Part shown: positions 1 to 64,000 of the stretch, one piece after another
Layout: the number at the start of each line of letters is the position of its first letter
Position numbering within the stretch: position 1 is the stretch's first letter
From: an uncultured Victivallaceae bacterium
GTDB taxonomy: Bacteria > Verrucomicrobiota > Lentisphaeria > Victivallales > Victivallaceae
Direction of reading: 5' to 3'
DNA length: 64,000 nucleotides
Assembly: GCA_944389925.1 (NCBI GenBank)
Contig: CALXOD010000051.1
Location: 62,001-126,000, forward strand
Position numbers and translations under genes: made by a program
The notes under the pieces: model-generated
The model's database searches: none
Told to the model about the DNA's origin: nothing
The model's input: the letters and a program-made list of their open reading frames with translations, nothing else

Positions 1-806
1 TATTCCCGGTAATAGCGCTGAAATTCCACCATCTGACGCCGCCCTTCCACCAGACCGGCAGTCACCGATTTCTCATCCAGCGGATCCAGCCCGAAGAGGT
101 GCCCCATATTTCCTCCTCCGAGGTGAGTCCCCGTCGGAGTAATGCCGGTGTGATGCGGATCGTTATGGCGGAAAATACCGTCCGCAAACGCCTTGAAAAG
201 AATCTCCCGCGGCTTGTCCCCGGACGCCCGGAACCGCTCCCAGTCGATCCCGCCCCAGCCGGAACAAAGCGTCGATGGCATCACCACGCCGTTTTCATCG
301 CCCTTTTCCGTCCGGTTTCCGGCATAAGCCGCCAGATCGCCGTCTCCCGTACCGTCCACAAACACCCGCGCACCGATGGCAAACAATCCGCTCTTGGCGT
401 GAAATACCGCCGCCGTAACCCTGCCGTCCTCCGTCTCCGCCGCAATGAGTTCGGTCATCAGAGAAAAATCCACCCCCGCACGCTCCAGCAGATCATCGTA
501 AATCCGCTTCAGCCGTTCACCGTTGATGAAATCGGGATTGTTGTTTATTACGCCTTCGGCAGCATGTCGATCACGCACTTCACGGCCGAAACCGTCCGCA
601 CAGAAGTCCACGCCGTTTCCGAACGTCATATACATCGGCACCCCGCCGGCTGTGCCCAGTCCCCCCAGGCAGCTGTGCGCTTCCGCCAGAAACACCCTTG
701 CCCCCTGTCGCGCGGCAACGACCGCCGCCGCCACGCCGGCCGGACCGCCGCCGACGACGCAGACATCGTAAGTGTCGCGAATAGTGATTTCCCGTTGAAA
801 CAACAT
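1..806 (-). CDS. FAD-dependent oxidoreductase, C-terminus beyond window
   Basis: The visible 268 residues are the N-terminal part of a flavoprotein of the FAD_oxidored type found widely in Lentisphaerota and Bacteroidota. A Rossmann dinucleotide motif (VGGGPAG) lies near residues 19-25, with a basic-acidic second strand about 20 residues later, and VDGTGDGDLA near residue 150 matches the second FAD-contact motif of the family. The ATG at 806 follows AGGAGAG with 8 bases of spacing. No signal peptide is seen, so it is probably cytoplasmic. It resembles the protein at 5983-7293. The substrate cannot be read from sequence. It lies downstream of the DUF4965 gene on the same strand but has its own likely promoter. 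Confidence 0.85.
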   Translation of the reverse strand, partial: MLFQREITIRDTYDVCVVGGGPAGVAAAVVAARQGARVFLAEAHSCLGGLGTAGGVPMYMTFGNGVDFCADGFGREVRDRHAAEGVINNNPDFINGERLKRIYDDLLERAGVDFSLMTELIAAETEDGRVTAAVFHAKSGLFAIGARVFVDGTGDGDLAAYAGNRTEKGDENGVVMPSTLCSGWGGIDWERFRASGDKPREILFKAFADGIFRHNDPHHTGITPTGTHLGGGNMGHLFGLDPLDEKSVTAGLVEGRRQMVEFQRYYRE

Positions 807-849
807 GATGCGACTCTCCTTTTTTTAGCTGTTTTTGCATCGTTTCTTT

Positions 850-879
850 ATAATATACGCTCGCAAGCCAAAGGAGCAA
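850..879 (-). promoter_or_regulatory. Putative sigma-70 promoter for the FAD oxidoreductase
   Basis: On the minus strand TTGCTC (879-874) and TATTAT (855-850) are separated by 18 bp, about 44 bases before the start codon at 806. This would allow the oxidoreductase to be expressed separately from the DUF4965 gene upstream. Confidence 0.4.
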
Positions 880-915
880 CCACCGGGTTTCACGGGAACT
901 CTACTTTTTTGCGAA

Positions 916-2937
916 TCAGGCGCCGAAACCGCCCCCTTCCCGCGATAAAAACGGTAAAAACACCCCTCCCACCACCGAACGCGCCCGGAACCCCTGTTCC
1001 AGACCATCCGTCACTCCATACCAGTCACCAAACGGAATCCGACTCGGCGTTTCATCAAGGAAACGATACAAGGGGGCTATCAGATGCTCGAAGTCTATGC
1101 GCTCCCGCGCCAGCGACGCTGCCCAGACCACCCAGTCCGCCTTGGTATAAGGTTTCCGGTTGTCCAGCGGTACACCGTAGCGCAGAATCCGCCCCAGATA
1201 CGACCGCACTTCCGCAGCGGCCAGCTCCTCCGGAAACAGATTCAAGCCCAGCAGCCGGTCCCAGACCAGGTTGTATTTGAGGCTCCAGCTGTCCGCCGCG
1301 CCGAAAGCCAGCACGGTATGTCCGTTCACGGCGGCCCGAACCAGCCATTCCGCTGCCAATTCCCGGGCCCGGTTCAGAAACGTCGCAGCCTCTTCATGCA
1401 GCCCCCGTTTTTCACACAACTGTGCAAAAGCACCGATGCCGAGAATCCCCTTGATCGCCAGATTGGCATTCCCCGCCAGATGCCCGGCAAAATCGTCGGT
1501 GCACAACTGCCGCTCCAACTCCAGACCGGTCCGCGACAGGTAAGTCGCCCAACGCCGCAGCAGCCGCCACTCTTCCGCCGTGAATGTCGTATCGGGTTCG
1601 GCCCGGACCACCGCCCCCGCCATCAGCAGCATGTTGCCGCACTCCTCCACCGGCATCTGATATTCCAGCTGATTATCGCCGTACAACTGTCCGTTGGCCA
1701 GAGGATAGCGGCCGACATCATGCGGTGCGAATTCGTACTGCCAGGCCGGCCTTGAGGCATAGCGGAAAATCGGCCGCATCATTCCCCGCACCAGTTCCGG
1801 ACAGAAGCGCAGAAAGAGCGGCATGGAAGGATAACTCACATCCACCGTGCCGATAAAGCCGCCACTGAAATTTTCCTTGGAGAAAAACAGCAGTTCGCCG
1901 TTTTCATCGTAAACCATCTTATGCGCGGCAAATGCCTGACGCCAGGCCAGCGCGCAGATCGCGGCATATTTTTCCCCGCCAATCGCCTCCGCCTCAGCGA
2001 TCAGTTCCGCATCCAGACGGTCGCAGCTTGCGGCAAGTCCTTCGTACTCCGCCGTCGCCGCCTCCAGCATCCGCCGGAAATCCGGTTCTTCCCGGCGCCA
2101 GGCAGCCACCAGCCGGGCGCCGAAATATTCAATCGCCAGCACGTCATCGTAAGCTATTACGGAAAATGATTTTCGTTCCCTTCCATCAACCAGCCCGAAA
2201 TCCTGATAACAGGCCATCACCGGCAGCCTCCGCGATACCGCGTCCATCCCCGGCAGTTCATCCGCCACCGGCAAATCCTCACCGGTGGCAAAACGCTGCC
2301 GCAGCTCCGCCGTACCGATCACGGCCCGACTTTCCGCCGGAGCACTCAGCCAGATCCGCCCCCAGTCGATCCGCACGTCGTCGCCGGAACGCCACAACGG
2401 TCGTTGTTCCCGGTTGCCGAAGGAGAGCGCCGCCCGACCACCGATGTTCTCACGCCGGCCGTTCACCGCCTCGGTCCCGTCGTTGACACACAGCTCCGCC
2501 GATACGTCGAAATACAATTCCACCCGGTGTTTCCGCCCGTCTTCAGCCGCCACCGTCCACTCCACATAGGAGACCGGACGCATCGTCGCCTGCCGGTCGT
2601 CCGGTAGAAACGGCGTCCGGAAATCCAGCGTCAACCGCACGCCGGCGGCGTAAAATTCATAATGGGTCGTCAAGGGCCGTACTTCCAGAACTCGCTGTTC
2701 CATCCCCATCGGCTGTTGCGTATTGCAGTTGCGGCTGTTTCTCAAATCCGGCTTCAGCAGTCCCATCACCCGCCAGGGTACACCATCGATCCGCAGCATC
2801 AGATTCAACGCATTCGGAATCCCACTCCAGTGACAGGGATCGGAGTCAAACAGTCGATCCGCCATCGACCAGACGCTGAAATAGGGATCCACCGTCAACA
2901 ACGGCACGGCGGGAGGGCGGAAAGGTTTCTTCATCAT
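916..2937 (-). CDS. Glutaminase A-like protein (DUF4964/DUF5127/DUF4965/DUF1793 family)
   Basis: This 673-residue protein follows the layout of the fungal and bacterial glutaminase-A (GtaA) family. The N-terminus has RPPAVPLLTVDPYFSVWS (DUF4964-like), then a beta-rich DUF5127 region to about residue 310, and a C-terminal alpha-toroid with SLKYNLVWDRLLGLNLFP, LDNRKPYTKADW and ARSVVGG (DUF1793 signatures). The ATG at 2937 is chosen because AAGGAG lies 9 bases upstream; an earlier in-frame start lacks this. I see no signal peptide, unlike many family members, so it may act in the cytoplasm. The family name rests on few characterised enzymes, so the activity (amidase or glycosidase) is uncertain. 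A divergent AraC regulator probably controls it. Confidence 0.85.
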   Translation of the reverse strand: MMKKPFRPPAVPLLTVDPYFSVWSMADRLFDSDPCHWSGIPNALNLMLRIDGVPWRVMGLLKPDLRNSRNCNTQQPMGMEQRVLEVRPLTTHYEFYAAGVRLTLDFRTPFLPDDRQATMRPVSYVEWTVAAEDGRKHRVELYFDVSAELCVNDGTEAVNGRRENIGGRAALSFGNREQRPLWRSGDDVRIDWGRIWLSAPAESRAVIGTAELRQRFATGEDLPVADELPGMDAVSRRLPVMACYQDFGLVDGRERKSFSVIAYDDVLAIEYFGARLVAAWRREEPDFRRMLEAATAEYEGLAASCDRLDAELIAEAEAIGGEKYAAICALAWRQAFAAHKMVYDENGELLFFSKENFSGGFIGTVDVSYPSMPLFLRFCPELVRGMMRPIFRYASRPAWQYEFAPHDVGRYPLANGQLYGDNQLEYQMPVEECGNMLLMAGAVVRAEPDTTFTAEEWRLLRRWATYLSRTGLELERQLCTDDFAGHLAGNANLAIKGILGIGAFAQLCEKRGLHEEAATFLNRARELAAEWLVRAAVNGHTVLAFGAADSWSLKYNLVWDRLLGLNLFPEELAAAEVRSYLGRILRYGVPLDNRKPYTKADWVVWAASLARERIDFEHLIAPLYRFLDETPSRIPFGDWYGVTDGLEQGFRARSVVGGVFLPFLSREGGGFGA

Positions 2938-3024
2938 CGTCCCATTCTCCTTGCTGTTTCTCTTCCGGCATGCCAATCGTCACGGAGTCGGCCAACTGCC
3001 CGGAAAAATTGTCATGGTTCAGAT

Positions 3025-3052
3025 TTGAACTAAAAAAAGGTTTTTATATATT
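3025..3052 (+). promoter_or_regulatory. Putative promoter for the AraC-type regulator
   Basis: TTGAAC (3025-3030) and TATATT (3047-3052) are 16 bp apart in a strikingly AT-rich stretch between the divergent DUF4965 and AraC genes. This shared region of about 175 bp is where the AraC protein would be expected to bind. Confidence 0.45.
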
Positions 3053-3112
3053 ATAAGAAAGAATTGTCGCTTTTTGAATGATAAAATATGCAAAAAAATA
3101 TATAAAACGAAC

Positions 3113-3982
3113 ATGCAGGAAGAAATCTTCATTCCCCCGCCGCCACCAGTCGACTGGCCGTTGCGTCTGGAACTGGCCGGAATCAGCTATTGCGACGGCA
3201 GTTATCGGATCAGCCGCCGGAATACCCCTACCTGTGTGCTCGAATATGTCGTCTCCGGACGCGGTGTCGTGGAAATCGACGGAGAAATCACCCGGCCCGA
3301 AACCGGCGATCTGTATCTGATCCCCTCCTATACGGAAAATCATTACCATTCCGATGCGACAAATCCATGGATCAAATACTGGTTCAACGTCAGCGGCCCC
3401 ATGGCGGATGCGCTGTTCGATCTCTATCGGCTGCGGCGACGGACTCTGGTACACCATTTCCGGAGACCGGAACTCTTCCGGGAAGGTCTGCGGGAACTAT
3501 ACCGCCATCCGAATGAAGCTCATCTCCGAATCATGCCCCGGCTGCTGATGGAAATTACCGCAACAGCGGCGGGCCAACTGGCAGAACAGACCCCTTCCGG
3601 CCACACGCCGGCAGGCCTGATCATGCGGGAACTTCTGGAAAAACACCTGCACTCCCCCGCGCCGTCAGCAGCGGAACTGGGCCGGGCCATCCGCCGTTCC
3701 CCGACTCAGGCCATCCGAATCTTCCGGAAGGAGTTCGGCAGCACACCGCGCCAATATCTGCTCAACCGGAAAATGGAGGTGGCCATGCAGCTGCTGCGCC
3801 ACTCCAGTCACGGACTCAAGGAAATTGCGGATATTCTGGGTTTTGCTGGCGAATATCATTTTGCGGCATTGTTCAAACGCAAAAAAGGCATCCCTCCAGG
3901 CCGCTTCCGCACCGGTTCCCCCTCCATTCCCCTTGCGGATCAGGCTTCTTGCGACGGCACAGCTTTAGGCAAAAATACGTAA
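3113..3982 (+). CDS. AraC family transcriptional regulator
   Basis: A one-component regulator of about 289 residues. The N-terminal half is a cupin-like AraC ligand domain (CVLEYVVSGRGVVEIDG, then a GDLYLIPSYTENHYH strand). The C-terminal 100 residues hold two helix-turn-helix units, the second ending in LKEIADILGFAGEYHFAALFKRKKGIPPGRFR, which is typical of the AraC/XylS DNA-binding domain. The ATG at 3113 is preferred, but a TTG at 3074 would add 13 residues and neither has a clear ribosome site. It is divergent from the DUF4965 gene, which it probably regulates in response to a sugar. Its last 43 bases overlap the 3' end of the sensor kinase gene on the other strand. Confidence 0.85.
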   Translation: MQEEIFIPPPPPVDWPLRLELAGISYCDGSYRISRRNTPTCVLEYVVSGRGVVEIDGEITRPETGDLYLIPSYTENHYHSDATNPWIKYWFNVSGPMADALFDLYRLRRRTLVHHFRRPELFREGLRELYRHPNEAHLRIMPRLLMEITATAAGQLAEQTPSGHTPAGLIMRELLEKHLHSPAPSAAELGRAIRRSPTQAIRIFRKEFGSTPRQYLLNRKMEVAMQLLRHSSHGLKEIADILGFAGEYHFAALFKRKKGIPPGRFRTGSPSIPLADQASCDGTALGKNT

Positions 3983-5895
3983 AAAGCCGTCCCTACGCCC
4001 GGGCGACTGAATACCTGCACCCAGCCATGGTGACTGGTAACGGTGCCGTATACCATGGCCAATCCCATCCCCGTTCCCTGTCCCACCGGCTTGGTGGTGA
4101 AAAACGGCTCAAAGACTTTCCGCAACGTATCAGCATCCATCCCATGGCCATTGTCCCGCACAATCAGACAGTAGAAATCATGCAGCTGAAAATCTTTCTG
4201 CATCTCCGGCGGCGGTTCTACTTTCTCCCCGCATGCAGCTGCTTCGCACAAAATCAACTCCAGCAGCCGCTGTCCGGAATTCCGCTCGGTGGCATCGCGT
4301 GCATTCAGCATCAGATTCAACAGCACCTGCTGAAGCTGAATCCGGTCCCCGCTCACGATCATCGGGACGGCGGGAGGTTGAAATTCGATATCCAGCCCGG
4401 TTTGACTTTTGGGCAGCATCATACCGATGCTGTTTTCCGCCAGTTCCCGCAAATCCAGATCGGTAATCTGATATTTCCCCTTACGGGCAAAGCCCAGCAG
4501 CTGCCCGGTCAAACGCCCTGACTGCTCGGCAATTTCCGCGATCTTCCCCAGATGGCGCGCCACCTCCGGATCGCTTGGCGCATGCATGTAATTGATGACG
4601 TCGATATGCCCGAGAATCGCGTGAATGTGATTGTTGAAGTCATGGGCAATCCCCCCTGCCAGCTGTCCCAGCGACTCAATCCGCTGCGCATGGGCTAATT
4701 GTTCGCTCAGACGTTCACGTTCCTTTTCCAACCGCGCCTCTTCCGTTACGTCACGCCCGATCAACACCAGCACCGGACGAGCCTTCAGCCGCTGCAGCGA
4801 CAGGGAACAGGAAATCAGTCGTTCCCGTTCCGGCCGCGGGCCCCCCAGCAGCACCTGAAACCGTGATACCCCCTTTTCCGGCGACAGATGCTCCCCGTCC
4901 TCGGAAAGGGCCGGATGAAACAACGTTCCGTCCGGATTGCGCATCCATTGGAAAAACTTCATACCGATCATCTCCGACGGCGATTCCATATGCAATGTCC
5001 GGGCCGCTGCCAGGTTTGCATCCAACACCCGGCCCTCGGGATTAAGCAGCACAATCAGTTCACTGGCATTACGCAGCACCTGCTGATAGCGTCCTTCCCA
5101 CTCCCGCAGGCTCTCTTCAAGCAGTTTGGAACGGCCATAGCCCCCAAAGAAGGCAAAGATGATATCCAGTGTACTGCGGCCATGCGGTTCCGCTTCGCTT
5201 TCGATTTTCCTCAGGTATATCGTCAGCAACATGCTCAGCCACAGCGTGGCGGCAGCCCGTGCGAGAAAAGCGCCGGTCAGAAATTCAAACTGATTCGGCC
5301 GGTTCCAGTACAAAACCGTCACATACAGCAGCGAATCTGCAATCTGGGTAAAAGCCAGCGCTCCCAGCACACAGAAAAATAACCGACAATGCGCCGTTTT
5401 CAACCGCGTGAAAATAATCGGCAACATGAATAAATCCAGCAGATGTGCCAGCACCAGTGCCACCATCGAGCGGCGGCTTTCCTTCAAAAGAAAATCCAGC
5501 GCCTCCGCTGCCAATCCGGATGAAATCGAATATCCGGTCCAGGAACATTGCAGCCGGGTGATTTCTCCCAGATACAGAAAAAGCCCGAAAAGCACCAATG
5601 AACCGATAATCAGCCGCTGCGCAGCCAGAGTTCCTTCGGTAATATACACCAGCAGCAACGCCGCCAGATACGGCAGGAACAAAACGGTCGGCCCAATCTG
5701 AAAATCCAGCGTTCCTACCAGCACCGCCCGGAAATCAGCCGCACAAACCAGCTGTGCAAACAAAAACAGCAGTCCCAGCGACAGATAAAACGACGCCGAC
5801 CCGATTACCTTGCGCTGACTATGCAGCAGACCGAGTCCGACGAATACAAACGTCATCTCCAGCAAAGCCAGCAAAATCGCGTAAAACCAGTCCAC
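3940..5895 (-). CDS. Membrane-bound PAS-containing sensor histidine kinase
   Basis: A 651-residue kinase. The first 230 or so residues form about seven hydrophobic membrane segments with short loops. A PAS domain follows (about 265-370, [20 protein letters not shown]). The HisKA dimerisation helix carries [19 protein letters not shown] with the phospho-acceptor at about His418. The ATPase domain has an N box (NLMLNARDA), a G1 box (DNGHGMDA, Asp near 581), FEPFFTT and GTGMGLA. The NtrB-like HDFNN form is common in kinases with a receiver partner, but no response regulator is adjacent, so it is an orphan here. The start is a GTG at 5895 with a weak, distant GGAG. The signal sensed by the membrane part is unknown. 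Confidence 0.85.
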
Positions 5896-5982
5896 CCCGT
5901 CTCTCTGCTCCCTGCATCTCAGTTCCGCGATTCTCCGATCCCCCTGAGGACAATCTCGGCGCCCGCCGGAACACGCTGTTTT

Positions 5983-7293
5983 TTACAAATACGCCCCGAA
6001 TGCGCGCAGCTTCTCCCGTCCCGCCACGCCGTCCAATTTCGTCGGCATCGTCCCCGCCGTCACTGCCATCGCCGCGGCCATCCCCGCCGCTTGTCCAATC
6101 GAACAGACCGGCGGCATCACCCGCATGGAACTGTGCAGCGCATGATCCACGGAAATACAACGGCTTCCGATCAGGAGATTGTCGCATCCTTCCGCTACAA
6201 TGCAGCCATAGGGAATTTCGTACCAGTCGTCCGGCGGCAACCGACGGATCATCGTACCGGAACCCTTCGGATTGTGAATGTCCACGTCATAACTCACCCG
6301 GGCAATCGCATCCGGAAATTTCTCCGCCCGGTCAAACGCCGTTACCGTCAAATAACGTCGTCCCCGAATCCGACGCGATTCCCGCACCCCGATATGATGC
6401 GCGATCGAATGTACCGCGGCCCGTTCGAACCCCGGTACATATTCCCGCAGAAAGGCCAGGTATTCCCGCAGCTGCCGTCGCGCGTCGATTTCCGCCTCCG
6501 ACAACTCCCGCGCGTTCAACGCGCTCTTCAACACAACCCGGGTAGTGTTAAAATGCATCACATCCGGCTCCAGATCCTCAAACATCAATACGTTTTCCCG
6601 CAGACACCGGATTTTTCCATCCGCCTTTGCCCGGTCGTACAGGGCGTTGACCTCCGCCCGCGACGGCATCCGGGACCGATCCACTCCGCTTAATTTGAAA
6701 CACAGCGTCATCGGCTGGCAGTTTCCCTCTTCGTCACCATATTCAAAAGGCACTCCCGCCAATGCCGCCAGATCCCCGTCACCGGTTCCATCCACAAATA
6801 CTTTGCCGCGCACTGCGCTCAACCCGTCTTTACCGGACAGAATGACTTCGGTAAGCCGTTCTTCCGTGCGTCGGACGTCAAACAATGTATGATGGTACAT
6901 CATCCGTACACCGGCAGCAAGGCAAAGGTCTTCCACCGCCAGCATGGCCAGATTTTTGGAAATCATACGTTCGCTGCTGTTTTCCACACGATTTTCTGCG
7001 TGCGGCGCCACTTTGCCCGGCAGATACCGGCGCATGGCGTCAATCCACTCCCCGTAAAGCGGTCGATCCAGCGGCAGACCATGAGAATGACTGCACATGA
7101 ACGGAGTCACCTCCCCCACCGACGCCATCCCACCGGCAAAACCATAACGCTCGATCAATACGACGTCCGCCCCGTTGCGCGCAGCTGTCACAGCCGCAGC
7201 GAATCCTCCCGGCCCGGCGCCACACACCACCACATCCGCTTCCGCCGTCACGGGAACTTCCCGCTTCAGCTCGTAAGGAATCGACTCACTCAT
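5983..7293 (-). CDS. FAD-dependent oxidoreductase coupled to glgB
   Basis: A complete 436-residue flavoprotein related to the one at the left window edge. It has VCGAGPGGFAAAVTAARNGA near residues 21-40, the family motif FVDGTGDGDLAALAG, and a C-terminal LLIGSRCISVDHALHSS stretch with conserved small residues near the flavin. The ATG at 7293 follows AGGAGG with a rather long 12-base gap and overlaps the glgB stop by 8 bases, so translation is probably coupled. Being the last gene of a glycogen operon is unexpected, and no link to glycogen chemistry is known to me. It lacks a signal peptide. The substrate is not predictable. Confidence 0.85.
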   Translation of the reverse strand: MSESIPYELKREVPVTAEADVVVCGAGPGGFAAAVTAARNGADVVLIERYGFAGGMASVGEVTPFMCSHSHGLPLDRPLYGEWIDAMRRYLPGKVAPHAENRVENSSERMISKNLAMLAVEDLCLAAGVRMMYHHTLFDVRRTEERLTEVILSGKDGLSAVRGKVFVDGTGDGDLAALAGVPFEYGDEEGNCQPMTLCFKLSGVDRSRMPSRAEVNALYDRAKADGKIRCLRENVLMFEDLEPDVMHFNTTRVVLKSALNARELSEAEIDARRQLREYLAFLREYVPGFERAAVHSIAHHIGVRESRRIRGRRYLTVTAFDRAEKFPDAIARVSYDVDIHNPKGSGTMIRRLPPDDWYEIPYGCIVAEGCDNLLIGSRCISVDHALHSSMRVMPPVCSIGQAAGMAAAMAVTAGTMPTKLDGVAGREKLRAFGAYL

Positions 7294-9340
7294 TTTTCCC
7301 GTTTGCCTCCTGTTGGACGCACGTCTTCTGCAACACCAACGCAGTTCGACAGGGCAAATACAACCGCACCGCCTGGTGGGACCTGCCCTGCCCGTCCGGC
7401 ACCGCGGAAGTCCCATAGGTCATCGCGCAGTCAATCCGGTCAAAACCGCCGAAAGCCCCGGCATCACTGCTCAAAACAATCCGATAGTTCCCGGGCGGAA
7501 ACTCCAATTCACAATCAGCAAAAGAATCCGTCGGATGAAAATTAAATACGAAAAAATATCCCGCCCGCTCAAAAGCTAGAATTTTGCGCCCCTCATCACA
7601 AACCATCCGTTGCGGCGCACAGTCGTAGAAATCCCCCTTCCCCCGCAGCAGCGCCAGCATCGCCCGGTCAAACGCCTCCAGCTGTCCGTAACGCAGCGTT
7701 TCGTCCTCCGCCAGAGACCACTGCCGTCGGGCGTAGGCATACGACCACCCGTTCCCTTCCCGCGGGAAATCAATCCACTCCGGATGTCCGAATTCGTTCC
7801 CCATGAAATTCAAATAGCCATGCCCCGCCGTCGCCGCCGTCGCCAGGCGCGTCATCTTATGCAGCGCCACCGCCCGATCCACCCGGCCATCGCCGGAATC
7901 ACGGCGCATGGCATCGTACATCGCCGCCCCCGCCAGACGGAAAATCGCCGTCTGACCGCCAACAATGGCCTGATCATGACATTCCACATAGCTGACCGTT
8001 CGCTCATCCGGGCGCCGATTGGTCAATTCGTAGTACATATACCCCATGTTCCACGCCTCGTCCGGCTGATCGAACAGCTTGAACCACATATCGGTCACGC
8101 CCATCGCCATACGGTAATCAAACCCCACGCCCCCCTCCCGAAGCGGTACGGCCAATCCGGGCATGCCGCTGACGTCCTCCGCCACCGTCATGGCATCGGA
8201 GCGCACGGCATGAATCACCTCGTTTGCCAAAGAAAGATACGTCAATGCCTCTTCATCCACCTCATCCCCGAAATAATCAGCATACCCGGCAAAAGCCCGC
8301 CCCAATCCGTGGTGCCGGTACAGCATACTGGTCACGCCATCGAACCGGTACCCATCCACCCGATATTCGTCCAGCCAGAAACGGCAGTTGGAAAGCAGAA
8401 AATGCAACACTTCCGTCTTTCCGTAATCGAAGCAAAGCGAATCCCACGCCCGGTGCTCCCCCCGCTCCCCGGCGTGAAAATAAGTGCTGCGTTCGCCATC
8501 GAATCGCCCCAGTCCTTCCACCTCGTTACGTACCGCGTGGGAATGCACCAGATCCATAATCACCCGCAACCCCAGCCCGTGTGCCGCATCCACCAGTTCC
8601 CGGAAATCATCCGGCGTTCCGAAACGTCCTGCTATGGAAAAAAAGTTGGCGACATGATACCCAAACGAACCGTAATACGGATGCCCCATGATTGCCATCA
8701 ACTGTACCGTATTATAACCGGACCGGGCAATGCGAGGAAGCACCTTTTCCCGGTATTCGCGAAACGTCCCGACTCCGGCCCGCTCCTGGGCCATGCCGAC
8801 ATGCGACTCGTAAATCAACGGCGCCGGAAACGACGCCGGTGACTCATAACGGAACCGGTACGGCTGTTCCGGTCGCCAGACCCGCGCAGAAAAAATGCCG
8901 CTCTGTTCGTCCTGCACCACATAACGCGCATAACTCGGCAGCCGTTCCCCCCTTCCCCCCGGCCACTCCATCAACAGCCGGTAATGCATCCCATGCCATA
9001 ACCGTTCCGCACTCAGTCGAATCTCCCACTCGCCCCGATTATTCAACCGACGCAGTGCAAAGTCCGGCAATGCCTTCCATCCGGACATCTCGCCGATCAG
9101 CGTAATCGCCTCGGCATGGGGTGCCCACTCTCGGAACACCCACTCCCCGTCCCGGAAATGTAATCCGTAATATTCATGTCCGGAAGCAAATTCCGCCAGC
9201 GTCTCCGGCCCCCCGCGCAACAGCCGCCTTCGAACGGCTGCCACCGCCAGACGGCGACGTTCCAGTTCGCCGGCATAAGGTGCCAGATATGGGTCCCGTC
9301 CAAAAGGTTCCGGCCGATTGTCGCGTGTCGGAAATTTCAT
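7286..9340 (-). CDS. glgB: 1,4-alpha-glucan branching enzyme, eukaryotic-type GH13
   Basis: This enzyme (684 residues) makes the alpha-1,6 branches of glycogen. An N-terminal CBM48 region (FREWAPHAEAITLIGEMSGW) precedes the GH13 barrel. The barrel has GSFGYHVANFFSIAGRFG, DGYRFDGVTSM with the nucleophile at about Asp334, VAEDVSGMP with the acid/base at about Glu388, and VECHDQAIVGGQT with the third acid at about Asp456. The DGVTSM and HDQA signatures resemble plant and animal branching enzymes more than the E. coli type. The ATG at 9340 is preferred because GAGGAG lies just upstream; a GTG at 9352 overlapping the glgA stop is the alternative. It is translated tightly with glgA and the FAD gene. 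Confidence 0.93.
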   Translation of the reverse strand: MKFPTRDNRPEPFGRDPYLAPYAGELERRRLAVAAVRRRLLRGGPETLAEFASGHEYYGLHFRDGEWVFREWAPHAEAITLIGEMSGWKALPDFALRRLNNRGEWEIRLSAERLWHGMHYRLLMEWPGGRGERLPSYARYVVQDEQSGIFSARVWRPEQPYRFRYESPASFPAPLIYESHVGMAQERAGVGTFREYREKVLPRIARSGYNTVQLMAIMGHPYYGSFGYHVANFFSIAGRFGTPDDFRELVDAAHGLGLRVIMDLVHSHAVRNEVEGLGRFDGERSTYFHAGERGEHRAWDSLCFDYGKTEVLHFLLSNCRFWLDEYRVDGYRFDGVTSMLYRHHGLGRAFAGYADYFGDEVDEEALTYLSLANEVIHAVRSDAMTVAEDVSGMPGLAVPLREGGVGFDYRMAMGVTDMWFKLFDQPDEAWNMGYMYYELTNRRPDERTVSYVECHDQAIVGGQTAIFRLAGAAMYDAMRRDSGDGRVDRAVALHKMTRLATAATAGHGYLNFMGNEFGHPEWIDFPREGNGWSYAYARRQWSLAEDETLRYGQLEAFDRAMLALLRGKGDFYDCAPQRMVCDEGRKILAFERAGYFFVFNFHPTDSFADCELEFPPGNYRIVLSSDAGAFGGFDRIDCAMTYGTSAVPDGQGRSHQAVRLYLPCRTALVLQKTCVQQEANGKNE

Positions 9341-9348
9341 ACCTCTCC

Positions 9349-10863
9349 TCACGGCAGCAGCGGGCGGTCCAGCATGGATTCATAAATCCGGATATAGGCC
9401 TCCGCCGTCACATCGTGGTTGAACCGTTCTCGCGCCTGCCGCATCACCCGCTGTAAAACCGGAACTTTGACCTCGGCCGGCAGATCATAAAAACGCATGG
9501 CTTCATCCATCGCCCAGAACAACCCGCCGGAATCATACGTTTCAAACCGGAATCCATTCCCGGTTCCCGCAGCCAAATTCAGCGGCTCCACCGTATCGTG
9601 CAGCCCGCCGGTATCATGCACCACCGGCAGCGTACCGTAATATTGCCCGTTCATCTGCGGCAATCCGCATGGTTCAAACCGCGACGGCACCAGAATGAAA
9701 TCCGCACCGGCAAACCCCAGATGCGACAATTCCTCGTCAAAATCCCGCACAACCACCCGGCCACGCAAATCATGAAATGCCGCAATCTGCTGAAACACCG
9801 GCTGATAACTGCCGTTTGCCACAATCGCAATCTGCAGATTCCGGGAATAATATTTGCTGACCACGTCAAAGAGAATTTCCGCCAGCAGCTGGCATCCTTT
9901 CTGCAATGGATCCAGCCGCGACGGCCAGAAGAAGATCGGCGCCTCCGGACATACCTCCAGCCCCAGGCGTTGCTGCAGCAGTGCCTTGTTCGCCGCCTTC
10001 CCCTCCACCACGGTTTCCGGCGTATAACGATGGGTCAGATAAGGATCCTTTTCCGGATCCAGCGATTCATCCGGCGCATTGAGAATCCCGCTGGCACAAC
10101 CGGCATGAGCCTTGGCAGCGATTTCCCGGCGGATCTGATCCGGAATGAAATCATGCCGCCCCTCCACAATCTCCCGCAGAAACGTCGGACTGACCGTATT
10201 GATGAAATGCGCCGCAAAAATCCCACTGGTCAAAAAATCCACCGGATTCGTGGACCGGCTTTCCTCATAATTATAGGGAATCCGCTGGTAATAGAGATAC
10301 TTCCAGAATTCCGCCGCATCAATTCCACGATCCTCGATACGATCCAGCGTACTCTTCTGGGTATGAATATTATGCACGGTGAACAAACAGGGAATTTCCA
10401 TCCGGCGCGCCATGGCCGGAATCAATCCCGTCATCCAGTCGTTGCAGTGAATCAGGTCCGGGCGCACATGCGGGATAATATTGTTCAGCACCTCTCGTTG
10501 AAAGGCCATCGCCGAAAGAAAGCTGTCATCGTCATAACTGCCGTAGACCGAGTCCCGGTAATAGAAAATCCGATCCTCCGCCAGATGCACCCTGCCGGTA
10601 GACAGATTGCTGAGATAGACCCGCAACTCGTTGCTGATCAGCTTTCCGACATCCACATGAAACATGCGCCGATAGTGCGGCAACGCCACATGCACATCCG
10701 CGCCCTGACGAAACAACGCCGCCACCAGTGACGCCGATACGTCGGCCAGTCCCCCCGCCTTGGCTTTGAGAGCATTGGCCATATTGCCCATGCCCTCCGG
10801 CAGATAGGTGATCTCCGGCGTAACAATCAAAATGCGCGGTTTCTTCTTGGACGACTTTCCCAT
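9349..10863 (-). CDS. glgA: Glycogen synthase, GT5
   Basis: A 504-residue glycosyltransferase that extends alpha-1,4-glucan from a nucleotide-glucose. The N-terminal KAGGLADVSASL motif is the GT5 donor-binding signature, and HCNDWMTGLIPAM and FTVHNIHTQ follow. The C-terminal Rossmann half has SRFEPCGLPQMNGQYYGTLP and DTGGLHDTVEP, which contain the conserved Glu of the GT-B fold. The ATG at 10863 has AAAGGAG at 7 bases. No glgC (ADP-glucose pyrophosphorylase) is present in this operon, so the donor must be made by a gene elsewhere. An intercistronic hairpin separates it from glgP. Confidence 0.95.
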   Translation of the reverse strand: MGKSSKKKPRILIVTPEITYLPEGMGNMANALKAKAGGLADVSASLVAALFRQGADVHVALPHYRRMFHVDVGKLISNELRVYLSNLSTGRVHLAEDRIFYYRDSVYGSYDDDSFLSAMAFQREVLNNIIPHVRPDLIHCNDWMTGLIPAMARRMEIPCLFTVHNIHTQKSTLDRIEDRGIDAAEFWKYLYYQRIPYNYEESRSTNPVDFLTSGIFAAHFINTVSPTFLREIVEGRHDFIPDQIRREIAAKAHAGCASGILNAPDESLDPEKDPYLTHRYTPETVVEGKAANKALLQQRLGLEVCPEAPIFFWPSRLDPLQKGCQLLAEILFDVVSKYYSRNLQIAIVANGSYQPVFQQIAAFHDLRGRVVVRDFDEELSHLGFAGADFILVPSRFEPCGLPQMNGQYYGTLPVVHDTGGLHDTVEPLNLAAGTGNGFRFETYDSGGLFWAMDEAMRFYDLPAEVKVPVLQRVMRQARERFNHDVTAEAYIRIYESMLDRPLLP

Positions 10864-10892
10864 TCGACATCTCCTTTCCGCGCCGCCGGTCC

Positions 10893-10925
10893 CCCGCTGT
10901 CGGACCGGTCACGGCCGGCAGCGGG
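10893..10925 (-). other. Intercistronic hairpin between glgP and glgA
   Basis: CCCGCTG (10893-10899) and CAGCGGG (10919-10925) are inverted, and the pairing extends inward through CGG/CCG with one mismatch. No T-run follows on the minus strand, so it looks like an mRNA stability or processing stem rather than a terminator. Confidence 0.4.
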
Positions 10926-10945
10926 TTTCCGTCCGCGGTTGCACC

Positions 10946-13483
10946 TCAATCCTTCGGCCAGCACATAAATCCGGGTACGCTGTTATCCCATTCATGGCCG
11001 CTCGGAGTAATCCGCGCCGTCAAACCGAAACGTCCGGCGGTATTGCAGGCCAGTTCACATTCATACCGGTAATTGCCGTTGCCGAGATCTTCCGCCAACT
11101 GCATCGGTTCCGCTTTGCCACGGATGATCTCATTATGAATATTGACCTGTCCGTAATAGGTTTCCACCTCGACTTCTTCCGGACGCAATTCTCCCAGGCC
11201 GGCTTTGACGGAGAGCCGGAACCGGTCTCCCACATGGATATCGTCCAGCACCATCGACACCTCCGGACGCTCCACGTAAAGTTTGTCGAAATTATTCACC
11301 AGACGCCATTTGCGTTCCACCAGCGCCTTGGCTTCGGCAGCATCATTCGCCAGCAGCCGCTGATAGTCATCGCGGGCAGGACGATAATACTTTTCCTCGT
11401 ATTCCCGTACCATCCGGGCACTGGAGAAATGACCGAGCGCCATAACGATCGACTCCTTCATCCGCCGGATCCAGCGTTGCGGCAGATCGCCGCCACCTCG
11501 TTCGTAGAAGCAGGGAATGATTTCGTTCTCCAGCAGGCCGAAGAGCGCCTGAGCTTCGTAATTATCGACATCCTCGGTATCGGTGTAATTTTCGTTATTG
11601 GGAATGGCCCAGCCGCATTCGGGGGTATAAGCCTCGGCCCACCAGCCGTCGAGAATGCTGCAGTTGATTACACCGTTGATGGCCGCCTTCATTCCGGAAG
11701 TCCCGCTGGCCTCCTGCGGACGACGTGGCGTATTGAGCCAGACGTCCACTCCCTGCACCAGCGAGCGCGCCAGCGCAATGTCGTAATCCTCCAGAAACAC
11801 CAGACGGTCCTGCACCCCGTGCTGCCGGGCAAACTGAACCAGTTCCTGGATCAGGCGCTTTCCGCCTTCATCAGCCGGGTGTGCTTTGCCGGAAAAGACG
11901 AACTGGACCGGATGCTGTTTGTTTTTCAGCAAAGCCACCAGGCGGTCGGGATAACGCAGCAGCAACGTACCGCGCTTGTATGTGGCGAACCGCCGCGCAA
12001 AACCGATGGTCAGCACATCGGGATCCAGCAGTGTCTTCCCATTGACATTGCCTTGTCCGATGTCGGCAGCAAAGGCGGAACTGTGCTGTACGACGTGCCG
12101 GGCTTTGCGGATCATCGACTGCCGGCACAGTTCATGCGCCATCCACAATTCTTCATCGGGGATGTTGAACACCGCCTGGCAAAGTTGTGCCGGATCCGGA
12201 TTCTGCAGCCAGCGGGCATTCAGGTAACGGTCGAAAATCACCCGAATCCGAGGCGAGATCCAGGAGGGGATATGCACCCCGTTCGTAATATGTCCGATCG
12301 GAATTTCCGCAACAGACCGCTGCGGCCAGAGCATTTTCCACATTTCCCGGGCCACTTCGCCGTGCAGCCGGCTGACGCCGTTGCTGTAGTTGGCCATGCG
12401 CAACCCGAGCACCGTCATGGACATTTCGGTACTATGGTCGCGTTCGCTGATCGGCACGCCCCAGCGGATGATACGGTCCACATCCATTTGCGCATTCCGG
12501 GCGTAGGTTTCGAGGTAAGGCCGCACTAACGCTATATCAAAGACTTCATTACCCGCCGGCACCGGGGTGTGAGTGGTGAAAACATTGGTTCGCCACACGA
12601 TTTCCAATGCGGTTTCCGGATCAAGCCCTTTCTGCACGAGTTCTTCCAGCCGGGCCAATGACATGAAGGCCGCATGTCCTTCGTTCATGTGGCAGACCGC
12701 CGGCGTGCAGCCAAGTGCAACCAGGGCTTTGTAACCGCCGATGCCGAGCAGCAGTTCCTGATGCAACCGCATGCGGCGGTCTCCTCCGTACAGCCGCCAG
12801 GTGACTTCGCGCAGTTCAGGCGGATTCTGAGGAATCTCCGTATCCAGCAACACCAGGGGGATATTCCCCACCCACAGAATCCAGACCGCGGCGAAGAGAT
12901 CCCGGTCGATCAGCTTAATGCTGATGGTTACGCTCCGTCCCTGGGCATCCCGCGCGCGTACCAGAGGCATATTATGGATTTCGTTTTCGGGATAACGTTC
13001 GATCTGCCAGCCATTGCGATCCAGCATCTGCCGGAAATACCCCTGCCGGTACAGCAGTCCGACCGCCACCAGCGGCAGTTTCATATCCGACGCGGCTTTC
13101 AGATGGTCTCCGGACAACACTCCAAGCCCGCCGGAAAAAATCCGCACGCTTTCATGAATGCCGAATTCCATCGAAAAATAGGCGATCCGCCGATCAGCAA
13201 AATTTTCCTTCTCCGGCATGGTTCGTTCAAATTCCGCCTGCACCGTGCGCAGCTGCCGCAGATAAGCGGAATCCCGTGCCAGCTCCTCCAGGCGACTCTG
13301 CGACACCTGCATCAGAAAACGACGACTGTTGCCCTCCACCTCCCGCCACAAATTCGGGTTGATGCGAACAAAAAGTTCAATCGCAAGCGGATGCCAGCAC
13401 CACCACATATTGTAGGAAAGCCGTTCCAGAAATTTCAGCTCGGCGGGAATGCGTGGAGCCACATTGAATAACTTAACACTCAT
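10946..13483 (-). CDS. glgP: Alpha-glucan (glycogen) phosphorylase, GT35
   Basis: This PLP enzyme (845 residues) releases glucose-1-phosphate from glycogen. The N-terminal NMWWCWHPLAIELF is typical of the shorter bacterial and archaeal phosphorylase branch. YFSMEFGIHESVRIFSGGLGVLSGDHLKAASD and the HMNEGHAAFM loop follow. Near the C-terminus EASGTSGMKAAINGVIN carries the lysine that binds pyridoxal phosphate, followed by DGWWAEAY. A beta-rich tail of about 100 residues after the catalytic domain is also usual for this branch. The ATG at 13483 has GAGGGA at 7 bases. Its transcript must read through a terminator located just upstream, after the CBM48 gene. Confidence 0.94.
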   Translation of the reverse strand: MSVKLFNVAPRIPAELKFLERLSYNMWWCWHPLAIELFVRINPNLWREVEGNSRRFLMQVSQSRLEELARDSAYLRQLRTVQAEFERTMPEKENFADRRIAYFSMEFGIHESVRIFSGGLGVLSGDHLKAASDMKLPLVAVGLLYRQGYFRQMLDRNGWQIERYPENEIHNMPLVRARDAQGRSVTISIKLIDRDLFAAVWILWVGNIPLVLLDTEIPQNPPELREVTWRLYGGDRRMRLHQELLLGIGGYKALVALGCTPAVCHMNEGHAAFMSLARLEELVQKGLDPETALEIVWRTNVFTTHTPVPAGNEVFDIALVRPYLETYARNAQMDVDRIIRWGVPISERDHSTEMSMTVLGLRMANYSNGVSRLHGEVAREMWKMLWPQRSVAEIPIGHITNGVHIPSWISPRIRVIFDRYLNARWLQNPDPAQLCQAVFNIPDEELWMAHELCRQSMIRKARHVVQHSSAFAADIGQGNVNGKTLLDPDVLTIGFARRFATYKRGTLLLRYPDRLVALLKNKQHPVQFVFSGKAHPADEGGKRLIQELVQFARQHGVQDRLVFLEDYDIALARSLVQGVDVWLNTPRRPQEASGTSGMKAAINGVINCSILDGWWAEAYTPECGWAIPNNENYTDTEDVDNYEAQALFGLLENEIIPCFYERGGGDLPQRWIRRMKESIVMALGHFSSARMVREYEEKYYRPARDDYQRLLANDAAEAKALVERKWRLVNNFDKLYVERPEVSMVLDDIHVGDRFRLSVKAGLGELRPEEVEVETYYGQVNIHNEIIRGKAEPMQLAEDLGNGNYRYECELACNTAGRFGLTARITPSGHEWDNSVPGFMCWPKD

Positions 13484-13522
13484 AATGATGTCCCTCGGGT
13501 TCAAAAATACTGCCTCTGTCAT

Positions 13523-13563
13523 AAAAAAACGGCGCCACGCCGGATTTCCGACGATGGCGCCGT
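13523..13563 (-). terminator. Intrinsic terminator after the CBM48 gene, inside the glg operon
   Basis: On the minus strand a perfect 9-bp stem (ACGGCGCCA/TGGCGCCGT, 17-base loop) is followed directly by seven T. It lies between the CBM48 gene and glgP with only about 40 bp left before the glgP start and no good promoter in that space. It probably reduces rather than blocks expression of glgP, glgA and glgB. Confidence 0.8.
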
Positions 13564-13638
13564 CCGCGCATCTTCACCGCATGCTCCGAATGCCGCCGTC
13601 CGACGTTCTTCCGGCAGCGTCCGTGCTCCGGGAACGAA

Positions 13639-13962
13639 TCACTTCGCTTCCACCTTCAACACGCTGTTCAGCGTACCGAGATCATTGGAAGCAAAACAGG
13701 GATTCGCTTCATCTATACGCCAGTCGCCATCCACTACGAATTTATATTCGTACTCTCCAGGAGGCAACATCAGACAGCCGCGATAAATCCCGTCCCCTTT
13801 ACGGTCCACCAGCGGTTTGGCATCGGGATCCCAGTCATTGAAGGAACCGGCCACTGAAACGTGCTTGCCCACACCGGCGTCGATGACGAATTCCACCCGT
13901 CTGCGCACCGTTGTTCCGCCGGCGGCATCTCTGGTGTTCTGTTTTTTTTCCTTCTTCTCCAT
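13639..13962 (-). CDS. Free-standing CBM48 (isoamylase N-terminal-like) glycogen-binding protein
   Basis: A 107-residue protein that is essentially one CBM48/AMPK-beta glycogen-binding domain. RRVEFVIDAGVGKHVSVAGSFNDWD and GEYEYKFVVDGDWRID, plus the NDLGTLNSVL strand, match the early-set fold with its conserved Trp residues. A charged, Lys-rich first 15 residues precede it. The ATG at 13962 has GGGGGAG four bases upstream. It is the first gene of the glycogen operon and is followed by its own terminator, which would make it the most abundant product. It has no catalytic domain, so it probably binds the glycogen surface or helps place the glg enzymes there; that role is inferred. Confidence 0.85.
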   Translation of the reverse strand: MEKKEKKQNTRDAAGGTTVRRRVEFVIDAGVGKHVSVAGSFNDWDPDAKPLVDRKGDGIYRGCLMLPPGEYEYKFVVDGDWRIDEANPCFASNDLGTLNSVLKVEAK

Positions 13963-14079
13963 GATACTCCCCCTTTTGCTACTGGGGCCCTGTCCGGCGG
14001 CCCCGTCATGTCCGGAGATAATATAATGCAGGAAGAAGTAAAATTCCAGTCGGAAGCATTTTTACATAGCGGGAAAGTG

Positions 14080-15111
14080 CTAACACACATCCAACATGAC
14101 GGAACTCCCGTAATTGCTCAGGGTTCCGCAAAGGGAAAGGTTCCGGGCCCGGGACTCGGGAGAATGAATGCGTCGCAGCAATTCCTCCATCGCCAGCCGC
14201 CCCAGCTCACGCCAGTCGAACGTGACGGTGGGAAATACCGGATAATCCGGATTGATCTGGTGCTTTCCATCCGCTGACAGTACCGGAAAATCCTGTTCCA
14301 ATCGTCGCCCGGTTCTTTCGCAATAAGCACAGGAGGCATAATTGAACCAATCGTCAGAAGTAAAAAAATACCCGCATCCCGGTTGGAAATCATAATTAGC
14401 CGGGGAAATCACATCCACAAATTCCGCCCGGCCCCCCAGATCATTCCAGGCTTGAAAAAACAACCGTCCCCGCTGCCGGTAAATCGGCTTGGGACTGGAA
14501 AAAAGCACCACTCGGTTCACGCCGCGGTTAAGAAAATAGTCCACCGCCTTCTTCGCCGTATCATACAAATCGGCATTGACCGTTGACAAACGCCCTCCAT
14601 AGGAGTTGAGCATCAGCATTCCCACGGCCGGGCATGCGGATTCGAAATCCGCCAGATACCAGTCATACGCACTCAGCAGCAACATTCCGTCGCATTGGCG
14701 GCTGGCTTCTCTGAAAAAATCCGTTGAAACAAACCCGCAATGCCGATCCACCACCGACAATTCAAATCCCGCCGGTTCACCGACATCCCGGGCCCCGAGC
14801 AACGCATGATACATCATGCCACCGCCTGCCGGATTGGCTGACGTCTCCATGAAAACGAAAATCTGCCGCCCACCGTCATTGCGCCGGAGCGGACTGCGGC
14901 GGACAAAGAACCCGTGATTGGGCTTCTGCTCCAGCACACCGTTCTCACACAGCCGTTCGAATGCCCGGTAGGTTGTACCGTAGCTTAACTTGAACTTCGC
15001 AGCAAACCGTCGGACGGAAGGCAACACTTCGCCCGGCGAATATTCCCCGGCCAGAATGCGCGATTCTATATAATCCAGCAACCTGGTCGTTGATATCGGA
15101 CTGCGCCCCAC
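14080..15111 (-). CDS. GntR-type regulator with LacI-like sensor domain (paralogue 1)
   Basis: A 343-residue DNA-binding protein. Residues 1-75 form a GntR winged helix (ILAGEYSPGEVLPSVRRFAA, then LSYGTTYRAFERLCENGVLE). The rest resembles a periplasmic-binding-protein sensor of the LacI/AraR kind: STVNADLYDT, NRVVLFSSPKPIYRQRG, GYFFTSDDWF, and a final FPTVTFDWRELGRLAMEEL. Two close paralogues lie at 21172-22176 and 61926-62969. It starts at a GTG at 15111, with GAGGGG 12 bases upstream. It is the last gene of cassette A, downstream of the jelly-roll protein, so it may be co-transcribed with its targets. The ligand is unknown, probably a sugar. Confidence 0.82.
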   Translation of the reverse strand: MGRSPISTTRLLDYIESRILAGEYSPGEVLPSVRRFAAKFKLSYGTTYRAFERLCENGVLEQKPNHGFFVRRSPLRRNDGGRQIFVFMETSANPAGGGMMYHALLGARDVGEPAGFELSVVDRHCGFVSTDFFREASRQCDGMLLLSAYDWYLADFESACPAVGMLMLNSYGGRLSTVNADLYDTAKKAVDYFLNRGVNRVVLFSSPKPIYRQRGRLFFQAWNDLGGRAEFVDVISPANYDFQPGCGYFFTSDDWFNYASCAYCERTGRRLEQDFPVLSADGKHQINPDYPVFPTVTFDWRELGRLAMEELLRRIHSPESRARNLSLCGTLSNYGSSVMLDVC

Positions 15112-15209
15112 TGTTGAAACAAACCCCTCATCGCTTAAGGAAAGAATCGGAAGACAACCGGCGTTTCCACTCCGATCGTCATTCCGTTCCAGCCCATCAT
15201 CATGTATGG

Positions 15210-15974
15210 TTACCGGCGTTCAGAACTTTTCTCCTGCGGGGCGCCGGCTGATGATGCGGCCTCCCGGGATTTATCTGCAGCACCATCCGCATTCAGACGG
15301 GTGATTTTCAAATTATCGAACCACAGTCTGGTACGGAAAGTACGGAACCCGAACCAGCCACCTTCCAGCGGCTGTTCATCTTTGGCAGAAAGCAGCTCCT
15401 TGCCATCCAGGAGGAAGCGCAGGACGCCATTCTGCCGGATCAGCGTAATATGATATACGGTATCGACCCGATTTTCTCCCGCATAGGTTTCCCGCAGCAG
15501 CCGGAAACCTGGGCAGCGCCGGATCCGAATCCGGGCATTCTCCTTGTTCTCACTGGCATTCAAAAAAGTGAAAATATAACCGTTCAGAGGATGATAATCC
15601 GCATAATCGGCATATTTCCGCGTCTGCGTGGATGCCTCCGGTGAACTGCCGTCCGGCATGGAATAGAACAAAAAGAAATTGATATTGTTAGTACCGGTCA
15701 CTGAATTTTCGACGCACACGTCAAAATCAACGCGCACATCCCCGTCGATCCGGGTCCGATTCCAAACCGTGCAGACACCTCCGTTGAGTCCCCCCTTGAT
15801 AAACTCTTCCGGGTCGGCGTCAATATGCAACCTTCCATCCCGAATCGCCACGGAACGACCGCCTTCAACATACCAGTCGCCGGAATCGCGGTCGAATGAA
15901 TCGGAATACAGACATTCCGCACCGGCGGAAATCGCCGCAGCACCCGCCAGCCCGAGCAGAATTTTTCGAACCAT
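15210..15974 (-). CDS. Secreted jelly-roll (concanavalin A-like) protein
   Basis: The product is 254 residues. The N-terminus (MVRKILLGLAGAAAISAGAE) is a signal peptide. The mature part is beta-rich: LYSDSFDRDSGDWYVEGG, RDGRLHIDADP, VRVDFDVCVENSV and a final WFGFRTFRTRLWFDNLKI strand. This matches the concanavalin A-like folds called DUF1961 or DUF6250 that occur beside polysaccharide-degrading enzymes; I cannot choose between them. The last 20 residues are Ala/Ser/Lys-rich and probably unstructured. The ATG at 15974 is chosen; an in-frame TTG six bases earlier has better spacing from AAAGGA. It lies between the pseudopilin and a regulator, probably in one operon. Confidence 0.72.
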   Translation of the reverse strand: MVRKILLGLAGAAAISAGAECLYSDSFDRDSGDWYVEGGRSVAIRDGRLHIDADPEEFIKGGLNGGVCTVWNRTRIDGDVRVDFDVCVENSVTGTNNINFFLFYSMPDGSSPEASTQTRKYADYADYHPLNGYIFTFLNASENKENARIRIRRCPGFRLLRETYAGENRVDTVYHITLIRQNGVLRFLLDGKELLSAKDEQPLEGGWFGFRTFRTRLWFDNLKITRLNADGAADKSREAASSAGAPQEKSSERR

Positions 15975-16052
15975 GTTCAACTCGTTCCTTTCTCGTCTTC
16001 AACTCTGTCTCCGAAAAAATACACCGCGATCCGACATCATGCAACCCGAACT

Positions 16053-16820
16053 TCAGCGCATGGAAACCGGAATATTCGGCTCCGTCGGGAACCATTCATA
16101 CCACTTGTCTCGATATTCTTTATAGTTCCGGGAAGCAGCGTGTCCATCCAGATACACAGCATTGATTTTACCGCCATGGTAATCCGCCAGCGCCGGCACA
16201 TCGAAATATTTATTCACCTCAGCATTCGCCGCAGTATCGCCAGAAGTGGCCCCTTTCGATGGAAAAATAGTCCAAGCATAAGCCGTTCCTGCCAGTTTTT
16301 CGGTTTTGCCGCCCACATGCCAGTAGTAGTAAAACGGCGCAGCACTGTCGATCATATGAATCTTCGAAGAAGCAGCCTTCACTTTGGAGAGTTTCACTCC
16401 GGAATAAATATCTCCCTTGCGTTTCGGATCCGAACTCGGAAAATAACCGCAACGGCAATTGACGGCATAGCCGATCGCCACGGCTTCCCGCTGCATGGCA
16501 GGACACCTCAACGCACTACCGGGTTTGACACGGGTCTGTCCGCCACCAAGCGACTTGGCAAATTCCTGCTGTACATACCAACGATATTTCTCACCGGATG
16601 TTCCCTTGGGATTGGAAGAGGCGAAGAACATCATATCGTCGTAATCCGCGGCATACATCTGTCCGGCGGTACCGACCTGCTTGAGGTTGCTGACACAGCT
16701 GATGGTCTTTGCCGTTTCACGGGCCCGGTTCAACGCGGGCAGCAGCATGGAGGCAAGAATCGCGATGATGGCAATCACCACCAGAAGTTCGATCAGAGTG
16801 AATGACTTCCTGGTTTTCAT
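16053..16820 (-). CDS. Prepilin-like secreted protein with H-X9-DG motif (cassette A)
   Basis: A 255-residue pseudopilin. Residues 7-35 form the type IV prepilin N-terminal helix ([17 protein letters not shown], with the conserved Glu at +5 of the mature form). The residue before the cleavage site is Ser, not the usual Gly. After the helix comes [18 protein letters not shown] and a globular domain, and near the end [12 protein letters not shown], an exact H-X9-DG motif as in prepilin-like families of Lentisphaerota and Planctomycetota. The ATG at 16820 is fixed by alignment with the other two copies in the window. It follows the 1371-residue lyase-like gene by 52 bases, so they are likely co-transcribed. 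The function is unknown; it may help secrete or display polysaccharide-active proteins. Confidence 0.85.
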
Positions 16821-16872
16821 GATTTTTTCATATTCCTTTTGTTTGGGAAAATTAAGTGGAACGTTCAAACTT

Positions 16873-19800
16873 TTAATCAATCCGGACAAGATCCCTGCCG
16901 GAAGCAACAAACCACTGCTTCCCGGCAGCCCCCAGCATTGGCGGAACCGGATTCGCTTCTTCGTACTCGTACCCCCCCGCTACTGACGTTTCACCGGTTC
17001 CCGGATCCACCACATACACCCGGCCATCCAGAGCAGCAACCAGCGCCTTGCCATTGCGCATTTTCATGTCAACGACCGGAGCGGCCAGCTTCACGGTTTG
17101 CAGCCGTTTACCGGATACGCCGGTCAACGTCACCAGACCATTGACATTGGCCGCAACGACTCCCGCCGGGGTCAGGGCCAATCCGGCAGCCGGGCCGCCG
17201 AGATTCGCCTGCCAGCCGAGATTGGCCGGATTGCTGGATTCGACATAAAGCCAGCCGTCACTGCGGGCGGCATAAACCATATTCCGTCCATCGCCGGCAT
17301 CACCGATGGCCGAAGCCAGAGTCCGCGGCGAGGTAGTATTGGTCTTGATCATCTTGCCGTCCGGGCCGAGAATGCGGTGGTAATAATATTCCGAACCGGC
17401 GAAAATTTCATCGCGCCCGTCACCGTCCAGATCCCCGGCCGAACCGTTCATGGCGCCGTGCCCCGTGAACATGGTCGCCCAGCGTTCCTTTCCGGCAAAG
17501 TCGAAGGCGAAGTAACGCCACGACTCCGTTCCGACAATGAGGCTCGTCGGTCCTTCCGGACCGTCCAGTTTCGCCGGGAAAATCGTCCGCGGCGCACCGG
17601 GCCGTCTCATATAACCGGGCAATTCCTGTTTCCAGAGTTCCTTTCCGGTATCATCGATCCAGTGCAAAGTACCGGCGGCTTCCACTTCACTGCCGACAGG
17701 ACGGCATCCCACCGCCCAATAATCCCGGTCGCCATCGGCAATCGCCGCCACCGCGGACACTTCTTCCGGCAACCGGATCCGGGCCGTTTCCCGGCCGTCT
17801 CCGTCGATCAGCAGAAACGTTCCATCCTGCAGCCCGACGCCGAGCGCCTGACGCCCACTGCCTACCGCCGTCACCGGAGCGGCGAAGGAAACCGCAGCCC
17901 GAACCTCCGGATTCTTTTCCGCCCGCGCGACCGGCGTTACCGGAGCGGAAGCCGCCTGCCGCCGCAGCGCCGCAAGATCCGCAGTCATTTTTCCGGTAGC
18001 CACAGTGCCGCCGGGGGCGGCGAACAGCGCCGCGCCCTTCCCGTCCAGCACCGCGATCCGCCCGTCGGCGGCAAATACATTTTTCGCAATCCGGCGGATG
18101 GCCACCGGTTTTTCATCGGCCCCCAGATCCTTGAAATAGAAGGCGAAGACCTCCCGTTCACCGGGCTGAAGTTTCGCGTCCTTCCAGAACACCCGCGTCC
18201 GGGTCAAGCCGTCGGAAAAGCGGAATCCCGCCAGATTGCCGCTCTTCCCGCCGCGTCCATGCGAACGTTCCAGCTCCGAAATGCCGAATGCGGTCGAACC
18301 GGTTCCTTCCGCCATGGAGAAGCGGTTGCGGTCATTCGGATTGGAAGCATCCGGCTTCTGCGTTACGACCACGCCCTGAAGCGCGTCTTCCGTTTCGCCG
18401 GTGGTGCGCCAGCGCGACGAGAAACGATAATCCCCCGCCGTGCGCGCCACAAATTCATCGATCACCCACAGACCGCCGTCAGCCTCCCAGCCGTAATGCC
18501 GGTAATAGTCGACACCGTTATTGTTTTCCAGCAGCAGAGACACCGCCGCCTGCTTCCGGTCCGGACGCTGGGCGGAACCGACAAGCTGGGCGAAGCGTTC
18601 GGTTTTCGGGATCCGGTTCCGGCGGCGCTCCGCGGCAACCCCGTCACGCACCACCGACGCCAGATTGTGGTCCTCGGCAAAACGCCGGATATAATCGCCT
18701 TCAAAAAGCCAGAGATGGTTGCCGATCAGATACTGACTGACCCCGATCCCGTCATCGTGACCATGCGGCGATCCATTCAGACCGTTCACTGCCAGAAACT
18801 CCGCCCCGGGCTCCCAGGAAGAACGGAAAATCGCTTTGTCCAGCGGCGGATATTTCGCCGGCGACAATCCGATCAACCGCTGCCGGACCGGACTGACCGT
18901 AAAGGTCCGCAATCCCAGGTAACGCGAATCCGACGGCGCCGGAAGATCCGCCGGCACGCCCCATTCGGCACATTTGTCAGCATAAAAACCGGCCTCCGGA
19001 TTTGTCCGGCGAATTAACGAAAGAATCGCCCAGGCTTCAGGGTCTCCGGTAATTTCATAGTTTTCGTACAACGGCACAAAACCGCCGCGCATACCGATGA
19101 CATTTGCGTCGCCGTAGCCCGCGGTATAGCCGAGGTGATTAAAAGACATCTTGGCATAATCCATATATTCCCGAAAGGCGGGCGAATGAAACAGCGCGGC
19201 ATCCGCCTTGCCGGTCGCCAGCATGTAATCCGTAAAAATCCGATATACCAGATACTGGTATCCGCCCGCGTCCTCGGGCGACAGCGGATAGGACCGCACC
19301 CCTTCAAACGTATTTGCCGCCACGGCCCGGAAATAATCGGTCCCCGGCAAGTTCGTGCGGGCAGCCAGATACCGCGCCGCACCGTCCACGGTCCGCGAAG
19401 CGAAGCAATAGTGGTTGGTCTGGTATTTCTGCCGACCATACCGATACAACTCCACCGGCGTCAGCATTTCCCAGGTTTTCATGGCATCCTCCGCCACCCG
19501 CCGGCAGAGTTCCGCTGCGCGGCGGCGATCCTCCGCAGTCAGCGCCGGAGAATGTTCAAATGTATACAGATACTGCGGGAATTGATGGAATTCGAAGGTC
19601 GGCGGCATACCGTTGCTGTACTGCAACGCCGTTTCATAGTGATCCAACAGGATTTTCAGCATATCGCCGAAAGCGCGGACATAGCGTTCATCCCCCGTGG
19701 AGCGGAAGGCCAGAAACGCATTTTTCATATGAACATCGATCGTCAGATTAATCTGCCGCGCCTGCCGTCCGGAAAAAAATTCCTGAACGGTTTTCACCAG

Positions 19801-20988
19801 TTCTTCCGGAGTCGGAAATTCCTCTGTGCGGGAATCGAAACTCCAGTAAGTCAACGCTTCCGGCCCGGAAAAACGTTCCGTCAGCTTCCGCACGGCCTCC
19901 ATGATCTCCGCTTCGTTGCGTCCCCCCACATAAACCGCACCGCGATGCCAGTCCATTACTTCCGGCCAGACCCGGACCTCCGCTCCCTGCGGTGGACGCC
20001 GCAGCTGCAAATTGGCTGCCAGTTCCCGCATCGGGTTATTGCTCATCCCCGAACCGCACAGAATCAGATTTTCACGTCCATCCCCGTGATTGGCTACGGC
20101 CCGGATCGGCAGCTTTACCCCCCAAGCCTGCGCCAATGCCGCCTGAACCGCAGTCGCAATCCGCATACCGTTCGCCCCTTCCGGCGGCACGATTACCGCC
20201 TGGCGCATGTTCATGGAAGCAGCCGGCATTACCGGCTGGAAATCATCTCCGAACGGCTGCGACGGCACCGGTTGCAGACGTCCTGCCGAAGCGACTGTCG
20301 CTGCCGAATCCTGCTGCAATTTCGCCAGCTCTGCCGGACTCAGCGCATGACTCCAGATCGAAAGATCGTCAACCAGTCCGTACAGTGCTTTCCCCGCGCT
20401 ACTGGAAGCAGCTCCGAGATAGAGGCTGTCTCCGCGGGGCAATGCCTGATCCAGCGTCCTTTTTCCCATATCCCGGCCGTCGATCCGAAGTGCAACCTGC
20501 CGGCCGGCCAATGTCATTACCACTTCATGCCACTTTCCGGCAAAATTCTTCGGCAAGGCGAAAGCCATCGGCTTGGCTCCGCCTCGCGGCGCGAACACCA
20601 GCACATTCCGCGTCGGCTGGTATTCCAGAGCCCAGGAGCCATACCGGTAAAGCAACGTCTGTGCAGCCTTGCACTTCGCATCCGGCCGAAAATAAAAATG
20701 AACCGACCAGTTCCCGGAAAAATCCGGCAGCACATTTTCCCGGAAATAAACAAACCCGCCCTCCAGTTGCAAAGCCTGTCGACTGCGTTTCGCCAGTTCC
20801 TGCGGAGCGGCATTCGCATATTTCACCCCGCCCTCCGGACCGCGGAACGACCCGATCACGCCTGAGGGCAGAACCCCTTTCACACCACCGGGAGCGTTTT
20901 CCTCAAAATCACAGTACAACTCCAGCGTTGCCTGTGCCGCCACACCGGCCAGCAACGTCAGGAGTCCCAGCACTCGTTTCATTCGCAT
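16873..20988 (-). CDS. Large secreted LamG / heparinase II-III-like / beta-propeller protein (cassette A)
   Basis: A 1371-residue exported protein with a signal peptide (about 1-19). Domains in order: a LamG jelly roll (about 22-230, [30 protein letters not shown]); an alpha/beta domain like the N-terminal domain of GH67/GH20 enzymes (about 255-365); an alpha-toroid (about 370-660); a heparinase II/III-like beta sandwich ([20 protein letters not shown], then [10 protein letters not shown] with His near 741-743); and a C-terminal propeller-like region from about 1040 ([28 protein letters not shown]). The HGH motif and toroid suggest an active polysaccharide lyase; the substrate is unknown. It is the first gene of cassette A, with a promoter and a phased repeat array upstream. 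Related proteins are at 34089 and 49633. Confidence 0.8.
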
Positions 20989-21042
20989 GATTTACCCTCA
21001 GTCTTTTTCATCAGTTCATACAACTGTTTGCATCCAGTCATA

Positions 21043-21071
21043 ATTTTAATGAAAAAACACTGAAAGGACAA
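21043..21071 (-). promoter_or_regulatory. Promoter of cassette A
   Basis: On the minus strand TTGTCC (21071-21066) and TAAAAT (21048-21043) are exactly 17 bp apart. The predicted transcript would start near 21036, giving a leader of about 48 bases before the ATG at 20988. The GGATC repeat array ends 30 bp upstream of the -35 box, a position that suits an activator. Confidence 0.6.
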
Positions 21072-21101
21072 ATCGCAGAGGCCTTTTCCAGGGAAAATAC
21101 C

Positions 21102-21148
21102 GATCCAAACATGATCCAATCGATCCATAAAAAACGGACCATGATCCA
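21102..21148 (-). repeat. Phased GGATC(A/G) direct repeats, candidate operator of cassette A
   Basis: TGGATC occurs four times on the minus strand, beginning at 21148, 21127, 21118 and 21107, so the offsets are 0, 21, 30 and 41 bp, close to whole helical turns. A weaker GGTCCG copy sits in the 21-bp gap. The array lies between the upstream regulator gene and the promoter at 21043-21071. A matching array upstream of the cassette C pseudopilin supports a regulatory role. A further imperfect repeat containing AAAAAACGGA is interleaved (near 21129 and 21159). Confidence 0.6.
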
Positions 21149-21171
21149 TTTTGCTCCAAAAAAACGGAAGA

Positions 21172-22176
21172 TCAAGGCATAATCAGTTTACCGCAAAGAC
21201 TTTGGCTTCTTCCGGAAGACTCTGGATCATTCAAACGGCGGTATAACTCTTCTAATGCCGCCCGGCCGACTTCGCACCAGTCGAGGGCAATGGTGGGAAA
21301 CCGATGATACTCCGGATTAATCAGCCGTTTCCCATCGACCCCGAGGACGAGATGATGCTCGGACAGCGGCACGCCGTTCCGTGCCTTGTACCATTCGGAA
21401 ACCTGCTGCAACATCTGATCGGAAGTGAAAAAATATCCCACACCGGCCTCAAAATTCAATCGTTCTTCCGGCATTCCGGTAATGAGCTCCACTTTTCCCC
21501 CCACAGCTCGGACTTCGTCGCAATAGCGTTGGGCAATCGCCATGAAAATCGGTCGGATACTGGTATACACCACATGCCGCTTGACCACCGCCCGGCCGAA
21601 AAAGTCAAAAGCCTGCATCACCGTATCGTAAATATCGATATTCACCGTGGATACCTGTCCGTTGTAGGCGCGCAGCATCAGAATGCCCGCTGCCGGACAG
21701 GGCAGCTGCATCGACCACATTTTCCAATCGTAACTGCCGATGAAAATCAATCCCGCCACACTGGCGGCCATCTCTCTCACCAGATCCTCGGTCAGCCGGT
21801 CACAATGCACATAGAAAATCTTCAAGGAAATGTTGTGCTCCGCCGCAGCGGAACGGATCCCCAGCAGTGCATGATAACAGAGAAAACCGGAGTTGATCTT
21901 CTCATTGCTCACCTCCAGCACCACACCAACCCGGATGCCGAAATCATCGGCGGCTGGCGGAGCTTTCACAAAAAAACCGTCCCCGAGACGTTTCTCCAGC
22001 CAGCCTTCCGTGCACAGCCGTTCCATCGTCCGGTAAGCGGTCCCATAGCTGAGATCGAACCGTCCTGCCAGGCGTCGTACCGAGGGCAGCAGCTCTCCCG
22101 CCCGAAAAGTTCCGGCCAGAATCCGGGTCTCCAGATATTGAACCAGACGATCCGAATCAGCTTTGCGGCGTCCCAT
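21172..22176 (-). CDS. GntR-type regulator with LacI-like sensor domain (paralogue 2)
   Basis: A 334-residue paralogue of the regulators at 14080 and 61926. The winged helix has TFRAGELLPSVRRLAGRF, LSYGTAYRTMERLCTEGWLE and GDGFFVK. The sensor part keeps the family landmarks: YHALLGIRSA, STVNIDIYDT, GYFFTSDQML, VLGVDGKRLINPEY and FPTIALDWCEVGRAALEEL, ending SLCGKL. The ATG at 22176 overlaps the end of the DUF349 gene by 20 bases, so translation is probably coupled. It lies directly upstream of cassette A, and the phased GGATC array begins 24 bases past its stop codon. I infer that it, or paralogue 1, binds this array. Confidence 0.84.
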   Translation of the reverse strand: MGRRKADSDRLVQYLETRILAGTFRAGELLPSVRRLAGRFDLSYGTAYRTMERLCTEGWLEKRLGDGFFVKAPPAADDFGIRVGVVLEVSNEKINSGFLCYHALLGIRSAAAEHNISLKIFYVHCDRLTEDLVREMAASVAGLIFIGSYDWKMWSMQLPCPAAGILMLRAYNGQVSTVNIDIYDTVMQAFDFFGRAVVKRHVVYTSIRPIFMAIAQRYCDEVRAVGGKVELITGMPEERLNFEAGVGYFFTSDQMLQQVSEWYKARNGVPLSEHHLVLGVDGKRLINPEYHRFPTIALDWCEVGRAALEELYRRLNDPESSGRSQSLCGKLIMP

Positions 22177-24283
22177 CGCTCCGACTCCCGGCTCCGTTCA
22201 TCGCTGTCCGGAGCGCGGCATACCGCTCCAGCAATTCATCCAGCTGGTCCGGCTCCGGTAATCCGACCTCCAGCAGACGACGCAACAGTGCGGCGGGCTC
22301 CGTCTCTTTTTTCCTTGCCGCAGCCATCGCGCCCCCTCCGAAATTGCCGGCGATTGCCGCGGCCAGATCCGCCGCCAGATCGCGGGCGGCCTCCGTCTTC
22401 TGCCGGGGCTGAATCGCCTTTTCACACTCTTCCAACAGCCCGAGAAATTCACGGGCGTTGCGAGCCAATGCCTTTTCCATTCCTTCCGGCACGGAGCCTC
22501 CCGCGGCAACCACATCCGTCACCACCGCCCCCAGACGCGGGAAAAGCGTCAGATCCAGCGTCACCTCCGGCAACGGGTCTCCACGCCGGGCCGCTGTTAC
22601 CACTTCCGCAGCCGCGCGCATGGCCGGGATCAGCCAGTCTGCCCGTTCCCGCTGCTGGCGGCGCCGAATTGCAGCCAACGCCTTTTCCACTTCGGCGGCG
22701 GCGGCACGTGCTCGCGCCTCATACCGGGCATCCTGTTCCCGCGGAAGCGGTTCCAGTAAACGCCACTCGGCACGCAGTTCCCCCATCCGCTGTTCCGCCG
22801 GCAGAGGCGGCATGTCTTTCAAGGATTCCAATTCCCGGAGGATTTCCTCCCGGCGGTTTTTCGCATTCTGAACCGCTTCATGCCGGGAATGGAAAAATGC
22901 TTCCATCGCCGTATTGAAACGGACATTCAAACTCTGTTCCTGCTTGCCCGCCCGCCCCGCGGTCTGAAACTCGGTGCGCAATTGCTTTGCCCGTCGCACC
23001 GCTTCCTGAACCGGCAACGCAGACAAACCTTCGGCAGCCGCACACAATTCCCGTTTGCGGGCCCCCGCCTCGTTCTGCTGCTGCTGTTTTTCCGCCCAGT
23101 ACTGCGCCCGGGCGTTAAAAAACACATCGCAGGCCGCCCGAAACCGGGCATACAGTGCACCGTCCGCTTCCCGTCCCGCATGACCGACAGTCTTCCACTC
23201 GGCTTGAAGCGCCTTCAACTGTTCAGAAGTTTCGTTCCACCGGGTAGATTCCCGAAGCGCCTCGGCGGCTTCGCAGAGTGCCGTCTTCTTTGCCGCGGCT
23301 GCCGCGTGGGCGGCGCGCTGCGCCTTGTAGAAATCATCCACTCGATGCTGCAGTGCGGTGGTGTATTCATAGTACCGGGGACCGAGTTCGTTCTGTTTTT
23401 CCCGCGGCACAGGACCCAACTCCTGCCAGCGTTTGCGAATTTCCCGCAACCGGACCGCGGCGGCAGGCAGTTTTTCCTCCGATGTATCCCGGAGCTGCTC
23501 CAACTCCCGGCAAAGATCCAGTTTCAATGTATAACTTTCCCAGCGGGCCAGATCCAGCGTCTGATAATGCAGCACCAGACGGTCGTTCAATTCCTTGAAA
23601 AGATCCCGGACTCTTCCCTGCAACGCCTTGTCTTCGGCGGAATCCGGATCAAGAGCCGCGACAGCGGCATCCCGGATGGCTTCCCATCCTTCCCGCTTCT
23701 CCTTGAATTCTTCGGGGCGATCCGCCTCCCGGAGAGCCTCCAGTTCCCGACACAGCCCGAGCAGAACTTCCCGGGCCGATGCCGCGGCAGCCACCTCGGC
23801 CTCCATGCGTGCGGCAAAAGCCGCGGCAGAATCAGCGAAGGCTTTTTCCAGAAGATCCAGGTCGTCCACTCCGGTGGTGGCGACCCGCCAGTTTTTGCGC
23901 AACCGCTCCCATTCCCGCCGATGGGGCAAAAGCCGCGGTGCCGCACTGAGCCGTGCCTGTTCCGTCAGCAGCGTGTGAAGCGTTTCCAGAACCTGCTCGC
24001 GTTTTGCCCGTCGCTCCGCAGCAACGGTCAGCCCTTCGGTAAACGCGGCTTCTGCGGCAGCAAAGCGTCTATCCATAATTTCCGCATATTCCGGCGGCAG
24101 CGGCTCACATCGGCGATAATCGGCCCCCAGACCGGCCGCACGGTTACGGCTGATTTCATCGTCTTTTCCGGCAAGCGCTTCCAGTTCGGTACAAATGCGT
24201 TCGCGCTCATGCAGCAGCGGGCGCAGCCGTTCCGGTACACTGACGCCCGGCGATTCAGGATGTTGAATTTGGGATTCTGACAT
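22157..24283 (-). CDS. DUF349 repeat protein, coiled-coil
   Basis: A 708-residue, highly charged, alpha-helical protein with several DUF349 repeats. Each repeat has a Trp/Phe-x-x-hydrophobic-Gly core: WQELGPVPREKQNELGPRYY, WKTVGHAGREADGALYARF, FQTAGRAGKQEQSLNVRF and WRLLEPLPREQDARYEARA. Long Ala/Glu/Arg-rich helices between them suggest coiled coils. There is no signal peptide or membrane segment. The ATG at 24283 follows AAGGAG by 7 bases. It is divergent from htpG. DUF349 proteins have no well-established function, so I do not propose one. Its 3' end overlaps the regulator of cassette A. Confidence 0.85.
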   Translation of the reverse strand: MSESQIQHPESPGVSVPERLRPLLHERERICTELEALAGKDDEISRNRAAGLGADYRRCEPLPPEYAEIMDRRFAAAEAAFTEGLTVAAERRAKREQVLETLHTLLTEQARLSAAPRLLPHRREWERLRKNWRVATTGVDDLDLLEKAFADSAAAFAARMEAEVAAAASAREVLLGLCRELEALREADRPEEFKEKREGWEAIRDAAVAALDPDSAEDKALQGRVRDLFKELNDRLVLHYQTLDLARWESYTLKLDLCRELEQLRDTSEEKLPAAAVRLREIRKRWQELGPVPREKQNELGPRYYEYTTALQHRVDDFYKAQRAAHAAAAAKKTALCEAAEALRESTRWNETSEQLKALQAEWKTVGHAGREADGALYARFRAACDVFFNARAQYWAEKQQQQNEAGARKRELCAAAEGLSALPVQEAVRRAKQLRTEFQTAGRAGKQEQSLNVRFNTAMEAFFHSRHEAVQNAKNRREEILRELESLKDMPPLPAEQRMGELRAEWRLLEPLPREQDARYEARARAAAAEVEKALAAIRRRQQRERADWLIPAMRAAAEVVTAARRGDPLPEVTLDLTLFPRLGAVVTDVVAAGGSVPEGMEKALARNAREFLGLLEECEKAIQPRQKTEAARDLAADLAAAIAGNFGGGAMAAARKKETEPAALLRRLLEVGLPEPDQLDELLERYAALRTAMNGAGSRSDGTPQS

Positions 24284-24357
24284 GTCGGTACTCCTTGGAT
24301 ATCCGCTTAAAAATAATATCCTCAGCCGGTTTTTCCAGTCCAGAATGGGCACTTTGC

Positions 24358-24386
24358 TTGATTTTCCGCCAAAAAAACGGTATATT
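24358..24386 (+). promoter_or_regulatory. Promoter of htpG
   Basis: TTGATT (24358-24363) and TATATT (24381-24386) are 17 bp apart. The predicted start near 24393 leaves a leader of about 35 bases carrying the AGGAGG ribosome site. No CIRCE-type inverted repeat is seen. Confidence 0.6.
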
Positions 24387-24427
24387 TCATGTTGACTTTA
24401 CAGAAAAAAACCAGGAGGCTGTTTCCG

Positions 24428-26317
24428 ATGGCAAAAACTCAGTCGTTTAAAACCGAGGTCTCGCAGCTGCTTGATCTCATGATTCATTCTCTCTATTCGA
24501 ACAAGGACATCTTTCTGCGGGAGCTTGTCGCCAATGCGGCGGACGCCATCGACAAAGTCCGCTTTGAGAGCTTGACCCGCCCCGAACTCGCTCGGGAATG
24601 GGCCATTCGTCTGACCACGAACAAACAGGCGAACACGCTTACCATCGCCGACAACGGCATTGGTATGACGGAAGATGAAGTCATTGAAAATATCGGCACC
24701 ATCGCCCAGTCCGGCACCCGTGCCTTCCTGAAGAATCTCGCAGAACAGAAAACCGCCGACACCGACATTCCGGAATTGATCGGGAAATTCGGTGTGGGGT
24801 TTTACTCCGCCTTCATGGTGGCCGAAGAGGTGACACTCATCACCCGCAAAGCCGGTTCCGATGCCCCCGCCGTCCGCTGGAGCAGCCGGGGCGAAGGCAC
24901 CTTTGAGATCGACACGGCGGAAAAAACCGAACCCGGTACAGAAATCACGCTCAAACTCCGCCCCGGATCGGAAATTTATCTGGAGCCGTGGAAGCTCGGC
25001 GAAATCATTCAGAAATATTCCGACTTCATCGCCTACCCGATCATCCTGCCGATCACCAAGACCAATGAGGATAAAACCGAAACCGTCGAAGACCGCATTC
25101 TCAACTCCCGCAAGGCAATCTGGCTGCGCAAACCCGAGGAGGTGACGGAAGAAGAACACAAAAGTTTCTTTTCGCACCTCTCCAACTGGGGCGGTTCAGA
25201 ATATTTGAAGGCGATCCACATCGCCGCAGAGGGCGCCAGTGAATTCAAAGCGCTGCTCTACATTCCCGCCACTGCGCCGTTCAACCTGCTGATGCCGGAC
25301 ATTCAGAAAAAGGGCTTGCAGCTGTACGTCCGTCGCGTATTCATCACCGATGAATGCAAAGAGCTGATCCCTGACTATCTGCGGTTCATCCGCGGGGTGG
25401 TTGACTCCAGCGACCTGCCGCTCAACGTCTCCCGGGAAATCCTCCAGGAAAACCCGCAAATGCTGAAGATTCAGAAAGCCATCGTCGGACGGGTGCTCAG
25501 CGAATTGCGCAAAATGCAGGAAAATGAACCGGAAAAATACACGAAGTTTTTCCGGGAATTCGGCCGCATTCTAAAAGAAGGTATCCACACCGACCGGGCC
25601 AATCAGGAAAAGCTCAAGGCGCTGGCCATGTATGAAACCATGAACAGCAAGCCCGGTGAACTGCTTTCGCTCGATCAGTATGTGCAGGCTATGCCGCCGG
25701 AACAGACCGAAATTTACTATATTACCGGGGAAAAACGCGAATCCGTCGCCGCTTCTCCCGTGCTGGAATATTATCGGAGCAAGGGGTATGACGTACTGTT
25801 CATGACCGATCCGATCGACGACTGGATCATGCAATCCATGTTCCAGTATGCCAAGAAAAACTTCAAGGCCGTCGCCAAAGGAGATTTCGAACTCACCGGC
25901 AAAGACAAGGAGGAACTGGATCGGAAAATTGCCGAAGCCGATCAGAAATATGCCGCCCTGCTGGAGGCGCTGCGCAAGGTCCTTGGTGAAGAGGTGGAAA
26001 CCATCCGCTTTTCCGGACGCCTCACCGACAGTCCCTGCTGTCTGGTCACGGAAGGCCATGCCCTCAGTCCTCATCTGGAGCGACTCTTCAAGGCCATGAA
26101 CCAGGATGTTCCCGTTTCCAAGCGCATTCTCGAACTCAACCCCGACCATCCTCTCATCGCCGCGCTGGAAAACAAGCGGCAGACTGGAGACGGGGCGATT
26201 GATGAATATGCGCGTACGCTTTATGATCAGGCGCTGCTCTCTGAAGGCAGTCCGATTCCGGATCCCGCCGCTTTCGCCCGCCGCATTACCGAGTTGATGC
26301 TGCAAAGCGTCCGCTGA
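24428..26317 (+). CDS. htpG: Molecular chaperone HtpG (Hsp90)
   Basis: This 629-residue protein is a full-length bacterial Hsp90, an ATP-driven cytoplasmic chaperone. The N-terminal GHKL ATPase has YSNKDIFLRELVANAADAID, DNGIGMTEDEVIENIGTIAQSG and IGKFGVGFYSAFMV. The middle domain has GVVDSSDLPLNVSREILQ. The C-terminal dimerisation domain is present to the end. The ATG at 24428 has AGGAGG nine bases upstream; an earlier in-frame start at 24389 lacks this and would add an unrelated segment. It is transcribed alone and followed by a strong terminator. Confidence 0.97.
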   Translation: MAKTQSFKTEVSQLLDLMIHSLYSNKDIFLRELVANAADAIDKVRFESLTRPELAREWAIRLTTNKQANTLTIADNGIGMTEDEVIENIGTIAQSGTRAFLKNLAEQKTADTDIPELIGKFGVGFYSAFMVAEEVTLITRKAGSDAPAVRWSSRGEGTFEIDTAEKTEPGTEITLKLRPGSEIYLEPWKLGEIIQKYSDFIAYPIILPITKTNEDKTETVEDRILNSRKAIWLRKPEEVTEEEHKSFFSHLSNWGGSEYLKAIHIAAEGASEFKALLYIPATAPFNLLMPDIQKKGLQLYVRRVFITDECKELIPDYLRFIRGVVDSSDLPLNVSREILQENPQMLKIQKAIVGRVLSELRKMQENEPEKYTKFFREFGRILKEGIHTDRANQEKLKALAMYETMNSKPGELLSLDQYVQAMPPEQTEIYYITGEKRESVAASPVLEYYRSKGYDVLFMTDPIDDWIMQSMFQYAKKNFKAVAKGDFELTGKDKEELDRKIAEADQKYAALLEALRKVLGEEVETIRFSGRLTDSPCCLVTEGHALSPHLERLFKAMNQDVPVSKRILELNPDHPLIAALENKRQTGDGAIDEYARTLYDQALLSEGSPIPDPAAFARRITELMLQSVR

Positions 26318-26342
26318 AATCCGGCCCATCCGGAACTTCGTC

Positions 26343-26380
26343 GCTTCCCGCTCCGATTGCAGGGGCGGGAAGCTTTTTTT
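26343..26380 (+). terminator. Intrinsic terminator of htpG
   Basis: A 9-bp stem, GCTTCCCGC (26343-26351) with GCGGGAAGC (26365-26373), is followed by seven T. It lies 26 bases after the htpG stop and protects the convergent FAD gene. Confidence 0.9.
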
Positions 26381-26405
26381 AGGGGACAGAAGAAAAACAT
26401 TCTCC

Positions 26406-28139
26406 TCAACAAACGTCCCAGGCGAAGATCCGTTCCTCCCGGCCGCTGCCGGTTTCCAGAATGGTCAGGCGCAATGCCGCGGCGATCACTTCAAATGTCA
26501 ACTTCCGCAGCCGCTGTTCGTTGTCGAACGTGCCTATTTCCCGCCAGTTACCGGCGGCGTCCTCGTATTCCAGCCGGAACCGGCGCACCAGCGTTTCCGG
26601 CAGCGCCACGCGCGGTGTGTCCAGAAATCGCACGGCAACGATGTTCTTCTCCTGCCGATTGAGGTCGCTGTCGAACACCAGACGGCAACCGGCAAGGGGG
26701 CGCGGCGTTTCCCAGCGGTATTCCGCCATCGCGCCGGGAGCGGCCCGCCATGCTTCATCCACCCCGTCGAACGCCCGGTTCAATCCGCCCCGCAACCCGC
26801 TTGGATCTCCGCAGTTTGCACACAACGCCGCCTCCCGGGTCAATACCGGCGGCGTATAACGCAATCCGGGCAGGAAACAGTCGTCGCGCATCAGCAGTTG
26901 CTGCAGTTCTCCGATATGTTGTTGTCCCACGGCGCGTGGCGCACACCGATACCGTACGGCCAGCGCAGCCGCCGTCCCCACCGCCTGCCCGAGCAATGCG
27001 CAAGTCGCCATCACCCGGCACGAACTCATTGCCGTATGCGTAACGCTGATGTTGCGTCCCGCAAAAAAAAGGTTTTCGATATTCACCGAATAAACACAAC
27101 GATAAGGAATGCCGAACGGCGACGGCGCCGGATGAAAAATCGTCGGCTCCACCTCCGGCGTCCGGAATCCACCGGGACAGTGATCATCCATCGGCCAGCC
27201 GCCGTAGGCAATGATGTCCGGGAAATGGCCTCCCGCACGCACATCGTTCTGGTTGAGCAGATAATCCCCCACACACCGATTGCTTTCGCGTTTTCCCGGC
27301 AGAAAACCGACCCATTCCAATGCCCAGTTGCGGTATTTTCCGGCGTTGTCCGGATGATTTTTCAGATAATCCCAGGCTCCGAAAGCCACTGCAAGCAGTT
27401 CCTCCCGTAATTTTTCGGTATCGTGCAGCGCATCGCCGTCTCCGCCAAATTCAATCCACCAGAAATTCTGCAGCGGCTCCAGCTGCGGCGATCGGAACCG
27501 AAACGCTGAATCGTCCGTAAAGCGCCGGGCCCAGGGAGGTGGCGTATAATCGTGAGGCTCATCGGTTTCCCGCACCTGCAGCAGACAGCTCATCCCCATG
27601 GTGCAGCGGTCAGCTTCCAATGGCGCGATTGATTCACCGAACTCCATCCGGCTTTCCCGACCGTAACGCATCTCCGCCCCTGCCAGCGTCGCCAGTATGC
27701 TGTCGCCGGAACAGTCGCTGAACAGTGGAGCGGTGATTTCATACCACGTCTGCGACGGCGACGAGTAGCAGCGAATGCGGCAAATCCGTTTTCCCCGGAT
27801 ATCAGCCTCCAGACAGACGGTGTCCAAGAGCGTCGTCAGATTCGGCTCGCGTTTAAGAAAACCGTACAGCACACTGTCCCAGATGGAAAAGTTCCGATCT
27901 GGATTGCGGGCCAGATTTTCCAGCAGAATCTCTTCGATCAGGCCGGTTTCCCGGCGGTTCTCTCCGTGAGCGCCGCAAACCCACATGCGCACTTCGCTGG
28001 AGGCGTTTCCCCCCGGCACGGAACGATCATGCACCAGGATTGTCCGAACCCCTTCCCGGGCCGCGGCCACCGCCGCCGCCATACCGGACAGGCCGCCGCC
28101 CACCACCACAAATTCCGCATTTAACTGTACCGTTCTCAT
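26406..28139 (-). CDS. FAD-dependent oxidoreductase with discoidin-like C-terminal domain
   Basis: The protein is 577 residues. The first 430 residues are an FAD_oxidored-type flavoprotein: VVVGGGLSGMAAAVAAAREG near the start, SDCSGDSILATLAGAEMRYG in place of the usual DGTGD motif, and ENLFFAGRNISVTHTAMSS toward the end of the flavin domain. The last 130 residues form a beta-rich domain resembling F5/8 type C (discoidin): AFDGVDEAWRA, RPLAGCRLVFDSDLNRQ, FRLEYEDAAGNWREIGTF and a final ALRLTILETGSG. The ATG at 28139 is chosen; a TTG seven codons earlier is possible. No signal peptide is seen. Such fusions occur in carbohydrate-degrading loci, but the substrate is unknown. It follows the GH16 gene by about 150 bases. 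Confidence 0.84.
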   Translation of the reverse strand: MRTVQLNAEFVVVGGGLSGMAAAVAAAREGVRTILVHDRSVPGGNASSEVRMWVCGAHGENRRETGLIEEILLENLARNPDRNFSIWDSVLYGFLKREPNLTTLLDTVCLEADIRGKRICRIRCYSSPSQTWYEITAPLFSDCSGDSILATLAGAEMRYGRESRMEFGESIAPLEADRCTMGMSCLLQVRETDEPHDYTPPPWARRFTDDSAFRFRSPQLEPLQNFWWIEFGGDGDALHDTEKLREELLAVAFGAWDYLKNHPDNAGKYRNWALEWVGFLPGKRESNRCVGDYLLNQNDVRAGGHFPDIIAYGGWPMDDHCPGGFRTPEVEPTIFHPAPSPFGIPYRCVYSVNIENLFFAGRNISVTHTAMSSCRVMATCALLGQAVGTAAALAVRYRCAPRAVGQQHIGELQQLLMRDDCFLPGLRYTPPVLTREAALCANCGDPSGLRGGLNRAFDGVDEAWRAAPGAMAEYRWETPRPLAGCRLVFDSDLNRQEKNIVAVRFLDTPRVALPETLVRRFRLEYEDAAGNWREIGTFDNEQRLRKLTFEVIAAALRLTILETGSGREERIFAWDVC

Positions 28140-28291
28140 CCGCTCAGACAAAACTCCCAAAAATTAAGAAACACATTCAACAGATTCCCCCGAACAGGGC
28201 AGACTCTCCTCGAAGAATCCTTTATGATCACTGCCAGCCGTCTCCGGCAGTTCTCCGGCCGGCCGGGAAAATCCCCCCCGGGTGCCGGACA

Positions 28292-29224
28292 TCATTTCGC
28301 CGTATACAGTGCCCCCTCGCCCGGTTTCTGGTAGAGGCGGATCCAGTCGATCCAGTAATGATTGGGCAGACAGCTGCTGGAGTTGACTTCCGAATCCTGC
28401 GGTTTCCACGGACTGGTGTTGGTGAACACGTGATTGTTGATAATCACATACAGCGTTTCGTGAAACCCTTCCATGCCGTCCTTGTGCCCGAAATCAACCG
28501 ACAGGTCATAATACCCGTACCGTTCGCCGTCAAGGTACATCGACATGCTCCGGGGAGTCCATTCGAAGCCGTAAATATGATACTCGTTGTTCAGATTGGA
28601 AATATCCGTGAACTTATGCCGCGTGGGACTACTGGTGGAGGAGTGTTTTCCATTCCGGTGCCACTTATGCAGATTGGGCGCCGCTGTATCCGGCGAGGAA
28701 AACACCTCGAATACGTCCACTTCCGCCATGTAATCCGCCCGGCTGGCCGGCGCAATGTCTCCCGGCAGAGACTTCATCCAGAGCGAGGGCCACGCACTGC
28801 GTTTGTACGGCACGCGCGCCCGCATCTCCAGATAGCCGTACCGGAAATGCATCTTGTTGTACGTGGTCACCGAAAAACAGGTCGTGTAAAGCGGATTCCC
28901 GCTCTCCGGAGAACGGTCCATCACTGCATTCAACTGCAGTTTCCCGTCCGCCACCCGGACCACTTCCGGTCGTTCCGTCCCGGCCAGAGCCAGTTCTCCG
29001 TCCCCTTTCATGTCGGGGCGCAGCGTCCACTTCTGCTCGTTCAGCACAGCACCGTCGAATTCATCGCTCCAGACCAGACGGTAACCTTTCGGCACATACG
29101 ATGGCTGATCGGCCTCCGCTCCGGTCCGAGCCGACGTTTCCTCAGCGCCGGATACTATTCCCCAAACTCCCAGCAACAGCACCGCCAGGCAACGCCTCAT
29201 CCCGCATGAAATCATTCCGTACAT
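28292..29224 (-). CDS. Secreted glycoside hydrolase family 16 (beta-glucanase-like)
   Basis: A 310-residue exported endo-glycosidase. A signal peptide covers about residues 1-27 (CLAVLLLGVWGIVSGA). The jelly roll starts at YRLVWSDEFDGAVLNEQKW. The catalytic signature is EVDVFE, with the likely nucleophile Glu168, helper Asp170 and acid/base Glu173, as in laminarinases and related beta-1,3/1,4-glucanases or agarases. The motif HIYGFEWTPRSMSMYLDGE is also typical. The ATG at 29224 is chosen because AGGAG lies 8 bases upstream, although the frame is open farther. It is downstream of the sirtuin gene by 55 bases. The precise polysaccharide is not predictable. Confidence 0.88.
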   Translation of the reverse strand: MYGMISCGMRRCLAVLLLGVWGIVSGAEETSARTGAEADQPSYVPKGYRLVWSDEFDGAVLNEQKWTLRPDMKGDGELALAGTERPEVVRVADGKLQLNAVMDRSPESGNPLYTTCFSVTTYNKMHFRYGYLEMRARVPYKRSAWPSLWMKSLPGDIAPASRADYMAEVDVFEVFSSPDTAAPNLHKWHRNGKHSSTSSPTRHKFTDISNLNNEYHIYGFEWTPRSMSMYLDGERYGYYDLSVDFGHKDGMEGFHETLYVIINNHVFTNTSPWKPQDSEVNSSSCLPNHYWIDWIRLYQKPGEGALYTAK

Positions 29225-29279
29225 CCTGTAATCTCCTGCCATTCGATAGCATTCTGTCCCTGCCATCGGTCTTTTCCCC

Positions 29280-30038
29280 TTATCCCGCCAATTCGGGGAA
29301 ACGGGCCGCCAGCGCCGTGCAGAAAAACCGGAGATCGTGGAACCGGTATCCGGCCACGGCGTCATAATCCGTCGGTTGTTCATTGACGATGATGATGGTG
29401 CCGCCGTTGACCCGGGTGGCCATGGGCAGAGAGGAAACCGGTGCGACGGTAAGACTGCTGCCCAGCACCAGCACCAGATCGGCGCTATCGAAATCCCGGA
29501 AAGCCCGGTGCAGCAGCTCCTCATCCAGCGGGTCCCCGTAAAATACCACACCGGGCTTGATCAGTCCACCGCACCCGGGACAATGGGGCACCTCACCGCG
29601 CATAACGGTTTCACGCACCGGTTCCAATCCGAATTCGCGCCCGCAGGAAAGACATCGATGCGTTCGGAAAGATCCGTGCAGTTCCATCACATGGCGACTT
29701 CCCGCCCGGGTATGGAGAAGATCAATATTCTGGGTATAAAGCACATCAAGCATGCCATTTTTCTCCATGGCGGCCAGTGTCAGATGCACGATGCTCGGCT
29801 CCCGGAACGTCATTGGATACCAGTTCTCCCGGGCATAGGCATAAAAAATATCCGGGGACCGCTCAAAAAAAGTACTGTCCAGCAGTTCTTCCACATCATA
29901 ACCATGCCATTTCCGTCGGAAAGCGCCCTCCGGCCCCCGAAAATCGGGAATTCCGGAAAAGGTGGAAACTCCCGCTCCCGTCAGTACGACGATTTTTCGA
30001 GCTTTTTTAAACTCATCGAAACACTTGCCGTGATCCAT
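29280..30038 (-). CDS. Sir2-family NAD-dependent protein deacylase
   Basis: A 252-residue cytoplasmic enzyme that removes acyl groups from lysine using NAD. Family landmarks are complete: GAGVST (21-26) and GIPDFRG (29-35) bind NAD, TQNID (102-106) and His121 form the active site, and Cys129, Cys132, Cys153 and Cys156 form the zinc site. GSSLTVAPVSSLP near residue 194 is the second NAD contact. An Ala-x-x-x-Tyr-x-x-Arg pattern of the desuccinylase class is not obvious, so deacetylase is the default. The ATG at 30038 has AGGAGG about 5 bases upstream. It has its own promoter and is the first gene of a possible operon with the GH16 and FAD genes. Confidence 0.93.
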   Translation of the reverse strand: MDHGKCFDEFKKARKIVVLTGAGVSTFSGIPDFRGPEGAFRRKWHGYDVEELLDSTFFERSPDIFYAYARENWYPMTFREPSIVHLTLAAMEKNGMLDVLYTQNIDLLHTRAGSRHVMELHGSFRTHRCLSCGREFGLEPVRETVMRGEVPHCPGCGGLIKPGVVFYGDPLDEELLHRAFRDFDSADLVLVLGSSLTVAPVSSLPMATRVNGGTIIIVNEQPTDYDAVAGYRFHDLRFFCTALAARFPELAG

Positions 30039-30081
30039 GCGTACCTCCTCTCTAAACGGGGTTCACCATCCCCGCCCATTT

Positions 30082-30110
30082 AATATATCCTCCCCGGCAA
30101 AATTTCGCAA
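30082..30110 (-). promoter_or_regulatory. Promoter of the sirtuin gene
   Basis: On the minus strand TTGCGA (30110-30105) and TATATT (30087-30082) are 17 bp apart, giving a leader of about 37 bases with an AGGAGG site. Confidence 0.6.
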
Positions 30111-30164
30111 GCCGTCCGCCCCCTCCCCGGTTACGACAGTCCCGGGAAAAGCCGAAAACAGTGG

Positions 30165-30193
30165 TTGCACGGCCTCCCTGCATGTGCTATAAT
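30165..30193 (+). promoter_or_regulatory. Near-consensus promoter giving an apparently leaderless transcript
   Basis: TTGCAC (30165-30170) and a perfect TATAAT (30188-30193) have the ideal 17-bp spacing. The ATG of the next gene begins at 30201, only 7 bases after the -10 box, which is where transcription normally starts. No ribosome-binding site fits. Confidence 0.7.
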
Positions 30194-30200
30194 ATGCACC

Positions 30201-32078
30201 ATGAAAATATTCTTCTTTACAGTATTTTTCCTCGCGGGCGTCCTGCTCCGGCTCCATGCGATCACGCTGGACGCCGGAACTCCGATATTCGAACAACCGG
30301 ACCCGCAATCCCCCCTGATCGCCATGACCGACCGTCCGGTCGAATGCCGGGAAAACGGCCCGAAGCAGCGGGTCTTCATCAGCCGTCATCCGCTGGCTCG
30401 TTATGAAGACTTTCTGGCCGTCACCCTCCCGGACGGGCGCTCGGGCTATGCCGCGCCAACGATCCAGCCGGTACCGGAACCCGGCGGCGGATGGGTCTTC
30501 CGCAGTCTCGGGCCGCCCCAGCGTGGCCGGCAGATCCTGTTTCTCGGCATTGCGGCCGCGCTGGTTCTGCTGATCATCCATTATCGTAAAGGGTGTTGCA
30601 ACCGAACAATAGTTGCCGATTCGGCGGAGGAAGACCGCTGTTTCGCGCTGTTTCTGATATTTCTCCGACAACTGCTGATTCTTTACGTCGTCATGGGGGC
30701 GGGCAACCTGGTCTGTTCGGCTGCTGACGAACCCGGCTATCTCCAGGTCGGCGCCGATCTGCTCCGGGGGGAATGGGATGGTCCATGGAATTACCCGATA
30801 GGACTCGGAGTGCTTTTTTACCTGCCGGCCCTGCTGTTGACCGGAGCGGACAATTATTATGATCTGGCCATCGGGGCTTCTCTGTTTTCGGCGCTGGTGC
30901 TGGCCCCCCTGTCTCTGGCGACGGGATACGCAGTTCTGCGCGCCCTGCGAATTGGAAGCCGGGCGGCACTGGCGGCGGGACTGATGTGGGCAATCATGCC
31001 GTTCGTACTTTTTTACGTGCCGGACTGGGATAACGGAGTCTTCTCCAGTGCGATCGGACTACCGTCATTCCAGATGTCGTTCCGACACTACAACACACTC
31101 ATCGGTGCCGGTTACAACGCCATGAGCGATACCCTGTCAACGCTGCTGGTGCTGGTGACGCTGCTGGCGGCGCTGCGACTGCCGGACCGGTTGTGGTCTA
31201 TCGCCGCGGTAGCGGCGCTCTTCGGAGTCTGCTGTCTGGTGCGACTCAACAACGTCTTTTTCGCGCCGGTGATCGGCTTTGCACTTTTCTGCCGCCATCG
31301 GGAGAAAATCGCCGCGCCACGCTATCTGGCGCAGGGGCTGGTGATCGGCAGCGCGGTTTATCTGGGAGTATTGCTGCCGCAGTTTCTGGTGAACCTGCAC
31401 CAATTCGGCTCACCGTTCACTTTCTCCTATGTGCTCCACTATCAGGGGAATGCGGTCGGAGATCGCCCGATGGACGGGTTCACGCTGCATACGCTTTTCA
31501 AACTCTCCGGCATCCGCTTCCTCGGCGGCAGCAATTTCGCCGTCTGGTGCCTCGGGTTGACCGGACTGCTGTTTCTGAAGGAACGTCGATTGCGGGTTGC
31601 GCTCACGCTGTGGGCGGTACCGGTAATCTGGTTCTTCTTCGGCTACAGTCACACGTTCTGTGATGCGGTCCGGTTCATTCTCAGCAGCTATCTGCCGTTG
31701 TTCGCCGCATTTACCGCCGCTGCCGTCTGGCACGCCTCCTCAACCAGACAACGTCTTGCTGCGGCGGCCGCCATCGGGTTCACCATCTGCTGTACCGTAC
31801 CGACCATGATCCGCCAGCCGTGGCTCGCACCGTGGAACTGGCATCTGGAACCGTGGGGAAACAACGTCATTGTCCTCTGCTGCATTCTGGCGCCTCTCGG
31901 ATTGCTGGCGGTCGCCGTCTGGCTGTATCGACGCGGAGAACGGCGCCATGCCGCCTTCCTTACAGTATTCGGACTGCTCTATTTTCTGGCGACAGCGGAA
32001 ATTCTCGCCGTCCTGCTGCTGCTTGTCCTGCTCCGCGCACTTTTCGACTGGGGCCGGATGTTACCTGAAAAACCGTAA
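30201..32078 (+). CDS. Membrane glycosyltransferase of GT-C type with N-terminal SH3-like domain
   Basis: The protein is 625 residues. Residues 1-19 look like a signal or anchor helix. Residues 24-105 resemble a bacterial SH3 domain (AGTPIFEQPDPQSPLIAM, FLAVTLPDGRSGYAAP). A membrane helix near 118-135 follows, then about eleven hydrophobic segments. The loop DEPGYLQVGADLL (Asp near 176) after an early helix matches the DE motif of GT-C enzymes (GT39/ArnT-like), which use lipid-linked sugars. A short basic C-terminus is cytoplasmic. The ATG at 30201 gives a good membrane start; an ATG 12 codons upstream would lie inside the promoter. It is monocistronic. The acceptor is unknown. Confidence 0.72.
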   Translation: MKIFFFTVFFLAGVLLRLHAITLDAGTPIFEQPDPQSPLIAMTDRPVECRENGPKQRVFISRHPLARYEDFLAVTLPDGRSGYAAPTIQPVPEPGGGWVFRSLGPPQRGRQILFLGIAAALVLLIIHYRKGCCNRTIVADSAEEDRCFALFLIFLRQLLILYVVMGAGNLVCSAADEPGYLQVGADLLRGEWDGPWNYPIGLGVLFYLPALLLTGADNYYDLAIGASLFSALVLAPLSLATGYAVLRALRIGSRAALAAGLMWAIMPFVLFYVPDWDNGVFSSAIGLPSFQMSFRHYNTLIGAGYNAMSDTLSTLLVLVTLLAALRLPDRLWSIAAVAALFGVCCLVRLNNVFFAPVIGFALFCRHREKIAAPRYLAQGLVIGSAVYLGVLLPQFLVNLHQFGSPFTFSYVLHYQGNAVGDRPMDGFTLHTLFKLSGIRFLGGSNFAVWCLGLTGLLFLKERRLRVALTLWAVPVIWFFFGYSHTFCDAVRFILSSYLPLFAAFTAAAVWHASSTRQRLAAAAAIGFTICCTVPTMIRQPWLAPWNWHLEPWGNNVIVLCCILAPLGLLAVAVWLYRRGERRHAAFLTVFGLLYFLATAEILAVLLLLVLLRALFDWGRMLPEKP

Positions 32079-32104
32079 TTTTTTCACTTTTTCCGGGCGT
32101 CTTC

Positions 32105-32133
32105 TTGACATTTTTCTGTTTTTTTGATATAAT
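32105..32133 (+). promoter_or_regulatory. Perfect consensus sigma-70 promoter of cassette B regulator
   Basis: TTGACA (32105-32110), a T-rich 17-bp spacer and TATAAT (32128-32133) match the consensus at all 12 positions. The start would be near 32140, immediately before the ATACAA repeat array. Confidence 0.85.
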
Positions 32134-32141
32134 TAAGATAG

Positions 32142-32180
32142 ATACAACTAAGATACAAGTAAAATACAATAAAAATACAA
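32142..32180 (+). repeat. Four ATACAA direct repeats at exactly 11-bp steps
   Basis: ATACAA begins at 32142, 32153, 32164 and 32175. The unit is roughly (A/G)ATACAA plus an A/T-rich filler. The array fills the leader between the predicted transcription start and the regulator ATG at 32196. It may be an operator for the AraR-like regulator itself, blocking the very strong promoter, or an RNA-level element. The half-site TACAA resembles part of the AraR operator of Bacillus, which is only suggestive. Confidence 0.7.
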
Positions 32181-32195
32181 GCCATCGATAGAACC

Positions 32196-33278
32196 ATGCT
32201 GAACTCCACCGTCCCGCTGTACGAAAAACTCAAAGAACAACTGCTGGAGCATATCGAGAAAAATGCTCCACGCCTGCTGCCCGGGGAAAATGAACTGGTT
32301 GCCCATTACGGCGTTTCGCGAACCACCGTGCGCCGGGCGCTGCGCGACCTCAGTGACGCAGGAGTAATTCGTCCGGTACAGGGGCTGGGCACACTGGTAC
32401 TGAAGCGGCGGAAAAACCATAGTGACCGTTTCATTCTGCTGCTCGTCGCGAAAAACTGGGGCATGTTCGCCCAGGACATCTTCTCCCGCCTGGTGGATAC
32501 GTTGAGTCATTTTCAGCTGAGCGCCATCCTGTGCATGGTAGACCTGACCAACCCGGATGAAGAGCGTTTGCGCTATCTTCTGGAAAAATCCGAGGGCGTG
32601 GTTGTCGATCCCTGGGTCTCCCGCTCAGAATCCGTCCATGCCGTCATTCAGAAATACAATGCCAGACCGGTGGCATTACGCTGGATTTCCCCTTTCCCGG
32701 AAGACAGTTTCGTCACGGAAGACGTCCCGGGCGGCTACTATCTCCTGACCCGCCACCTGCTGGACCTGGGACATCGTGATATCGCACTGCTGTGCAATCA
32801 GACGGACGGACTTCACATGCCCGGCATCCTCCGGGCCTTCCGGGAAGCCGGCCTGGAACCGGATCCGACCCTGATCATTCATGAAAACGACTGGGACCGG
32901 AAAACCGGATATCACGCGGCCGCCCGTCTGCTGGAATCCGGACGTTTTTTCTCGGCTGTCATCGCCCACAACGATATTTCCGCACTCGGCATCATGGAAA
33001 AACTCCACCAGGCCGGACTGCGCATTCCACAGGACATCTCGCTGGTCGGGTCCGATAATATCGCGGATTCTGAGGATTATCCCGTACCGTTGACTACCTT
33101 TGGCGGAGACCATCAGCGCATGGTCAACGAAACCATCGCCATCCTGCTGCGTGAACATAATGCGGCTGTGCGCACTACCTTTCCGCCACAGTTGATCATT
33201 CGCCAGTCCACCGCTCCCTTCTCCGGCGAAAACCGAAAACCCCATCCCGCATCTTCTCATCATCACGTGCACTCCTGA
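32196..33278 (+). CDS. AraR-like regulator (GntR winged helix plus LacI-type sensor), cassette B
   Basis: A 360-residue regulator with a GntR domain at residues 1-72 (LYEKLKEQLLEHIEKN, YGVSRTTVRRALRDLSDAGVI, GLGTLVLKR) and a Peripla_BP_3-type effector domain. The latter has HLLDLGHRDIALLCNQTDGLH, FSAVIAHNDISALGIMEKL and IPQDISLVGSDNIADSE, all strongly LacI-like, with the usual late RQST. It differs from the three other GntR-type regulators in the window, which have a divergent sensor. There is no clear ribosome site before the ATG at 32196; the leader is A-rich. It is the first gene of cassette B and lies 51 bases before the pseudopilin gene. Confidence 0.9.
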   Translation: MLNSTVPLYEKLKEQLLEHIEKNAPRLLPGENELVAHYGVSRTTVRRALRDLSDAGVIRPVQGLGTLVLKRRKNHSDRFILLLVAKNWGMFAQDIFSRLVDTLSHFQLSAILCMVDLTNPDEERLRYLLEKSEGVVVDPWVSRSESVHAVIQKYNARPVALRWISPFPEDSFVTEDVPGGYYLLTRHLLDLGHRDIALLCNQTDGLHMPGILRAFREAGLEPDPTLIIHENDWDRKTGYHAAARLLESGRFFSAVIAHNDISALGIMEKLHQAGLRIPQDISLVGSDNIADSEDYPVPLTTFGGDHQRMVNETIAILLREHNAAVRTTFPPQLIIRQSTAPFSGENRKPHPASSHHHVHS

Positions 33279-33329
33279 ACGGATCTCCGTCTCATCATAC
33301 CAACCTCTACCCTCCAGGGAAAATACATC

Positions 33330-34073
33330 ATGCGCAAAACTTTCACTCTGATCGAACTGCTGGTCGTCATCGCCATTATCGCCATTCTCGCCGCCATGCT
33401 GCTGCCGGCATTGAACCGGGCCCGGGATACTGCACACCGGATCAGCTGCATCAGCATCCTCAAACAATGCGGCATCGCGGATCTGAGTTATCAGCAGGAT
33501 AACAACGAATATGTAACGCCGGCCCGGATCTACAACAACGGAACGCAGTGGGACCGGCTCTGGTTTCAGCTGATGCAACCGTACGCACCGGCGTTGTTCA
33601 CCCGCAAGAACAAAACAGCCGGCAAAGAAGCCATCGCCGCCAGTCCGGTCTGTTCGGCCGCCATGCGGGAAGACGGTGTTATTCCCGGCACTCCCGACGG
33701 CCTCTTTCAGCTGTGGAAAAACGGCAACGTCAATAAATGGACCGGCTCCTATGCCCGTTGGAAATTCATCGGTTATAACAACGTCGAGGCCATGAACACT
33801 GATCCCGGAGAAAACCGCATGTTCAAAAAATCCAAAGACATCCGCAATCCCAGTCACAAAATCGCCTTGTCCGAAGGTTATTACGTCGTTCTGACCGTCC
33901 TTCCGGCCAACTGGGACAAGAGCACCGACACCGCCTGGCTGCGGCACAACAACAACGCCATCAATGTACTCTTTCTGGACGGTCATGCCGCCAACATCAG
34001 ACAGGTCGGATGTTCCCGGCAGATTTCCGGCACACAGACCGTCGGCGACTATTACATTCATCCCAACCGGTAA
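33330..34073 (+). CDS. Prepilin-like secreted protein (cassette B)
   Basis: A 247-residue pseudopilin. Residues 5-33 form the prepilin helix ([19 protein letters not shown]), followed by [19 protein letters not shown]. The residue before the cleavage site is Thr rather than Gly. The C-terminal motif is [16 protein letters not shown], that is H-X10-DG rather than H-X9-DG. In between is a globular domain with several Trp and Tyr residues. The ATG at 33330 has AGGGA nine bases upstream. The next gene begins 15 bases after its stop, so it is in one operon with the 1522-residue protein and the SGNH hydrolase, and perhaps exports or displays them. Confidence 0.85.
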
Positions 34074-34088
34074 TATGCGGAGCGGATC

Positions 34089-37000
34089 ATGTCGTTGCTG
34101 AGACATCTTCTCTGTCTGCTGTCCGCCGTCGTCCTGCTTCCGGGTGCAACAGCAGCAGTATCCGACAACTTTGATCAATCGCCACTTGGTAAATTTCCGG
34201 CGTCGTGGCGTCCCTATCAGACCATCGACCCCGCCAACGGCGTCGTAACCGTCGTCCCGGACAACAAAGGGAGGGCCGTCCGGATCGAAACCCGCGGCGT
34301 CCGCGATGCCAACGCAGTCGGCATGACCCGCAGCTTTTCCGCCCGTCCGGATCAGGCCTACCGGGTCTCCGTGGAAATCCGCAACGCCGATCCGAAAGTT
34401 ACGCCGAAAGTCGGCTTCAATCTCATCTTTCTCACCCGGGACGGAAAATACCGGAATCAGGTAAAAGCCCCCGTTGCCCAGCCGAAACCGGAAAAAAGTC
34501 TCCGGCTGACGCTGGACGCCACCGCACCGGCCAACGCCAAAGAGATGATTGTCGAACTGCACACCTCATGGAATACCCCCGGTACCATACTGGTGGACAA
34601 TTTTGAGATCGAAACCTTGACACCGGATGGAATCCCCTTCTCCGCCTTCGGCAAGCAGCAGATTGCGCCGCGGGAACTTTACCTGAACACCCCGCTCATC
34701 CGGAACGGGGAACCCGTCGCCGCCATCATCGCAGCCACGGCGGAACATCGCCGGATCGCCCGCACAATCAACGCCGCGCTGCGGAAGAAAACCGGAACGG
34801 AACTCCCCGTTTTTGATGCGGCCCTCTACGCCGACGCCCGAAAATTCGACCGCCATTACCTGATGCTCGGCAACTGCGACGACAATCCTGCCATTGAGGC
34901 ACTTTATATGCGGCGCATGGTCATTCTCGACTCCCGCTATCCCGGCCGGGGCGGCTGGAATGTGCGCACCCTGCACAATCCCTATGCGGACGGTCACAAT
35001 GTCGTCTTCATCGGCGGAAGCGATCCGGAGGGAAACCGCGCCGCCGCGGACGTCTTCCTCAGGCAAATCGCCGAACTGCCCGATGCCCGCGATCTTGTCC
35101 TCCCCCGTCTCGCGGAAATTCACTATCCCAAGGCCGACCAGATCAAACTCGGCTGGGGCTGCGAATGGGACGGTGGGTTCAGCTATGACCCGATCAGCCG
35201 GGATATGGCCGCGTTCTACATGACCGGCGACCGGAAATATGTGGACGATATGCTGCGGCGCATGTTCCCGGACGCGGAACAGATCAAAATCAACAACAGC
35301 ATCGACCGGTACGACGATGGCGCCGAACCGATTGCCAAACCGTATCATTATTGGGGAGCCAACATGATTCTCTACTGGGACCTCATCGAGGAGGATCCCG
35401 TGTTCTCCCCGGAAGTCCGGCTGGCCATCACCCGGAAATTCTACGAGCAGATGCAATACTGGATCCATGCCGGATACGGCGGCTGGTATCGCATTTACCT
35501 CAACCCGAAACCGCATCACAAACTCCACGACCGTCATTACCTCATGGAGGCGCTCTGCGTCTACACCGTCGCCCGCTACTTCGATAAATATTATCCCGGC
35601 ATCGACAGTGCGGAGGGACTCCGCTGCGTGCGCCGGGTCTTCGCCCCGATCTGGGAGGCGGTCACCCCGCAGCTTGGCTGGCGGGTCTGGGCCCCAAGTT
35701 TTCTGTTCCCCGCCTTTCAATATGCGTTCATGGAGGATTTCCAGCGGTGCCGCACCAATGTCAATGTGCGCAAACATGCGGAATATCTGCTGATGCTCTC
35801 CAGCCTGCGCCCCGGCGAATGGCTGAACGGCTATCCCGGCATCTACGGCGCACTCGCCCGGATTTACGATGATGCGGCCTACGCCCGGATGCAGAGTCTC
35901 TTCATCCGCGATCCGGAGGCGGCATTAATTGGTCCGTCTTATTACACCCCCGGCCGTACCTACCGAAACGACACGCTGCGGCGCACCGCAGGAAAAATCG
36001 TCCGCTCCGGCGTCACCGGAGAAAAGATGGATTACGAAAATCTGCCGCATGATCTGGATCCCGCAACCCTTGACGAATTCTACTCCTACCGCAGCCGTCC
36101 CGATGAATGCGGCGATTATCTGCTGATCGCCCCGAAATACCGACCGGGCGGACGGGCGGTCTTCTACAATTTCTCCATCGACGAACTGCTGTTGAACGGC
36201 CAGCAGGTGCTCTCCGGCACCAATCAGCTCTATCCTTCGGCCAATGCCCTTTTCTCCGGTAAGCCCGCCTGGTACGCCCGGATGCGGGATGCAGTCAAAC
36301 TCAACGATGCGGTATGGTTCTCCGCCGTGGTCCCCGATTTCAACGAACACGACTGGGAACGAACTCTGCTGTTTCGTGAAAAACGCGGATTACTGATCTT
36401 CGACCGGGTCCGGGCGAAAAAGGATAATCTGCTCTATCTGGAAAACTCCTGGCGACCGGCTCCTTATACCATTTCCAGCATCAGTCCGGCGAACGATCTG
36501 GTCATCGACAATCCCGGCGCGCTGCCGCCCCCCGGACCGGAAACACCGGTGCGTTTTGACGGCAAGAAACTTTTTGATGCCGAATTCAACGGCGAAAAGC
36601 GCTATTATGAATTTTCCGGTGCGACGACCTTTTCCGACTGGACACCTGACAAGACCATCCGGTTCCCATTCCGCACAGAACAGGAAGTCGAAGCCGATTT
36701 CCGGCTCCACTTTCTCGGTTCGAAACAATCCACCGGCACCCTCTCCGTCAAACTGGACGGCATCCCGCTTGGAGAAAAAGGCTTTTCCATGCCGGAAAAC
36801 GCCGAAGGTGTTTTCGTCTCCTACTCCCCGGGCCGCCGCAAGCTCCATTCCGGCGCGCACCTTCTGGAGCTGACGCTTGCCGATACCGAAAAAACCGATT
36901 GGCAATGGACGGGGCTTTCGGCCACGAAAACGGGGGCGAATCTTCCGGACGGCGTTTTCACCATCGGCTGCAATCTCCCGACGGAAATACGTCTGTCCCC

Positions 37001-38657
37001 GGTACTGTTAACCGGTCCTGACGGGGGCACTCCGGTCCGGGGGTGTGCCGCCACCTTCATCCTGACCCGGCCGTTGAAGACCGGAGATACGGTGGAACAA
37101 ATCAGCCTCCTGCGTCCCGGCCGCGCCGAAGGTCCGATCGCGGCCCGCGCCGCCGACGGCAAAACCGCGCTGCGGCTGCCGGAACCGGCACTGATCACGC
37201 CGCAGGGAAACGGGTTCATACTGCTCGAATGCGCCGGACTTTCCGGCTGGCAGGTGTGCGAAGTGCCGGGACTTTTCCAGCGAAAGCAACCGGTTGCCTT
37301 TGACTACCGTGCCGCCGACCGCCGCCTGGCCATCCGGGAAACGGACGGGAAAATAACCGTGAGCCATCCCACCGGCTACCAGATGCCCGCACCGGAAACC
37401 ATCGCTGCGGAAGTCGAAAAGATTTTCCAGAACGCCGACAAAAAAAATTCGAAAATCTCCCTATCGGCACCGGCACTTCCTCCGATTCGAACCATACCGC
37501 TGCCTGCTGCCACCGGTTTTATGCTTTCTTTCGGCGACCGCCTCGCCGTGGCTTCCGGCCGGCATCTGAACGTCTTCGCCGCCGACGGACAGCGGCTGTG
37601 GTCGGCGGAACTTCCAGGCGACATCGGCGCGCTCCACTACTGGCCCGCCGCAAAACTGCTCATCACCGGAGACCGGGCGGAAAACATCACCGCCTTCTCC
37701 CCCGACGGCGACCGCCGCTGGCAGACCCGGTCCGAAAGCGCCGAAGGCCTGATCAAATCCAACAAGGTTTACTGGTTCAAAGGCGCCTATCCCGGAGTGT
37801 ATTCGCTCACTGACGGCGAATTGATCGCGGGACAGCCCCGGCTGTTCGCCGGTTCGACCGGCAGCGTGGAGGTGCTGACGCCGGAAGGCAAGACGGAGTC
37901 ACGGTTCTGGCACGAATACGGCCCGGTCGGTTCTCTCGCACAGCTTCCGGCGGAAGACGACCACACGGCCGAGATCTTCTCCGCCCGAGACTTCGGCGGC
38001 TGGCCGACGGTCTGGGGCATCCGGGAGCAGGAAGGAAAACTCATCACCAACTGCCGCTGGATGCTGGAAGACCACCGGGGACAGCTCATGAATTCATTCG
38101 GATTCTCCGGCGTAGGCAAGACGTTTTTGCGCCCCTTCCGCTTCGCACCTGATGAACCGACCCGACTGATCGGTGTTTTCGAAGGTGCGCAGAACCGGCT
38201 GGCCGTCTGGGATTTCCGCGGCAAGGTGCTCGCCGGAGTCGACCTCGGTGCAGGAGAGATCGCCAGCGCCCGGAATTATGCGGTACCCGCCCTCTCCCCA
38301 CGCAATGTCCGGGGCTTCGACGCCGCCGTCGGCAAAGACGGAGAAGTTCGCTTCGCCGCAGCCACGGCCCGACGGCTCTTCTACCTCTTCGACCGGACAT
38401 TCCAGCTGCGGAAACTGGTGGAACTCCCTGGAGATCCCACCCTGCTCCTGGCTCTGCCCGGCACCGAACCGTCGTTTGCTGTCGGTGTTCCCGACCGGGT
38501 CCTGATCGTCGACCGAGACGGCACCGTCATCCGACAGCTCCCGGTCACAGGACGGCCGACGGCAGGTGCTGCAGCTGCCGGACGGCTGTGGATTGGAACA
38601 GACCAGAACCAGCTTTTCGTTTTTGAACCCAACAACCAACCGAGGAACCATCAATGA
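34089..38657 (+). CDS. Giant secreted CBM / heparinase-like / beta-propeller protein, HGH motif lost (cassette B)
   Basis: A 1522-residue exported protein with a signal peptide (1-22). Regions in order: a CBM4/9-like jelly roll (about 24-180), a GH67N/GH20b-like alpha/beta domain (about 185-335, RIARTINAALRKKTGTELPVFD), an alpha-toroid (about 340-640, GWGCEWDGGFSYDPISRDMAAFY), beta-sandwich regions, and repeats of a propeller type from about 1150 (AENITAFSPDGDRRWQ, RLWIGTDQNQLFVFEP). At the site where the related proteins have HGH-x-D, this one has PGGRAVFYNF (near 683-692), so the usual catalytic or metal His residues are absent. It may be a binding protein or use other chemistry. The ATG at 34089 has GGAG 6 bases upstream. 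It overlaps the SGNH gene by 4 bases. Confidence 0.72.
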   Translation: MSLLRHLLCLLSAVVLLPGATAAVSDNFDQSPLGKFPASWRPYQTIDPANGVVTVVPDNKGRAVRIETRGVRDANAVGMTRSFSARPDQAYRVSVEIRNADPKVTPKVGFNLIFLTRDGKYRNQVKAPVAQPKPEKSLRLTLDATAPANAKEMIVELHTSWNTPGTILVDNFEIETLTPDGIPFSAFGKQQIAPRELYLNTPLIRNGEPVAAIIAATAEHRRIARTINAALRKKTGTELPVFDAALYADARKFDRHYLMLGNCDDNPAIEALYMRRMVILDSRYPGRGGWNVRTLHNPYADGHNVVFIGGSDPEGNRAAADVFLRQIAELPDARDLVLPRLAEIHYPKADQIKLGWGCEWDGGFSYDPISRDMAAFYMTGDRKYVDDMLRRMFPDAEQIKINNSIDRYDDGAEPIAKPYHYWGANMILYWDLIEEDPVFSPEVRLAITRKFYEQMQYWIHAGYGGWYRIYLNPKPHHKLHDRHYLMEALCVYTVARYFDKYYPGIDSAEGLRCVRRVFAPIWEAVTPQLGWRVWAPSFLFPAFQYAFMEDFQRCRTNVNVRKHAEYLLMLSSLRPGEWLNGYPGIYGALARIYDDAAYARMQSLFIRDPEAALIGPSYYTPGRTYRNDTLRRTAGKIVRSGVTGEKMDYENLPHDLDPATLDEFYSYRSRPDECGDYLLIAPKYRPGGRAVFYNFSIDELLLNGQQVLSGTNQLYPSANALFSGKPAWYARMRDAVKLNDAVWFSAVVPDFNEHDWERTLLFREKRGLLIFDRVRAKKDNLLYLENSWRPAPYTISSISPANDLVIDNPGALPPPGPETPVRFDGKKLFDAEFNGEKRYYEFSGATTFSDWTPDKTIRFPFRTEQEVEADFRLHFLGSKQSTGTLSVKLDGIPLGEKGFSMPENAEGVFVSYSPGRRKLHSGAHLLELTLADTEKTDWQWTGLSATKTGANLPDGVFTIGCNLPTEIRLSPVLLTGPDGGTPVRGCAATFILTRPLKTGDTVEQISLLRPGRAEGPIAARAADGKTALRLPEPALITPQGNGFILLECAGLSGWQVCEVPGLFQRKQPVAFDYRAADRRLAIRETDGKITVSHPTGYQMPAPETIAAEVEKIFQNADKKNSKISLSAPALPPIRTIPLPAATGFMLSFGDRLAVASGRHLNVFAADGQRLWSAELPGDIGALHYWPAAKLLITGDRAENITAFSPDGDRRWQTRSESAEGLIKSNKVYWFKGAYPGVYSLTDGELIAGQPRLFAGSTGSVEVLTPEGKTESRFWHEYGPVGSLAQLPAEDDHTAEIFSARDFGGWPTVWGIREQEGKLITNCRWMLEDHRGQLMNSFGFSGVGKTFLRPFRFAPDEPTRLIGVFEGAQNRLAVWDFRGKVLAGVDLGAGEIASARNYAVPALSPRNVRGFDAAVGKDGEVRFAAATARRLFYLFDRTFQLRKLVELPGDPTLLLALPGTEPSFAVGVPDRVLIVDRDGTVIRQLPVTGRPTAGAAAAGRLWIGTDQNQLFVFEPNNQPRNHQ

Positions 38658-40243
38658 AACGATCCCATTTTTTTCTGGTTGTAACCGCCTTGCTGCTGGC
38701 CGGAAGAGTTCCGGCAGAAGACCGCAGCTGGGATTTTGAAGACGGCACTCCCCAGAACTGGCGTAACTGGGGCACAGTCCAGAACGACGAAATGCGTGCC
38801 AAAAGCAAAAACATCACCACCATCACCACGGAAAACCCAGCCCAGGGTACCCGGGCCATGATTTTCCGCGATGATATGACTACCCTCAACCCCTATATGC
38901 TGGCCGCTCCGATTCAGGTAAAATCGACCTCCCGTTACGTCTTCGGAGGTAAAATCCGGCGGTTACATCAACCGGGAACCGTTATGGTAGACTTTGAGTG
39001 GAGCCGGGATGGCAAACCGCAAAGCTGGATCGAGCGAAACCGTTTCGAAGTCGGTACCGCCTGGCAGGATTTCGAAGTGCCCCTGAACACGCTCCCCGGC
39101 GGCGCGACTTCGGTACGGCCGGCGATCTTTCCTCACGCAGGGAACAGTCCCGCCGACACCGGTGCGATTGCAGTCGATGCGTTGTATTTTAAAGAAATTC
39201 CCGCCGACACACATGACGTTTTTCCCGATCATCAGACAGAATTGTGCATGATCGGCGACAGCATCACCTGGTACGGCGAAGGCGACCATTTCCGCCGCCA
39301 ACTGTTACGACACATGCCGGAACTCGCCTTCGTCGGAACTCATACCGCAAAATTCGGCTACAGTCATGCCGGAGAAGGCGGCAACAGCACGCCGCACATT
39401 CTGAAACGCCTGAACGCCACTCCGCCGGCCCGAAACTACCATCTGCTCGCCGGCGTCAATGACAGCGCCGCAGCCAGGAGCGCCGATCAGGTGGATGCCG
39501 TTGCCGCCGGTACCGCCGAGCGCCTGATTCAAATCGCCGAAGCTCTGGCCGCCCGCCCCGAAACAGAACGGGTGTTTCTGGGAACGATCTTCCCCTGTGT
39601 CCCCGACGGCCGCCCGGATGCCACCGACTATCAATTCCGGGACGCCGCCGCGGCCCGTACCAATGAATTACTGCGCCAGCGGTTCTCCACCGACGTGCCT
39701 GCCGGCAAAATCATCCTGGTCGAATATGAAAAACCGCTGCGCGCCCTCCCAGACTGGAAAAAAATCATCCGGCTCCATCCCACCCCCGCCGGTTATGTCC
39801 ATGTCGCCGCAATCCTGGCCGAATCTCTCCGACGTCATGCCGTCGCCTCTCCCGGAAAAATCGATCGCGCAGCCTGTGGCGTGGAAGTCACCAATTTCAT
39901 TGATCCGGCCACCGGCCTCTGTCGCCCGGTTCTGCCCGGCTGGTACACCGTTTCGTTTCAAGTGGAAAAAATGGATGACAGGGAACTGACATTCAAAATC
40001 GGCAAACAGTCGTTTTCCCTGGCGCTGCAACCGGGAGATCGCGGCCAGGTGGAATATTTCACCGGCTACATCGGCATGGCGCGTCCTCTGGAAATCTCTT
40101 TCGAAAACGGCACGGTTTCCCATCTGATGGTGGAAAAAACCCGGCCGTCCCGGCAGGCATCCGTCTATGGCGAAGGCACCTTCATCGACACCGTTTCGCC
40201 CATGCGGCTGGGGGAAAAGCTCGTTCCCATTTCGGGAAAATGA
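38654..40243 (+). CDS. Secreted SGNH/GDSL hydrolase with N-terminal carbohydrate-binding-like domain
   Basis: A 529-residue exported esterase-like protein. A signal peptide (1-21) is followed by a jelly-roll region (about 26-185). The SGNH core has MIGDSITWYG with Ser203, the GEGGN oxyanion Gly loop, GVND with Asn269, and LHPTPAGY with His375. The Asp three residues before the His in most members is Ile372, so the catalytic acid is missing or supplied elsewhere. A C-terminal beta domain of about 130 residues follows. Its ATG overlaps the upstream stop (ATGA), giving tight coupling. In a polysaccharide locus such enzymes often remove acetyl groups; that use is inferred. A terminator follows. 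Confidence 0.82.
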   Translation: MKRSHFFLVVTALLLAGRVPAEDRSWDFEDGTPQNWRNWGTVQNDEMRAKSKNITTITTENPAQGTRAMIFRDDMTTLNPYMLAAPIQVKSTSRYVFGGKIRRLHQPGTVMVDFEWSRDGKPQSWIERNRFEVGTAWQDFEVPLNTLPGGATSVRPAIFPHAGNSPADTGAIAVDALYFKEIPADTHDVFPDHQTELCMIGDSITWYGEGDHFRRQLLRHMPELAFVGTHTAKFGYSHAGEGGNSTPHILKRLNATPPARNYHLLAGVNDSAAARSADQVDAVAAGTAERLIQIAEALAARPETERVFLGTIFPCVPDGRPDATDYQFRDAAAARTNELLRQRFSTDVPAGKIILVEYEKPLRALPDWKKIIRLHPTPAGYVHVAAILAESLRRHAVASPGKIDRAACGVEVTNFIDPATGLCRPVLPGWYTVSFQVEKMDDRELTFKIGKQSFSLALQPGDRGQVEYFTGYIGMARPLEISFENGTVSHLMVEKTRPSRQASVYGEGTFIDTVSPMRLGEKLVPISGK

Positions 40244-40296
40244 GAAATCACTATATCGGTTTGGCTGAAGAAGCAGAAGATTTCCCCACCCTCCCC

Positions 40297-40326
40297 CCCC
40301 GTCTTCCCCCGGAAGTCGGGGTTTTT
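40297..40326 (+). terminator. Intrinsic terminator of cassette B
   Basis: An 11-bp stem with one mismatch (40297-40307 with 40111-type partner at 40311-40321: CCCCGTCTTCC and GGAAGTCGGGG) and a CCC loop is followed by TTTTT. It closes cassette B before mreB. Confidence 0.8.
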
Positions 40327-40349
40327 CAGTCATTTCCCGACACGATGGC

Positions 40350-40380
40350 TTGACTTTTTACAAAATCACCCTACTATAAA
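40350..40380 (+). promoter_or_regulatory. Putative mreB promoter
   Basis: TTGACT (40350-40355) and TATAAA (40375-40380) are 19 bp apart, slightly longer than ideal, upstream of the mreB start at 40426. Confidence 0.45.
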
Positions 40381-40425
40381 TGTCATAAGAAATCTCAGAG
40401 AACGTTTTTCAACAGGATGGGCCCC

Positions 40426-41451
40426 ATGGGTTACAGTTTGTCCAAATTATTCTCCACTGACATCGGCATCGACCTCGGTACCGCGAACTGTCTTGTTTTC
40501 GTGCGGGACAAAGGCATCGTCCTGTCTGAACCGTCCGTGGTGGCGATCAAGGAAAACACCCGCGAAGTCATCGCCGTCGGCAGCGAAGCCAAAAGTATGC
40601 TCGGCAAAACCCCGGGTAACATCCGCGCCATTCGCCCGATGAAAGACGGCGTCATCGCCGATTTTGAAATTACCGAGGAAATGCTCCGTTATTTCATTCA
40701 GAAGGCGATTCGTACCGTCGCATGGCAGCGGCGGCTCCTGCATCCCTCCGTCCTTGTCGCCGTACCTTCCGGTATTACCGAAGTGGAAAACCGTGCCGTC
40801 AAGGACAGCGCCCGCCGGGCCGGTGCCGGCAATGTCGTACTGGTCGAAGAGCCCATGGCTGCCGCTGTCGGCGTGGGCTTGCCAGTGGCGGAACCGGCTG
40901 GAAGCATGATTGTTGACATCGGCGGGGGTACGACGGAAGTCGCGGTCATTTCGCTTTCCGGGATTGTCGGAGCCAAAAGCGTCCGCGTCGGTGGCGATGA
41001 GCTGGATTCCGCCATCACCTCACATCTCAAACGAGTCTATAATCTGATGATCGGTGAACTGACCGCCGAACAGATCAAAATCCGACTTGGATCGGCCTAT
41101 CCGGTACGGGACGAGCTGGAGCTGGAAGTCAAAGGTCTTGACCTGGTTTCACGTGTTCCCAAAACCGTGCGGATCACCGCCGCAGAAATCCGCATGGCTC
41201 TTCAGGAACCGATTACAACAATCATTGAAGCGGTACGCGCCACCTTGGAGCGTTGTCCTCCCGACCTCGCCGCAGACCTGATCGACCGCGGAATCATGCT
41301 CGCAGGCGGCGGCGCCCTGCTCAGCGGCCTGGACAAGCTCCTGACCGAAGAAACCGGACTGCCGGTATTCGTGGCAGAGGATCCCCTTCGGGCTGTGGCG
41401 CGCGGTGCCGGGATCATGCTTCAGGAAATCGACAGCATGGTGCTGGAATAA
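40426..41451 (+). CDS. mreB: Rod-shape determining protein MreB
   Basis: A 341-residue bacterial actin homologue that guides lateral cell-wall synthesis at the inner face of the membrane. ATP-site motifs are clear: DIGIDLGTANCLVFV near the start, RPMKDGVIADFEITEEML, VEEPMAAAVGVGLPV, VDIGGGTTEVAVISL and MLAGGGALLSGLDKLL. The ATG at 40426 has AGGA 8 bases upstream; an ATG three codons earlier overlaps that site. mreC and mreD do not follow. Instead the gene leads a set of same-strand housekeeping genes (DUF2156, nadK, ankyrin protein, purD). Confidence 0.96.
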   Translation: MGYSLSKLFSTDIGIDLGTANCLVFVRDKGIVLSEPSVVAIKENTREVIAVGSEAKSMLGKTPGNIRAIRPMKDGVIADFEITEEMLRYFIQKAIRTVAWQRRLLHPSVLVAVPSGITEVENRAVKDSARRAGAGNVVLVEEPMAAAVGVGLPVAEPAGSMIVDIGGGTTEVAVISLSGIVGAKSVRVGGDELDSAITSHLKRVYNLMIGELTAEQIKIRLGSAYPVRDELELEVKGLDLVSRVPKTVRITAAEIRMALQEPITTIIEAVRATLERCPPDLAADLIDRGIMLAGGGALLSGLDKLLTEETGLPVFVAEDPLRAVARGAGIMLQEIDSMVLE

Positions 41452-41477
41452 AATGGCGGCAGGAGAGAAGCCTTGCC

Positions 41478-42368
41478 ATGAAAGACAGTGATTTGCGCCC
41501 GGTGGCCTGTGCCGACCGGGCGCTTTTTCAGAAGGCGCTGGCAGAGCGGGAAACCTGCAGCTGTGAATGTGCATTTGCCAATCTGATCCTGTGGCAGAAG
41601 CCTTATGACGAAGTCTTCTTCGAACATGCGGGGCGGCTGGTCGTGGTGGAACGGGCGACACGGTTGATGCATTTTCCGATCGGGCGGACATTGCCGCCGC
41701 AGGAACTGGCCGCACTGGCCGGAGAGCTGCAGCGGAACGGCCTGGGAAACGGGACCATCTACGACGTACCCGAGGAATACTGGACGGGGCAAAGCGTGGA
41801 ATGTGCAAAATGGTTCGATGTGGAAATCGACGAAGATGCTTTCGATTATCTGTATGAACTGGAACATCTGGCGACGCTTTCCGGTCCGCTGCTGCGTAAA
41901 AAACGTAATCTGATACGACAATTTGAACGGAATGTGCCAGATGCAACCTTCGCAGACATCGGCCCGGATAATCTGGAAACCGCTCTGACACTGGCCCGGA
42001 CATTGAATCAGAAACTGCAGGCGTGCACCTTCCTGGAAGAGGAGGATGTTGCGCTGGCGGCGGTGCGTGAATATTTCCCGGCATTGGAAATGGGAGGCCT
42101 GTTGCTGTTTGCCGGCGGGCAACCGGTGGGTTTTTCCCTGTACAGCCGAATCAATGCGGACACCTGGGATATCCATTTTGAAAAGGCGGATCACACGATC
42201 AAAGGTGCACCGCAGGCATTGACTGCGGAGCTGGCTAAGCGTCTGCTGGCACGCGGCGGACGTCTGATGAACCGGGAACAGGACATGGGAGAACCGGGCT
42301 TGCGCCAGGCGAAACGCTCGCTCGACCCATGCGGATTCGTGCGACGTGTTTTTCTGAAGCTGAAATGA
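41478..42368 (+). CDS. DUF2156 (GNAT-like, phosphatidylglycerol lysyltransferase C-terminal type) protein
   Basis: A 296-residue soluble protein that matches the DUF2156 family: CECAFANLILWQKPYDEVFF near the N-terminus, LSGPLLRKKRNLIRQFERN in the middle, and GQPVGFSLYSRINADTWDIHFEKAD, then NREQDMGEPGLRQAKRS toward the end. The fold is a double GNAT-like domain related to the catalytic part of MprF, but without its membrane segments, so aminoacyl transfer to lipid is not assured. The ATG at 41478 is preceded by a GGAGAGAAG stretch. It lies 26 bases after mreB and 12 before nadK. Confidence 0.82.
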   Translation: MKDSDLRPVACADRALFQKALAERETCSCECAFANLILWQKPYDEVFFEHAGRLVVVERATRLMHFPIGRTLPPQELAALAGELQRNGLGNGTIYDVPEEYWTGQSVECAKWFDVEIDEDAFDYLYELEHLATLSGPLLRKKRNLIRQFERNVPDATFADIGPDNLETALTLARTLNQKLQACTFLEEEDVALAAVREYFPALEMGGLLLFAGGQPVGFSLYSRINADTWDIHFEKADHTIKGAPQALTAELAKRLLARGGRLMNREQDMGEPGLRQAKRSLDPCGFVRRVFLKLK

Positions 42369-42380
42369 AGTGCAAACAAA

Positions 42381-43133
42381 ATGACTATGAATATCAGGCT
42401 GGTCGGTAAAAACCTTGACGACATCCGTCCACTGCTGGAAGAATATGAGTTCTACTGCCGGGAACAATATCCCCCGGACGTGATCATCGCGCACGGCGGA
42501 GATGGAACTCTGCTGCAGGCCGAACGGGACTACCCCGGCATTCCCAAATTTCCCATCCGGGACGAACGGACTGCACCGCGCTGCCCGGAACATGCCACCC
42601 GACTGCAGCTGGAGAAATTCCGGAACGGTGCGTTCCCCCTCTCTCTGCTGCCGAAAATCGCCGGACGACACGCGGGACACACCATCCTCGGGATCAATGA
42701 CGTATTCATTCACAACCGGGATCGTGTCAATGCCCTGCGCTACCGGGTCCGCATTGATGGAGAACTCTATGCCAATGAAATCGTCGGGGACGGTGTAGGC
42801 CTGGCCTCCATTCACGGCAGCACGGCCTACTATCGCAGTATCACTCACAGCATTTTCCGGGTAGGGATCGGCCTGGCTTTCAGCAACAGTACCGAAGAAG
42901 TCAGCCACCTGGTGCTGGACAGCCGTTCGCACGTCCGGATCGAAATTGTCCGCGGCCCCGGCATCGTCGTTGCCGATAACGCCCCGGAAAGCCTGCCGGT
43001 TCAGGAGGGGGACGCCATTGAACTCTTCCAGACGGAGGAGCTCGCCCGAATTTATGCGCTGAGCGATTTCATGTGTCCCAAATGCCGGACACTGCGACAC
43101 CCGAATAAACTCCCGTTCAAAGGATATTTCTGA
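42381..43133 (+). CDS. nadK: NAD(+) kinase
   Basis: A compact 250-residue cytoplasmic kinase that phosphorylates NAD to NADP. The GGDGT motif (39-43) binds the phosphate donor. GINDVFIHN, ANEIVGDGVG and HGSTAYY (145-151) match the NAD-binding and substrate loops of the family. The C-terminus contains a CPKC pair near the end that is not a family feature. The protein is shorter than many bacterial NadK enzymes, mostly at the N-terminus. The ATG at 42381 has no strong ribosome site; an ATG two codons later is possible. It is followed after 2 bases by the ankyrin gene. Confidence 0.88.
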   Translation: MTMNIRLVGKNLDDIRPLLEEYEFYCREQYPPDVIIAHGGDGTLLQAERDYPGIPKFPIRDERTAPRCPEHATRLQLEKFRNGAFPLSLLPKIAGRHAGHTILGINDVFIHNRDRVNALRYRVRIDGELYANEIVGDGVGLASIHGSTAYYRSITHSIFRVGIGLAFSNSTEEVSHLVLDSRSHVRIEIVRGPGIVVADNAPESLPVQEGDAIELFQTEELARIYALSDFMCPKCRTLRHPNKLPFKGYF

Positions 43134-43135
43134 CC

Positions 43136-44278
43136 ATGGATCAGGTGCAAAAGAAGAAATGGCTGGTATGCGCGCTGACGGCACTGCTGATCGCCGTCGC
43201 GTCCGGAATCGGCTGGTACCTGTATGCCGGCCGCACCAATCCTCCTCCGGCCCAAAGCAGTCATTCCATCCCGGCAGATCGTGCGGCACAACTTCACAAA
43301 CGGGCCATCTCATTTCTATATCAGGCCTGTTTACAGCAGCAGCGACTCTATGCCGTCCTCGCGCAGGGAATCCGCACCAACCATTTCGAAAACTATCAAC
43401 GAGAACTGAATGCCGTCCACAACCTAGCTGACACATGCCCTGCAGACGCACTGGAAATCGAACGACAGCTTGCCGCCGCTCTGCGCCGGGGAGCCGCAAA
43501 TGCCGAAAAAGCCCGCAAAGAGGCGGAAGCGGCATTCGCCGTCATATTTCATCCGGACACATTGCGGAACATCCCGTTCGAAATGGCCAAAGGTGGCTTG
43601 TTTCGACTCGAAAAGGCCACGCCGGAAAACTTGACTCTGCGCGCAGCCAGCAGTCAAAAGATCCGTAGTCTGCCGCTGACGCACGCACCGACCCGGGCGG
43701 AATTCCTGTTACGAGCCTCCCGAAAAGTGCCCGAATTGCGATTTTTCCTAGAACTCCGCTATGGAGAACACCCGGAACAGCTAGAAAGGCTATCCCCGGA
43801 AGGCATCTGGCGGGAAATCTATCCTCAAGTCATCCGGGACCTCGACATTCCGCTGGAAAATCTAGTACTACCGGAGGAAATCACTCCCAAGATCGATCGG
43901 TATAGCTACAATATGATCGCCAATGCCATCGCCTCGGGCCAGACCGCGGCAGCCATCCGAATGTTGCAAGACGGTGCCGATCCCAATCTAGCCGCACCGG
44001 ACGATCAGACGCTGCTGATGCTGGCAACCCGGGACGGTCATGACGAACTTGTTCTGCTGCTGCTGAAAAAAGGCGCCGACCCCAATAAACGCAATCAGTT
44101 GACCCGAACTGCCCTGATGCAAGCGGTCTCTGGCGACCACTTCCAAACAGCCAAGCTGCTGCTTGACTATCATGCCGACCCCAATGCCCGGGATGAAATC
44201 ACCAAGCGCCGCCTGGTCGACCAGGTACGGACGCCGATCATGCGGGCATTGCTGAAGGTGTACGGCGCAAAAGAGTAA
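43136..44278 (+). CDS. Membrane-anchored ankyrin-repeat protein
   Basis: A 380-residue protein with one N-terminal membrane helix (about 9-29) and an outer or periplasmic body. Residues 40-260 are mostly helical and not recognised. Residues 260-370 contain about three ankyrin repeats: IRMLQDGADPN, TLLMLATRDGHDELVLLLLKKGADPN and TALMQAVSGDHFQTAKLLLDYHADPN. Such repeats bind proteins. The gene uses CTA for leucine at least seven times, a codon scarcely seen in its neighbours, which may mark a different history or weak selection. It is tightly placed between nadK and purD and probably co-transcribed. Confidence 0.82.
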   Translation: MDQVQKKKWLVCALTALLIAVASGIGWYLYAGRTNPPPAQSSHSIPADRAAQLHKRAISFLYQACLQQQRLYAVLAQGIRTNHFENYQRELNAVHNLADTCPADALEIERQLAAALRRGAANAEKARKEAEAAFAVIFHPDTLRNIPFEMAKGGLFRLEKATPENLTLRAASSQKIRSLPLTHAPTRAEFLLRASRKVPELRFFLELRYGEHPEQLERLSPEGIWREIYPQVIRDLDIPLENLVLPEEITPKIDRYSYNMIANAIASGQTAAAIRMLQDGADPNLAAPDDQTLLMLATRDGHDELVLLLLKKGADPNKRNQLTRTALMQAVSGDHFQTAKLLLDYHADPNARDEITKRRLVDQVRTPIMRALLKVYGAKE

Positions 44279-44307
44279 AAATCTTAATATACAGGAGAAT
44301 CAAGAAA

Positions 44308-45597
44308 ATGAATGTACTTGTAGTCGGCTCCGGAGGACGGGAACACGCCCTGGTCTGGAAATTAAAAGATTCCCCGCAGACTGACCGGATTTATTGTGCT
44401 CCCGGAAACGCGGGCATCGCCGCGGACGCTGAATGCGTCGACATCCGCGTGGATGAGCTGGACCGGCTGGTGGAATTCGCCCGGACTCATGAAATCGGCT
44501 TGACTGTAGTCGGTCCGGAAGCACCGTTGTGCGCCGGACTGGCAGATCGTTTCCGGGCAGCCGGATTGACCATTTTCGGACCGAATGCGGAAGCGGCACA
44601 GCTGGAAGGCAGCAAGGATTACGCAAAACAGTTCATGTGCCGGTACGGGATTCCGACCGCGGCATCGGCTACGTTCTCCGCATTCGAACCGGCGGCGGAA
44701 TATGTCCGGGAAAACTTCAGCGCCGGAGCCCGGGGCATTGTCATCAAGGCGGACGGACTGGCGGCCGGCAAAGGGGTGCTGGTGGCCGAAGATGCGGACA
44801 GTGCGATCACCTTTCTTTCCGAGTGCTTCAGCGGGGCTTTCGGCGACAGCGGGCGCAAAGTGCTGATCGAAGAGTGCCTGTACGGCGAAGAGGCCTCCAT
44901 TCTGGCCCTGACCGACGGGGAAACCATCGTGCCGCTGGTCTCCTCACAGGATCATAAACGCGCCTATGACCACGATGCCGGTCCGAACACCGGCGGCATG
45001 GGCGCTTACTCTCCGGCTCCCGTCGTCACACCGGAAATCATGGCCCGGATCGACCGGGAGGTACTGCAGCCCTTCCTGCGGGGCATTCAAGCAGAAAACC
45101 TGCTTTTCCGCGGCGTGATCTTCGTTGGCATCATGGTGACGGAACAGGGGCCGAAGGTATTGGAATTCAACGTTCGTTTCGGTGATCCGGAGATCCAGCC
45201 CGTGCTGCGCCGCTTCGACGGCGACCTGCTCGACGTCATGCTGAAGACCGCACAGGGCCGCCTCCGGGAGGCGGAACTGGTCTGGTCCGATGACCCGGCG
45301 GTATCGGTAGTCATCGCTTCCGGCGGCTATCCCGGCGCTTATGACAAGGGTTTCCCGATCCATGGTCTGGAAGAAGCGGCCGCGACCGGCGCGGTGGTAT
45401 TCCATGCGGGAACCGCGTTCAAAGACGGAACGATCGTCAACAGCGGCGGTCGCGTTCTCGGCGTTTCCGCCCGCGGAAAAACCATCCGGGAGGCCATTGC
45501 CAATGCCTACCGGGCGGTGGATGTCATTCATTTTCAGGATTGCTTCTGCCGTCGTGACATCGGCGCCAAAGCTCTGGCCAGAGAATCACGTGACTGA
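44308..45597 (+). CDS. purD: Phosphoribosylamine-glycine ligase
   Basis: This 429-residue enzyme performs the second step of purine synthesis, joining glycine to phosphoribosylamine with ATP. The N-terminal [19 protein letters not shown] and CAPGNAGIA are diagnostic. The ATP-grasp core has [58 protein letters not shown] and [12 protein letters not shown] with metal-binding residues. The C-terminal PurD domain ends in RAVDVIHF. Length is normal. The ATG at 44308 has CAGGAG ten bases upstream. Confidence 0.97.
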
Positions 45598-45610
45598 ATC
45601 AGCGGACGGA

Positions 45611-45638
45611 CGGGCGGGCGGATTTTCTCCGCCGCCCG
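45611..45638. terminator. GC-rich hairpin between convergent purD and AAA ATPase genes
   Basis: An 11-bp stem with one bulged G (CGGGCGGGCGGA with TCCGCCGCCCG, loop TTTTC) sits 13 bases after the purD stop. No T-run follows on either side, so termination would have to be partly Rho-dependent. Confidence 0.45.
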
Positions 45639-45671
45639 GATTATTCCGCTGACCAATGCCGGCACGTGACC

Positions 45672-46592
45672 TCAGTTGCGGCAGGGGACATCAGGAGGGG
45701 AGTTCCCTTCGAAGAGCATGGCGTATTTCCGGAAAAACTCGTAATAAATACGGGGATTTTCCAATTCATACCATTTGGCCGGTGCCACCGGATCCGCGTC
45801 CAGATTGTAAATCGTCGCCCCCCGGAGGGAAAGCAGCAGCGGCGAATGCGTGGCGATCAGAAACTGGTCGTCCACGCCGCGAACGGAATTTTCCAGAAAA
45901 TCCACCAGCTGCAACTGCATGGCGGGCAACAGACTGTTCTCCGGTTCATCCAGCAGATAGAGACTCTCTTCGCCGATCGTGTTTCGAAAATATTCAATTG
46001 CGCTCTCGCCATTCGATCGTTCCGTCTTATTAAAGCCAACCCGTTCCCTGAGAAAACGGGATGCGGTCCGGCTTTTGGCGGAAGTATTGCGCCGGATCCG
46101 CTCCAGATCTCCCGGGCGGGACAGGTCGAAGCCCCAGTTGGAATCGGAACGTCCTTCGTGATACTGCTGCATCTGATACCGTCTCTGCCGGTCTATTTCC
46201 GCATTCGTCCGACGCACCGCCAGAATTTCCTGAAAAACATCGTCGCTGGCAATAACCCGGCTCCCCGGTGGCACCTCGTATTCCAGACCGAGCTCATCCG
46301 TCGCCATCCACGCCGTACAGTCATTGACATATTCCTCAAAAAAGGGAGAGCGATTGCCGGGCGCATGACGCGGAATCTTCAGCTTTTCCGCAATAACGTT
46401 CAAAATCGTGCTCTTGCCGCTGCCGTTGCCGCCGTAAAAAATCGTGATCGGCGTCAGATTCAGCTCCGGCAGCCTCCCGTTGAACACTCCGTATGGATAA
46501 AAGGTGTTAAAACAGGTCATGACTTGCCGGTTGAAAAACATATTCTCATCTTCCCCCGTCGGAAACAGAAAGGATCGCAGATAAACTTTCAT
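45672..46592 (-). CDS. AAA (ABC-type) ATP-binding protein
   Basis: A 306-residue stand-alone ATPase of the AAA_21/AAA_15 type. FYGGNGSGKST (about 52-62) is the Walker A loop, LYLLDEPENSLL (Asp215, Glu216) the Walker B, and IATHSPLLLSLRG the His-switch region. A substantial insert between them is rich in Arg and Gln. No transmembrane part or nuclease domain is present, so it is unlike a transporter or a complete OLD protein. The ATG at 46592 has AGAAGG just upstream. It follows an AraC regulator by 41 bases and is probably co-transcribed. The role is unknown; no toxin or restriction partner is next to it. Confidence 0.84.
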   Translation of the reverse strand: MKVYLRSFLFPTGEDENMFFNRQVMTCFNTFYPYGVFNGRLPELNLTPITIFYGGNGSGKSTILNVIAEKLKIPRHAPGNRSPFFEEYVNDCTAWMATDELGLEYEVPPGSRVIASDDVFQEILAVRRTNAEIDRQRRYQMQQYHEGRSDSNWGFDLSRPGDLERIRRNTSAKSRTASRFLRERVGFNKTERSNGESAIEYFRNTIGEESLYLLDEPENSLLPAMQLQLVDFLENSVRGVDDQFLIATHSPLLLSLRGATIYNLDADPVAPAKWYELENPRIYYEFFRKYAMLFEGNSPPDVPCRN

Positions 46593-46633
46593 GTCCCTTC
46601 TCCCATTGCATTGTCTCCTCTCTGCTCGTCTCT

Positions 46634-47422
46634 TCAATGGAAATTCCGATATTCCGCTGTCCCATGCTTCCGATACATTCCCGGCGTCAGAGACCGCCGC
46701 CGGAAAAACTGTCGCCGAAAATGCGCCGGATCCTGATAGCCTGTGGAGTAACAGATCTCCTTGATCCGCAGTCCGGTTTCCCGCAGCAACCGGCAGGCGG
46801 CAGCAATCCGCGCCTCGCCGATAGCCTCACAGCAACTCATATGACGATAGCGCCGGAATAGACGGCTCAGATAATCGGCATTGCATCCCAGTTCCGCCGC
46901 CAGCGCCGCAACGGAAAAATCCGGCTCCGAATACCGCTTGGCGATCAGATGCTCCGCCGCCGTCAGAAGCGGCGGTAATCCCGCCTTCCCGGTCGGCGCG
47001 GTACGCAGACACTCTCCGAGAATCAACGCCAGCAGCAACCGCGCGCTGTCCGGCGGGGCAGTTTCATCCTGCTGAACATTCAAATAGAGCCGACAGTATT
47101 CCGCCATCCGGGCAGGATCCGCCACTCTCTGCCCGGGAATCAGTGCGGACAACGCCCGCCAGTCATCCTGATCCGCCTGGAAGTGAATCCAGAAAAAAGA
47201 CAAATCCCGGGCATACGGTCCGGCACCGCCGTGACGACGTCCGGCACGCAGCAGCAACACGCCCCCCGGCGGAACCGCGCAGCGACGCTCCGCCTCGAAC
47301 ATCATCAACGTACCGGACACCACGAAAATCAGCTCGTCCGAATCAATCACCCGGCAGGGGTGCATCCCCTTCCCGCGGGAGATGAAATGACCGCCATTCA
47401 ACGGGTTCAGCTTTCCAAACAT
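46634..47422 (-). CDS. AraC family regulator divergent from GH127
   Basis: A 262-residue regulator. The N-terminal cupin-like domain has CRVIDSDELIFVVSGTLMMF and PPGGVLLLRAGRRHGG; the C-terminal double helix-turn-helix has FSVAALAAELGCNADYLSRLFRR and RIKEICYSTGYQDPAHFRRQF. The ATG at 47422 is chosen since GAGGACCG precedes it; the open frame continues upstream through the intergenic promoter region. It is divergent from the GH127 gene, with about 120 bp between starts, and very likely activates it in response to an arabinose-containing sugar. The AAA ATPase gene follows. Confidence 0.87.
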   Translation of the reverse strand: MFGKLNPLNGGHFISRGKGMHPCRVIDSDELIFVVSGTLMMFEAERRCAVPPGGVLLLRAGRRHGGAGPYARDLSFFWIHFQADQDDWRALSALIPGQRVADPARMAEYCRLYLNVQQDETAPPDSARLLLALILGECLRTAPTGKAGLPPLLTAAEHLIAKRYSEPDFSVAALAAELGCNADYLSRLFRRYRHMSCCEAIGEARIAAACRLLRETGLRIKEICYSTGYQDPAHFRRQFFRRRSLTPGMYRKHGTAEYRNFH

Positions 47423-47480
47423 CGGTCCTCGACTCCATTGCCAGGTCGGATTCGTCTCTTTTTTGTGCAAGATAATCCCT

Positions 47481-47509
47481 TTGACGGAAAAATACCACTG
47501 TTTTATAGT
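47481..47509 (+). promoter_or_regulatory. Promoter of the GH127 gene
   Basis: TTGACG (47481-47486) and TATAGT (47504-47509) are 17 bp apart, giving a leader of about 27 bases with AAGGA before the ATG. The region upstream toward the AraC gene is the expected operator. Confidence 0.65.
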
Positions 47510-47542
47510 AAAACATCGCCTAAAACGCAAGGATTTTTCACC

Positions 47543-49426
47543 ATGAGTTTCTATCAATCACTCCCCCTGCCCGCCGTCCGACTGCAAGACGAGGTGTTCG
47601 CCCCCCGCATCCGTACCGGCATCGAGCGCACCCTGCCCGGCGCCATCGCACACTGCCGCGAAACCGGACGGCTGGACATGTTCCGCCTGCAATGGCGCCC
47701 CGGCATGCCGAACCGCCCGCATGTCTACTGGACGTCCGACGTGGCCAAGGTCCTGGAAGGCATGGCCATGGATTACGAACTCACCCGTTTACCGGAACTC
47801 GGCCGACAGCTGGAGGAACTTGTAGAACTGATTGTCTCCGCCCAGGAACCTGATGGCTATCTCAATCCCCCCTTTACCCTGCTCAATCCGCAGGACCGCT
47901 GGAAAAATCTCTTCAACGGACATGAACTTTACTGTGCCGGGCATCTGATGGAGGCCGCGGTGGCGCATTTTCAGGCGACCGGGCATCGGAATTTTCTCGA
48001 TGCCGCCTGCCGCTTCGCCGACCTGATCGACCGGGAATTCGGTCCCGATCCGGCACAACGCCACGGCTACCCCGGACATGAGGAGATCGAACTGGCATTG
48101 TGCAAACTGGCCGACGCCGCCGGAAAACCGCGCTATCGCAAACTCGCAGCCTACTTCATCGACGAACGCGGCCGGGAACCGAATTATTTCCTGCAGGAAA
48201 ACGAAGCATTTCCCACCGAAGCCTCCCCCGATCAGCTGATCAACCGTCAGGCCCACCGTCCGGTTCGGAAACAGACCGAGGCGGTCGGCCATGCCGTGCG
48301 GGCGCTCTATCTCTACTCCGGCATGGTCGACTGCGCCGACGCCGCGGGCGACGCGGAGCTGCTGGAATGCTGTCGGAAACTCTTCGAAAACATCGAAAAC
48401 CGCCGCATGTATCTGACTGGCGGCGTCGGTTCGGCGGCGCGCGGCGAATGTTTCACCATGGATTACGATCTGCCGAACGACACGGCCTATGCGGAAAGCT
48501 GCGCCGCCATCGCGCTGGTATTCTTCGCGGACCGGATGCTCCGCCACACCGGCGACGCCCATTACGCGGAAGTGCTGGAAAAGTGTCTCTACAACGGGAC
48601 CTTGAGCGGTCTGAGCCTTTCCGGAGACCGTTTCTTCTACGGAAATTTGCTGGAGGTCAGCGAAAGCACAGCCACTTCAGGCCATCAATGCCGGGAACGT
48701 CAGCCGTGGTTCGACTGTTCCTGCTGTCCGACGAGCTTCTGCCGATTTCTGCCGCAGCTCGGCCGATTCTGCTTCCTTGCCGGAAACAGCGAAGCGGCCC
48801 TGATCATTCCAGCAGCCGGCCACGTGGTCTGCACTCCAGCGGAAGCGCCCGTCGCATTCGATATCTCCGGCCGTTATCCCTACGAACCGGATGTCACCGT
48901 AACCGTCCGGGGAAGTGGATGCTTCACCTTCTCCATCCGCCTCCCGGAATGGTGCCCTGAAGTCAAAATCCAGCTCAATGACAGCCCTGTTTCCGGACAC
49001 ATGGAACGGGGTTTTTGCAAAATAGAACGCAACTGGCATCCCGGCGACCGGTTGTCGCTGCATTACGCCATGCCGGTTCGACTGCTGCGCAGCCATCCCG
49101 CCGTCACCGCCAATGCCGGGCGCGGCGCCATCACGCGCGGGCCGCTGGTCTACGCGCTGGAAAGCATTGATAACGGTCTCCGACCGTCACAACTGGTGCT
49201 GGCCCAAGATCCGGATTTCCGCCTGATTCCCGCCCCGGATGGCCTGCCTCCCGGAACCGTCGCCATTTCCGCCCGGGCCCGGCGGGAAGTCCGTACCGCC
49301 TCCAGGCGTCTCTATGAATCCGAAACCATCTCTTCCGAACCGGTTCGGATCATCGCCGTACCCTACGCGCTCTGGCAGAACCGCGGCCCGGCGGAAATGC
49401 AGGTCTGGATCCGCTGTGACGATTAA
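47543..49426 (+). CDS. Beta-L-arabinofuranosidase-like enzyme, GH127
   Basis: A 627-residue (alpha/alpha)6-barrel hydrolase of the DUF1680/HypBA1 family, which releases beta-L-arabinofuranose from plant or algal glycans. YLTGGVGSAARGECFTMDYD, LPNDTAYAESCAAIA (Glu318 and Cys320) and DCSCCPTSFCRF (Cys394 and Cys395) form the zinc-cysteine active site; the first Cys of the CC pair is the expected nucleophile. Beta-rich C-terminal domains complete it. No signal peptide is seen, so it acts on imported oligosaccharides. The ATG at 47543 has AAGGA nine bases upstream. The AraC gene is divergent. Some family members have other specificities, so the exact sugar is not certain. Confidence 0.9.
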   Translation: MSFYQSLPLPAVRLQDEVFAPRIRTGIERTLPGAIAHCRETGRLDMFRLQWRPGMPNRPHVYWTSDVAKVLEGMAMDYELTRLPELGRQLEELVELIVSAQEPDGYLNPPFTLLNPQDRWKNLFNGHELYCAGHLMEAAVAHFQATGHRNFLDAACRFADLIDREFGPDPAQRHGYPGHEEIELALCKLADAAGKPRYRKLAAYFIDERGREPNYFLQENEAFPTEASPDQLINRQAHRPVRKQTEAVGHAVRALYLYSGMVDCADAAGDAELLECCRKLFENIENRRMYLTGGVGSAARGECFTMDYDLPNDTAYAESCAAIALVFFADRMLRHTGDAHYAEVLEKCLYNGTLSGLSLSGDRFFYGNLLEVSESTATSGHQCRERQPWFDCSCCPTSFCRFLPQLGRFCFLAGNSEAALIIPAAGHVVCTPAEAPVAFDISGRYPYEPDVTVTVRGSGCFTFSIRLPEWCPEVKIQLNDSPVSGHMERGFCKIERNWHPGDRLSLHYAMPVRLLRSHPAVTANAGRGAITRGPLVYALESIDNGLRPSQLVLAQDPDFRLIPAPDGLPPGTVAISARARREVRTASRRLYESETISSEPVRIIAVPYALWQNRGPAEMQVWIRCDD

Positions 49427-49449
49427 TCGCCTCCCGCCCCCCCTTTCAC

Positions 49450-49472
49450 GGGGGGCAGACTTACTGCCCCCC
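49450..49472 (+). terminator. Hairpin after the GH127 gene
   Basis: GGGGGGCAG (49450-49458) and CTGCCCCCC (49464-49472) form a perfect 9-bp stem with an ACTTA loop, 23 bases after the stop. There is no T-run, so it may be a weak or Rho-assisted terminator. Confidence 0.5.
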
Positions 49473-49534
49473 CAATACCCCTACAGTACCGCGGTTCGCT
49501 TGCTCCATCGTCCGAGATTGTCACGGCTGGAAAT

Positions 49535-49563
49535 TTGCAAAAGCCGTAGTAACCGGCTATAGT
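49535..49563 (+). promoter_or_regulatory. Promoter of the third heparinase-like gene
   Basis: TTGCAA (49535-49540) and TATAGT (49558-49563) are exactly 17 bp apart, giving a leader of about 63 bases. No GGATC repeat array is seen upstream, unlike cassettes A and C. Confidence 0.6.
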
Positions 49564-49632
49564 ACCCTCCACTGTTCCCGGCAGATTTATGCCGGATTGT
49601 TTGAAGTACGATCTTCCATTGCAGGAGTTGCC

Positions 49633-52600
49633 ATGTACCGTTTTTTGTTTTCTCTTACGATGTTTTTAACGCTCCTTTGCACAACGGCTGTTGCCCGGGC
49701 TGCGACTGAGCAGCTCCCCGCATTACCGGAAAAATCCCTTTGTCAGCCTCCACGATACCGGATCGACCTGAGTCATTGCGCCATTCTCGGTGACAGCCGT
49801 CCCGAAGCGGCAGAATTGACCGAATTGCTCCGCGGAGAGCTTAAAAAACATTGGCAGCTGGAGCCCCCCATATGGACTGCTGCGGAGGCTGTCGGCTCCG
49901 AAAAAACCCTCTTTCTGACGGGAACGCCGTTTGATCATCCCTGGCTCACGCGGCTGCAGGTGCTCGGCATGCTTGCCGGAGACTCCGCTCCTCATGGCGA
50001 AATCCGTGTCATTCCGCAACTTCCGGAATTGGGGTGCACTCTCGTTTACCTGGGGGGAGCCACTCCGGATCAGGTCCGGGAAAGCATCGCCCGATTTTTT
50101 CAACGCTACCCCCAAAAGCCGGAAAACCTGCCCCCCCTTATTGACTGTGAAGGTTTCGCCCCTTCCAGACCACCGGAGGAGCACAGCAAGCGGCTGGATG
50201 AAGTATATGCTGCCGGTGCCAATGCCGAAACAGCCAACAACACCGTTGTGGCCCTGATTCTCAATATCATGGAAGATTATCGCGGCACCGGTGATGACGC
50301 CTATGTAAAAGTATTTGCCGCCGAGCTCCGGAGAATGATGCAAAATTACTCCCGCATGCTCGGTCCACGCGGAATCGCCCCTCATTTCATTTTTCACCGT
50401 CTTCCGGCGGCGGTGGAGGTTATGGAAGGTTCGCCGGCCTTCTCCGCACAAGATAGAAGAGCCGCCGCGGAACTGATCGCCATGGTCGGCAATGAAATCT
50501 TCCATGACAACGACATGAAACTGCCCAGACGGCTTTTCCGGGAAGGGAAACACACCTATCTTACTAACCATCCGCTCTTTGCCATCCGCGCCATGTATTT
50601 CTGTGGCGACTATCTGGCACGCCGGTACGATTACGAACCGGCAAAACAATGGCGGGAAATTGCGGAGTATAATTTTGCAGATATGCTCCACCATATCGCC
50701 TCGCCTGAAGATTCGATCGCCTATCAATTCCATGTCCTCAACGGCATGCTGGATTATCTCCTCGGCAGTGGCAAAGGTACGGCGGACTCCATCAAAAACA
50801 ATCCCGCCTTCCGCAGCTACCTGCAGTATGCCAAGGCCATGATCAATCCTCTCGGCGGCACCCCGGGCTTCGGCGACTCCTATCCCATCGGCAAGCAGAT
50901 GGGGGGAATGGCTTCCTTTCTGAACAGCTGTCGTCGGGAACTGGCGGACCCGGAAAGCGAATTTTATTTTCAACTGTTCCAGAAATTTTCCCAGGCTCCG
51001 CAGGAGGTCGTTTCCGCCGCTGCCAGCAAATCGACGGATGCATCCCGGACGCCGGCAGGAGCCCCCCCGGTGGTAAAAGGCTGGCAGTTTTTCCCGGTGA
51101 CGCCCGCTAAATTCTCCGCCCTGCAAATACCGGACGTCTTTCACCGGCCCACGATGGACAAGGCAGTCTTCCGCAGTTCCTGGGATCCGGCCCGGGCCGT
51201 TTATGTGTATCTGACCGGCATCAACGGCGGTCCGCACGGTCATTTCGACGCCAACGGCATCTGCTCCTATATCGCCGGCGGTCTCGAATGGCTGGCCGAA
51301 CGTGATTATGTCAAAAAATATCCCATTGATCACAACAGTCTGACTGTCACCTTTCAGGGCCTGGCCACCGACTGGCCTTCTCATTGGAGCCAGGTTACCG
51401 CCACCCCCCGGAACGTTTCTCAGGTGCTGGGCACCGCCGCCTCCGCCGACGGCAAGAATGCCCTGATCTCCCTGCTGCTCGAAGATTATAACCACAGCAC
51501 CTGGATCCGTCACATCGCCGTCAGTGAAAAAGACGGGCTTCAGGTCATCGACGAAGTACGGGCCGAAGCGGACGGCGACTTCATTGCAGAATGCTACTGG
51601 CGAGTCCAGGCCAAACCGGAACAGCCGTTGCCGAACGGAGTCGACTTCTCCCGGAACGGACGGACACTTCATCTGCGCACGACGGAATGCGTACCGCACA
51701 TTCTCTCGACCTTCGAACACGGCAGCAATGCCCGGGAAGAGGGGTATTTCGATGCTTACCGCGCCTCTGGGGGATTGAATACCGCACAAGTTACAGAACG
51801 GCGGGAAGCAACCTTGAAAAAAGGAGAAAGGCTCTTTTTCTCCAATGACTTCCAATTGGATTCCCCCCGCCGGTTCGCCCTCCTCCGCCCCGGACTCTGG
51901 CGCAGCGGCGAAGGCCCCCAGGCAGTCCTGCTCGGGACTGGACGCCAGAAAATCGGAGATCTGACGATTGAAGCGGATTTCTTCCGTCTGACCCCCGAAG
52001 GACTTCTGGCGGTCAATCTGCGTACGCCCCCCCTTCCCGAACGGACGCAAGAGGCACTCACCGCAATCATAAATGCCATGCCCGCACAACCGGTTGCCGG
52101 CAAGCAAACTGCCATGCCAGCTCCGGCGGAATGCTGGACATTTCCCGCCGCCGTCACCGCGCTAGCCGCGTATGACAAAGAAGTTGCGATCGGTTGTGCC
52201 GACGGAACCTTTGAGGTCCGAAATGAAAATGGACAAGTGCTTCTGCACAAAAAATTCGCGACTCAGGTAACCGCCGCCGCCATGATTCCGGATGCCGCCG
52301 GTACCGTCCAATGGGCGGTCGGCCTTTATCCCGAACCGGAGGAACAAACCGGAAAACTCATTCTGCTCGCAGCCAATGGGGACGAACGCTGGACTGTTCC
52401 CACCCTCTATTATCAGCGACACCGGGGCATCCCGCGCACGATTTTCCCGGCAAAGCTGGAAAAAGGGAAAGCGCCGGCTGTCGCAGTCGGCACCACGGCC
52501 TGGATGTATCTGATCTTTGACAACGCCACCGGCAAACGCCTTCACCGGCTGCCGGTTCTCCACCCGGCGCGTCAGGGAGCCGCCGGGGATCTGAATGGAG

Positions 52601-53160
52601 ACGGTCGTGACGAACTCCTCGGCGCTTCGGAATACTATTCGACTTCCATCTTTCTGCCGGACGGGAAGCGGATCTACAACCGTTCTCTGCCGCCCTACGG
52701 ACTGCATCAGACAGCCGCAGATCTGGATGCAAACCAATGCATGGAATTTTACAGTGCCCGGGGAGACGGTACTTTGTACCGGTTCCGGCTGTCTTCGGAG
52801 GACAAGAAGGAAAAAGTCACGGAAGAATCCATCAATCTTGGAGGCAGTGCGGTCAATCTGGTCGTACACCAGGGCAAACTCCACAGCATCTCCACATCTG
52901 GGATCCATGCCCTCGTGGATGCGCAATTTCAAGCCGAACGCCGGAATCTTCACACAGGAATTCTGCAATTCAATGCCGCCAATGGATTTCTAGCTGCGCT
53001 GACTGCCGATGGCCGCATTCTCAGCGGCACGGATGAGAAAGGATTCTCTGCTGTGGCTTCGGCGATCCTCGACCCAGCAGAAACTTCGCCGATCCTGAGT
53101 GCGGGCGGCGCATCCGCTGTTTATTTCAGCACCGGTCGTACGGTCTGGATTGCACGCTGA
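49633..53160 (+). CDS. Large secreted heparinase II/III-like / beta-propeller protein (stand-alone copy)
   Basis: A 1175-residue exported protein. Signal peptide 1-24 (ending TAVARA). A GH67N/GH20b-like alpha/beta domain (about 40-165) is followed by an alpha-toroid (about 180-470), a heparinase-like beta sandwich with VFRSSWDPARAVYVY and GINGGPHGHFDANG (His535, His537), and a propeller-like region from about 830 with [30 protein letters not shown] and further repeats. It lacks the LamG domain of the cassette A protein but is otherwise collinear with it and shares its key motifs. The ATG at 49633 has CAGGAG 5 bases upstream. No pseudopilin or GntR regulator is adjacent. It is probably a lyase of acidic polysaccharide; the substrate is unknown. 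Confidence 0.8.
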   Translation: MYRFLFSLTMFLTLLCTTAVARAATEQLPALPEKSLCQPPRYRIDLSHCAILGDSRPEAAELTELLRGELKKHWQLEPPIWTAAEAVGSEKTLFLTGTPFDHPWLTRLQVLGMLAGDSAPHGEIRVIPQLPELGCTLVYLGGATPDQVRESIARFFQRYPQKPENLPPLIDCEGFAPSRPPEEHSKRLDEVYAAGANAETANNTVVALILNIMEDYRGTGDDAYVKVFAAELRRMMQNYSRMLGPRGIAPHFIFHRLPAAVEVMEGSPAFSAQDRRAAAELIAMVGNEIFHDNDMKLPRRLFREGKHTYLTNHPLFAIRAMYFCGDYLARRYDYEPAKQWREIAEYNFADMLHHIASPEDSIAYQFHVLNGMLDYLLGSGKGTADSIKNNPAFRSYLQYAKAMINPLGGTPGFGDSYPIGKQMGGMASFLNSCRRELADPESEFYFQLFQKFSQAPQEVVSAAASKSTDASRTPAGAPPVVKGWQFFPVTPAKFSALQIPDVFHRPTMDKAVFRSSWDPARAVYVYLTGINGGPHGHFDANGICSYIAGGLEWLAERDYVKKYPIDHNSLTVTFQGLATDWPSHWSQVTATPRNVSQVLGTAASADGKNALISLLLEDYNHSTWIRHIAVSEKDGLQVIDEVRAEADGDFIAECYWRVQAKPEQPLPNGVDFSRNGRTLHLRTTECVPHILSTFEHGSNAREEGYFDAYRASGGLNTAQVTERREATLKKGERLFFSNDFQLDSPRRFALLRPGLWRSGEGPQAVLLGTGRQKIGDLTIEADFFRLTPEGLLAVNLRTPPLPERTQEALTAIINAMPAQPVAGKQTAMPAPAECWTFPAAVTALAAYDKEVAIGCADGTFEVRNENGQVLLHKKFATQVTAAAMIPDAAGTVQWAVGLYPEPEEQTGKLILLAANGDERWTVPTLYYQRHRGIPRTIFPAKLEKGKAPAVAVGTTAWMYLIFDNATGKRLHRLPVLHPARQGAAGDLNGDGRDELLGASEYYSTSIFLPDGKRIYNRSLPPYGLHQTAADLDANQCMEFYSARGDGTLYRFRLSSEDKKEKVTEESINLGGSAVNLVVHQGKLHSISTSGIHALVDAQFQAERRNLHTGILQFNAANGFLAALTADGRILSGTDEKGFSAVASAILDPAETSPILSAGGASAVYFSTGRTVWIAR

Positions 53161-53163
53161 AAT

Positions 53164-53197
53164 AAAACGGGCCGGAACGACCTACCGTTCCGGCCCG
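53164..53197 (-). terminator. Intrinsic terminator of the pyrH-marC operon
   Basis: A perfect 12-bp stem (CGGGCCGGAACG with CGTTCCGGCCCG, 6-base loop) is followed on the minus strand by TTTTATT. It lies between convergent genes and can also slow transcription from the plus strand, though no T-run exists in that direction. Confidence 0.85.
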
Positions 53198-53215
53198 CCC
53201 GAGCCTCTGCCGGTT

Positions 53216-53824
53216 TCAACGGAACAGAATATTCTTGATGCCAGCCAGCATCACCTGTGCCGCCAGTGCCGACAGGAACAGGCCGGTCAGTTTACTCAGA
53301 ATCTCCAGCCCCTTGCGCCCCAGAAACTGCTCCAGCCGGTCGCTGAAGTACAGCAGAACCCCGATCATAAGTACCGCGGTGGTAATGCCCGCAGCCTCCG
53401 TCATCTGTACGGAAAAGTTTTCCGCACTCGCCCCCATAACCAGCAGCGTTCCGACCGTCCCCGGCCCCGCGGTGTAGGGAATGGCCAACGGGACCACGGC
53501 AATGTCACCCGATAACTCCACCCGTCGCATGCCACTCGTGGAATTGCCCCGCACCAGTTCTATGCCGCTCAGCATCAACAGCAGCCCCGCCCCAACCTGA
53601 AACGCATCCAGGGTGATCCCCAGGTATTTGAAAATCGCATCTCCGAAAAAATATACCACCACGCATACCACCCAGATCGCAAAGGTCGTACGCAAAGCCA
53701 GTCGACGCCGAGCCGATCGTTTCATGCCGTCACTTAGACTCACAAACATCGACAGCACAAAAAAAGGCGTCAACAACAGAAAGATTTTGACAAATACACC
53801 GATCACCGCATTGGGACTCACCAT
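53216..53824 (-). CDS. MarC family integral membrane protein
   Basis: The protein is 202 residues with about six membrane helices. The family landmarks are the N-terminal FLLLTPFFVLSMFVSLSDG, the LLMLSGIELVRG helix and the AVVPLAIPYTAGPGTVGTLLV signature in the middle. MarC (UPF0056) proteins sit in the inner membrane; they were once linked to antibiotic resistance, but this was not upheld and the transported substrate is unknown. The start at 53824 is 5 bases after the CBM9-like gene, so it is the last gene of the operon. Confidence 0.9.
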   Translation of the reverse strand: MVSPNAVIGVFVKIFLLLTPFFVLSMFVSLSDGMKRSARRRLALRTTFAIWVVCVVVYFFGDAIFKYLGITLDAFQVGAGLLLMLSGIELVRGNSTSGMRRVELSGDIAVVPLAIPYTAGPGTVGTLLVMGASAENFSVQMTEAAGITTAVLMIGVLLYFSDRLEQFLGRKGLEILSKLTGLFLSALAAQVMLAGIKNILFR

Positions 53825-53829
53825 TCACC

Positions 53830-54495
53830 TCATGCAAAAACGATTTCGCCGAAATATTCCGGCAGATGGAAATTCAGCACCGGCACCGGCTGCCAGGACG
53901 CCCAGTGCGGATGACTGCTCGCATCGGCGCATTTATAGAAATTCGCCCGCCAGATTGTGCCCGAAGCAGGAACCCCCTTCCAGCCGGACGGCCCGAATAC
54001 CTCAAATGGAATGAAAAATCCCACTCGCCAGACCACCGGCTCCGTCCGTTCCGGCAAATTGATCCGGGGCAACGTTGACACCACCCGGATCGGCGCCGCC
54101 TCCGTCATCGTCAGCGGTCGCCACTCGGCAAACCCGGTCTTCGTCCGACGCGCATCCAGGATATGAGACACCAGCAGTGTTCCTCCGCAATTCATCTCGA
54201 AATTGAAGTAGCCGCCATCGCGCAATGGTTCCGCAAAAAATTCCACGCAGCTGTCCTGACAAACCGGATCCTGGAACTTCTCCGCCGCACTCAGCACATA
54301 ACGGTCCTCCACCCGGAACATCCCGAAAAGCCCAGTCTCATCATATAGCAGCCGGCATTTCACCCGGGGATGGTGGTCACTGCTCTCCGGACGAAACAAC
54401 GCCACCTGCAAGGTCTCCGCAGCCGCCCATTCCTCACTCTCCCAGGCAGCATCAAGAGCGGGGGCGATTTCGGTTCTTCTGATCAGATAGGACAT
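53830..54495 (-). CDS. CBM9-like (carbohydrate-binding family 9-type) domain protein
   Basis: A 221-residue protein that looks like a single CBM9/DUF1083 beta-sandwich. AAWESEEWAAAETLQVALFRP, CRLLYDETGLFGMFRVEDRYV, QDSCVEFFAEPLRDGGYFNFEMNCGG and WRANFYKCADASSHPHWASW follow the order seen in xylanase CBM9 modules. No signal peptide is evident. The ATG at 54495 is preferred since GAGGTG lies 6 bases upstream; a GTG at 54504 overlaps the preceding gene. It is tightly packed between the lipoprotein and marC genes. Alone, it may bind sugars; the ligand is not known. Confidence 0.78.
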   Translation of the reverse strand: MSYLIRRTEIAPALDAAWESEEWAAAETLQVALFRPESSDHHPRVKCRLLYDETGLFGMFRVEDRYVLSAAEKFQDPVCQDSCVEFFAEPLRDGGYFNFEMNCGGTLLVSHILDARRTKTGFAEWRPLTMTEAAPIRVVSTLPRINLPERTEPVVWRVGFFIPFEVFGPSGWKGVPASGTIWRANFYKCADASSHPHWASWQPVPVLNFHLPEYFGEIVFA

Positions 54496-54500
54496 CTTGT

Positions 54501-55709
54501 TCACCTCAGATGACTCATGTGCTCCTGCCGGTACAGCATATCCGGAGCAATGGTGTCTCCCAGGCGAACCACCAGCTTGCCGTCTTCCGCTTCACGCACG
54601 ACGTTGATGAAGACATTCCGCCGGCTGTCACCATCGGCGGCCATCTGCACTTCACCGGAAACGCCGGGATAAGAACGGATCTGTGCAAAGCGTTCCCGAA
54701 TCTGATCCGAATCATACGCTTCACGCGTCGCCATGAACATCAGCATCATCGCCTCAAACCCCAACGCCTCATTCACCGAAGGCTCCCGGTGGTTCAACTC
54801 CTGAAACAAACGAACAAATGATTCCTGCGCAGGAATATGCAGATCCGGAGAGTAGACTGCGGAAAAAGCAACATCTCCAGGATTTTTCCCACACTCACGG
54901 AGAAACTCCGCGCCGTTCCATCCGTCTCCGCCCAGAATCAATCCCCGGTATCCAAGCTCCCGGGCCTGCCGGACAATCCGCCCCGCACAAGCCGAATAAG
55001 ACGGCACAAACAACACATCCAGTCCCGCCGCCAGCAATTCCCGCAGCTGCGGCCGGAAATCCGTCATGCTCTCCCGGAACCCGGCCGACCCCGCCAACCG
55101 ACCACCGTAATTCACGAACTCCTGTGCCGTCTGACGCCCCAGATCACGGGAATAAACCGCATTTTCATCCAAATTGAGAAACACCCCCATCCGCCCGCAA
55201 CGACGCCGGTAACGGGCATAATAAGCCAATGCCTTCGCCTGCTGGCGATCACTGAAACTGGCACGGAACATATAAGGATTACGCTCGGTCACCCCATCAT
55301 TGGTGGCCGTGGGCGTCAGAATCGGCAACTGCAATTCGGCGGCGGCGGACTTTACTGCCAACGCCTCACTGGAGCGGTACCCGGCCAGAACTGCCGCCAC
55401 CCCCTGCTCCGCCAGCTCACGCACCGCCGCATCCGCCCTGGCGCTCTGCCCGCGATCATCCCGCACCACCAGTTCCGGAAGCTGAACATCCCTGCCAAGA
55501 TCCCGCCGCAGCATTTCATGAGCACAGCGGATACCGGCCAATACCTGTTTGCCGGCGTCAGCGTCGTTCCCGCTCAACGGCAGCACTACGCCGATCTGCA
55601 AAGGATCGTCCGCCGAACGGCTCCGGGGACCGGCACATCCGGCCAGCAACACGACTGCCGCCGACAACATCACCGCCGAGCGCCATCTTTTCCAGAATTG
55701 TTCTGACAT
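54501..55709 (-). CDS. LivJ-type periplasmic-binding lipoprotein
   Basis: A 402-residue binding protein of the Peripla_BP_6 (branched-chain amino acid/amide) type. A lipobox LLAGC gives lipidated Cys25. Then LQIGVVLPLSGNDADAGKQVLAGI, VAAVLAGYRSSEALAVKSAA, PILTPTATNDGVTERNPYMFR and GLILGGDGWNGAEF match the family. The ATG at 55709 is the second of two adjacent ATG codons and has AGGGAG 6 bases upstream. No LivHMGF permease or ATPase gene is near, and its neighbours are lpxA and a CBM9-like protein, so it may serve as a sensor or scaffold rather than a transporter part. Confidence 0.86.
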   Translation of the reverse strand: MSEQFWKRWRSAVMLSAAVVLLAGCAGPRSRSADDPLQIGVVLPLSGNDADAGKQVLAGIRCAHEMLRRDLGRDVQLPELVVRDDRGQSARADAAVRELAEQGVAAVLAGYRSSEALAVKSAAAELQLPILTPTATNDGVTERNPYMFRASFSDRQQAKALAYYARYRRRCGRMGVFLNLDENAVYSRDLGRQTAQEFVNYGGRLAGSAGFRESMTDFRPQLRELLAAGLDVLFVPSYSACAGRIVRQARELGYRGLILGGDGWNGAEFLRECGKNPGDVAFSAVYSPDLHIPAQESFVRLFQELNHREPSVNEALGFEAMMLMFMATREAYDSDQIRERFAQIRSYPGVSGEVQMAADGDSRRNVFINVVREAEDGKLVVRLGDTIAPDMLYRQEHMSHLR

Positions 55710-55723
55710 CATCTTCTCCCTGG

Positions 55724-56554
55724 TCAAATTCCTGATTGCGGCTCTTCCGCCGTGCCATGTTCTCCCAATGCGGCAAGCGCCGGGTCTCCCGGCATGGTTC
55801 CGCGCGTCGAAGCACGGATAAATTCCACAAAATGCCGAACCTCCGGGCCTGGATTTTCCGCTTCGATCGCATGCAGTGCGTTGCCTCCGTTCAACCCCCG
55901 GAAATAATAGGTCTTAATTGCCCGCCGGATGGCCAGACGCACCTCCGCCCCCATCCCGGCACGGCGCAGACCAACGGTGTTGGGGCCACAGACACATTCA
56001 TTTTCGGCCAGCATGCAGAAAGGCGGCACATCCTGCGTCAGAATCGTTCGCCCCCCAATCATCGCCAACTGACCGATCCGGCAGAACTGATGAATCAGCA
56101 CATAAGCGCTCAGCACCGCCCCGTCTTCAATCACCACATGCCCGGAAATACCGGTATGATTTGCCACCGTCACCCGGTTGCCGATCTGCGCATCATGACC
56201 GACGTGCACAAAAGCCATCAGCAGCGTACCGTCCCCCACCCGGGTCTCTCCGCCCGCAAAAGGTGAACGGTGAATCGTCACATACTCCCGGATTACGCTG
56301 TTGCTGCCAATCCAGGTCGACGAGACCAGGCCCGGACGGAATCGATGATCCTGCGGTTCCTCGCCCACCAACGCTCCGAAGTAAATCCGCGTCCCTGCTC
56401 CAACCGACGTATAGCGCGAGACTTTCACGTGTGCGTCAATGAAACAGCCGTCACCGATAACGGTATCTGACTCGATCACTGCATACGGCCCGATTTCCAC
56501 CTGTTCGCCGATCCGGGCCCCCGGAGCGATTACCGCGGTCGGATGAATTCCCAT
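55724..56554 (-). CDS. lpxA: Acyl-ACP-UDP-N-acetylglucosamine O-acyltransferase
   Basis: A 276-residue left-handed beta-helix acyltransferase, the first enzyme of lipid A synthesis. The hexapeptide repeats run from residue 2 (IHPTAVIAPGARIGEQVEIG). His120 in HVGHDAQIG corresponds to the catalytic His125 of E. coli. FGALVGEEPQDHRF and GLRRAGMGAEVRLAIRRAIKTYYFRG match LpxA rather than LpxD or other hexapeptide enzymes. The C-terminal helical bundle is present with a short extra tail. It is co-transcribed with pyrH (35 bases upstream) rather than with other lpx genes. It implies a lipopolysaccharide-bearing outer membrane. Confidence 0.94.
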   Translation of the reverse strand: MGIHPTAVIAPGARIGEQVEIGPYAVIESDTVIGDGCFIDAHVKVSRYTSVGAGTRIYFGALVGEEPQDHRFRPGLVSSTWIGSNSVIREYVTIHRSPFAGGETRVGDGTLLMAFVHVGHDAQIGNRVTVANHTGISGHVVIEDGAVLSAYVLIHQFCRIGQLAMIGGRTILTQDVPPFCMLAENECVCGPNTVGLRRAGMGAEVRLAIRRAIKTYYFRGLNGGNALHAIEAENPGPEVRHFVEFIRASTRGTMPGDPALAALGEHGTAEEPQSGI

Positions 56555-56588
56555 GGTATTCCTCCTGTTCTCCGCTTCCCCGCCCGTA

Positions 56589-57308
56589 TCAGCTCACGAT
56601 CGTTCCGGCCGCGGTATCTCCGCGCAGCACCCGCTCAAATGCGGATGGATCGGAAAAATCGAACACGACAATCGGCAGCTGATGATCGCGGCACATGGTG
56701 AACGCAGTCGCATCCAGTACCGCCAGATGTCGCGCCAGAGCCTCGTCAAAGGTAAGCTCCGAAAAACGCACGGCGGTGGGATCCTTCTTCGGGTCGGCGG
56801 AATATACACCATCCACTTTGGTCGCCTTGAGCACCGCCTCGCAGTCCGTCTCCAGCGCCCGCAGAGCCGCGGTAGTGTCGGTCGTGAAAAACGGACACCC
56901 GGTCCCTCCCGCAAAAATCACCACCTGTCCCCCTTCCAGTGCCCGGATCGCCTCTTCTCGATTGAAGCGGGGCGCCATCGGCTCCATGCTTACCGAACAC
57001 TGCACCTGGGCCGAAATCCCCGCGGAATTGAAATAGTCTTTTAAACAGAGTGCGTTCATCACGGTCGCCAGCATGCCCATATAATCAGCGTTGACCCGGT
57101 CCATGCCGCCGGCGCGTCCCATGACGCCGCGCCAGAGGTTGCCCGCTCCCACCACGATGGCGATTTCGATTCCGTGTTCGAGCATTTCCCGCACCCGTTC
57201 CACCACCAGACTCACCGCCTCGTGGTCATAGCCGGACGCGGCCGATCCCTTCAGTGCCTCACCGCTGATTTTGAGCAAAACCCGTTTAAACCGGTAACGA
57301 CTGTCCAT
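56589..57308 (-). CDS. pyrH: UMP kinase
   Basis: A 239-residue amino-acid-kinase-fold enzyme that converts UMP to UDP. KISGEALKG (13-21), VVGAGNLWRG (52-61), AGGMDRVNADYMGMLATVMNAL (67-88), FAGGTGCPFFTTDT (132-144) and KVDGVYSADPKKDP are all diagnostic of bacterial PyrH. Length is normal. It leads a five-gene operon with lpxA, a lipoprotein, a CBM9-like protein and marC, from a good promoter. UDP supplied here feeds UDP-sugar synthesis, which fits with lpxA. Confidence 0.96.
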   Translation of the reverse strand: MDSRYRFKRVLLKISGEALKGSAASGYDHEAVSLVVERVREMLEHGIEIAIVVGAGNLWRGVMGRAGGMDRVNADYMGMLATVMNALCLKDYFNSAGISAQVQCSVSMEPMAPRFNREEAIRALEGGQVVIFAGGTGCPFFTTDTTAALRALETDCEAVLKATKVDGVYSADPKKDPTAVRFSELTFDEALARHLAVLDATAFTMCRDHQLPIVVFDFSDPSAFERVLRGDTAAGTIVS

Positions 57309-57354
57309 AATTCTGATCCTTCCCTCTGTCGCACAGTAAACATGTATGCAGGAA

Positions 57355-57383
57355 AATATACCGATTCAAAAGCGATCTATCAA
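57355..57383 (-). promoter_or_regulatory. Promoter of the pyrH-lpxA operon
   Basis: On the minus strand TTGATA (57383-57378) and TATATT (57360-57355) are 17 bp apart, giving a leader of about 40 bases before pyrH. The divergent oxidoreductase gene starts at 57499. Confidence 0.65.
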
Positions 57384-57498
57384 GCTGGAAAGCCGCTTTT
57401 TCCGTAGTTTCGACGCTGTTTTTTCGGAAATAAGGGTGTATATTAACCGGAGAAGAAATTCATATCCGGAAACGAACCCGCGGGGAGAATGTTCCATC

Positions 57499-58518
57499 AT
57501 GGCAGAAAATCAACCGAAACTCAAGGTCGGCGTACTTGGCGTCGGCGCTCTCGGCCGCCATCACGCGCGGCTTTACCGTGAAAATCCGAAGGCCGAAGTC
57601 ATCGGTATTTTCGATGTCAATGCCGAAACCGCCGTCCGGGTGGGTGAGGAATTCAATCTCAAAGTCTTCTCCAACTGGCGCGAACTTGCGGAAAAATGCG
57701 ACGCACTCAGCGTCGCCGTCCCCGCCAATTTTCACGCCACCACCACCCTTCCCTTACTGGAAATGAATCGCCACGTCCTCGTGGAAAAACCCATTGCCGC
57801 CAGTGTCGAAGAGGCTGAAGCCATGGTCAATACCGCCCGCGAGCACGGAGTTGTCCTCGCTGTCGGCCATGTGGAACGCTTCAATCCCGCCATGGATTTT
57901 CTGGAAAAATACGCGGCAAACACCCGGTTCATCGAAGCTCACCGGTTGGCTAAATACCCGCCGCCGCGGCCCGGTCTGCCCCGACGAGGCACCGAAGTCA
58001 GCGTCGTACTGGATTTGATGATCCATGACATCGACCTGGTGCTTTCCATGGTTGATGCCGAGGTGGAGCGCTTCGACGTCGTCGGGATTCCAGTGCTCAG
58101 TAAAACCGAGGACATCGTCAACGCCCGAATTAAATTCACCAACGGCAGCTGCGCCTCGCTGACCGCCAGCCGGGTCAGTCAGGAGCCGATGCGCCGCTTC
58201 CGGGTATTCCAGGAAGACACCTATATTTCGATGGATTACGGAAAATTCTTCGGTATGGTGCTCAAGCGCAACCGGCTCGGCCTCGCCCGCAAAGACGTGA
58301 ATCTCGACGAGAAGAACGCCCTCGCTGCCGAACTCGACAACTTCATTGACGCCGTCAACCGTACCCGCGCCACCGGCGAAGTCTCGCAGCCCAAGGTCCC
58401 GGGAGAAGCCGGTCTCAAGGCGCTCCGGCTTGCCGTCGCCATTGAGAACGAGGCCCGCGCCTACAATGACCGTTACGGCTTCAAATTCGCCCCCTGCACT
58501 GCGGACGAGCTCAATTGA
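57499..58518 (+). CDS. Gfo/Idh/MocA family oxidoreductase, possibly GnnA-like
   Basis: A 339-residue NAD(P)-dependent dehydrogenase. The N-terminal Rossmann domain has VGVLGVGALGRHHARLY, VEKPIAASVEEAEAMV is the EKP catalytic lysine motif, and GHVERFNPA and LMIHDIDLVLSM (with His as the general base candidate) lie in the C-terminal domain. The ATG at 57499 lies 11 bases after GGAG; the frame is open upstream. Gfo/Idh/MocA proteins with the GHVERFNPA and HDIDLVL signatures often lie near lpxA and lpxB and some are GnnA, which oxidises UDP-GlcNAc toward a diamino lipid A sugar. Here lpxA is divergent and two genes away, so this is a suggestion. No GnnB aminotransferase is present. Confidence 0.85.
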   Translation: MAENQPKLKVGVLGVGALGRHHARLYRENPKAEVIGIFDVNAETAVRVGEEFNLKVFSNWRELAEKCDALSVAVPANFHATTTLPLLEMNRHVLVEKPIAASVEEAEAMVNTAREHGVVLAVGHVERFNPAMDFLEKYAANTRFIEAHRLAKYPPPRPGLPRRGTEVSVVLDLMIHDIDLVLSMVDAEVERFDVVGIPVLSKTEDIVNARIKFTNGSCASLTASRVSQEPMRRFRVFQEDTYISMDYGKFFGMVLKRNRLGLARKDVNLDEKNALAAELDNFIDAVNRTRATGEVSQPKVPGEAGLKALRLAVAIENEARAYNDRYGFKFAPCTADELN

Positions 58519-58525
58519 CCGCGTC

Positions 58526-59371
58526 ATGCGCATCCCGGCGAAAATCAACCTTTATTTGAAGGTGACGGCAAAACGACCGGACGGATACCATGAAATCCGG
58601 TCGCTTTTTCTGCCGCTCGTCGAAATCGCCGACGATCTGACGCTCGGTGACGGCGACGACGGGCTGCAGCTTACCGTCTCCGGACTGCCGGTTTCAAATG
58701 CGGAAGACAACCTCGTCTGCCGCGCTGCGCGCCGTTATGCGGAATGTGCCGGAATCGCACCGCATTGGCATTTTTCCCTGACCAAACGCATTCCCGTCGC
58801 CGCCGGCATGGGCGGCGGCAGTGCCGATGCTGCCGCGGCACTGCGGCTGTTGCAGGAGCGTTACGGGGCGCTCGATCAAGAGGAGCTGCATCATCTCGCC
58901 GCCGGACTCGGGGCGGATGTTCCGTTTTTTCTGAATCCCCGTCCCGGCTTCGCCACCGGTATCGGAGAACAGTTTGTACCGCTGGATGGTCCGGTTCGGA
59001 TCCCGCCGCTGCTCATCATCAATCCCCGTTTCCCGGTCAGCGCCCGCTGGGCCTATACCCATCTGGATCCGGCACAGATCGGCGATGATGATTCCGGCCG
59101 AGCCGAAGCGCTGGCGGAAGCCCTTATGGCCGGAGATGCCGTCGCCGTCGCTCGTGCGATCCACAATGACCTCGCCGCCGCTCTGTATCGAAAATTTCCG
59201 CTGCTCGTGCTGCTCCGGGAATTTCTGATCCGTCACGGAGCTCTTCATGCGGAAATCACCGGCAGCGGTCCCACGCTTTATGCGGTTTGTCCCTCCAGCG
59301 CCGTCCGCGATCGGCTCCGGGAAGAGCTGGAAGCAGCCTGGCCTGCCGCGCTTCTGTTGCTCTCCGCCTAA
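58526..59371 (+). CDS. ispE: 4-diphosphocytidyl-2-C-methyl-D-erythritol kinase
   Basis: A 281-residue GHMP kinase of the MEP isoprenoid pathway. MRIPAKINLYLKVTAKRPDGYHEI at the N-terminus is diagnostic (substrate site Lys and Asp-Gly-Tyr-His), VAAGMGGGSADAAAALRLL (about 91-108) is the ATP loop, GADVPFFL the third motif and AEITGSGPTLYAV the C-terminal GHMP motif. The ATG at 58526 lies 7 bases after the upstream stop with no obvious ribosome site, so it is probably translated by coupling with the oxidoreductase gene. Confidence 0.94.
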   Translation: MRIPAKINLYLKVTAKRPDGYHEIRSLFLPLVEIADDLTLGDGDDGLQLTVSGLPVSNAEDNLVCRAARRYAECAGIAPHWHFSLTKRIPVAAGMGGGSADAAAALRLLQERYGALDQEELHHLAAGLGADVPFFLNPRPGFATGIGEQFVPLDGPVRIPPLLIINPRFPVSARWAYTHLDPAQIGDDDSGRAEALAEALMAGDAVAVARAIHNDLAAALYRKFPLLVLLREFLIRHGALHAEITGSGPTLYAVCPSSAVRDRLREELEAAWPAALLLLSA

Positions 59372-59719
59372 CCGGTAAGAGAATTGTGGCGCGATAAGTC
59401 ACTTCTGTTCTGTTTCGAAATTCCCTGTTATCCTTTCCTTTTAAAGATCTTTTTCCATCTCCGCATTTGAAAAACATACAACCTGGTGATACACTCCCTG
59501 CAAAATCAGACGGTGGTGGCATTCCGAATCGTCCTCTTTGTATTCGACGCCCGGAGTGAAATGCAGGCAACCGCCAGGGCATCTGCCCGGATATCTTTCA
59601 TGTGGATCCGGACGAGCCCGATGGCAGCGTAATGGCAAAGCAGCTCTACCCCGATGGGCCTGGTTGTTCGAGGTTCGGTATAAAAATGCTCATTTTATCA
59701 TCTAAGGAGTTCCTGAACC
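59372..59719. other. Intergenic stretch, no convincing gene
   Basis: About 350 bases between ispE and the next oxidoreductase gene. Short frames exist on both strands (for example a plus-strand frame ending near 59835 with PDEPDGSVMAKQLYPDG), but none has a plausible start, ribosome site and recognisable domain. It could be the remnant of a decayed gene. A short stretch near 59640-59680 contains GTTCGAGGTTC, which recalls a tRNA T-arm, but no cloverleaf can be drawn. Confidence 0.5.
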
Positions 59720-60919
59720 ATGATCCCCAACCTTCGATTCGGTATCGTCGGCACCGGCAGCCGCGGCACCCACTGTTTCGGCGCGCTTTTAAAACAACGT
59801 TCCGACTGCATCATTCAGGCCGTCTGCGACCGTAACCGGACACGGGCGGAATTTGCCGCTTCCCGATTCGGCGCCCCTTCCGTCTACACGGATCTGGAGG
59901 AGATGCTGCTTCGGGAACCGCTCGACGCACTTATCATCACCACTCCGGACGCCACCCATGAAGAATGCGCGATCCGCGCTCTCCGCCACCGGCTCAGTGT
60001 GCTCATCGACAAGCCGCTCGCCACCACCGTTGCCGGCTGCCGGCACATTATCCGGGAGGCGCAGCTGAGCGGTCGTGTCGCCATGACCGGATTCAATCTG
60101 CGCCACGCCCCGTTGCTGACCAAACTCAAACAGATTGTCGACGAAGGCGTCCTCGGAACCGTCTTTCTGGTGGAAAACCGGGAGTTCTACGAGAACGGAC
60201 GCACCTATATGGCCCGCTGGAACGGGCAAAAAGCTGACAGCGGCGGACTCTGGATCCATAAAGGCTGTCATGATTTCGACGTCTTCAACTGGCTGCTTGG
60301 ATTCCCACGTCCCCGCAAGGTCGCGGCGTTTTCCGGAATGAATGTTTTCCGACCGGATCGTCTGCCGTTCCCAACCAGAGACGGCGTTCCCCCGGGCCCC
60401 TGCTGTTCCCAATGCCCCTACGCCTCTGACGGCACCTGTCCCGACGCCGTCCGCTACGATGACCCGGAATGGGGCGATGCGGCCCGCCAGCAGGACGGAT
60501 ACGTCAAAGATTCCTGCATGTACAACTCCGATCTGAGCACACACGACAACGGCGTGGCCGTGGTGGAATACGAAAACGGTGCCCGTGCCAGCCATCTGGA
60601 ATGTTTCGTCACCGGCTTGACCGATCGTTTTTATACTGTGGTCGGCACCCTCGGGCAGGCATCGCTGAGCCTCTCCGGACGCACGATCACCGTTCTCAAG
60701 CGATGGTCCCACGAAACCGTGACCTATGAAATTCCCGAAGTGACCGGCGGCCACGCCGGCGCCGATCCCGGTTTGGTGGAAAGTTTCGTCCAGGCCGTCC
60801 GCTCCGGCACCCCCGATACCTCCAGTTGCGAGCAGGGGCTCCTGGCCGCTGCCATCGGCCAGGCCGCCGAACTTTCCCGGGAGGAAAACCGCGTGGTGCA
60901 CCTCGACGAACTCCTGTAG
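59720..60919 (+). CDS. Gfo/Idh/MocA family oxidoreductase
   Basis: A 399-residue NAD(P)-dependent sugar dehydrogenase-like protein. [19 protein letters not shown] is the Rossmann loop, [14 protein letters not shown] the KP catalytic-lysine motif, and [20 protein letters not shown] carries the conserved His-x-x-x-His/Asp region. A cysteine-rich insert ([15 protein letters not shown], then a later Cys) is found in a subset of the family and may bind a metal. The ATG at 59720 has AAGGAG 10 bases upstream. nagB follows after 50 bases, suggesting joint amino-sugar or uronate metabolism. The substrate is unknown. Confidence 0.86.
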
Positions 60920-60969
60920 TCCGCCCCCTGTTTTGCTGTAAACTCTTCCCCAAAAAAGGAATTGCCACC

Positions 60970-61725
60970 ATGAAAATCCGCATCTTCACAGACAAACAAG
61001 CTCTCGGTCAGGCCGCCGCCGCCCGCGGCGCAGAGTACATCCGGCAGGCGATCCGTCAGCGTGGTCGTGCCAACATCATCCTCGCTACCGGCGCCAGCCA
61101 GTTCGAAATGCTCTCTGCACTCGTCGCCGCGCCGGATATTGACTGGAGTCGTGTTCACATTTTTCACCTGGACGAATACATCGGACTTCCGGAAAGCCAT
61201 CCGGCCGGGTTCCGCAAATACTTGAGAGAACGCTTCATTCAGCATCTTCCGATCCCACCGGCCTCCTTCCATCCGGTGAATGGAAATGCGCCGGATCCCC
61301 GGCAGGCCTGTTCTGAACTCGGCCGGGAAATCGCCGCCGCGCCGATTGATGTGGCGTTCGTCGGCATCGGAGAAAACGGGCATCTGGCCTTCAATGATCC
61401 CCCCGCGGACTTCGAGACGGAAGCGGCTTATCTGGTCATCCCCCTGGACGAAGTCTGCCGTCGCCAGCAACTCGGCGAAGGCTGGTTCCCGAAACTTGAC
61501 GACGTGCCGAAACAGGCCATTTCCATGAGCATCCGCCAGATCATGAAAAGTGCCGCCATCATCGCTACCGTCCCCGATCAACGCAAGGCGAAAGCAGTCC
61601 GGGAAGCTCTTGAAGGACCGGTATCTCCCCTCTGTCCCTCCTCCATTCTGCAGACCCATCAGAACTGTCATCTGTATCTGGACCGGGATTCCGCTTCGCT
61701 GCTGAACGGCTCCCACCGGGCCTGA
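60970..61725 (+). CDS. nagB: Glucosamine-6-phosphate deaminase
   Basis: A 251-residue isomerase/deaminase that converts glucosamine-6-phosphate to fructose-6-phosphate and ammonia. FHLDEYIGL (65-73) carries the proton-transfer Asp68, and [15 protein letters not shown] (131-145) is the family signature with catalytic His138. The C-terminal region matches standard NagB closely, although an allosteric N-acetyl site is not evident. The ATG at 60970 has AAAGGA nine bases upstream. It is likely co-transcribed with the upstream oxidoreductase and ends in a strong terminator. Confidence 0.92.
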
Positions 61726-61763
61726 AAACGCCGGGGCTTCCGGTCGTACTCTGTTTATATCGT

Positions 61764-61807
61764 GCGGCATCTTCGGAGAACACTTGCTGAAAGATGCCGC
61801 CTTTTTT
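61764..61807 (+). terminator. Intrinsic terminator after nagB
   Basis: A perfect 10-bp stem, GCGGCATCTT (61764-61773) with AAGATGCCGC (61791-61800), is followed by CTTTTTT. It separates nagB from cassette C. Confidence 0.88.
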
Positions 61808-61863
61808 CACGCCGTTGCTGTCGGAGAGAAAATAACATAACGTCATTTTCAAGTCTTTTCAGC

Positions 61864-61892
61864 TTGACATTCTCCTTTTCTGTGATTATTTA
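61864..61892 (+). promoter_or_regulatory. Promoter of the cassette C regulator
   Basis: TTGACA (61864-61869) and TATTTA (61887-61892) are 17 bp apart, giving a leader of about 27 bases. A TATAAT at 61901-61906 has no matching -35. Confidence 0.6.
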
Positions 61893-61925
61893 CTGGAAAA
61901 TATAATCAACAGGATCGATGTCGAC

Positions 61926-62969
61926 ATGGGACAAATCTCTCCGTTTGCCACAGGCCTGATACATTACGTTGAATCCCGTATTATTTCAGGCGAGTATCCG
62001 ATCGGCAGCAAACTGCCTTCTATCCGCCGTCTGGCTGCGAAATTCCACTTGAGTTTTGGTACGGCATACCGTGCCATTCACACCTTGCAGGAACGCGGCC
62101 TGATTGAACAACGCGGCACAGCAGGGCTCTTCGTAAAATCCCATCGCTTGATCGCAGGAGGCAATGCCGGAGTCTTCACGGTATTGATCGGCCCCGCGCT
62201 GCTGCAAACCACCGGACTTTTCCATGCCGCCTATCTGGGGGTGGAAAAAGCGGTCATGCGCCATCATTACCAGCTGCAGGTCCATTATGTGGCAATCGAC
62301 AAACTCACGCCGGAAAAACTCCGCCAGACAGCGGTGGAATCAGACGGGCTCCTGCTGCTGTGTGAATACGATCAGTATCTGCGGGAATTCCCGGTACTGC
62401 CCTGCCCGGTCGTGGCCCTGCTCTCGGCTAACTCCTGGAACGGACTGATTTCCACCGTGAACATCGATGCGGACGATGCGGCCTGTACTGCCGCGAAATA
62501 TTTCCGGGAAGCCCGCTCCTGGCTGCGGGAAGTCAAGGTTTTTTCCAGCCCCAAGCCGGTTTACGTCGCCCGGGCGCTGGCCTTCGAAAGCCGGTGGCGG
62601 CATCTGGGCGGGCGGTGCGAAGTCCGCATCGGTTATCCGGATGAAAATCAGACTTACCGGGAGGACTGCGGTTATTACTTCACCTCTGACCAATGGCTGC
62701 AGAATGCCTCGGCTGACTTTTTCCGGATCCATCAGGTGGAGCCGGCGCAGAAATACGCCATGCTCGGCGTAGACGGCAAACAGTTTCTTGATCCTGATTT
62801 TTTCCATTTTCCCACCATTGCGGCGGACTGGCCGCAAATGGGCGAAATCATGGTCAACGAACTGATCCGCCGCCGGAATGAACCGGAGCTGGGGGCCCGC
62901 AATATCAGTGTCTGCGGCAAACTGCGTTTGCCAAACACCCTTGAATCAGCCTCTCCTGAATCAGCTTAA
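61926..62969 (+). CDS. GntR-type regulator with LacI-like sensor domain (paralogue 3, cassette C)
   Basis: A 347-residue paralogue of the regulators at 14080 and 21172. The winged helix has ISGEYPIGSKLPSIRRLAAKF, LSFGTAYRAIHTLQERGLIE and GTAGLFVK. The sensor part keeps YLGVEKAVMRH, STVNIDADDAAC, VKVFSSPKPVYVARA, CGYYFTSDQWL, MLGVDGKQFLDPDF and FPTIAADWPQMGEIMVNEL, with the family ending ISVCGKL. The ATG at 61926 has AGGA 11 bases upstream. The pseudopilin gene follows after 184 bases that hold the phased GGATCA array and a promoter, so this regulator is the natural candidate to act there. The ligand is unknown. Confidence 0.85.
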   Translation: MGQISPFATGLIHYVESRIISGEYPIGSKLPSIRRLAAKFHLSFGTAYRAIHTLQERGLIEQRGTAGLFVKSHRLIAGGNAGVFTVLIGPALLQTTGLFHAAYLGVEKAVMRHHYQLQVHYVAIDKLTPEKLRQTAVESDGLLLLCEYDQYLREFPVLPCPVVALLSANSWNGLISTVNIDADDAACTAAKYFREARSWLREVKVFSSPKPVYVARALAFESRWRHLGGRCEVRIGYPDENQTYREDCGYYFTSDQWLQNASADFFRIHQVEPAQKYAMLGVDGKQFLDPDFFHFPTIAADWPQMGEIMVNELIRRRNEPELGARNISVCGKLRLPNTLESASPESA

Positions 62970-63026
62970 AAGTTTATTCACCAACATCTTCTATCATCTT
63001 CTGCAATCATCCTCCCGAGAAACCGC

Positions 63027-63052
63027 GGATCAATCTGAATCACCTTGGATCA
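63027..63052 (+). repeat. Three GGATCA/GAATCA direct repeats at exactly 10-bp steps, candidate operator of cassette C
   Basis: GGATCA at 63027, GAATCA at 63037 and GGATCA at 63047 are on one face of the helix. The last copy ends 30 bp before the -35 box at 63083, the same distance (within 1 bp) as in the cassette A array on the minus strand at 21102-21148. Confidence 0.6.
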
Positions 63053-63082
63053 GATTCCCCTCCGTTTTCATCTGCAGGAGTC

Positions 63083-63111
63083 TTGTGTGCCGGGATTTTC
63101 TTTTCTATAAT
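63083..63111 (+). promoter_or_regulatory. Promoter of the cassette C pseudopilin
   Basis: TTGTGT (63083-63088) and a perfect TATAAT (63106-63111) are 17 bp apart; the predicted start near 63118 leaves a leader of about 36 bases with CAGGAG before the ATG at 63154. The non-consensus -35 fits a promoter that needs an activator. Confidence 0.65.
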
Positions 63112-63153
63112 TGAAATGGAACCGGAAATCCCCCACTAACAACAGGAGAAACC

Positions 63154-63894
63154 ATGATGAAACGGTCCCCTTTCACACTGATTGAACTGCTGGTCGTTAT
63201 TGCGATCATCGCCATTCTGGCCGGCATGCTGCTGCCCGCACTCAACAATGCCCGGGAAAAGGCCAAAGCGATCAGTTGTGCTAACAATCTCAGGCAGATC
63301 GGCTTTTCTCTGATACAATACACCATGGCCAATGATGAATATGTCTGCTGGGGATTCAGCGGCAAGCTGCCGAATGGACTGACTGGAAATTTTCACGCTT
63401 TTTTATATCCCTATCTTGGCGGCGGCTCCTATCCGACCGACCGAATCACTGAAAAAAAGCCATTCTATTTCGCTCCATTTATCTGCCCGACGCAGCGTTC
63501 CCTTCGATATTACACCAATGACTATGCCGTTTCCAATTACGGGTACAATGCGCGTGGCGTAGATGCCGGCGGCAGGGTGTTCTTCGGTTATTCCACAACT
63601 TACCGATCCAATAAAATCAGTAAATTGAAAATGCCTACAAAGATGTTTGCATTCGCAGATGGCCGTCTTAATATCAGTCGTTCAACCACCGTCAATTCGG
63701 CAACAGACTGGAACGGAGGTGGGGTACCGATTTCGGACAGTCCCACGGATGTCGCAGAACTCCGGCACAGCGGAAAAATTAATGCCGTGTTTTTTGATGC
63801 CCATGTGGAATCCCGCACGGTATACGAAAGACCCTGCAGTTCAATCGTGACCAATGATATGAATCTGCTAATGCGTGGACAGTTACTTTACTGA
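63154..63894 (+). CDS. Prepilin-like secreted protein (cassette C)
   Basis: A 246-residue pseudopilin. Residues 7-35 form the prepilin helix ([19 protein letters not shown]) followed by [19 protein letters not shown]. The residue before the cleavage site is Pro. The late motif is [17 protein letters not shown], an H-X9-D-Ala variant of H-X9-DG. The globular part has many Tyr and Asn residues. The ATG at 63154 (or the next codon) has CAGGAG 5 bases upstream. It is the first gene after a phased repeat array and promoter. The next gene of the cassette would lie beyond the window; the last 106 bases show nothing coding. Confidence 0.85.
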
Positions 63895-64000
63895 CTTAGC
63901 CCAGTCAGACAGCTGGTCATAACATTTTTTACATTTTTCCGAAAGCCCTTTAAAAAAATATTGAAAATATTCGGATCCGGCTTCATTTCGAGATTTTATT

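Follow-up and report, generated by a model that had tools for sequence, protein, structure and literature searches.

We analysed a 64,000-nucleotide stretch of DNA from an uncultured Victivallaceae bacterium (the window, meaning this whole stretch), in which a short gene for a free-standing CBM48 protein, here called the CBM gene, is followed on the same strand by glgP, glgA and glgB (Table 1). The open reading frame of the CBM gene begins with ATG behind GGGGGAG, a ribosome-binding-site-like stretch. For glgP the likely start is the ATG at 13483, which gives the conserved 'MSVKLFNVAPRIP' start, so that the CBM-glgP gap amounts to 155 nt, and 39 nt separate the end of the T-run from this ATG. 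A second ATG in frame, at 13522, lies partly within the end of the T-run and is probably unused, since the matching ATG in the locus of a sister species (L091) runs into a stop after two codons. The assembly of the window genome has 2.8 Mb, is 97% complete and contains one PF16561 protein.

Table 1 Features of the glycogen locus, with positions given in the window
Feature	Position	Strand	Description
GntR-type regulator	14080-15111	-	upstream of the CBM gene, same strand
Promoter-like site	14020-14048	-	TGGAAT (-35, 14043-14048), 17 nt, TATATT (-10, 14020-14025); 5' of the CBM gene
Free-standing AMPK-type CBM48 protein, 107 aa	13639-13962	-	PF16561; residues 1-21 basic tail (+4), the rest CBM fold
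Intrinsic-terminator-like hairpin, including the T7 run	13523-13565	-	17 pairs in the fold, 4-nt loop; -30.8 kcal/mol, z -4.5
glgP, alpha-glucan phosphorylase (DUF3417 + phosphorylase)	10946-13483	-	TIGR02094, 801 bits; PF11897, PF00343; start set by likeness to relatives
glgA, GT5 glycogen synthase, divergent type	9349-10863	-	TIGR02095, 291 bits, below the cut-off of 328; PF08323
glgB, branching enzyme with its own N-terminal CBM48	7286-9352	-	PF02922, PF00128, PF02806

In a profile search, residues 31-106 of the CBM protein matched AMPK1_CBM (PF16561) at 62.6 bits, the gathering cut-off being 26.8, and its best solved relatives by sequence were AMPK beta subunits (E 3e-12). NCBIfam offered no family for the 107-residue protein, only weak GlgB matches far below their cut-offs. 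AlphaFold2 predicted a confident, essentially all-beta domain (mean pLDDT 87.4, with 84 residues at 90 or above), while residues 1-16 stayed below 50. The top match of this model in Foldseek was the glycogen-binding domain of AMPK beta1 (1z0m_C; rmsd 1.5 A, TM 0.90 by target length). The residues F41, W44, L66, G69, Y71, Y73, K74, F75, V76, W81 and N99 do not vary in an alignment of 33 sequences, comprising that of the window and those of 32 of the 58 loci. Presumably the residues of AMPK that match the invariant Lys and Asn have a role there too. By alignment, the counterparts of the invariant W44 and W81 in AMPK beta are Trp100 and Trp133, named as glucan-binding residues in PMC4339375. With the same predicted fold and the same binding tryptophans the likeness to the AMPK beta domain is close, but the protein of the window is free-standing in a bacterial glycogen operon, bears a basic N-terminal tail and has no kinase-binding part in its chain. 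Within the genus, dN/dS of 0.04-0.10 (three pairs) and the position of the differences, 37-40 of 47-53 being in third codon positions, point to clear purifying selection on the gene. Judging by sequence and predicted model, the protein probably binds alpha-glucan, that is glycogen, and its CBM48 domain would do so with the face that the AMPK beta subunit uses. The sequence-only reading of the locus had put a small glycogen-binding protein at the head of the glycogen operon, in front of glgP, glgA and glgB. This observation is right, and stronger than letters alone could tell; the promoter-like site of Table 1 falls just outside the part of the window that it covered (13523-13962).

The basic tail of the glycogen-linked copies is a new observation of this work. 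Its net charge was positive in all 38 scorable copies of this kind (median +5.5), scored from starts that were chosen by rule, so that some tails may be mis-bounded; two more of the 40 copies (L043 and L047) were dropped, as no start could be set. A charge of +4 or more within residues 2-20 was found in 83% of 30 operon copies versus 10% of 221 other ORFs, a comparison set made up of ORFs without signal-like starts. Copies without glycogen linkage, or lying at contig ends where the context is unknown, had a positive tail in 24 of 30 cases (median +4.0), and the basic tail is thus not exclusive to operon copies. In genus g8 the operon copies (L102, L105, L103) have basic tails and the secondary copies of the same genomes (L112, L116, L121) neutral or slightly negative ones. 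The copies of genus g18 (L098, L107), which stand outside the glycogen operon, keep a basic tail. In family f25, elsewhere in the phylum, the tails of three copies (L158, L159, L160) extend to 60-74 residues and are histone-H1-like, rich in Lys, Ala and Pro; these copies were not found adjoining glycogen genes. The short and probably disordered tail of the window protein might make a second contact, either with a polyanion or with a partner protein.

An adaptor of the PTST type is a rival reading. According to PMC4339375, plant PTST is likewise a non-catalytic CBM48 protein of alpha-glucan metabolism, and delivers GBSS to starch; by analogy, the small protein might carry GlgP or GlgA to glycogen in trans, with its ratio to the enzymes being unimportant. 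It fits such a role that GlgA and GlgP have no Pfam CBM hit, GlgB being the one that has it. We nevertheless hold the adaptor to be unlikely: no sign of a coiled coil for enzyme docking, as PTST would lead one to expect, was seen in the predicted structure of the window protein, where the low-confidence tail shows no helix in residues 1-20 and the domain is essentially all-beta.

The surroundings of the CBM gene bear on the same question. Besides the window, 40 neighbourhoods were taken from 59 hit rows, and 20 places in 19 genomes from the hits across the phylum. Among 37 genomes of the family, CBM was found in 31 and GlgP in 31; 30 genomes have both, five neither, and two only one of them. 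Of these two mismatches, G013 has a partial GlgP match (residues 324-856) and G010 is an 83% complete genome. Of the 31 genomes with CBM, 27 have it immediately 5' of glgP; in L078-L089, no CBM match reached the threshold of this survey. In genus g18 (G019, G031) the sole copy found comes immediately after a large ORF, which we take to resemble clpB. A sample of 240 genomes from the phylum yielded matches at E 1e-12 or better in 88, a count that includes multidomain proteins. Eight of the 20 phylum places adjoin glycogen genes: six have the CBM gene directly before glgA (all in family f10), one before glgB (G115) and one before glgP-glgA-glgB, while the other 12 are away from glycogen genes, some of them near contig ends. 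In both loci tested for it (L150, L169) the gene upstream is that of a glycogen debranching enzyme. The placement directly before glgA or glgB speaks for an adaptor, but the neighbouring partner gene differs between families, which speaks against it. Free-standing CBM48 genes are also found in various settings away from the glycogen operon (L112, L116, L121, L122, L125, L128, L037-L039), in one case (L038) adjoining a gene of tetrapyrrole-methylase type.

Between the CBM gene and glgP the window contains a GC-rich hairpin with a run of seven T. In the stem, 14 pairs precede this run and the three outer ones are formed with its first three T; none of 200 shuffled sequences folded as well. Judged by its letters the element has the form of an intrinsic terminator, a stable GC-rich hairpin followed directly by a T-run, and the strong stem which the sequence-only reading had described between the CBM gene and the enzyme genes is borne out. 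A cruder scan over 8.5 kb gave five terminator-like sites against 9.9 in shuffles and three promoter-like sites against 4.4; it counted just 5 pairs of this hairpin, the evidence for which comes from folding and from the comparison of gaps. As a strong hairpin sits just before the enzyme genes, and the gene upstream of it codes for a protein that combines a glucan-binding-type domain with a basic tail, one might think of a conditional attenuator. An antiterminator, or the CBM protein itself sensing free glycogen via its basic tail, would then act on the hairpin and so switch glgPAB on or off. We consider such a switch highly improbable, as neither the minimum-energy nor the centroid fold of 13490-13638 contained a competing helix and no Rfam family matched in the window at its gathering score.

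For the comparison of relatives we looked in each gap for a single hairpin of up to 46 nt with at least 6 pairs, -9 kcal/mol or lower and 5 or more T among the 7 positions that follow. Such an element was present in 20 of 30 CBM-glgP gaps versus 47 of 600 shuffled CBM-glgP gaps, with related genomes each counted separately and weak hairpins (L103, L127, L129, L043) included among the 20. It was found in one of 27 glgP-glgA gaps and in none of 27 glgA-glgB gaps; these control gaps within the operon are shorter, and therefore the shuffles are the fairer control. Outside the operon it was seen in 8 of 26 stretches 3' of glgB and in 4 of 29 stretches 5' of CBM. L104 was left out of the CBM-glgP scan, no start having been chosen for it, and L032-L036 were not counted, being copies of G002, G001, G011, G027 and G004. 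The hairpin is present in 10 of the 13 scanned genera of the family (weakly in g4). The 10 of 30 loci where it is missing belong to g3, g7, g16, two f2 genomes, one genome each of g6 and g8, and L040; in other families, the gap between CBM and the glycogen gene was scanned at 8 loci, and the hairpin was found in none. The hairpin is hence a feature of much of the family and not of the gene everywhere. Its stem is nearly constant within genera (for example GGCGCCA in the genus of the window, ACTCCGG in g17, CCCGG in g5, CCGGAAGCC in g11) and not homologous between them, so that, with its position recurring, the feature is kept while its sequence turns over. That the stems of different genera are unrelated is a further point against the regulated attenuator, and a recurring hairpin would uncouple the level of an adaptor from that of its client.

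Promoter-like sites were sought by a weight scan of sigma70 type, with p against shuffles; promoters of other types are outside its reach. In front of the CBM gene, sites at p<0.05 were found in 12 of 31 loci, the common form being TTGAAA or TTGACA, 16-17 nt and TATATT; in other genera than that of the window, TATATT sites lie 29-106 nt upstream of the CBM start. The site of the window is by itself no better than chance (p 0.16); it is conserved in two sister species (L090, p 0.09; L091, p 0.01) as TGGA(A/C)T, 17 nt, TATATT. After the hairpin, a site at p<0.05 was found in one of 18 scorable loci, two of the 20 being too short to score, and the stretch after the window hairpin gave no sigma70-like site (p 0.65). 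The one locus is L108 (genome G023), in which a consensus TTGACA-17-TATATT, between CBM and glgP, begins where the T-run of the terminator ends; judging from this site, G023 may drive glgPAB separately. A related TATATT site follows the hairpin in the sister genome G006 (L106) at p 0.19, and a further site, in L101, is borderline (p 0.055). The distance from the stem end to the start of glgP is 29-44 nt in eight loci, where a promoter beyond the hairpin would have little space, and 13 nt in the weak L043.

These data bear on a simpler possibility, in which the hairpin just closes the separate transcription unit of the CBM gene and another promoter serves glgPAB; gene order would then be conserved with no ratio set by it. 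The sites in L108 and L106 are of the kind that this would predict, and the window hairpin is very strong, so that read-through may be small. In 17 of the 18 scorable loci, however, a promoter-like site at p<0.05 is missing after the hairpin, at least of the sigma70 type that the scan detects, and the short stretch after the hairpin in eight loci likewise argues against it; we regard such a plain boundary as improbable. With promoter-like sites 5' of CBM and rarely after the hairpin, the enzyme genes are probably reached by read-through, and read-through from the upstream promoter is the simplest account for most genera.

The CBM gene also goes with a particular kind of glycogen pathway. GlgC was not found at E 1e-20 in any of the 25 family genomes searched, that of the window included, and 20 of these have the GlgA of the window type. 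It is present in 12 of 16 members of the order from other families; among these 12, ten have a GlgA match at 31-35% identity to that of the window and two have none at the threshold, and weak CBM matches were seen in three (G042, G046, G052). Two f2 genomes (G044, G051) have a GlgA of the window type (70 and 68% identical) and are also without GlgC. By this pattern CBM belongs with a glycogen module of a distinct kind, and the family seems, by its gene content, to make glycogen without ADP-glucose pyrophosphorylase.

Taken as a mechanism, the arrangement could work as follows. One promoter, in front of the CBM gene, would start transcription, the hairpin would stop most transcripts after this gene, and a minority would read through into glgP-glgA-glgB, with the outcome that the binder is in molar excess over the enzymes, as for a phasin-like protein. 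A comparable arrangement is described in PMC9045158 for ABC importers of cellulolytic Clostridia, in which the gene of the substrate-binding protein (SBP) likewise comes first, and a stem-loop, present in 87.3% of the 5' SBP gaps, stands between it and the downstream genes; internal terminators after the first gene go there with a high transcript level of that gene, and, as in the window hairpin, some of the U-tract may take part in stem pairing. The genes and the phylum are different, and the effect, measured there, is a prediction here.

For the claim of the sequence-only reading that many CBM48 molecules are made per enzyme, the structural part stands: the CBM gene leads the operon, the hairpin separates the enzymes from it, both are kept in relatives, and the pattern of promoter-like sites fits read-through. 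Codon usage gave no support to an excess. With poorly chosen reference genes, the codon proxy ranked CBM higher than the enzymes in 14 of 20 genomes (p 0.06); with better references it did so in 16 of 20 (p 0.002), a result that is biased, as the background was fitted on the enzymes themselves. In an out-of-sample version with most of this bias removed, the direction was reversed, CBM being above the enzymes in 6 of 20 (p 0.02), in three of which 20 (L114, L117 and L101, with small flanks) the codon background still came from the glg enzymes. The references were only seven genes, or five in G004, which we identified from sequence as coding for ribosomal proteins and an elongation factor. The proxy is further limited by the weakness of the codon bias, by the shortness of the CBM genes (about 100 codons) and by the treatment of related genomes as independent. 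Codon usage was dropped as support on the grounds of the out-of-sample test. A molar excess of the CBM protein over the glycogen enzymes is plausible from the gene arrangement and from the analogy with the Clostridia.

On this basis the protein may be a phasin-like, non-catalytic protein of the glycogen surface, made in excess over the enzymes by means of the internal terminator, a reading to which we give an even chance. Both the efficiency of termination at the hairpin and the role at the granule surface are what we infer, and that the protein would form a structural coat of glycogen granules, as the sequence-only reading had it, is likewise a deduction only.

A more far-reaching version would make the protein a granule coat and at the same time, through its basic tail, a tether to the nucleoid or another polyanion, that is a counterpart of PhaF and AlgP, made in excess via the terminator within a GlgC-independent module that replaces the classical pathway in this family; by such a tether the granules would be spaced and shared at division. 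PhaF and AlgP, as presented in PMC3574117 and PMC9239181, are histone-H1-like granule proteins of Pseudomonas with a disordered tail rich in Lys, Ala and Pro, and position PHA and polyphosphate granules, respectively. The relatives of the window protein with Lys/Ala/Pro tails, in family f25, resemble them in this respect. The granule-binding part of PhaF is held there to be probably an amphipathic helix, where here a CBM48 domain is found, and the tail of the window protein is just 21 residues long, N-terminal and modelled with low confidence, long H1-like tails being confined to other families. As a whole we find this extended version distinctly unlikely.

For bacterial glycogen we noticed no surface or positioning protein in the open-licence literature at the level of titles and abstracts. 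PHA and polyphosphate granules have known proteins of this kind in PhaF and AlgP, and the tailed CBM48 protein is a concrete candidate for glycogen, with the conserved hairpin making the idea of stoichiometry testable. As to the regulator gene upstream of the CBM gene, it is one of three related GntR-type regulators in the window; the second (21172-22176, minus strand) and the third (about 61.9-62.9 kb, plus strand) are 42% and 39% identical to it.

Follow-up and report, generated by a model that had tools for sequence, protein, structure and literature searches.

Phased direct repeats upstream of promoters beside GntR/LacI-type regulators in a Victivallaceae bacterium

Class I activators such as MalT and CRP bind sites that lie on one face of the DNA, at a fixed helical distance upstream of the -35 element. 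Among GntR-type proteins, AraR of Bacillus subtilis fuses a GntR winged helix to a GalR/LacI-type sensor and binds in-phase sites cooperatively (PMC4494728, PMC4218819); these sites are 16-bp palindromes, and AraR is a repressor (PMC4218819, PMC4494728). NanR of Escherichia coli, a FadR-type GntR protein, is reported to bind a tandem (GGTATA)3 operator cooperatively as three dimers (PMC8012715). The GntR-type MocR subfamily (GabR, PdxR, and TauR) represses itself and activates neighboring genes through direct repeats, many of them interspersed with inverted repeats; the direct ones have been ascribed to head-to-tail dimers with long spacers (PMC5320631).

The locus compared here lies in a window of 64,000 nucleotides on contig C51 of G000, the genome of an uncultured Victivallaceae bacterium assembled from metagenomic data (2.8 Mb). 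This genome encodes 28 full-length paralogs of the regulators in question, and the comparison covers the flanks of these paralogs and their orthologs, with several class assignments made after the data had been seen. A literature search for these regulators in Lentisphaerae found no paper.

Regulators and gene cassettes

The proteins encoded at 21172 (regulator A), 14080, and 61926 (regulator B) are GntR winged-helix proteins whose C-terminal domain scores just under the Pfam cut-off as Peripla_BP_3 (23.2 versus 26.5). Membership in the GntR superfamily is supported by a match to PF00392 (E of 9e-12; 44.9 bits against a cut-off of 27). The AlphaFold2 model of regulator A (mean pLDDT of 89) has LacI-family sensors as its top Foldseek matches in the PDB (E of ~1e-13), which identifies a LacI/GalR-type sensor. 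Its C terminus is modeled as LacI-like alternating strands and helices and not as the alpha-helical FCD-type domain of NanR and FadR, and Pfam found no aminotransferase class I-like C-terminal domain of the MocR kind. The AraR palindromic operator, At(T/A)tGTaCGTAcaa(A/T)T, has no counterpart in the two repeat arrays described below (arrays A and B), which are direct repeats without this consensus.

Regulators A and B are each encoded directly upstream of their own array and its presumed target (Table 1). Array A lies in the 183-bp intergene between the regulator A stop codon and the start of the next gene, both on the minus strand. The presumed targets encode a secreted protein with a LamG-like domain and proteins resembling pseudopilins, to be set beside the arabinose genes that AraR controls; no name could be obtained for the product of the gene behind array A beyond its LamG-like domain. 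No array was found in the flanks examined for regulator 14080, which may share array A, since its recognition helix is nearly identical to that of regulator A and it lies at the far end of the cluster behind that array.

Table 1. Features of the two cassettes and direct repeats beside SY-class paralogs
Feature	Position	Strand	Detail	Basis
Array A	21102..21148	-	four TGGATC	sequence; copy statistics
Degenerate words, possible weak extra repeats (speculative)	21136..21157	-	GGTCC 21136-21140; GGAGC 21153-21157	sequence
Sigma70-like promoter of gene 16873-20988	21043..21071	-	TTGTCC-17-TAAAAT	consensus match only
Regulator A	21172..22176	-	334 aa; GntR winged helix (residues 9-70) and LacI-like sensor; helix LSYGTAYRT	Pfam, model, Foldseek
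First gene behind array A, presumed target	16873..20988	-	1371-aa protein	apparent signal peptide, LamG-like domain
Pseudopilin-like DUF1559 protein, next downstream; possible operon partner	16053..16814	-		N-terminal methylation motif
DUF6250 protein, further downstream; possible operon partner	15210..15980	-		domain search
Regulator paralog 14080	14080..15111	-	helix LSYGTTYRA	42% identical to regulator A
Regulator B	61926..62969	+	helix LSFGTAYRA	37% identical to regulator A
Array B	63027..63056	+	GGATCAATCT GAATCACCTT GGATCAGATT; three 10-bp repeats	sequence; conserved in G002
Sigma70-like promoter of gene 63154-63894	63083..63111	+	TTGTGT-17-TATAAT	sequence
Pseudopilin-like DUF1559 protein, presumed target of array B	63154..63894	+	H-X9-DG C-terminal motif	domain search
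L005 repeats			TGGATCAAAGGTTGATCA	
L006 repeats			TGATCAGTCTGATCAG; helix SYGSTLN	
L009 repeats			TGATCAGATTGATCA	
L015 repeats			AATCACTTCAATCA	
L011 repeats			AATCACTGCAATCAGAAAATCAG	
L007 repeats			AGATCAGATAGATCA	
L014 repeats			TGATCTAAACTGATCT	

The gene behind array A is more conserved than its surroundings. Positions 17512 to 21036 of the window are 98.7 to 99.8% identical in two sister species (loci L108 and L109), and the flanking DNA is only ~85% identical. The contigs of both sister species stop exactly at 21036, beside the predicted transcription start, and the high identity may reflect recent gene exchange or mis-binned contigs. Beyond the equivalent of window position 16875, sister contig G001:C97 (L112:1-222) opens with what we guess from its sequence to be a transposase-like reading frame.

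Two repeat arrays at similar distances from their promoters

The original prediction described four minus-strand copies of TGGATC at offsets of 0, 21, 30, and 41 bp, the nearest lying 30 bp from the -35 of TTGTCC-17-TAAAAT. A base-exact re-reading located the same copies at 21148-21143, 21127-21122, 21118-21113, and 21107-21102 (successive spacings of 21, 9, and 11 bp), and recomputing the distance between the final C of the array and the -35 again gave 30. The gaps from the four copies to the -35 are 71, 50, 41, and 30, with TTGTCC at 21071-21066, TAAAAT at 21048-21043, and transcription of gene 16873-20988 predicted to start at ~21036. The span first given, 21043-21148, includes the promoter as well as the array, which occupies 21102-21148.

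This density of TGGATC is rare. None of 20,000 order-1 Markov sequences modeled on the 183-bp intergene contained at least three copies within 47 bp, and array A was the sole such site in 451,512 sampled bases of the genome, in agreement with the earlier judgment that chance is an unlikely source. When any 6-mer was allowed, at least four separate copies within 47 bp occurred in the 451-kb sample only at array A and at one GGCGGCATG-type repeat. The five-letter word GGATC is not rare by itself: it occurs 237 times in the window against 219 expected, and triplets with gaps of up to 30 gave 30 pattern matches across the 2.8-Mb genome, coding and noncoding DNA pooled. Equally dense clusters elsewhere, which would have spoken against the arrays, did not turn up for TGGATC in the 451-kb sample; it is the density of TGGATC beside a promoter that is rare.

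Array B reads CGGATC-TGAATC-TGGATC, with gaps of 51, 41, and 31 to its -35. The original prediction of a common repeat word and an equal promoter distance for the two arrays is accordingly borne out in looser form: the words are related, but what they share is (G/A)ATC(A) and not strictly TGGATC or GGATC, and the distances are nearly equal, at 30 bp for A and 31 bp for B. Compared with its ortholog in a sister species (G002), array B differs in 3 of 30 columns, versus 35 of 87 in its flanks (Fisher p of 0.0014), so that the array has been kept where the flanks diverged. Two of the differences are GGATC-to-GAATC changes that swap which repeat bears the G; the layout of three repeats at 10 bp is kept while single words turn over. 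The same comparison could not be made for array A because no intact ortholog of its intergene was found: in the two sister species, contigs break off at 21036 toward the gene and at 21256 or 21838 toward the regulator.

Repeats and promoter distance across the regulator family

Paralogs with a recognition helix of the form S/C-Y/F-(G/S/T), here called the SY class, often have direct (G/A)ATC(A) repeats 9 to 11 bp apart near a sigma70-like promoter. Measured between the last (G/A)ATC and the -35 hexamer, at promoters with a 17-bp spacer, the gap is 30 at array A, L005, L006, L009, L015, and a promoter on contig C62; it is 31 at array B and its sister-species counterpart, and 30 beside the orthologs of regulator B and L006 in another genus (G026). 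By the time L015, L011, and the sites of G026 were measured, the 30-bp rule had already been noticed; the values were 30 for L015 and G026 and 33 for L011. Second and third repeats outward have gaps of 39 to 41 and 50 to 51. If transcription starts 7 bp past the -10, the repeat cores fall near -68, -78, and -88, all on the same face of the helix. A constant spacing of this kind (30 to 31 bp), in helical register with the -35, characterizes the upstream sites of class I activators; L011, L007 (28/19/7), and L014 (~40 by hand count) are exceptions. These other distances count against the arrays being operators of the adjacent regulators, as does the lack of an array at 14080 and at L004, both of which have the helix type of arrayed members; in the flanks examined, arrays were also absent from L012 and L020.

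The shared operator logic proposed for arrays A and B thus extends to phased (G/A)ATC(A) repeats 30 to 31 bp from the -35 at L005, L006, L009, and L015, and the same repeats occur beside the sister-species orthologs of L005, L006, L015, and regulator B and beside two regulators of the other genus. The arrays of L005, L006, L007, and L015 form conserved islands in ortholog alignments. To gauge specificity we used a combined pattern, GATC-N5..8-(G/A)ATC-N15..45-TTG-N20-TA(A/T)AAT (gap free from 15 to 45), which, being partly derived from its own matches, gives no independent p-value. Its six matches in G000 all adjoin paralogs (L007, L005, L009, A, B, and L006), and most of the other 99 genomes contain none or one.

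Chance, a composition artifact, or a GATC methylation cluster might still be invoked, given that GATC pairs 9 to 11 bp apart are present in 20% of 470-bp windows. This frequency is also why a loose test gave no significant difference (p of 0.07) when SY paralogs were compared with the rest for any (G/A)ATC pair at that spacing nearby. We nevertheless regard such an origin as highly improbable in view of the density, promoter distance, and conservation of the repeats. Methylation is further opposed by array B, in which GATC itself is dispensable: GAATC stands in for GGATC, and in the sister species their positions are exchanged. No D12-type (Dam-like) methylase, the family searched for, was found in the genome, and a Dam-type methylation cluster was set aside.

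A different regulator, shared among these promoters and only incidentally close to the paralogs, could explain why one word class is common to several of them. It would also suit the C62 promoter, where TGRATCTATTGRATC stands 30 bp from the -35 and no SY-class regulator directly adjoins. We consider this improbable, since all six full-pattern matches adjoin paralogs and the word tracks the recognition helix: TGGATC accompanies the arrayed TAYR helices (A, B, and G026), TGATCA or AATCA the other arrayed helices, and non-SY paralogs use other words. The C62 DUF1559 pseudopilin gene is a candidate target in trans; TG(G/A)ATCTATTG(G/A)ATC precedes it and is conserved in three species (L263:8819-8892 on G000:C62, L160, and L175). 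Elsewhere in the genome, TGAATCCATATGAATC at G000:C43:42382-42397 and in its orthologs is conserved in three species near promoter-like sequence, in the orientation opposite to that of the other arrays.

In G026, the ortholog of regulator B (53% identical) and a second GntR/LacI-like regulator are divergently oriented, and the intergene between them (L167:3120-3230) is crowded with TGGATCA words facing both ways. The G026 regulators were searched for with a 70-aa probe whose final 20 residues were an approximation; it still matched the intended regulator at 86% identity, and the list of matches carries that qualification. A scan for 9- to 11-bp spacings across G026 GntR regulators gave no clear overall peak, because most matches there are more distant paralogs; repeats appeared only at L267/L270 (SY) and L271.

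Proposed mechanism and comparison with known systems

A position upstream of the promoter with repeats on one helical face is usual for activators that contact RNA polymerase. We consider it likely that the arrays are cooperative operators of the adjacent regulator, in an activator-like position in the SY class. Several GntR/LacI-type subunits would assemble along the (G/A)ATC(A) words, either head to tail or in the form of overlapping dimers; with the words recurring about once per helical turn, the bound subunits would lie on one DNA face. In the SY class, the array end 30 to 31 bp upstream of the -35 would allow bound protein to touch RNA polymerase and activate the cassette gene. We infer binding, activation, and a sugar ligand, the LacI-like domain probably sensing a carbohydrate that triggers activation.

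The arrays could instead be operators from which the adjacent regulators repress by looping or wrapping the upstream DNA, with sugar releasing the protein as in B. subtilis AraR. AraR, the characterized protein of the same architecture, argues against activation, as it represses on palindromes through in-phase cooperative sites (PMC4218819), and the promoter-distal position of the arrays also fits a looping repressor. In addition, the promoters of the regulators themselves hold further sites: at L005, L006, L009, L014, and L015, another (G/A)ATC follows the -10 or precedes the start codon. Target promoters A and B lack a second site past the -10, however, and the fixed 30 to 31 bp suits polymerase contact more than blocking, which makes repression at these arrays unlikely.

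Paralogs with other recognition helices bear on the same question. A scan for imperfect 8-bp direct repeats in 20 paralog promoters found spacings of 9, 10, and 11 bp in 5, 5, and 3 regions against ~0.5 expected for each, other spacings from 7 to 25 bp being near expectation save 21 bp (two turns). The non-SY paralogs L017, L018, L023, L025, L026, and L028, together with G026 L271 (the ortholog of L017), have different 10- to 11-bp direct repeats, for example GAACACTTTGGAGCAC, CTAACAGATGCTAACAGAT, and GGACACTTTGGGACA. These lie just downstream of the -10, where they would favor repression; the L016 repeat is placed upstream, unlike most in non-SY paralogs. In this exploratory comparison, the placements suggest that one protein family may activate or repress according to array position.

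A bolder scheme is possible, and we offer it tentatively. These proteins would be lineage-specific GntR/LacI chimeras that forgo twofold palindromes and form head-to-tail polymers on ~10-bp repeats; a few helix residues would set the word and promoter side the sign, with upstream SY arrays activating and arrays downstream of the -10 repressing, each regulator serving its own secreted or pseudopilin cassette. If the operator reading is true, it supplies a rule for the operators of a large family of regulators, in a bacterial class whose gene regulation has hardly been described, and target genes of gut-type Lentisphaeria cassettes become predictable from sequence. The 28 paralogs would then form a natural series in which helix and DNA word co-vary, helping to learn how GntR-type proteins read direct repeats.

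Each described system resembles this one in part. The regulators have the GntR and LacI-type architecture of AraR, but their arrays are nonpalindromic direct repeats, spaced 9 to 11 bp and placed upstream of the -35; their recognition helix is SYGTAYR-like and not the usual SRTTVR-like. NanR likewise has a tandem-repeat operator but differs in its sensor domain, its repeat word, and its action as a repressor, and the MocR proteins carry an aminotransferase-like PLP sensor that is absent here. Like the sites of MalT and CRP, the arrays lie upstream of the -35 at a constant distance in helical register with it; those activators belong to unrelated protein families, and activation here is our reading of that position. 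Direct-repeat operators of GntR-type proteins are already known from NanR and MocR, and what is new is that tandem repeats resembling those of NanR, placed at a constant distance upstream, are combined with a protein resembling AraR.

Follow-up and report, generated by a model that had tools for sequence, protein, structure and literature searches.

Helically phased direct repeats between a GntR-LacI regulator gene and a pseudopilin gene of an uncultured Victivallaceae bacterium: a putative tandem operator

Background

Three near-identical hexamers follow each other head to tail between the gene of a GntR-type regulator and that of a pseudopilin in a 64,000-nucleotide stretch of DNA from an uncultured Victivallaceae bacterium (contig CALXOD010000051.1; the whole stretch is hereafter called the window). 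This arrangement raises the question of whether the repeats form an operator, which protein would bind them, and whether binding would activate or repress the adjoining promoter.

Results

The repeats, read directly on the forward strand, are GGATCA (63027-63032), GAATCA (63037-63042) and GGATCA (63047-63052), with an exact spacing of 10 bp. Each opens a 10-bp unit, in the order GGATCAATCT (63027-63036), GAATCACCTT (63037-63046) and GGATCAGATT (63047-63056), and the whole putative operator (63027-63056) consists of three copies of GRATCAnnYT. A gap of 30 bp (63053-63082) separates the last GRATCA from the -35 hexamer TTGTGT (63083-63088), which is followed at a distance of 17 bp by the -10 hexamer TATAAT (63106-63111), both on the forward strand. 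The sequence-only reading had described the repeats, their 10-bp steps and their distance to this promoter in the same terms, and had placed them between the two genes; direct reading agrees exactly, the regulator gene occupying 61926-62969 and the pseudopilin gene 63154-63894 of the same strand.

The presumed target gene encodes a DUF1559-type pseudopilin of 246 aa (PF07596 and PF07963; TIGR02532, with an H-X9-DG C-terminal motif). The next forward-strand ORF, which starts at 63961 and extends past the window end at 64000, encodes 1474 aa with Laminin_G_3 and FG-GAP matches (L168:1162-5586) and probably belongs to the same operon. An imperfect inverted repeat, GGGATTTTC / GGAAATCCC, flanks the -10 (63092-63132) and could, judging from sequence inspection and comparison with the ortholog described below, be a second operator.

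By itself the hexamer GGATCA is about as frequent in the window as expected (52 occurrences vs 46), in contrast to the spaced pair GRATCA-N4-GRATCA, which occurs twice, both times in the array, vs 0.09 expected. Pattern searches of the whole 2.8-Mb genome yielded five such pairs, two of them in the array, and none for a control pattern; the other three lie inside genes, as judged from their surroundings. Across 61 genomes the exact triple was found only in the window and in one congener, at the orthologous locus (G002:C77), and the scan of genome contigs for related loci likewise returned the G002 locus only. The triple is thus a single occurrence in its own genome, and we dropped the idea of using it as a genome-wide regulon marker since a second site is absent there.

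This congener, an uncultured Lentisphaeria bacterium, has a regulator 92% identical to that of the window (ortholog L031) and the same regulator-pseudopilin gene order. The 30-bp array is 90% identical between the two (27/30), whereas its flanks reach only 51-62% (25/49 before the array, 16/26 between the array and the -35). Two of the three differences are A/G swaps at the second base of a repeat: the first repeat is conserved, the second reads GGATCA and the third GAATCA in the ortholog, so all three copies there are still GRATCA. The -10 and the bases that follow it are similarly conserved (63106-63132, 25/27, 93%), and the -35 agrees at four of six positions (TTGTGT vs TTGTCC).

The regulator (61926-62969, forward, 347 aa) carries an N-terminal GntR winged-helix domain (PF00392, residues 12-70, E 3.5e-11, 43 bits vs a cut-off of 27) and, apart from overlapping helix-turn-helix models, no other Pfam match, the C-terminal part having none. 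The AlphaFold model (mean pLDDT 85.6), in which the first helix begins at residue 6, matches LacI-family regulators in nearly all of its top 50 hits in the PDB, with E-values down to 1.7e-11. By its predicted structure the protein combines a GntR winged helix with a LacI-like sensor fold, as in the AraR subfamily, where the LacI-like assignment is one of fold only. Its recognition-helix region reads LSFGTAYRA.

Full-length matches to this GntR-LacI family number 28 in its own genome, 26 in G001 and 32 in G002, and in nine own-genome members a pseudopilin gene starts within about 260 bp downstream. We scanned the 230 bp upstream of every family member (in the case of the window regulator and its ortholog, the intergenic DNA downstream) for RATCA pairs on the same strand at a step of 8-12 bp. 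Such pairs were found at L001, L005, L006, L007, L009, L010, L016, L017, L032, L079 and their orthologs; all other family members compared lack them. The recognition helix of every array-bearing member contains S-Y or S-F (or C-Y); with ortholog groups made by hand, 10 of 17 groups with an S-Y/F helix carry RATCA pairs vs none of the 28 whose helices differ (Fisher p = 6e-6). Of the seven array-less S-Y/F groups, at least five (L002, L003, L004, L092, L130) start, by eye, directly behind another coding sequence and appear to belong to operons without a promoter of their own. The step varies among the paralogues from 8 to 12 bp (8, 9, 10, 11 or 12) and is not always 10 bp; repeats at a lag of 9-11 bp are more numerous in the array-bearing groups than in shuffled sequences (9 vs 1.6). 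As a weaker trend, SYS-type groups (L007, L016) have mostly AATCA and SYG-type groups mostly GATCA. The phased direct-repeat element put forward from the sequence is therefore real, conserved, and tied to the type of regulator through its recognition helix.

The regulator's own gene has no array upstream, so the regulator is not autogenous here, unlike its sisters. Its two closest paralogues, L002 and L003, also lie in the window, on the reverse strand at 14119-15099 and 21169-22158 (39% and 36% identity), and a RATCA array is absent within about 1.5 kb of both, except for one weak pair in L003. In L005 (G000:C35:33897-34871) the match contains an in-frame TAA, for which reason the proteins were aligned without it; the RATCA sites upstream of L005 are for the most part retained in L112.

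The distance from the end of the last RATCA to the -35, with promoters picked by a fixed score, is 30 bp in the window and its ortholog, 29 bp in the L005, L006, L009 and L079 groups, 29-30 bp in the L007 group and 32 bp in the L016 group. Deviating arrangements are found in the L017 group (repeats at 27, 18 and 6 bp), in the L010 group (about 90 bp upstream) and in L032, where the gap is 36 bp and a site at 29 bp is lacking. Six of the ten scored groups thus fall at 29-30 bp, and a count of six in any 2-bp bin was never reached in 20,000 dinucleotide shuffles, a figure that somewhat overstates the surprise because the word RATCA was chosen after looking; the loci in other genera offer the better test. 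The sequence-only reading had named conserved arrays at about this distance from the -35, beside paralogues and pseudopilin genes, as support for its proposal, and the comparison gives a positive result. L005, L006, L007 and L079 carry a further RATCA shortly after the -10, which looks repressive, and the window promoter has none.

In another genus (G026), four 10-bp units, GGATCAGATT TGATTATATT GGATCAGTGT GGATCAGTTT, lie in unrelated intergenic sequence that separates a divergent GntR gene from a regulator 54% identical to that of the window, the last repeat ending 29 bp from TTGCGT, the -35 of the divergent gene. A later profile search added five loci with the helix SYGTxRRG or SYGTxQRG, which were searched with a widened word, G[AG][ACT]TC[AG], set after the other-genus sequences had been seen. 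Three regulators of other genera with the helix SYGTxRRG have two units each: GGCTCA/GGTTCA at 40/29 bp from the -35 in L138, GAATCA/GGCTCA at 49/39 bp in L139 and GGATCG/GGCTCA at 49/39 bp in L141. In L156 a 10-bp tandem runs in the other direction, and L140 shows none.

In other clades of the family the direct repeats are built from different words. Those of 6-7 bp at a lag of 9-11 bp exceed the number in shuffled sequences (for 6-mers 13 vs 4.0; 0 of 300 shuffles), and in L018, L019, L022, L023, L024 and their orthologs repeats at 10-11 bp lie just after the -10. The conserved elements at this position are CTAACAGATGCTAACAGAT in L023/L102, GGACACTTTGGGACA in L022/L101/L125 (one base off in L077), ACAGTTTGAAACAGTTT in L019/L095/L120 and an 11-bp-step pair of ATGTGTTTG in L018/L094. 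These sequence patterns suggest that direct-repeat operators may be general in the GntR-LacI protein type, with the words differing.

A side observation concerns the G026 locus (L170, G026:C3:40000-52000, about 6860-9135), where the matches to the divergent GntR gene fall in two reading frames (L078, L079). A 512-aa ORF there seems to link the C-terminal portion of that gene with the N-terminus of a pseudopilin; a frameshift, an assembly error or a fusion would each account for this.

Discussion

We regard it as very likely that the array at 63027-63056 is the operator of the adjacent GntR-LacI regulator, bound head to tail. Each 10-bp unit would then hold a single winged-helix domain, so that the domains follow one another along one side of the helix, possibly in a cooperative manner, with the recognition helix reading GRATCA and the LacI-like C-terminal domain sensing a small, sugar-like ligand. 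The bound complex would lie within reach of RNA polymerase, some 66-92 bp before the probable start of transcription, at a position where upstream regulators commonly touch the enzyme, and would most likely activate the pseudopilin-LamG/FG-GAP operon. Contact with polymerase predicts precisely such a geometry, i.e., a constant distance to the -35 across intervening DNA that cannot be aligned. A fixed, phased distance upstream of the -35, as in sites of Class I type, is seen at 29-30 bp in most scored groups and at 39 bp in two other-genus loci.

As to the sign of regulation, we infer that the regulator probably activates the pseudopilin promoter, a preference held less firmly than that for the operator itself; it stems from the poor -35 of the window promoter and from the position of its sole array, upstream. 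The sequence-only reading had likewise taken a weak -35 combined with a perfect -10 as the mark of an activatable promoter. This does not hold as a general rule, and we have dropped it as such: the -35s of array-bearing sister promoters span TTGTGT to TTGACA, and arrays also precede consensus promoters (TTGACA-17-TATAAT in L141, TTGACA in L007).

The same protein could also act through the same operator as a repressor, inhibiting RNA polymerase by contact from its upstream position until a sugar ligand relieves it, an alternative of lower but appreciable probability. GalR can inhibit polymerase in this way, and repression is the role usually given to GntR-LacI chimaeras of the AraR type. A number of sister promoters come close to consensus (L141, L007, L009), further RATCA sites follow the -10 in four groups, and in paralogues of other clades the direct repeats adjoin the start site. 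The window promoter itself speaks rather for activation: it has no RATCA after the -10, its poor -35 is not conserved, and an array situated only upstream does not occlude it.

The remaining explanations dispute the array or its binder. The array contains an imperfect inverted repeat, AATCTGA (63032-63038) and TCAGATT (63050-63056), which the sequence-only reading had not mentioned, so that the functional site might be AATCTGA-N11-TCAGATT, occupied by one symmetric dimer, with the direct repeats incidental. Operators of GntR (PMC4494728) and LacI proteins are usually palindromes, and the arms are perfect in the window. We nevertheless consider this improbable, and the inverted repeat as weak evidence for a palindromic operator, because perfect 7-bp arms at this spacing are near chance frequency in the window (5 vs 3.9 expected) and the match is partly lost in the ortholog (inner arms 6/7; the 51-bp palindrome falls from 16/25 to 14/25), where all three GRATCA copies are kept; the sister groups, too, conserve same-strand repetition at a fixed distance. 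That a different regulator binds the array is slightly less probable still. The lack of an array at the adjacent regulator's own gene would fit it, but among the family members compared arrays stand only beside an S-Y/F-type helix, and the genome's remaining pair matches are read as genic. Chance similarity without function is hardly credible: each repeat is only 6 bp long and GGATCA as a word shows no enrichment in the window, yet the footprint in the ortholog, the fixed distance and the recurrence in other genera all contradict it.

A direct-repeat operator in a GntR protein has precedents. The repeats of NanR have a step of about 8 bp. In Escherichia coli this repressor occupies a (GGTATA)3 operator cooperatively, for which it needs a 32-residue N-terminal extension (PMC8012715). 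NanR resembles the window regulator in its GntR-type winged helix, and the window array likewise consists of three direct hexamers (63027-63052). However, in NanR the operator follows the polymerase-binding site (PMC8012715), whereas the window array precedes the -35 by 30 bp; the C-terminal domain is of FadR type in NanR and LacI-like here, and the window regulator lacks the extension, its GntR domain starting near residue 12. Direct repeats are also bound by FarR (TGTATTAWTT) and NagQ (TGGTATT) of the HutC subfamily and by the MocR type (PMC4494728). The FarR unit, like ours, is 10 bp long, but FarR and NagQ have a HutC-type C-terminal domain and sites of other sequence, and no fixed-distance array across paralogues is reported for them in PMC4494728. 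The view that GntR proteins usually bind a single palindrome, from which the sequence-only reading had argued, agrees with PMC4494728, but NanR, FarR, NagQ and the MocR type are exceptions with direct repeats (PMC4494728, PMC8012715).

In domain composition the closest relatives are the proteins of the AraR subfamily, which join a GntR winged helix to a GalR/LacI sensor (PMC4494728). L-arabinose is the effector that marks this subfamily. The window regulator has this architecture, by fold, and may be called AraR-like in that respect, but not AraR. Known AraR operators are palindromes, whereas the window has tandem direct repeats and a weak inverted repeat. PhoB/OmpR-type boxes and E. coli XylR provide examples of activating sites that lie head to tail before the -35, with a spacing of one or two helical turns. 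The likeness lies in the arrangement of the sites; the DNA-binding families are unrelated and no homology is claimed. Our literature search returned no described operator for the GntR-LacI regulators of this lineage and nothing relevant on a Lentisphaerae GntR operator or a GntR tandem-repeat activator. Direct repeats are already known in a few GntR proteins; what appears to be new is their lineage-wide, helix-correlated, fixed-geometry form in GntR-LacI chimaeras.

A more general scheme, which we advance tentatively as falling a little short of an even chance, is that the GntR-LacI regulators of the present Lentisphaeria family bind head-to-tail units of 9-11 bp whose word is set by the recognition helix. 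SYG would go with GATCA, SYS with AATCA, and other helices with words such as CTAACAGAT or GGACA; the words predicted for individual paralogues are CTAACAGAT for L023, GGACA for L022 and TTTGAATGA for L024. The S-Y/F clade would bind at a fixed polymerase-contact position and the other clades on the start site, so that sister proteins would activate or repress cassettes of pseudopilins and surface proteins.

A tandem operator at a fixed promoter distance would allow regulator-target pairs to be read from genomes of uncultured Lentisphaeria, and the set of paralogues offers a natural test of how recognition-helix residues choose DNA words. At the same time, it would tie a probable sugar-sensing regulator to operons of pseudopilins and surface proteins. 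In the window's own 2.8-Mb genome (G000), a query with intergenic and pseudopilin-start DNA gave about 100 first-look candidates, which together with the 28 GntR-LacI paralogues amount to a large repertoire of regulators and pseudopilins.
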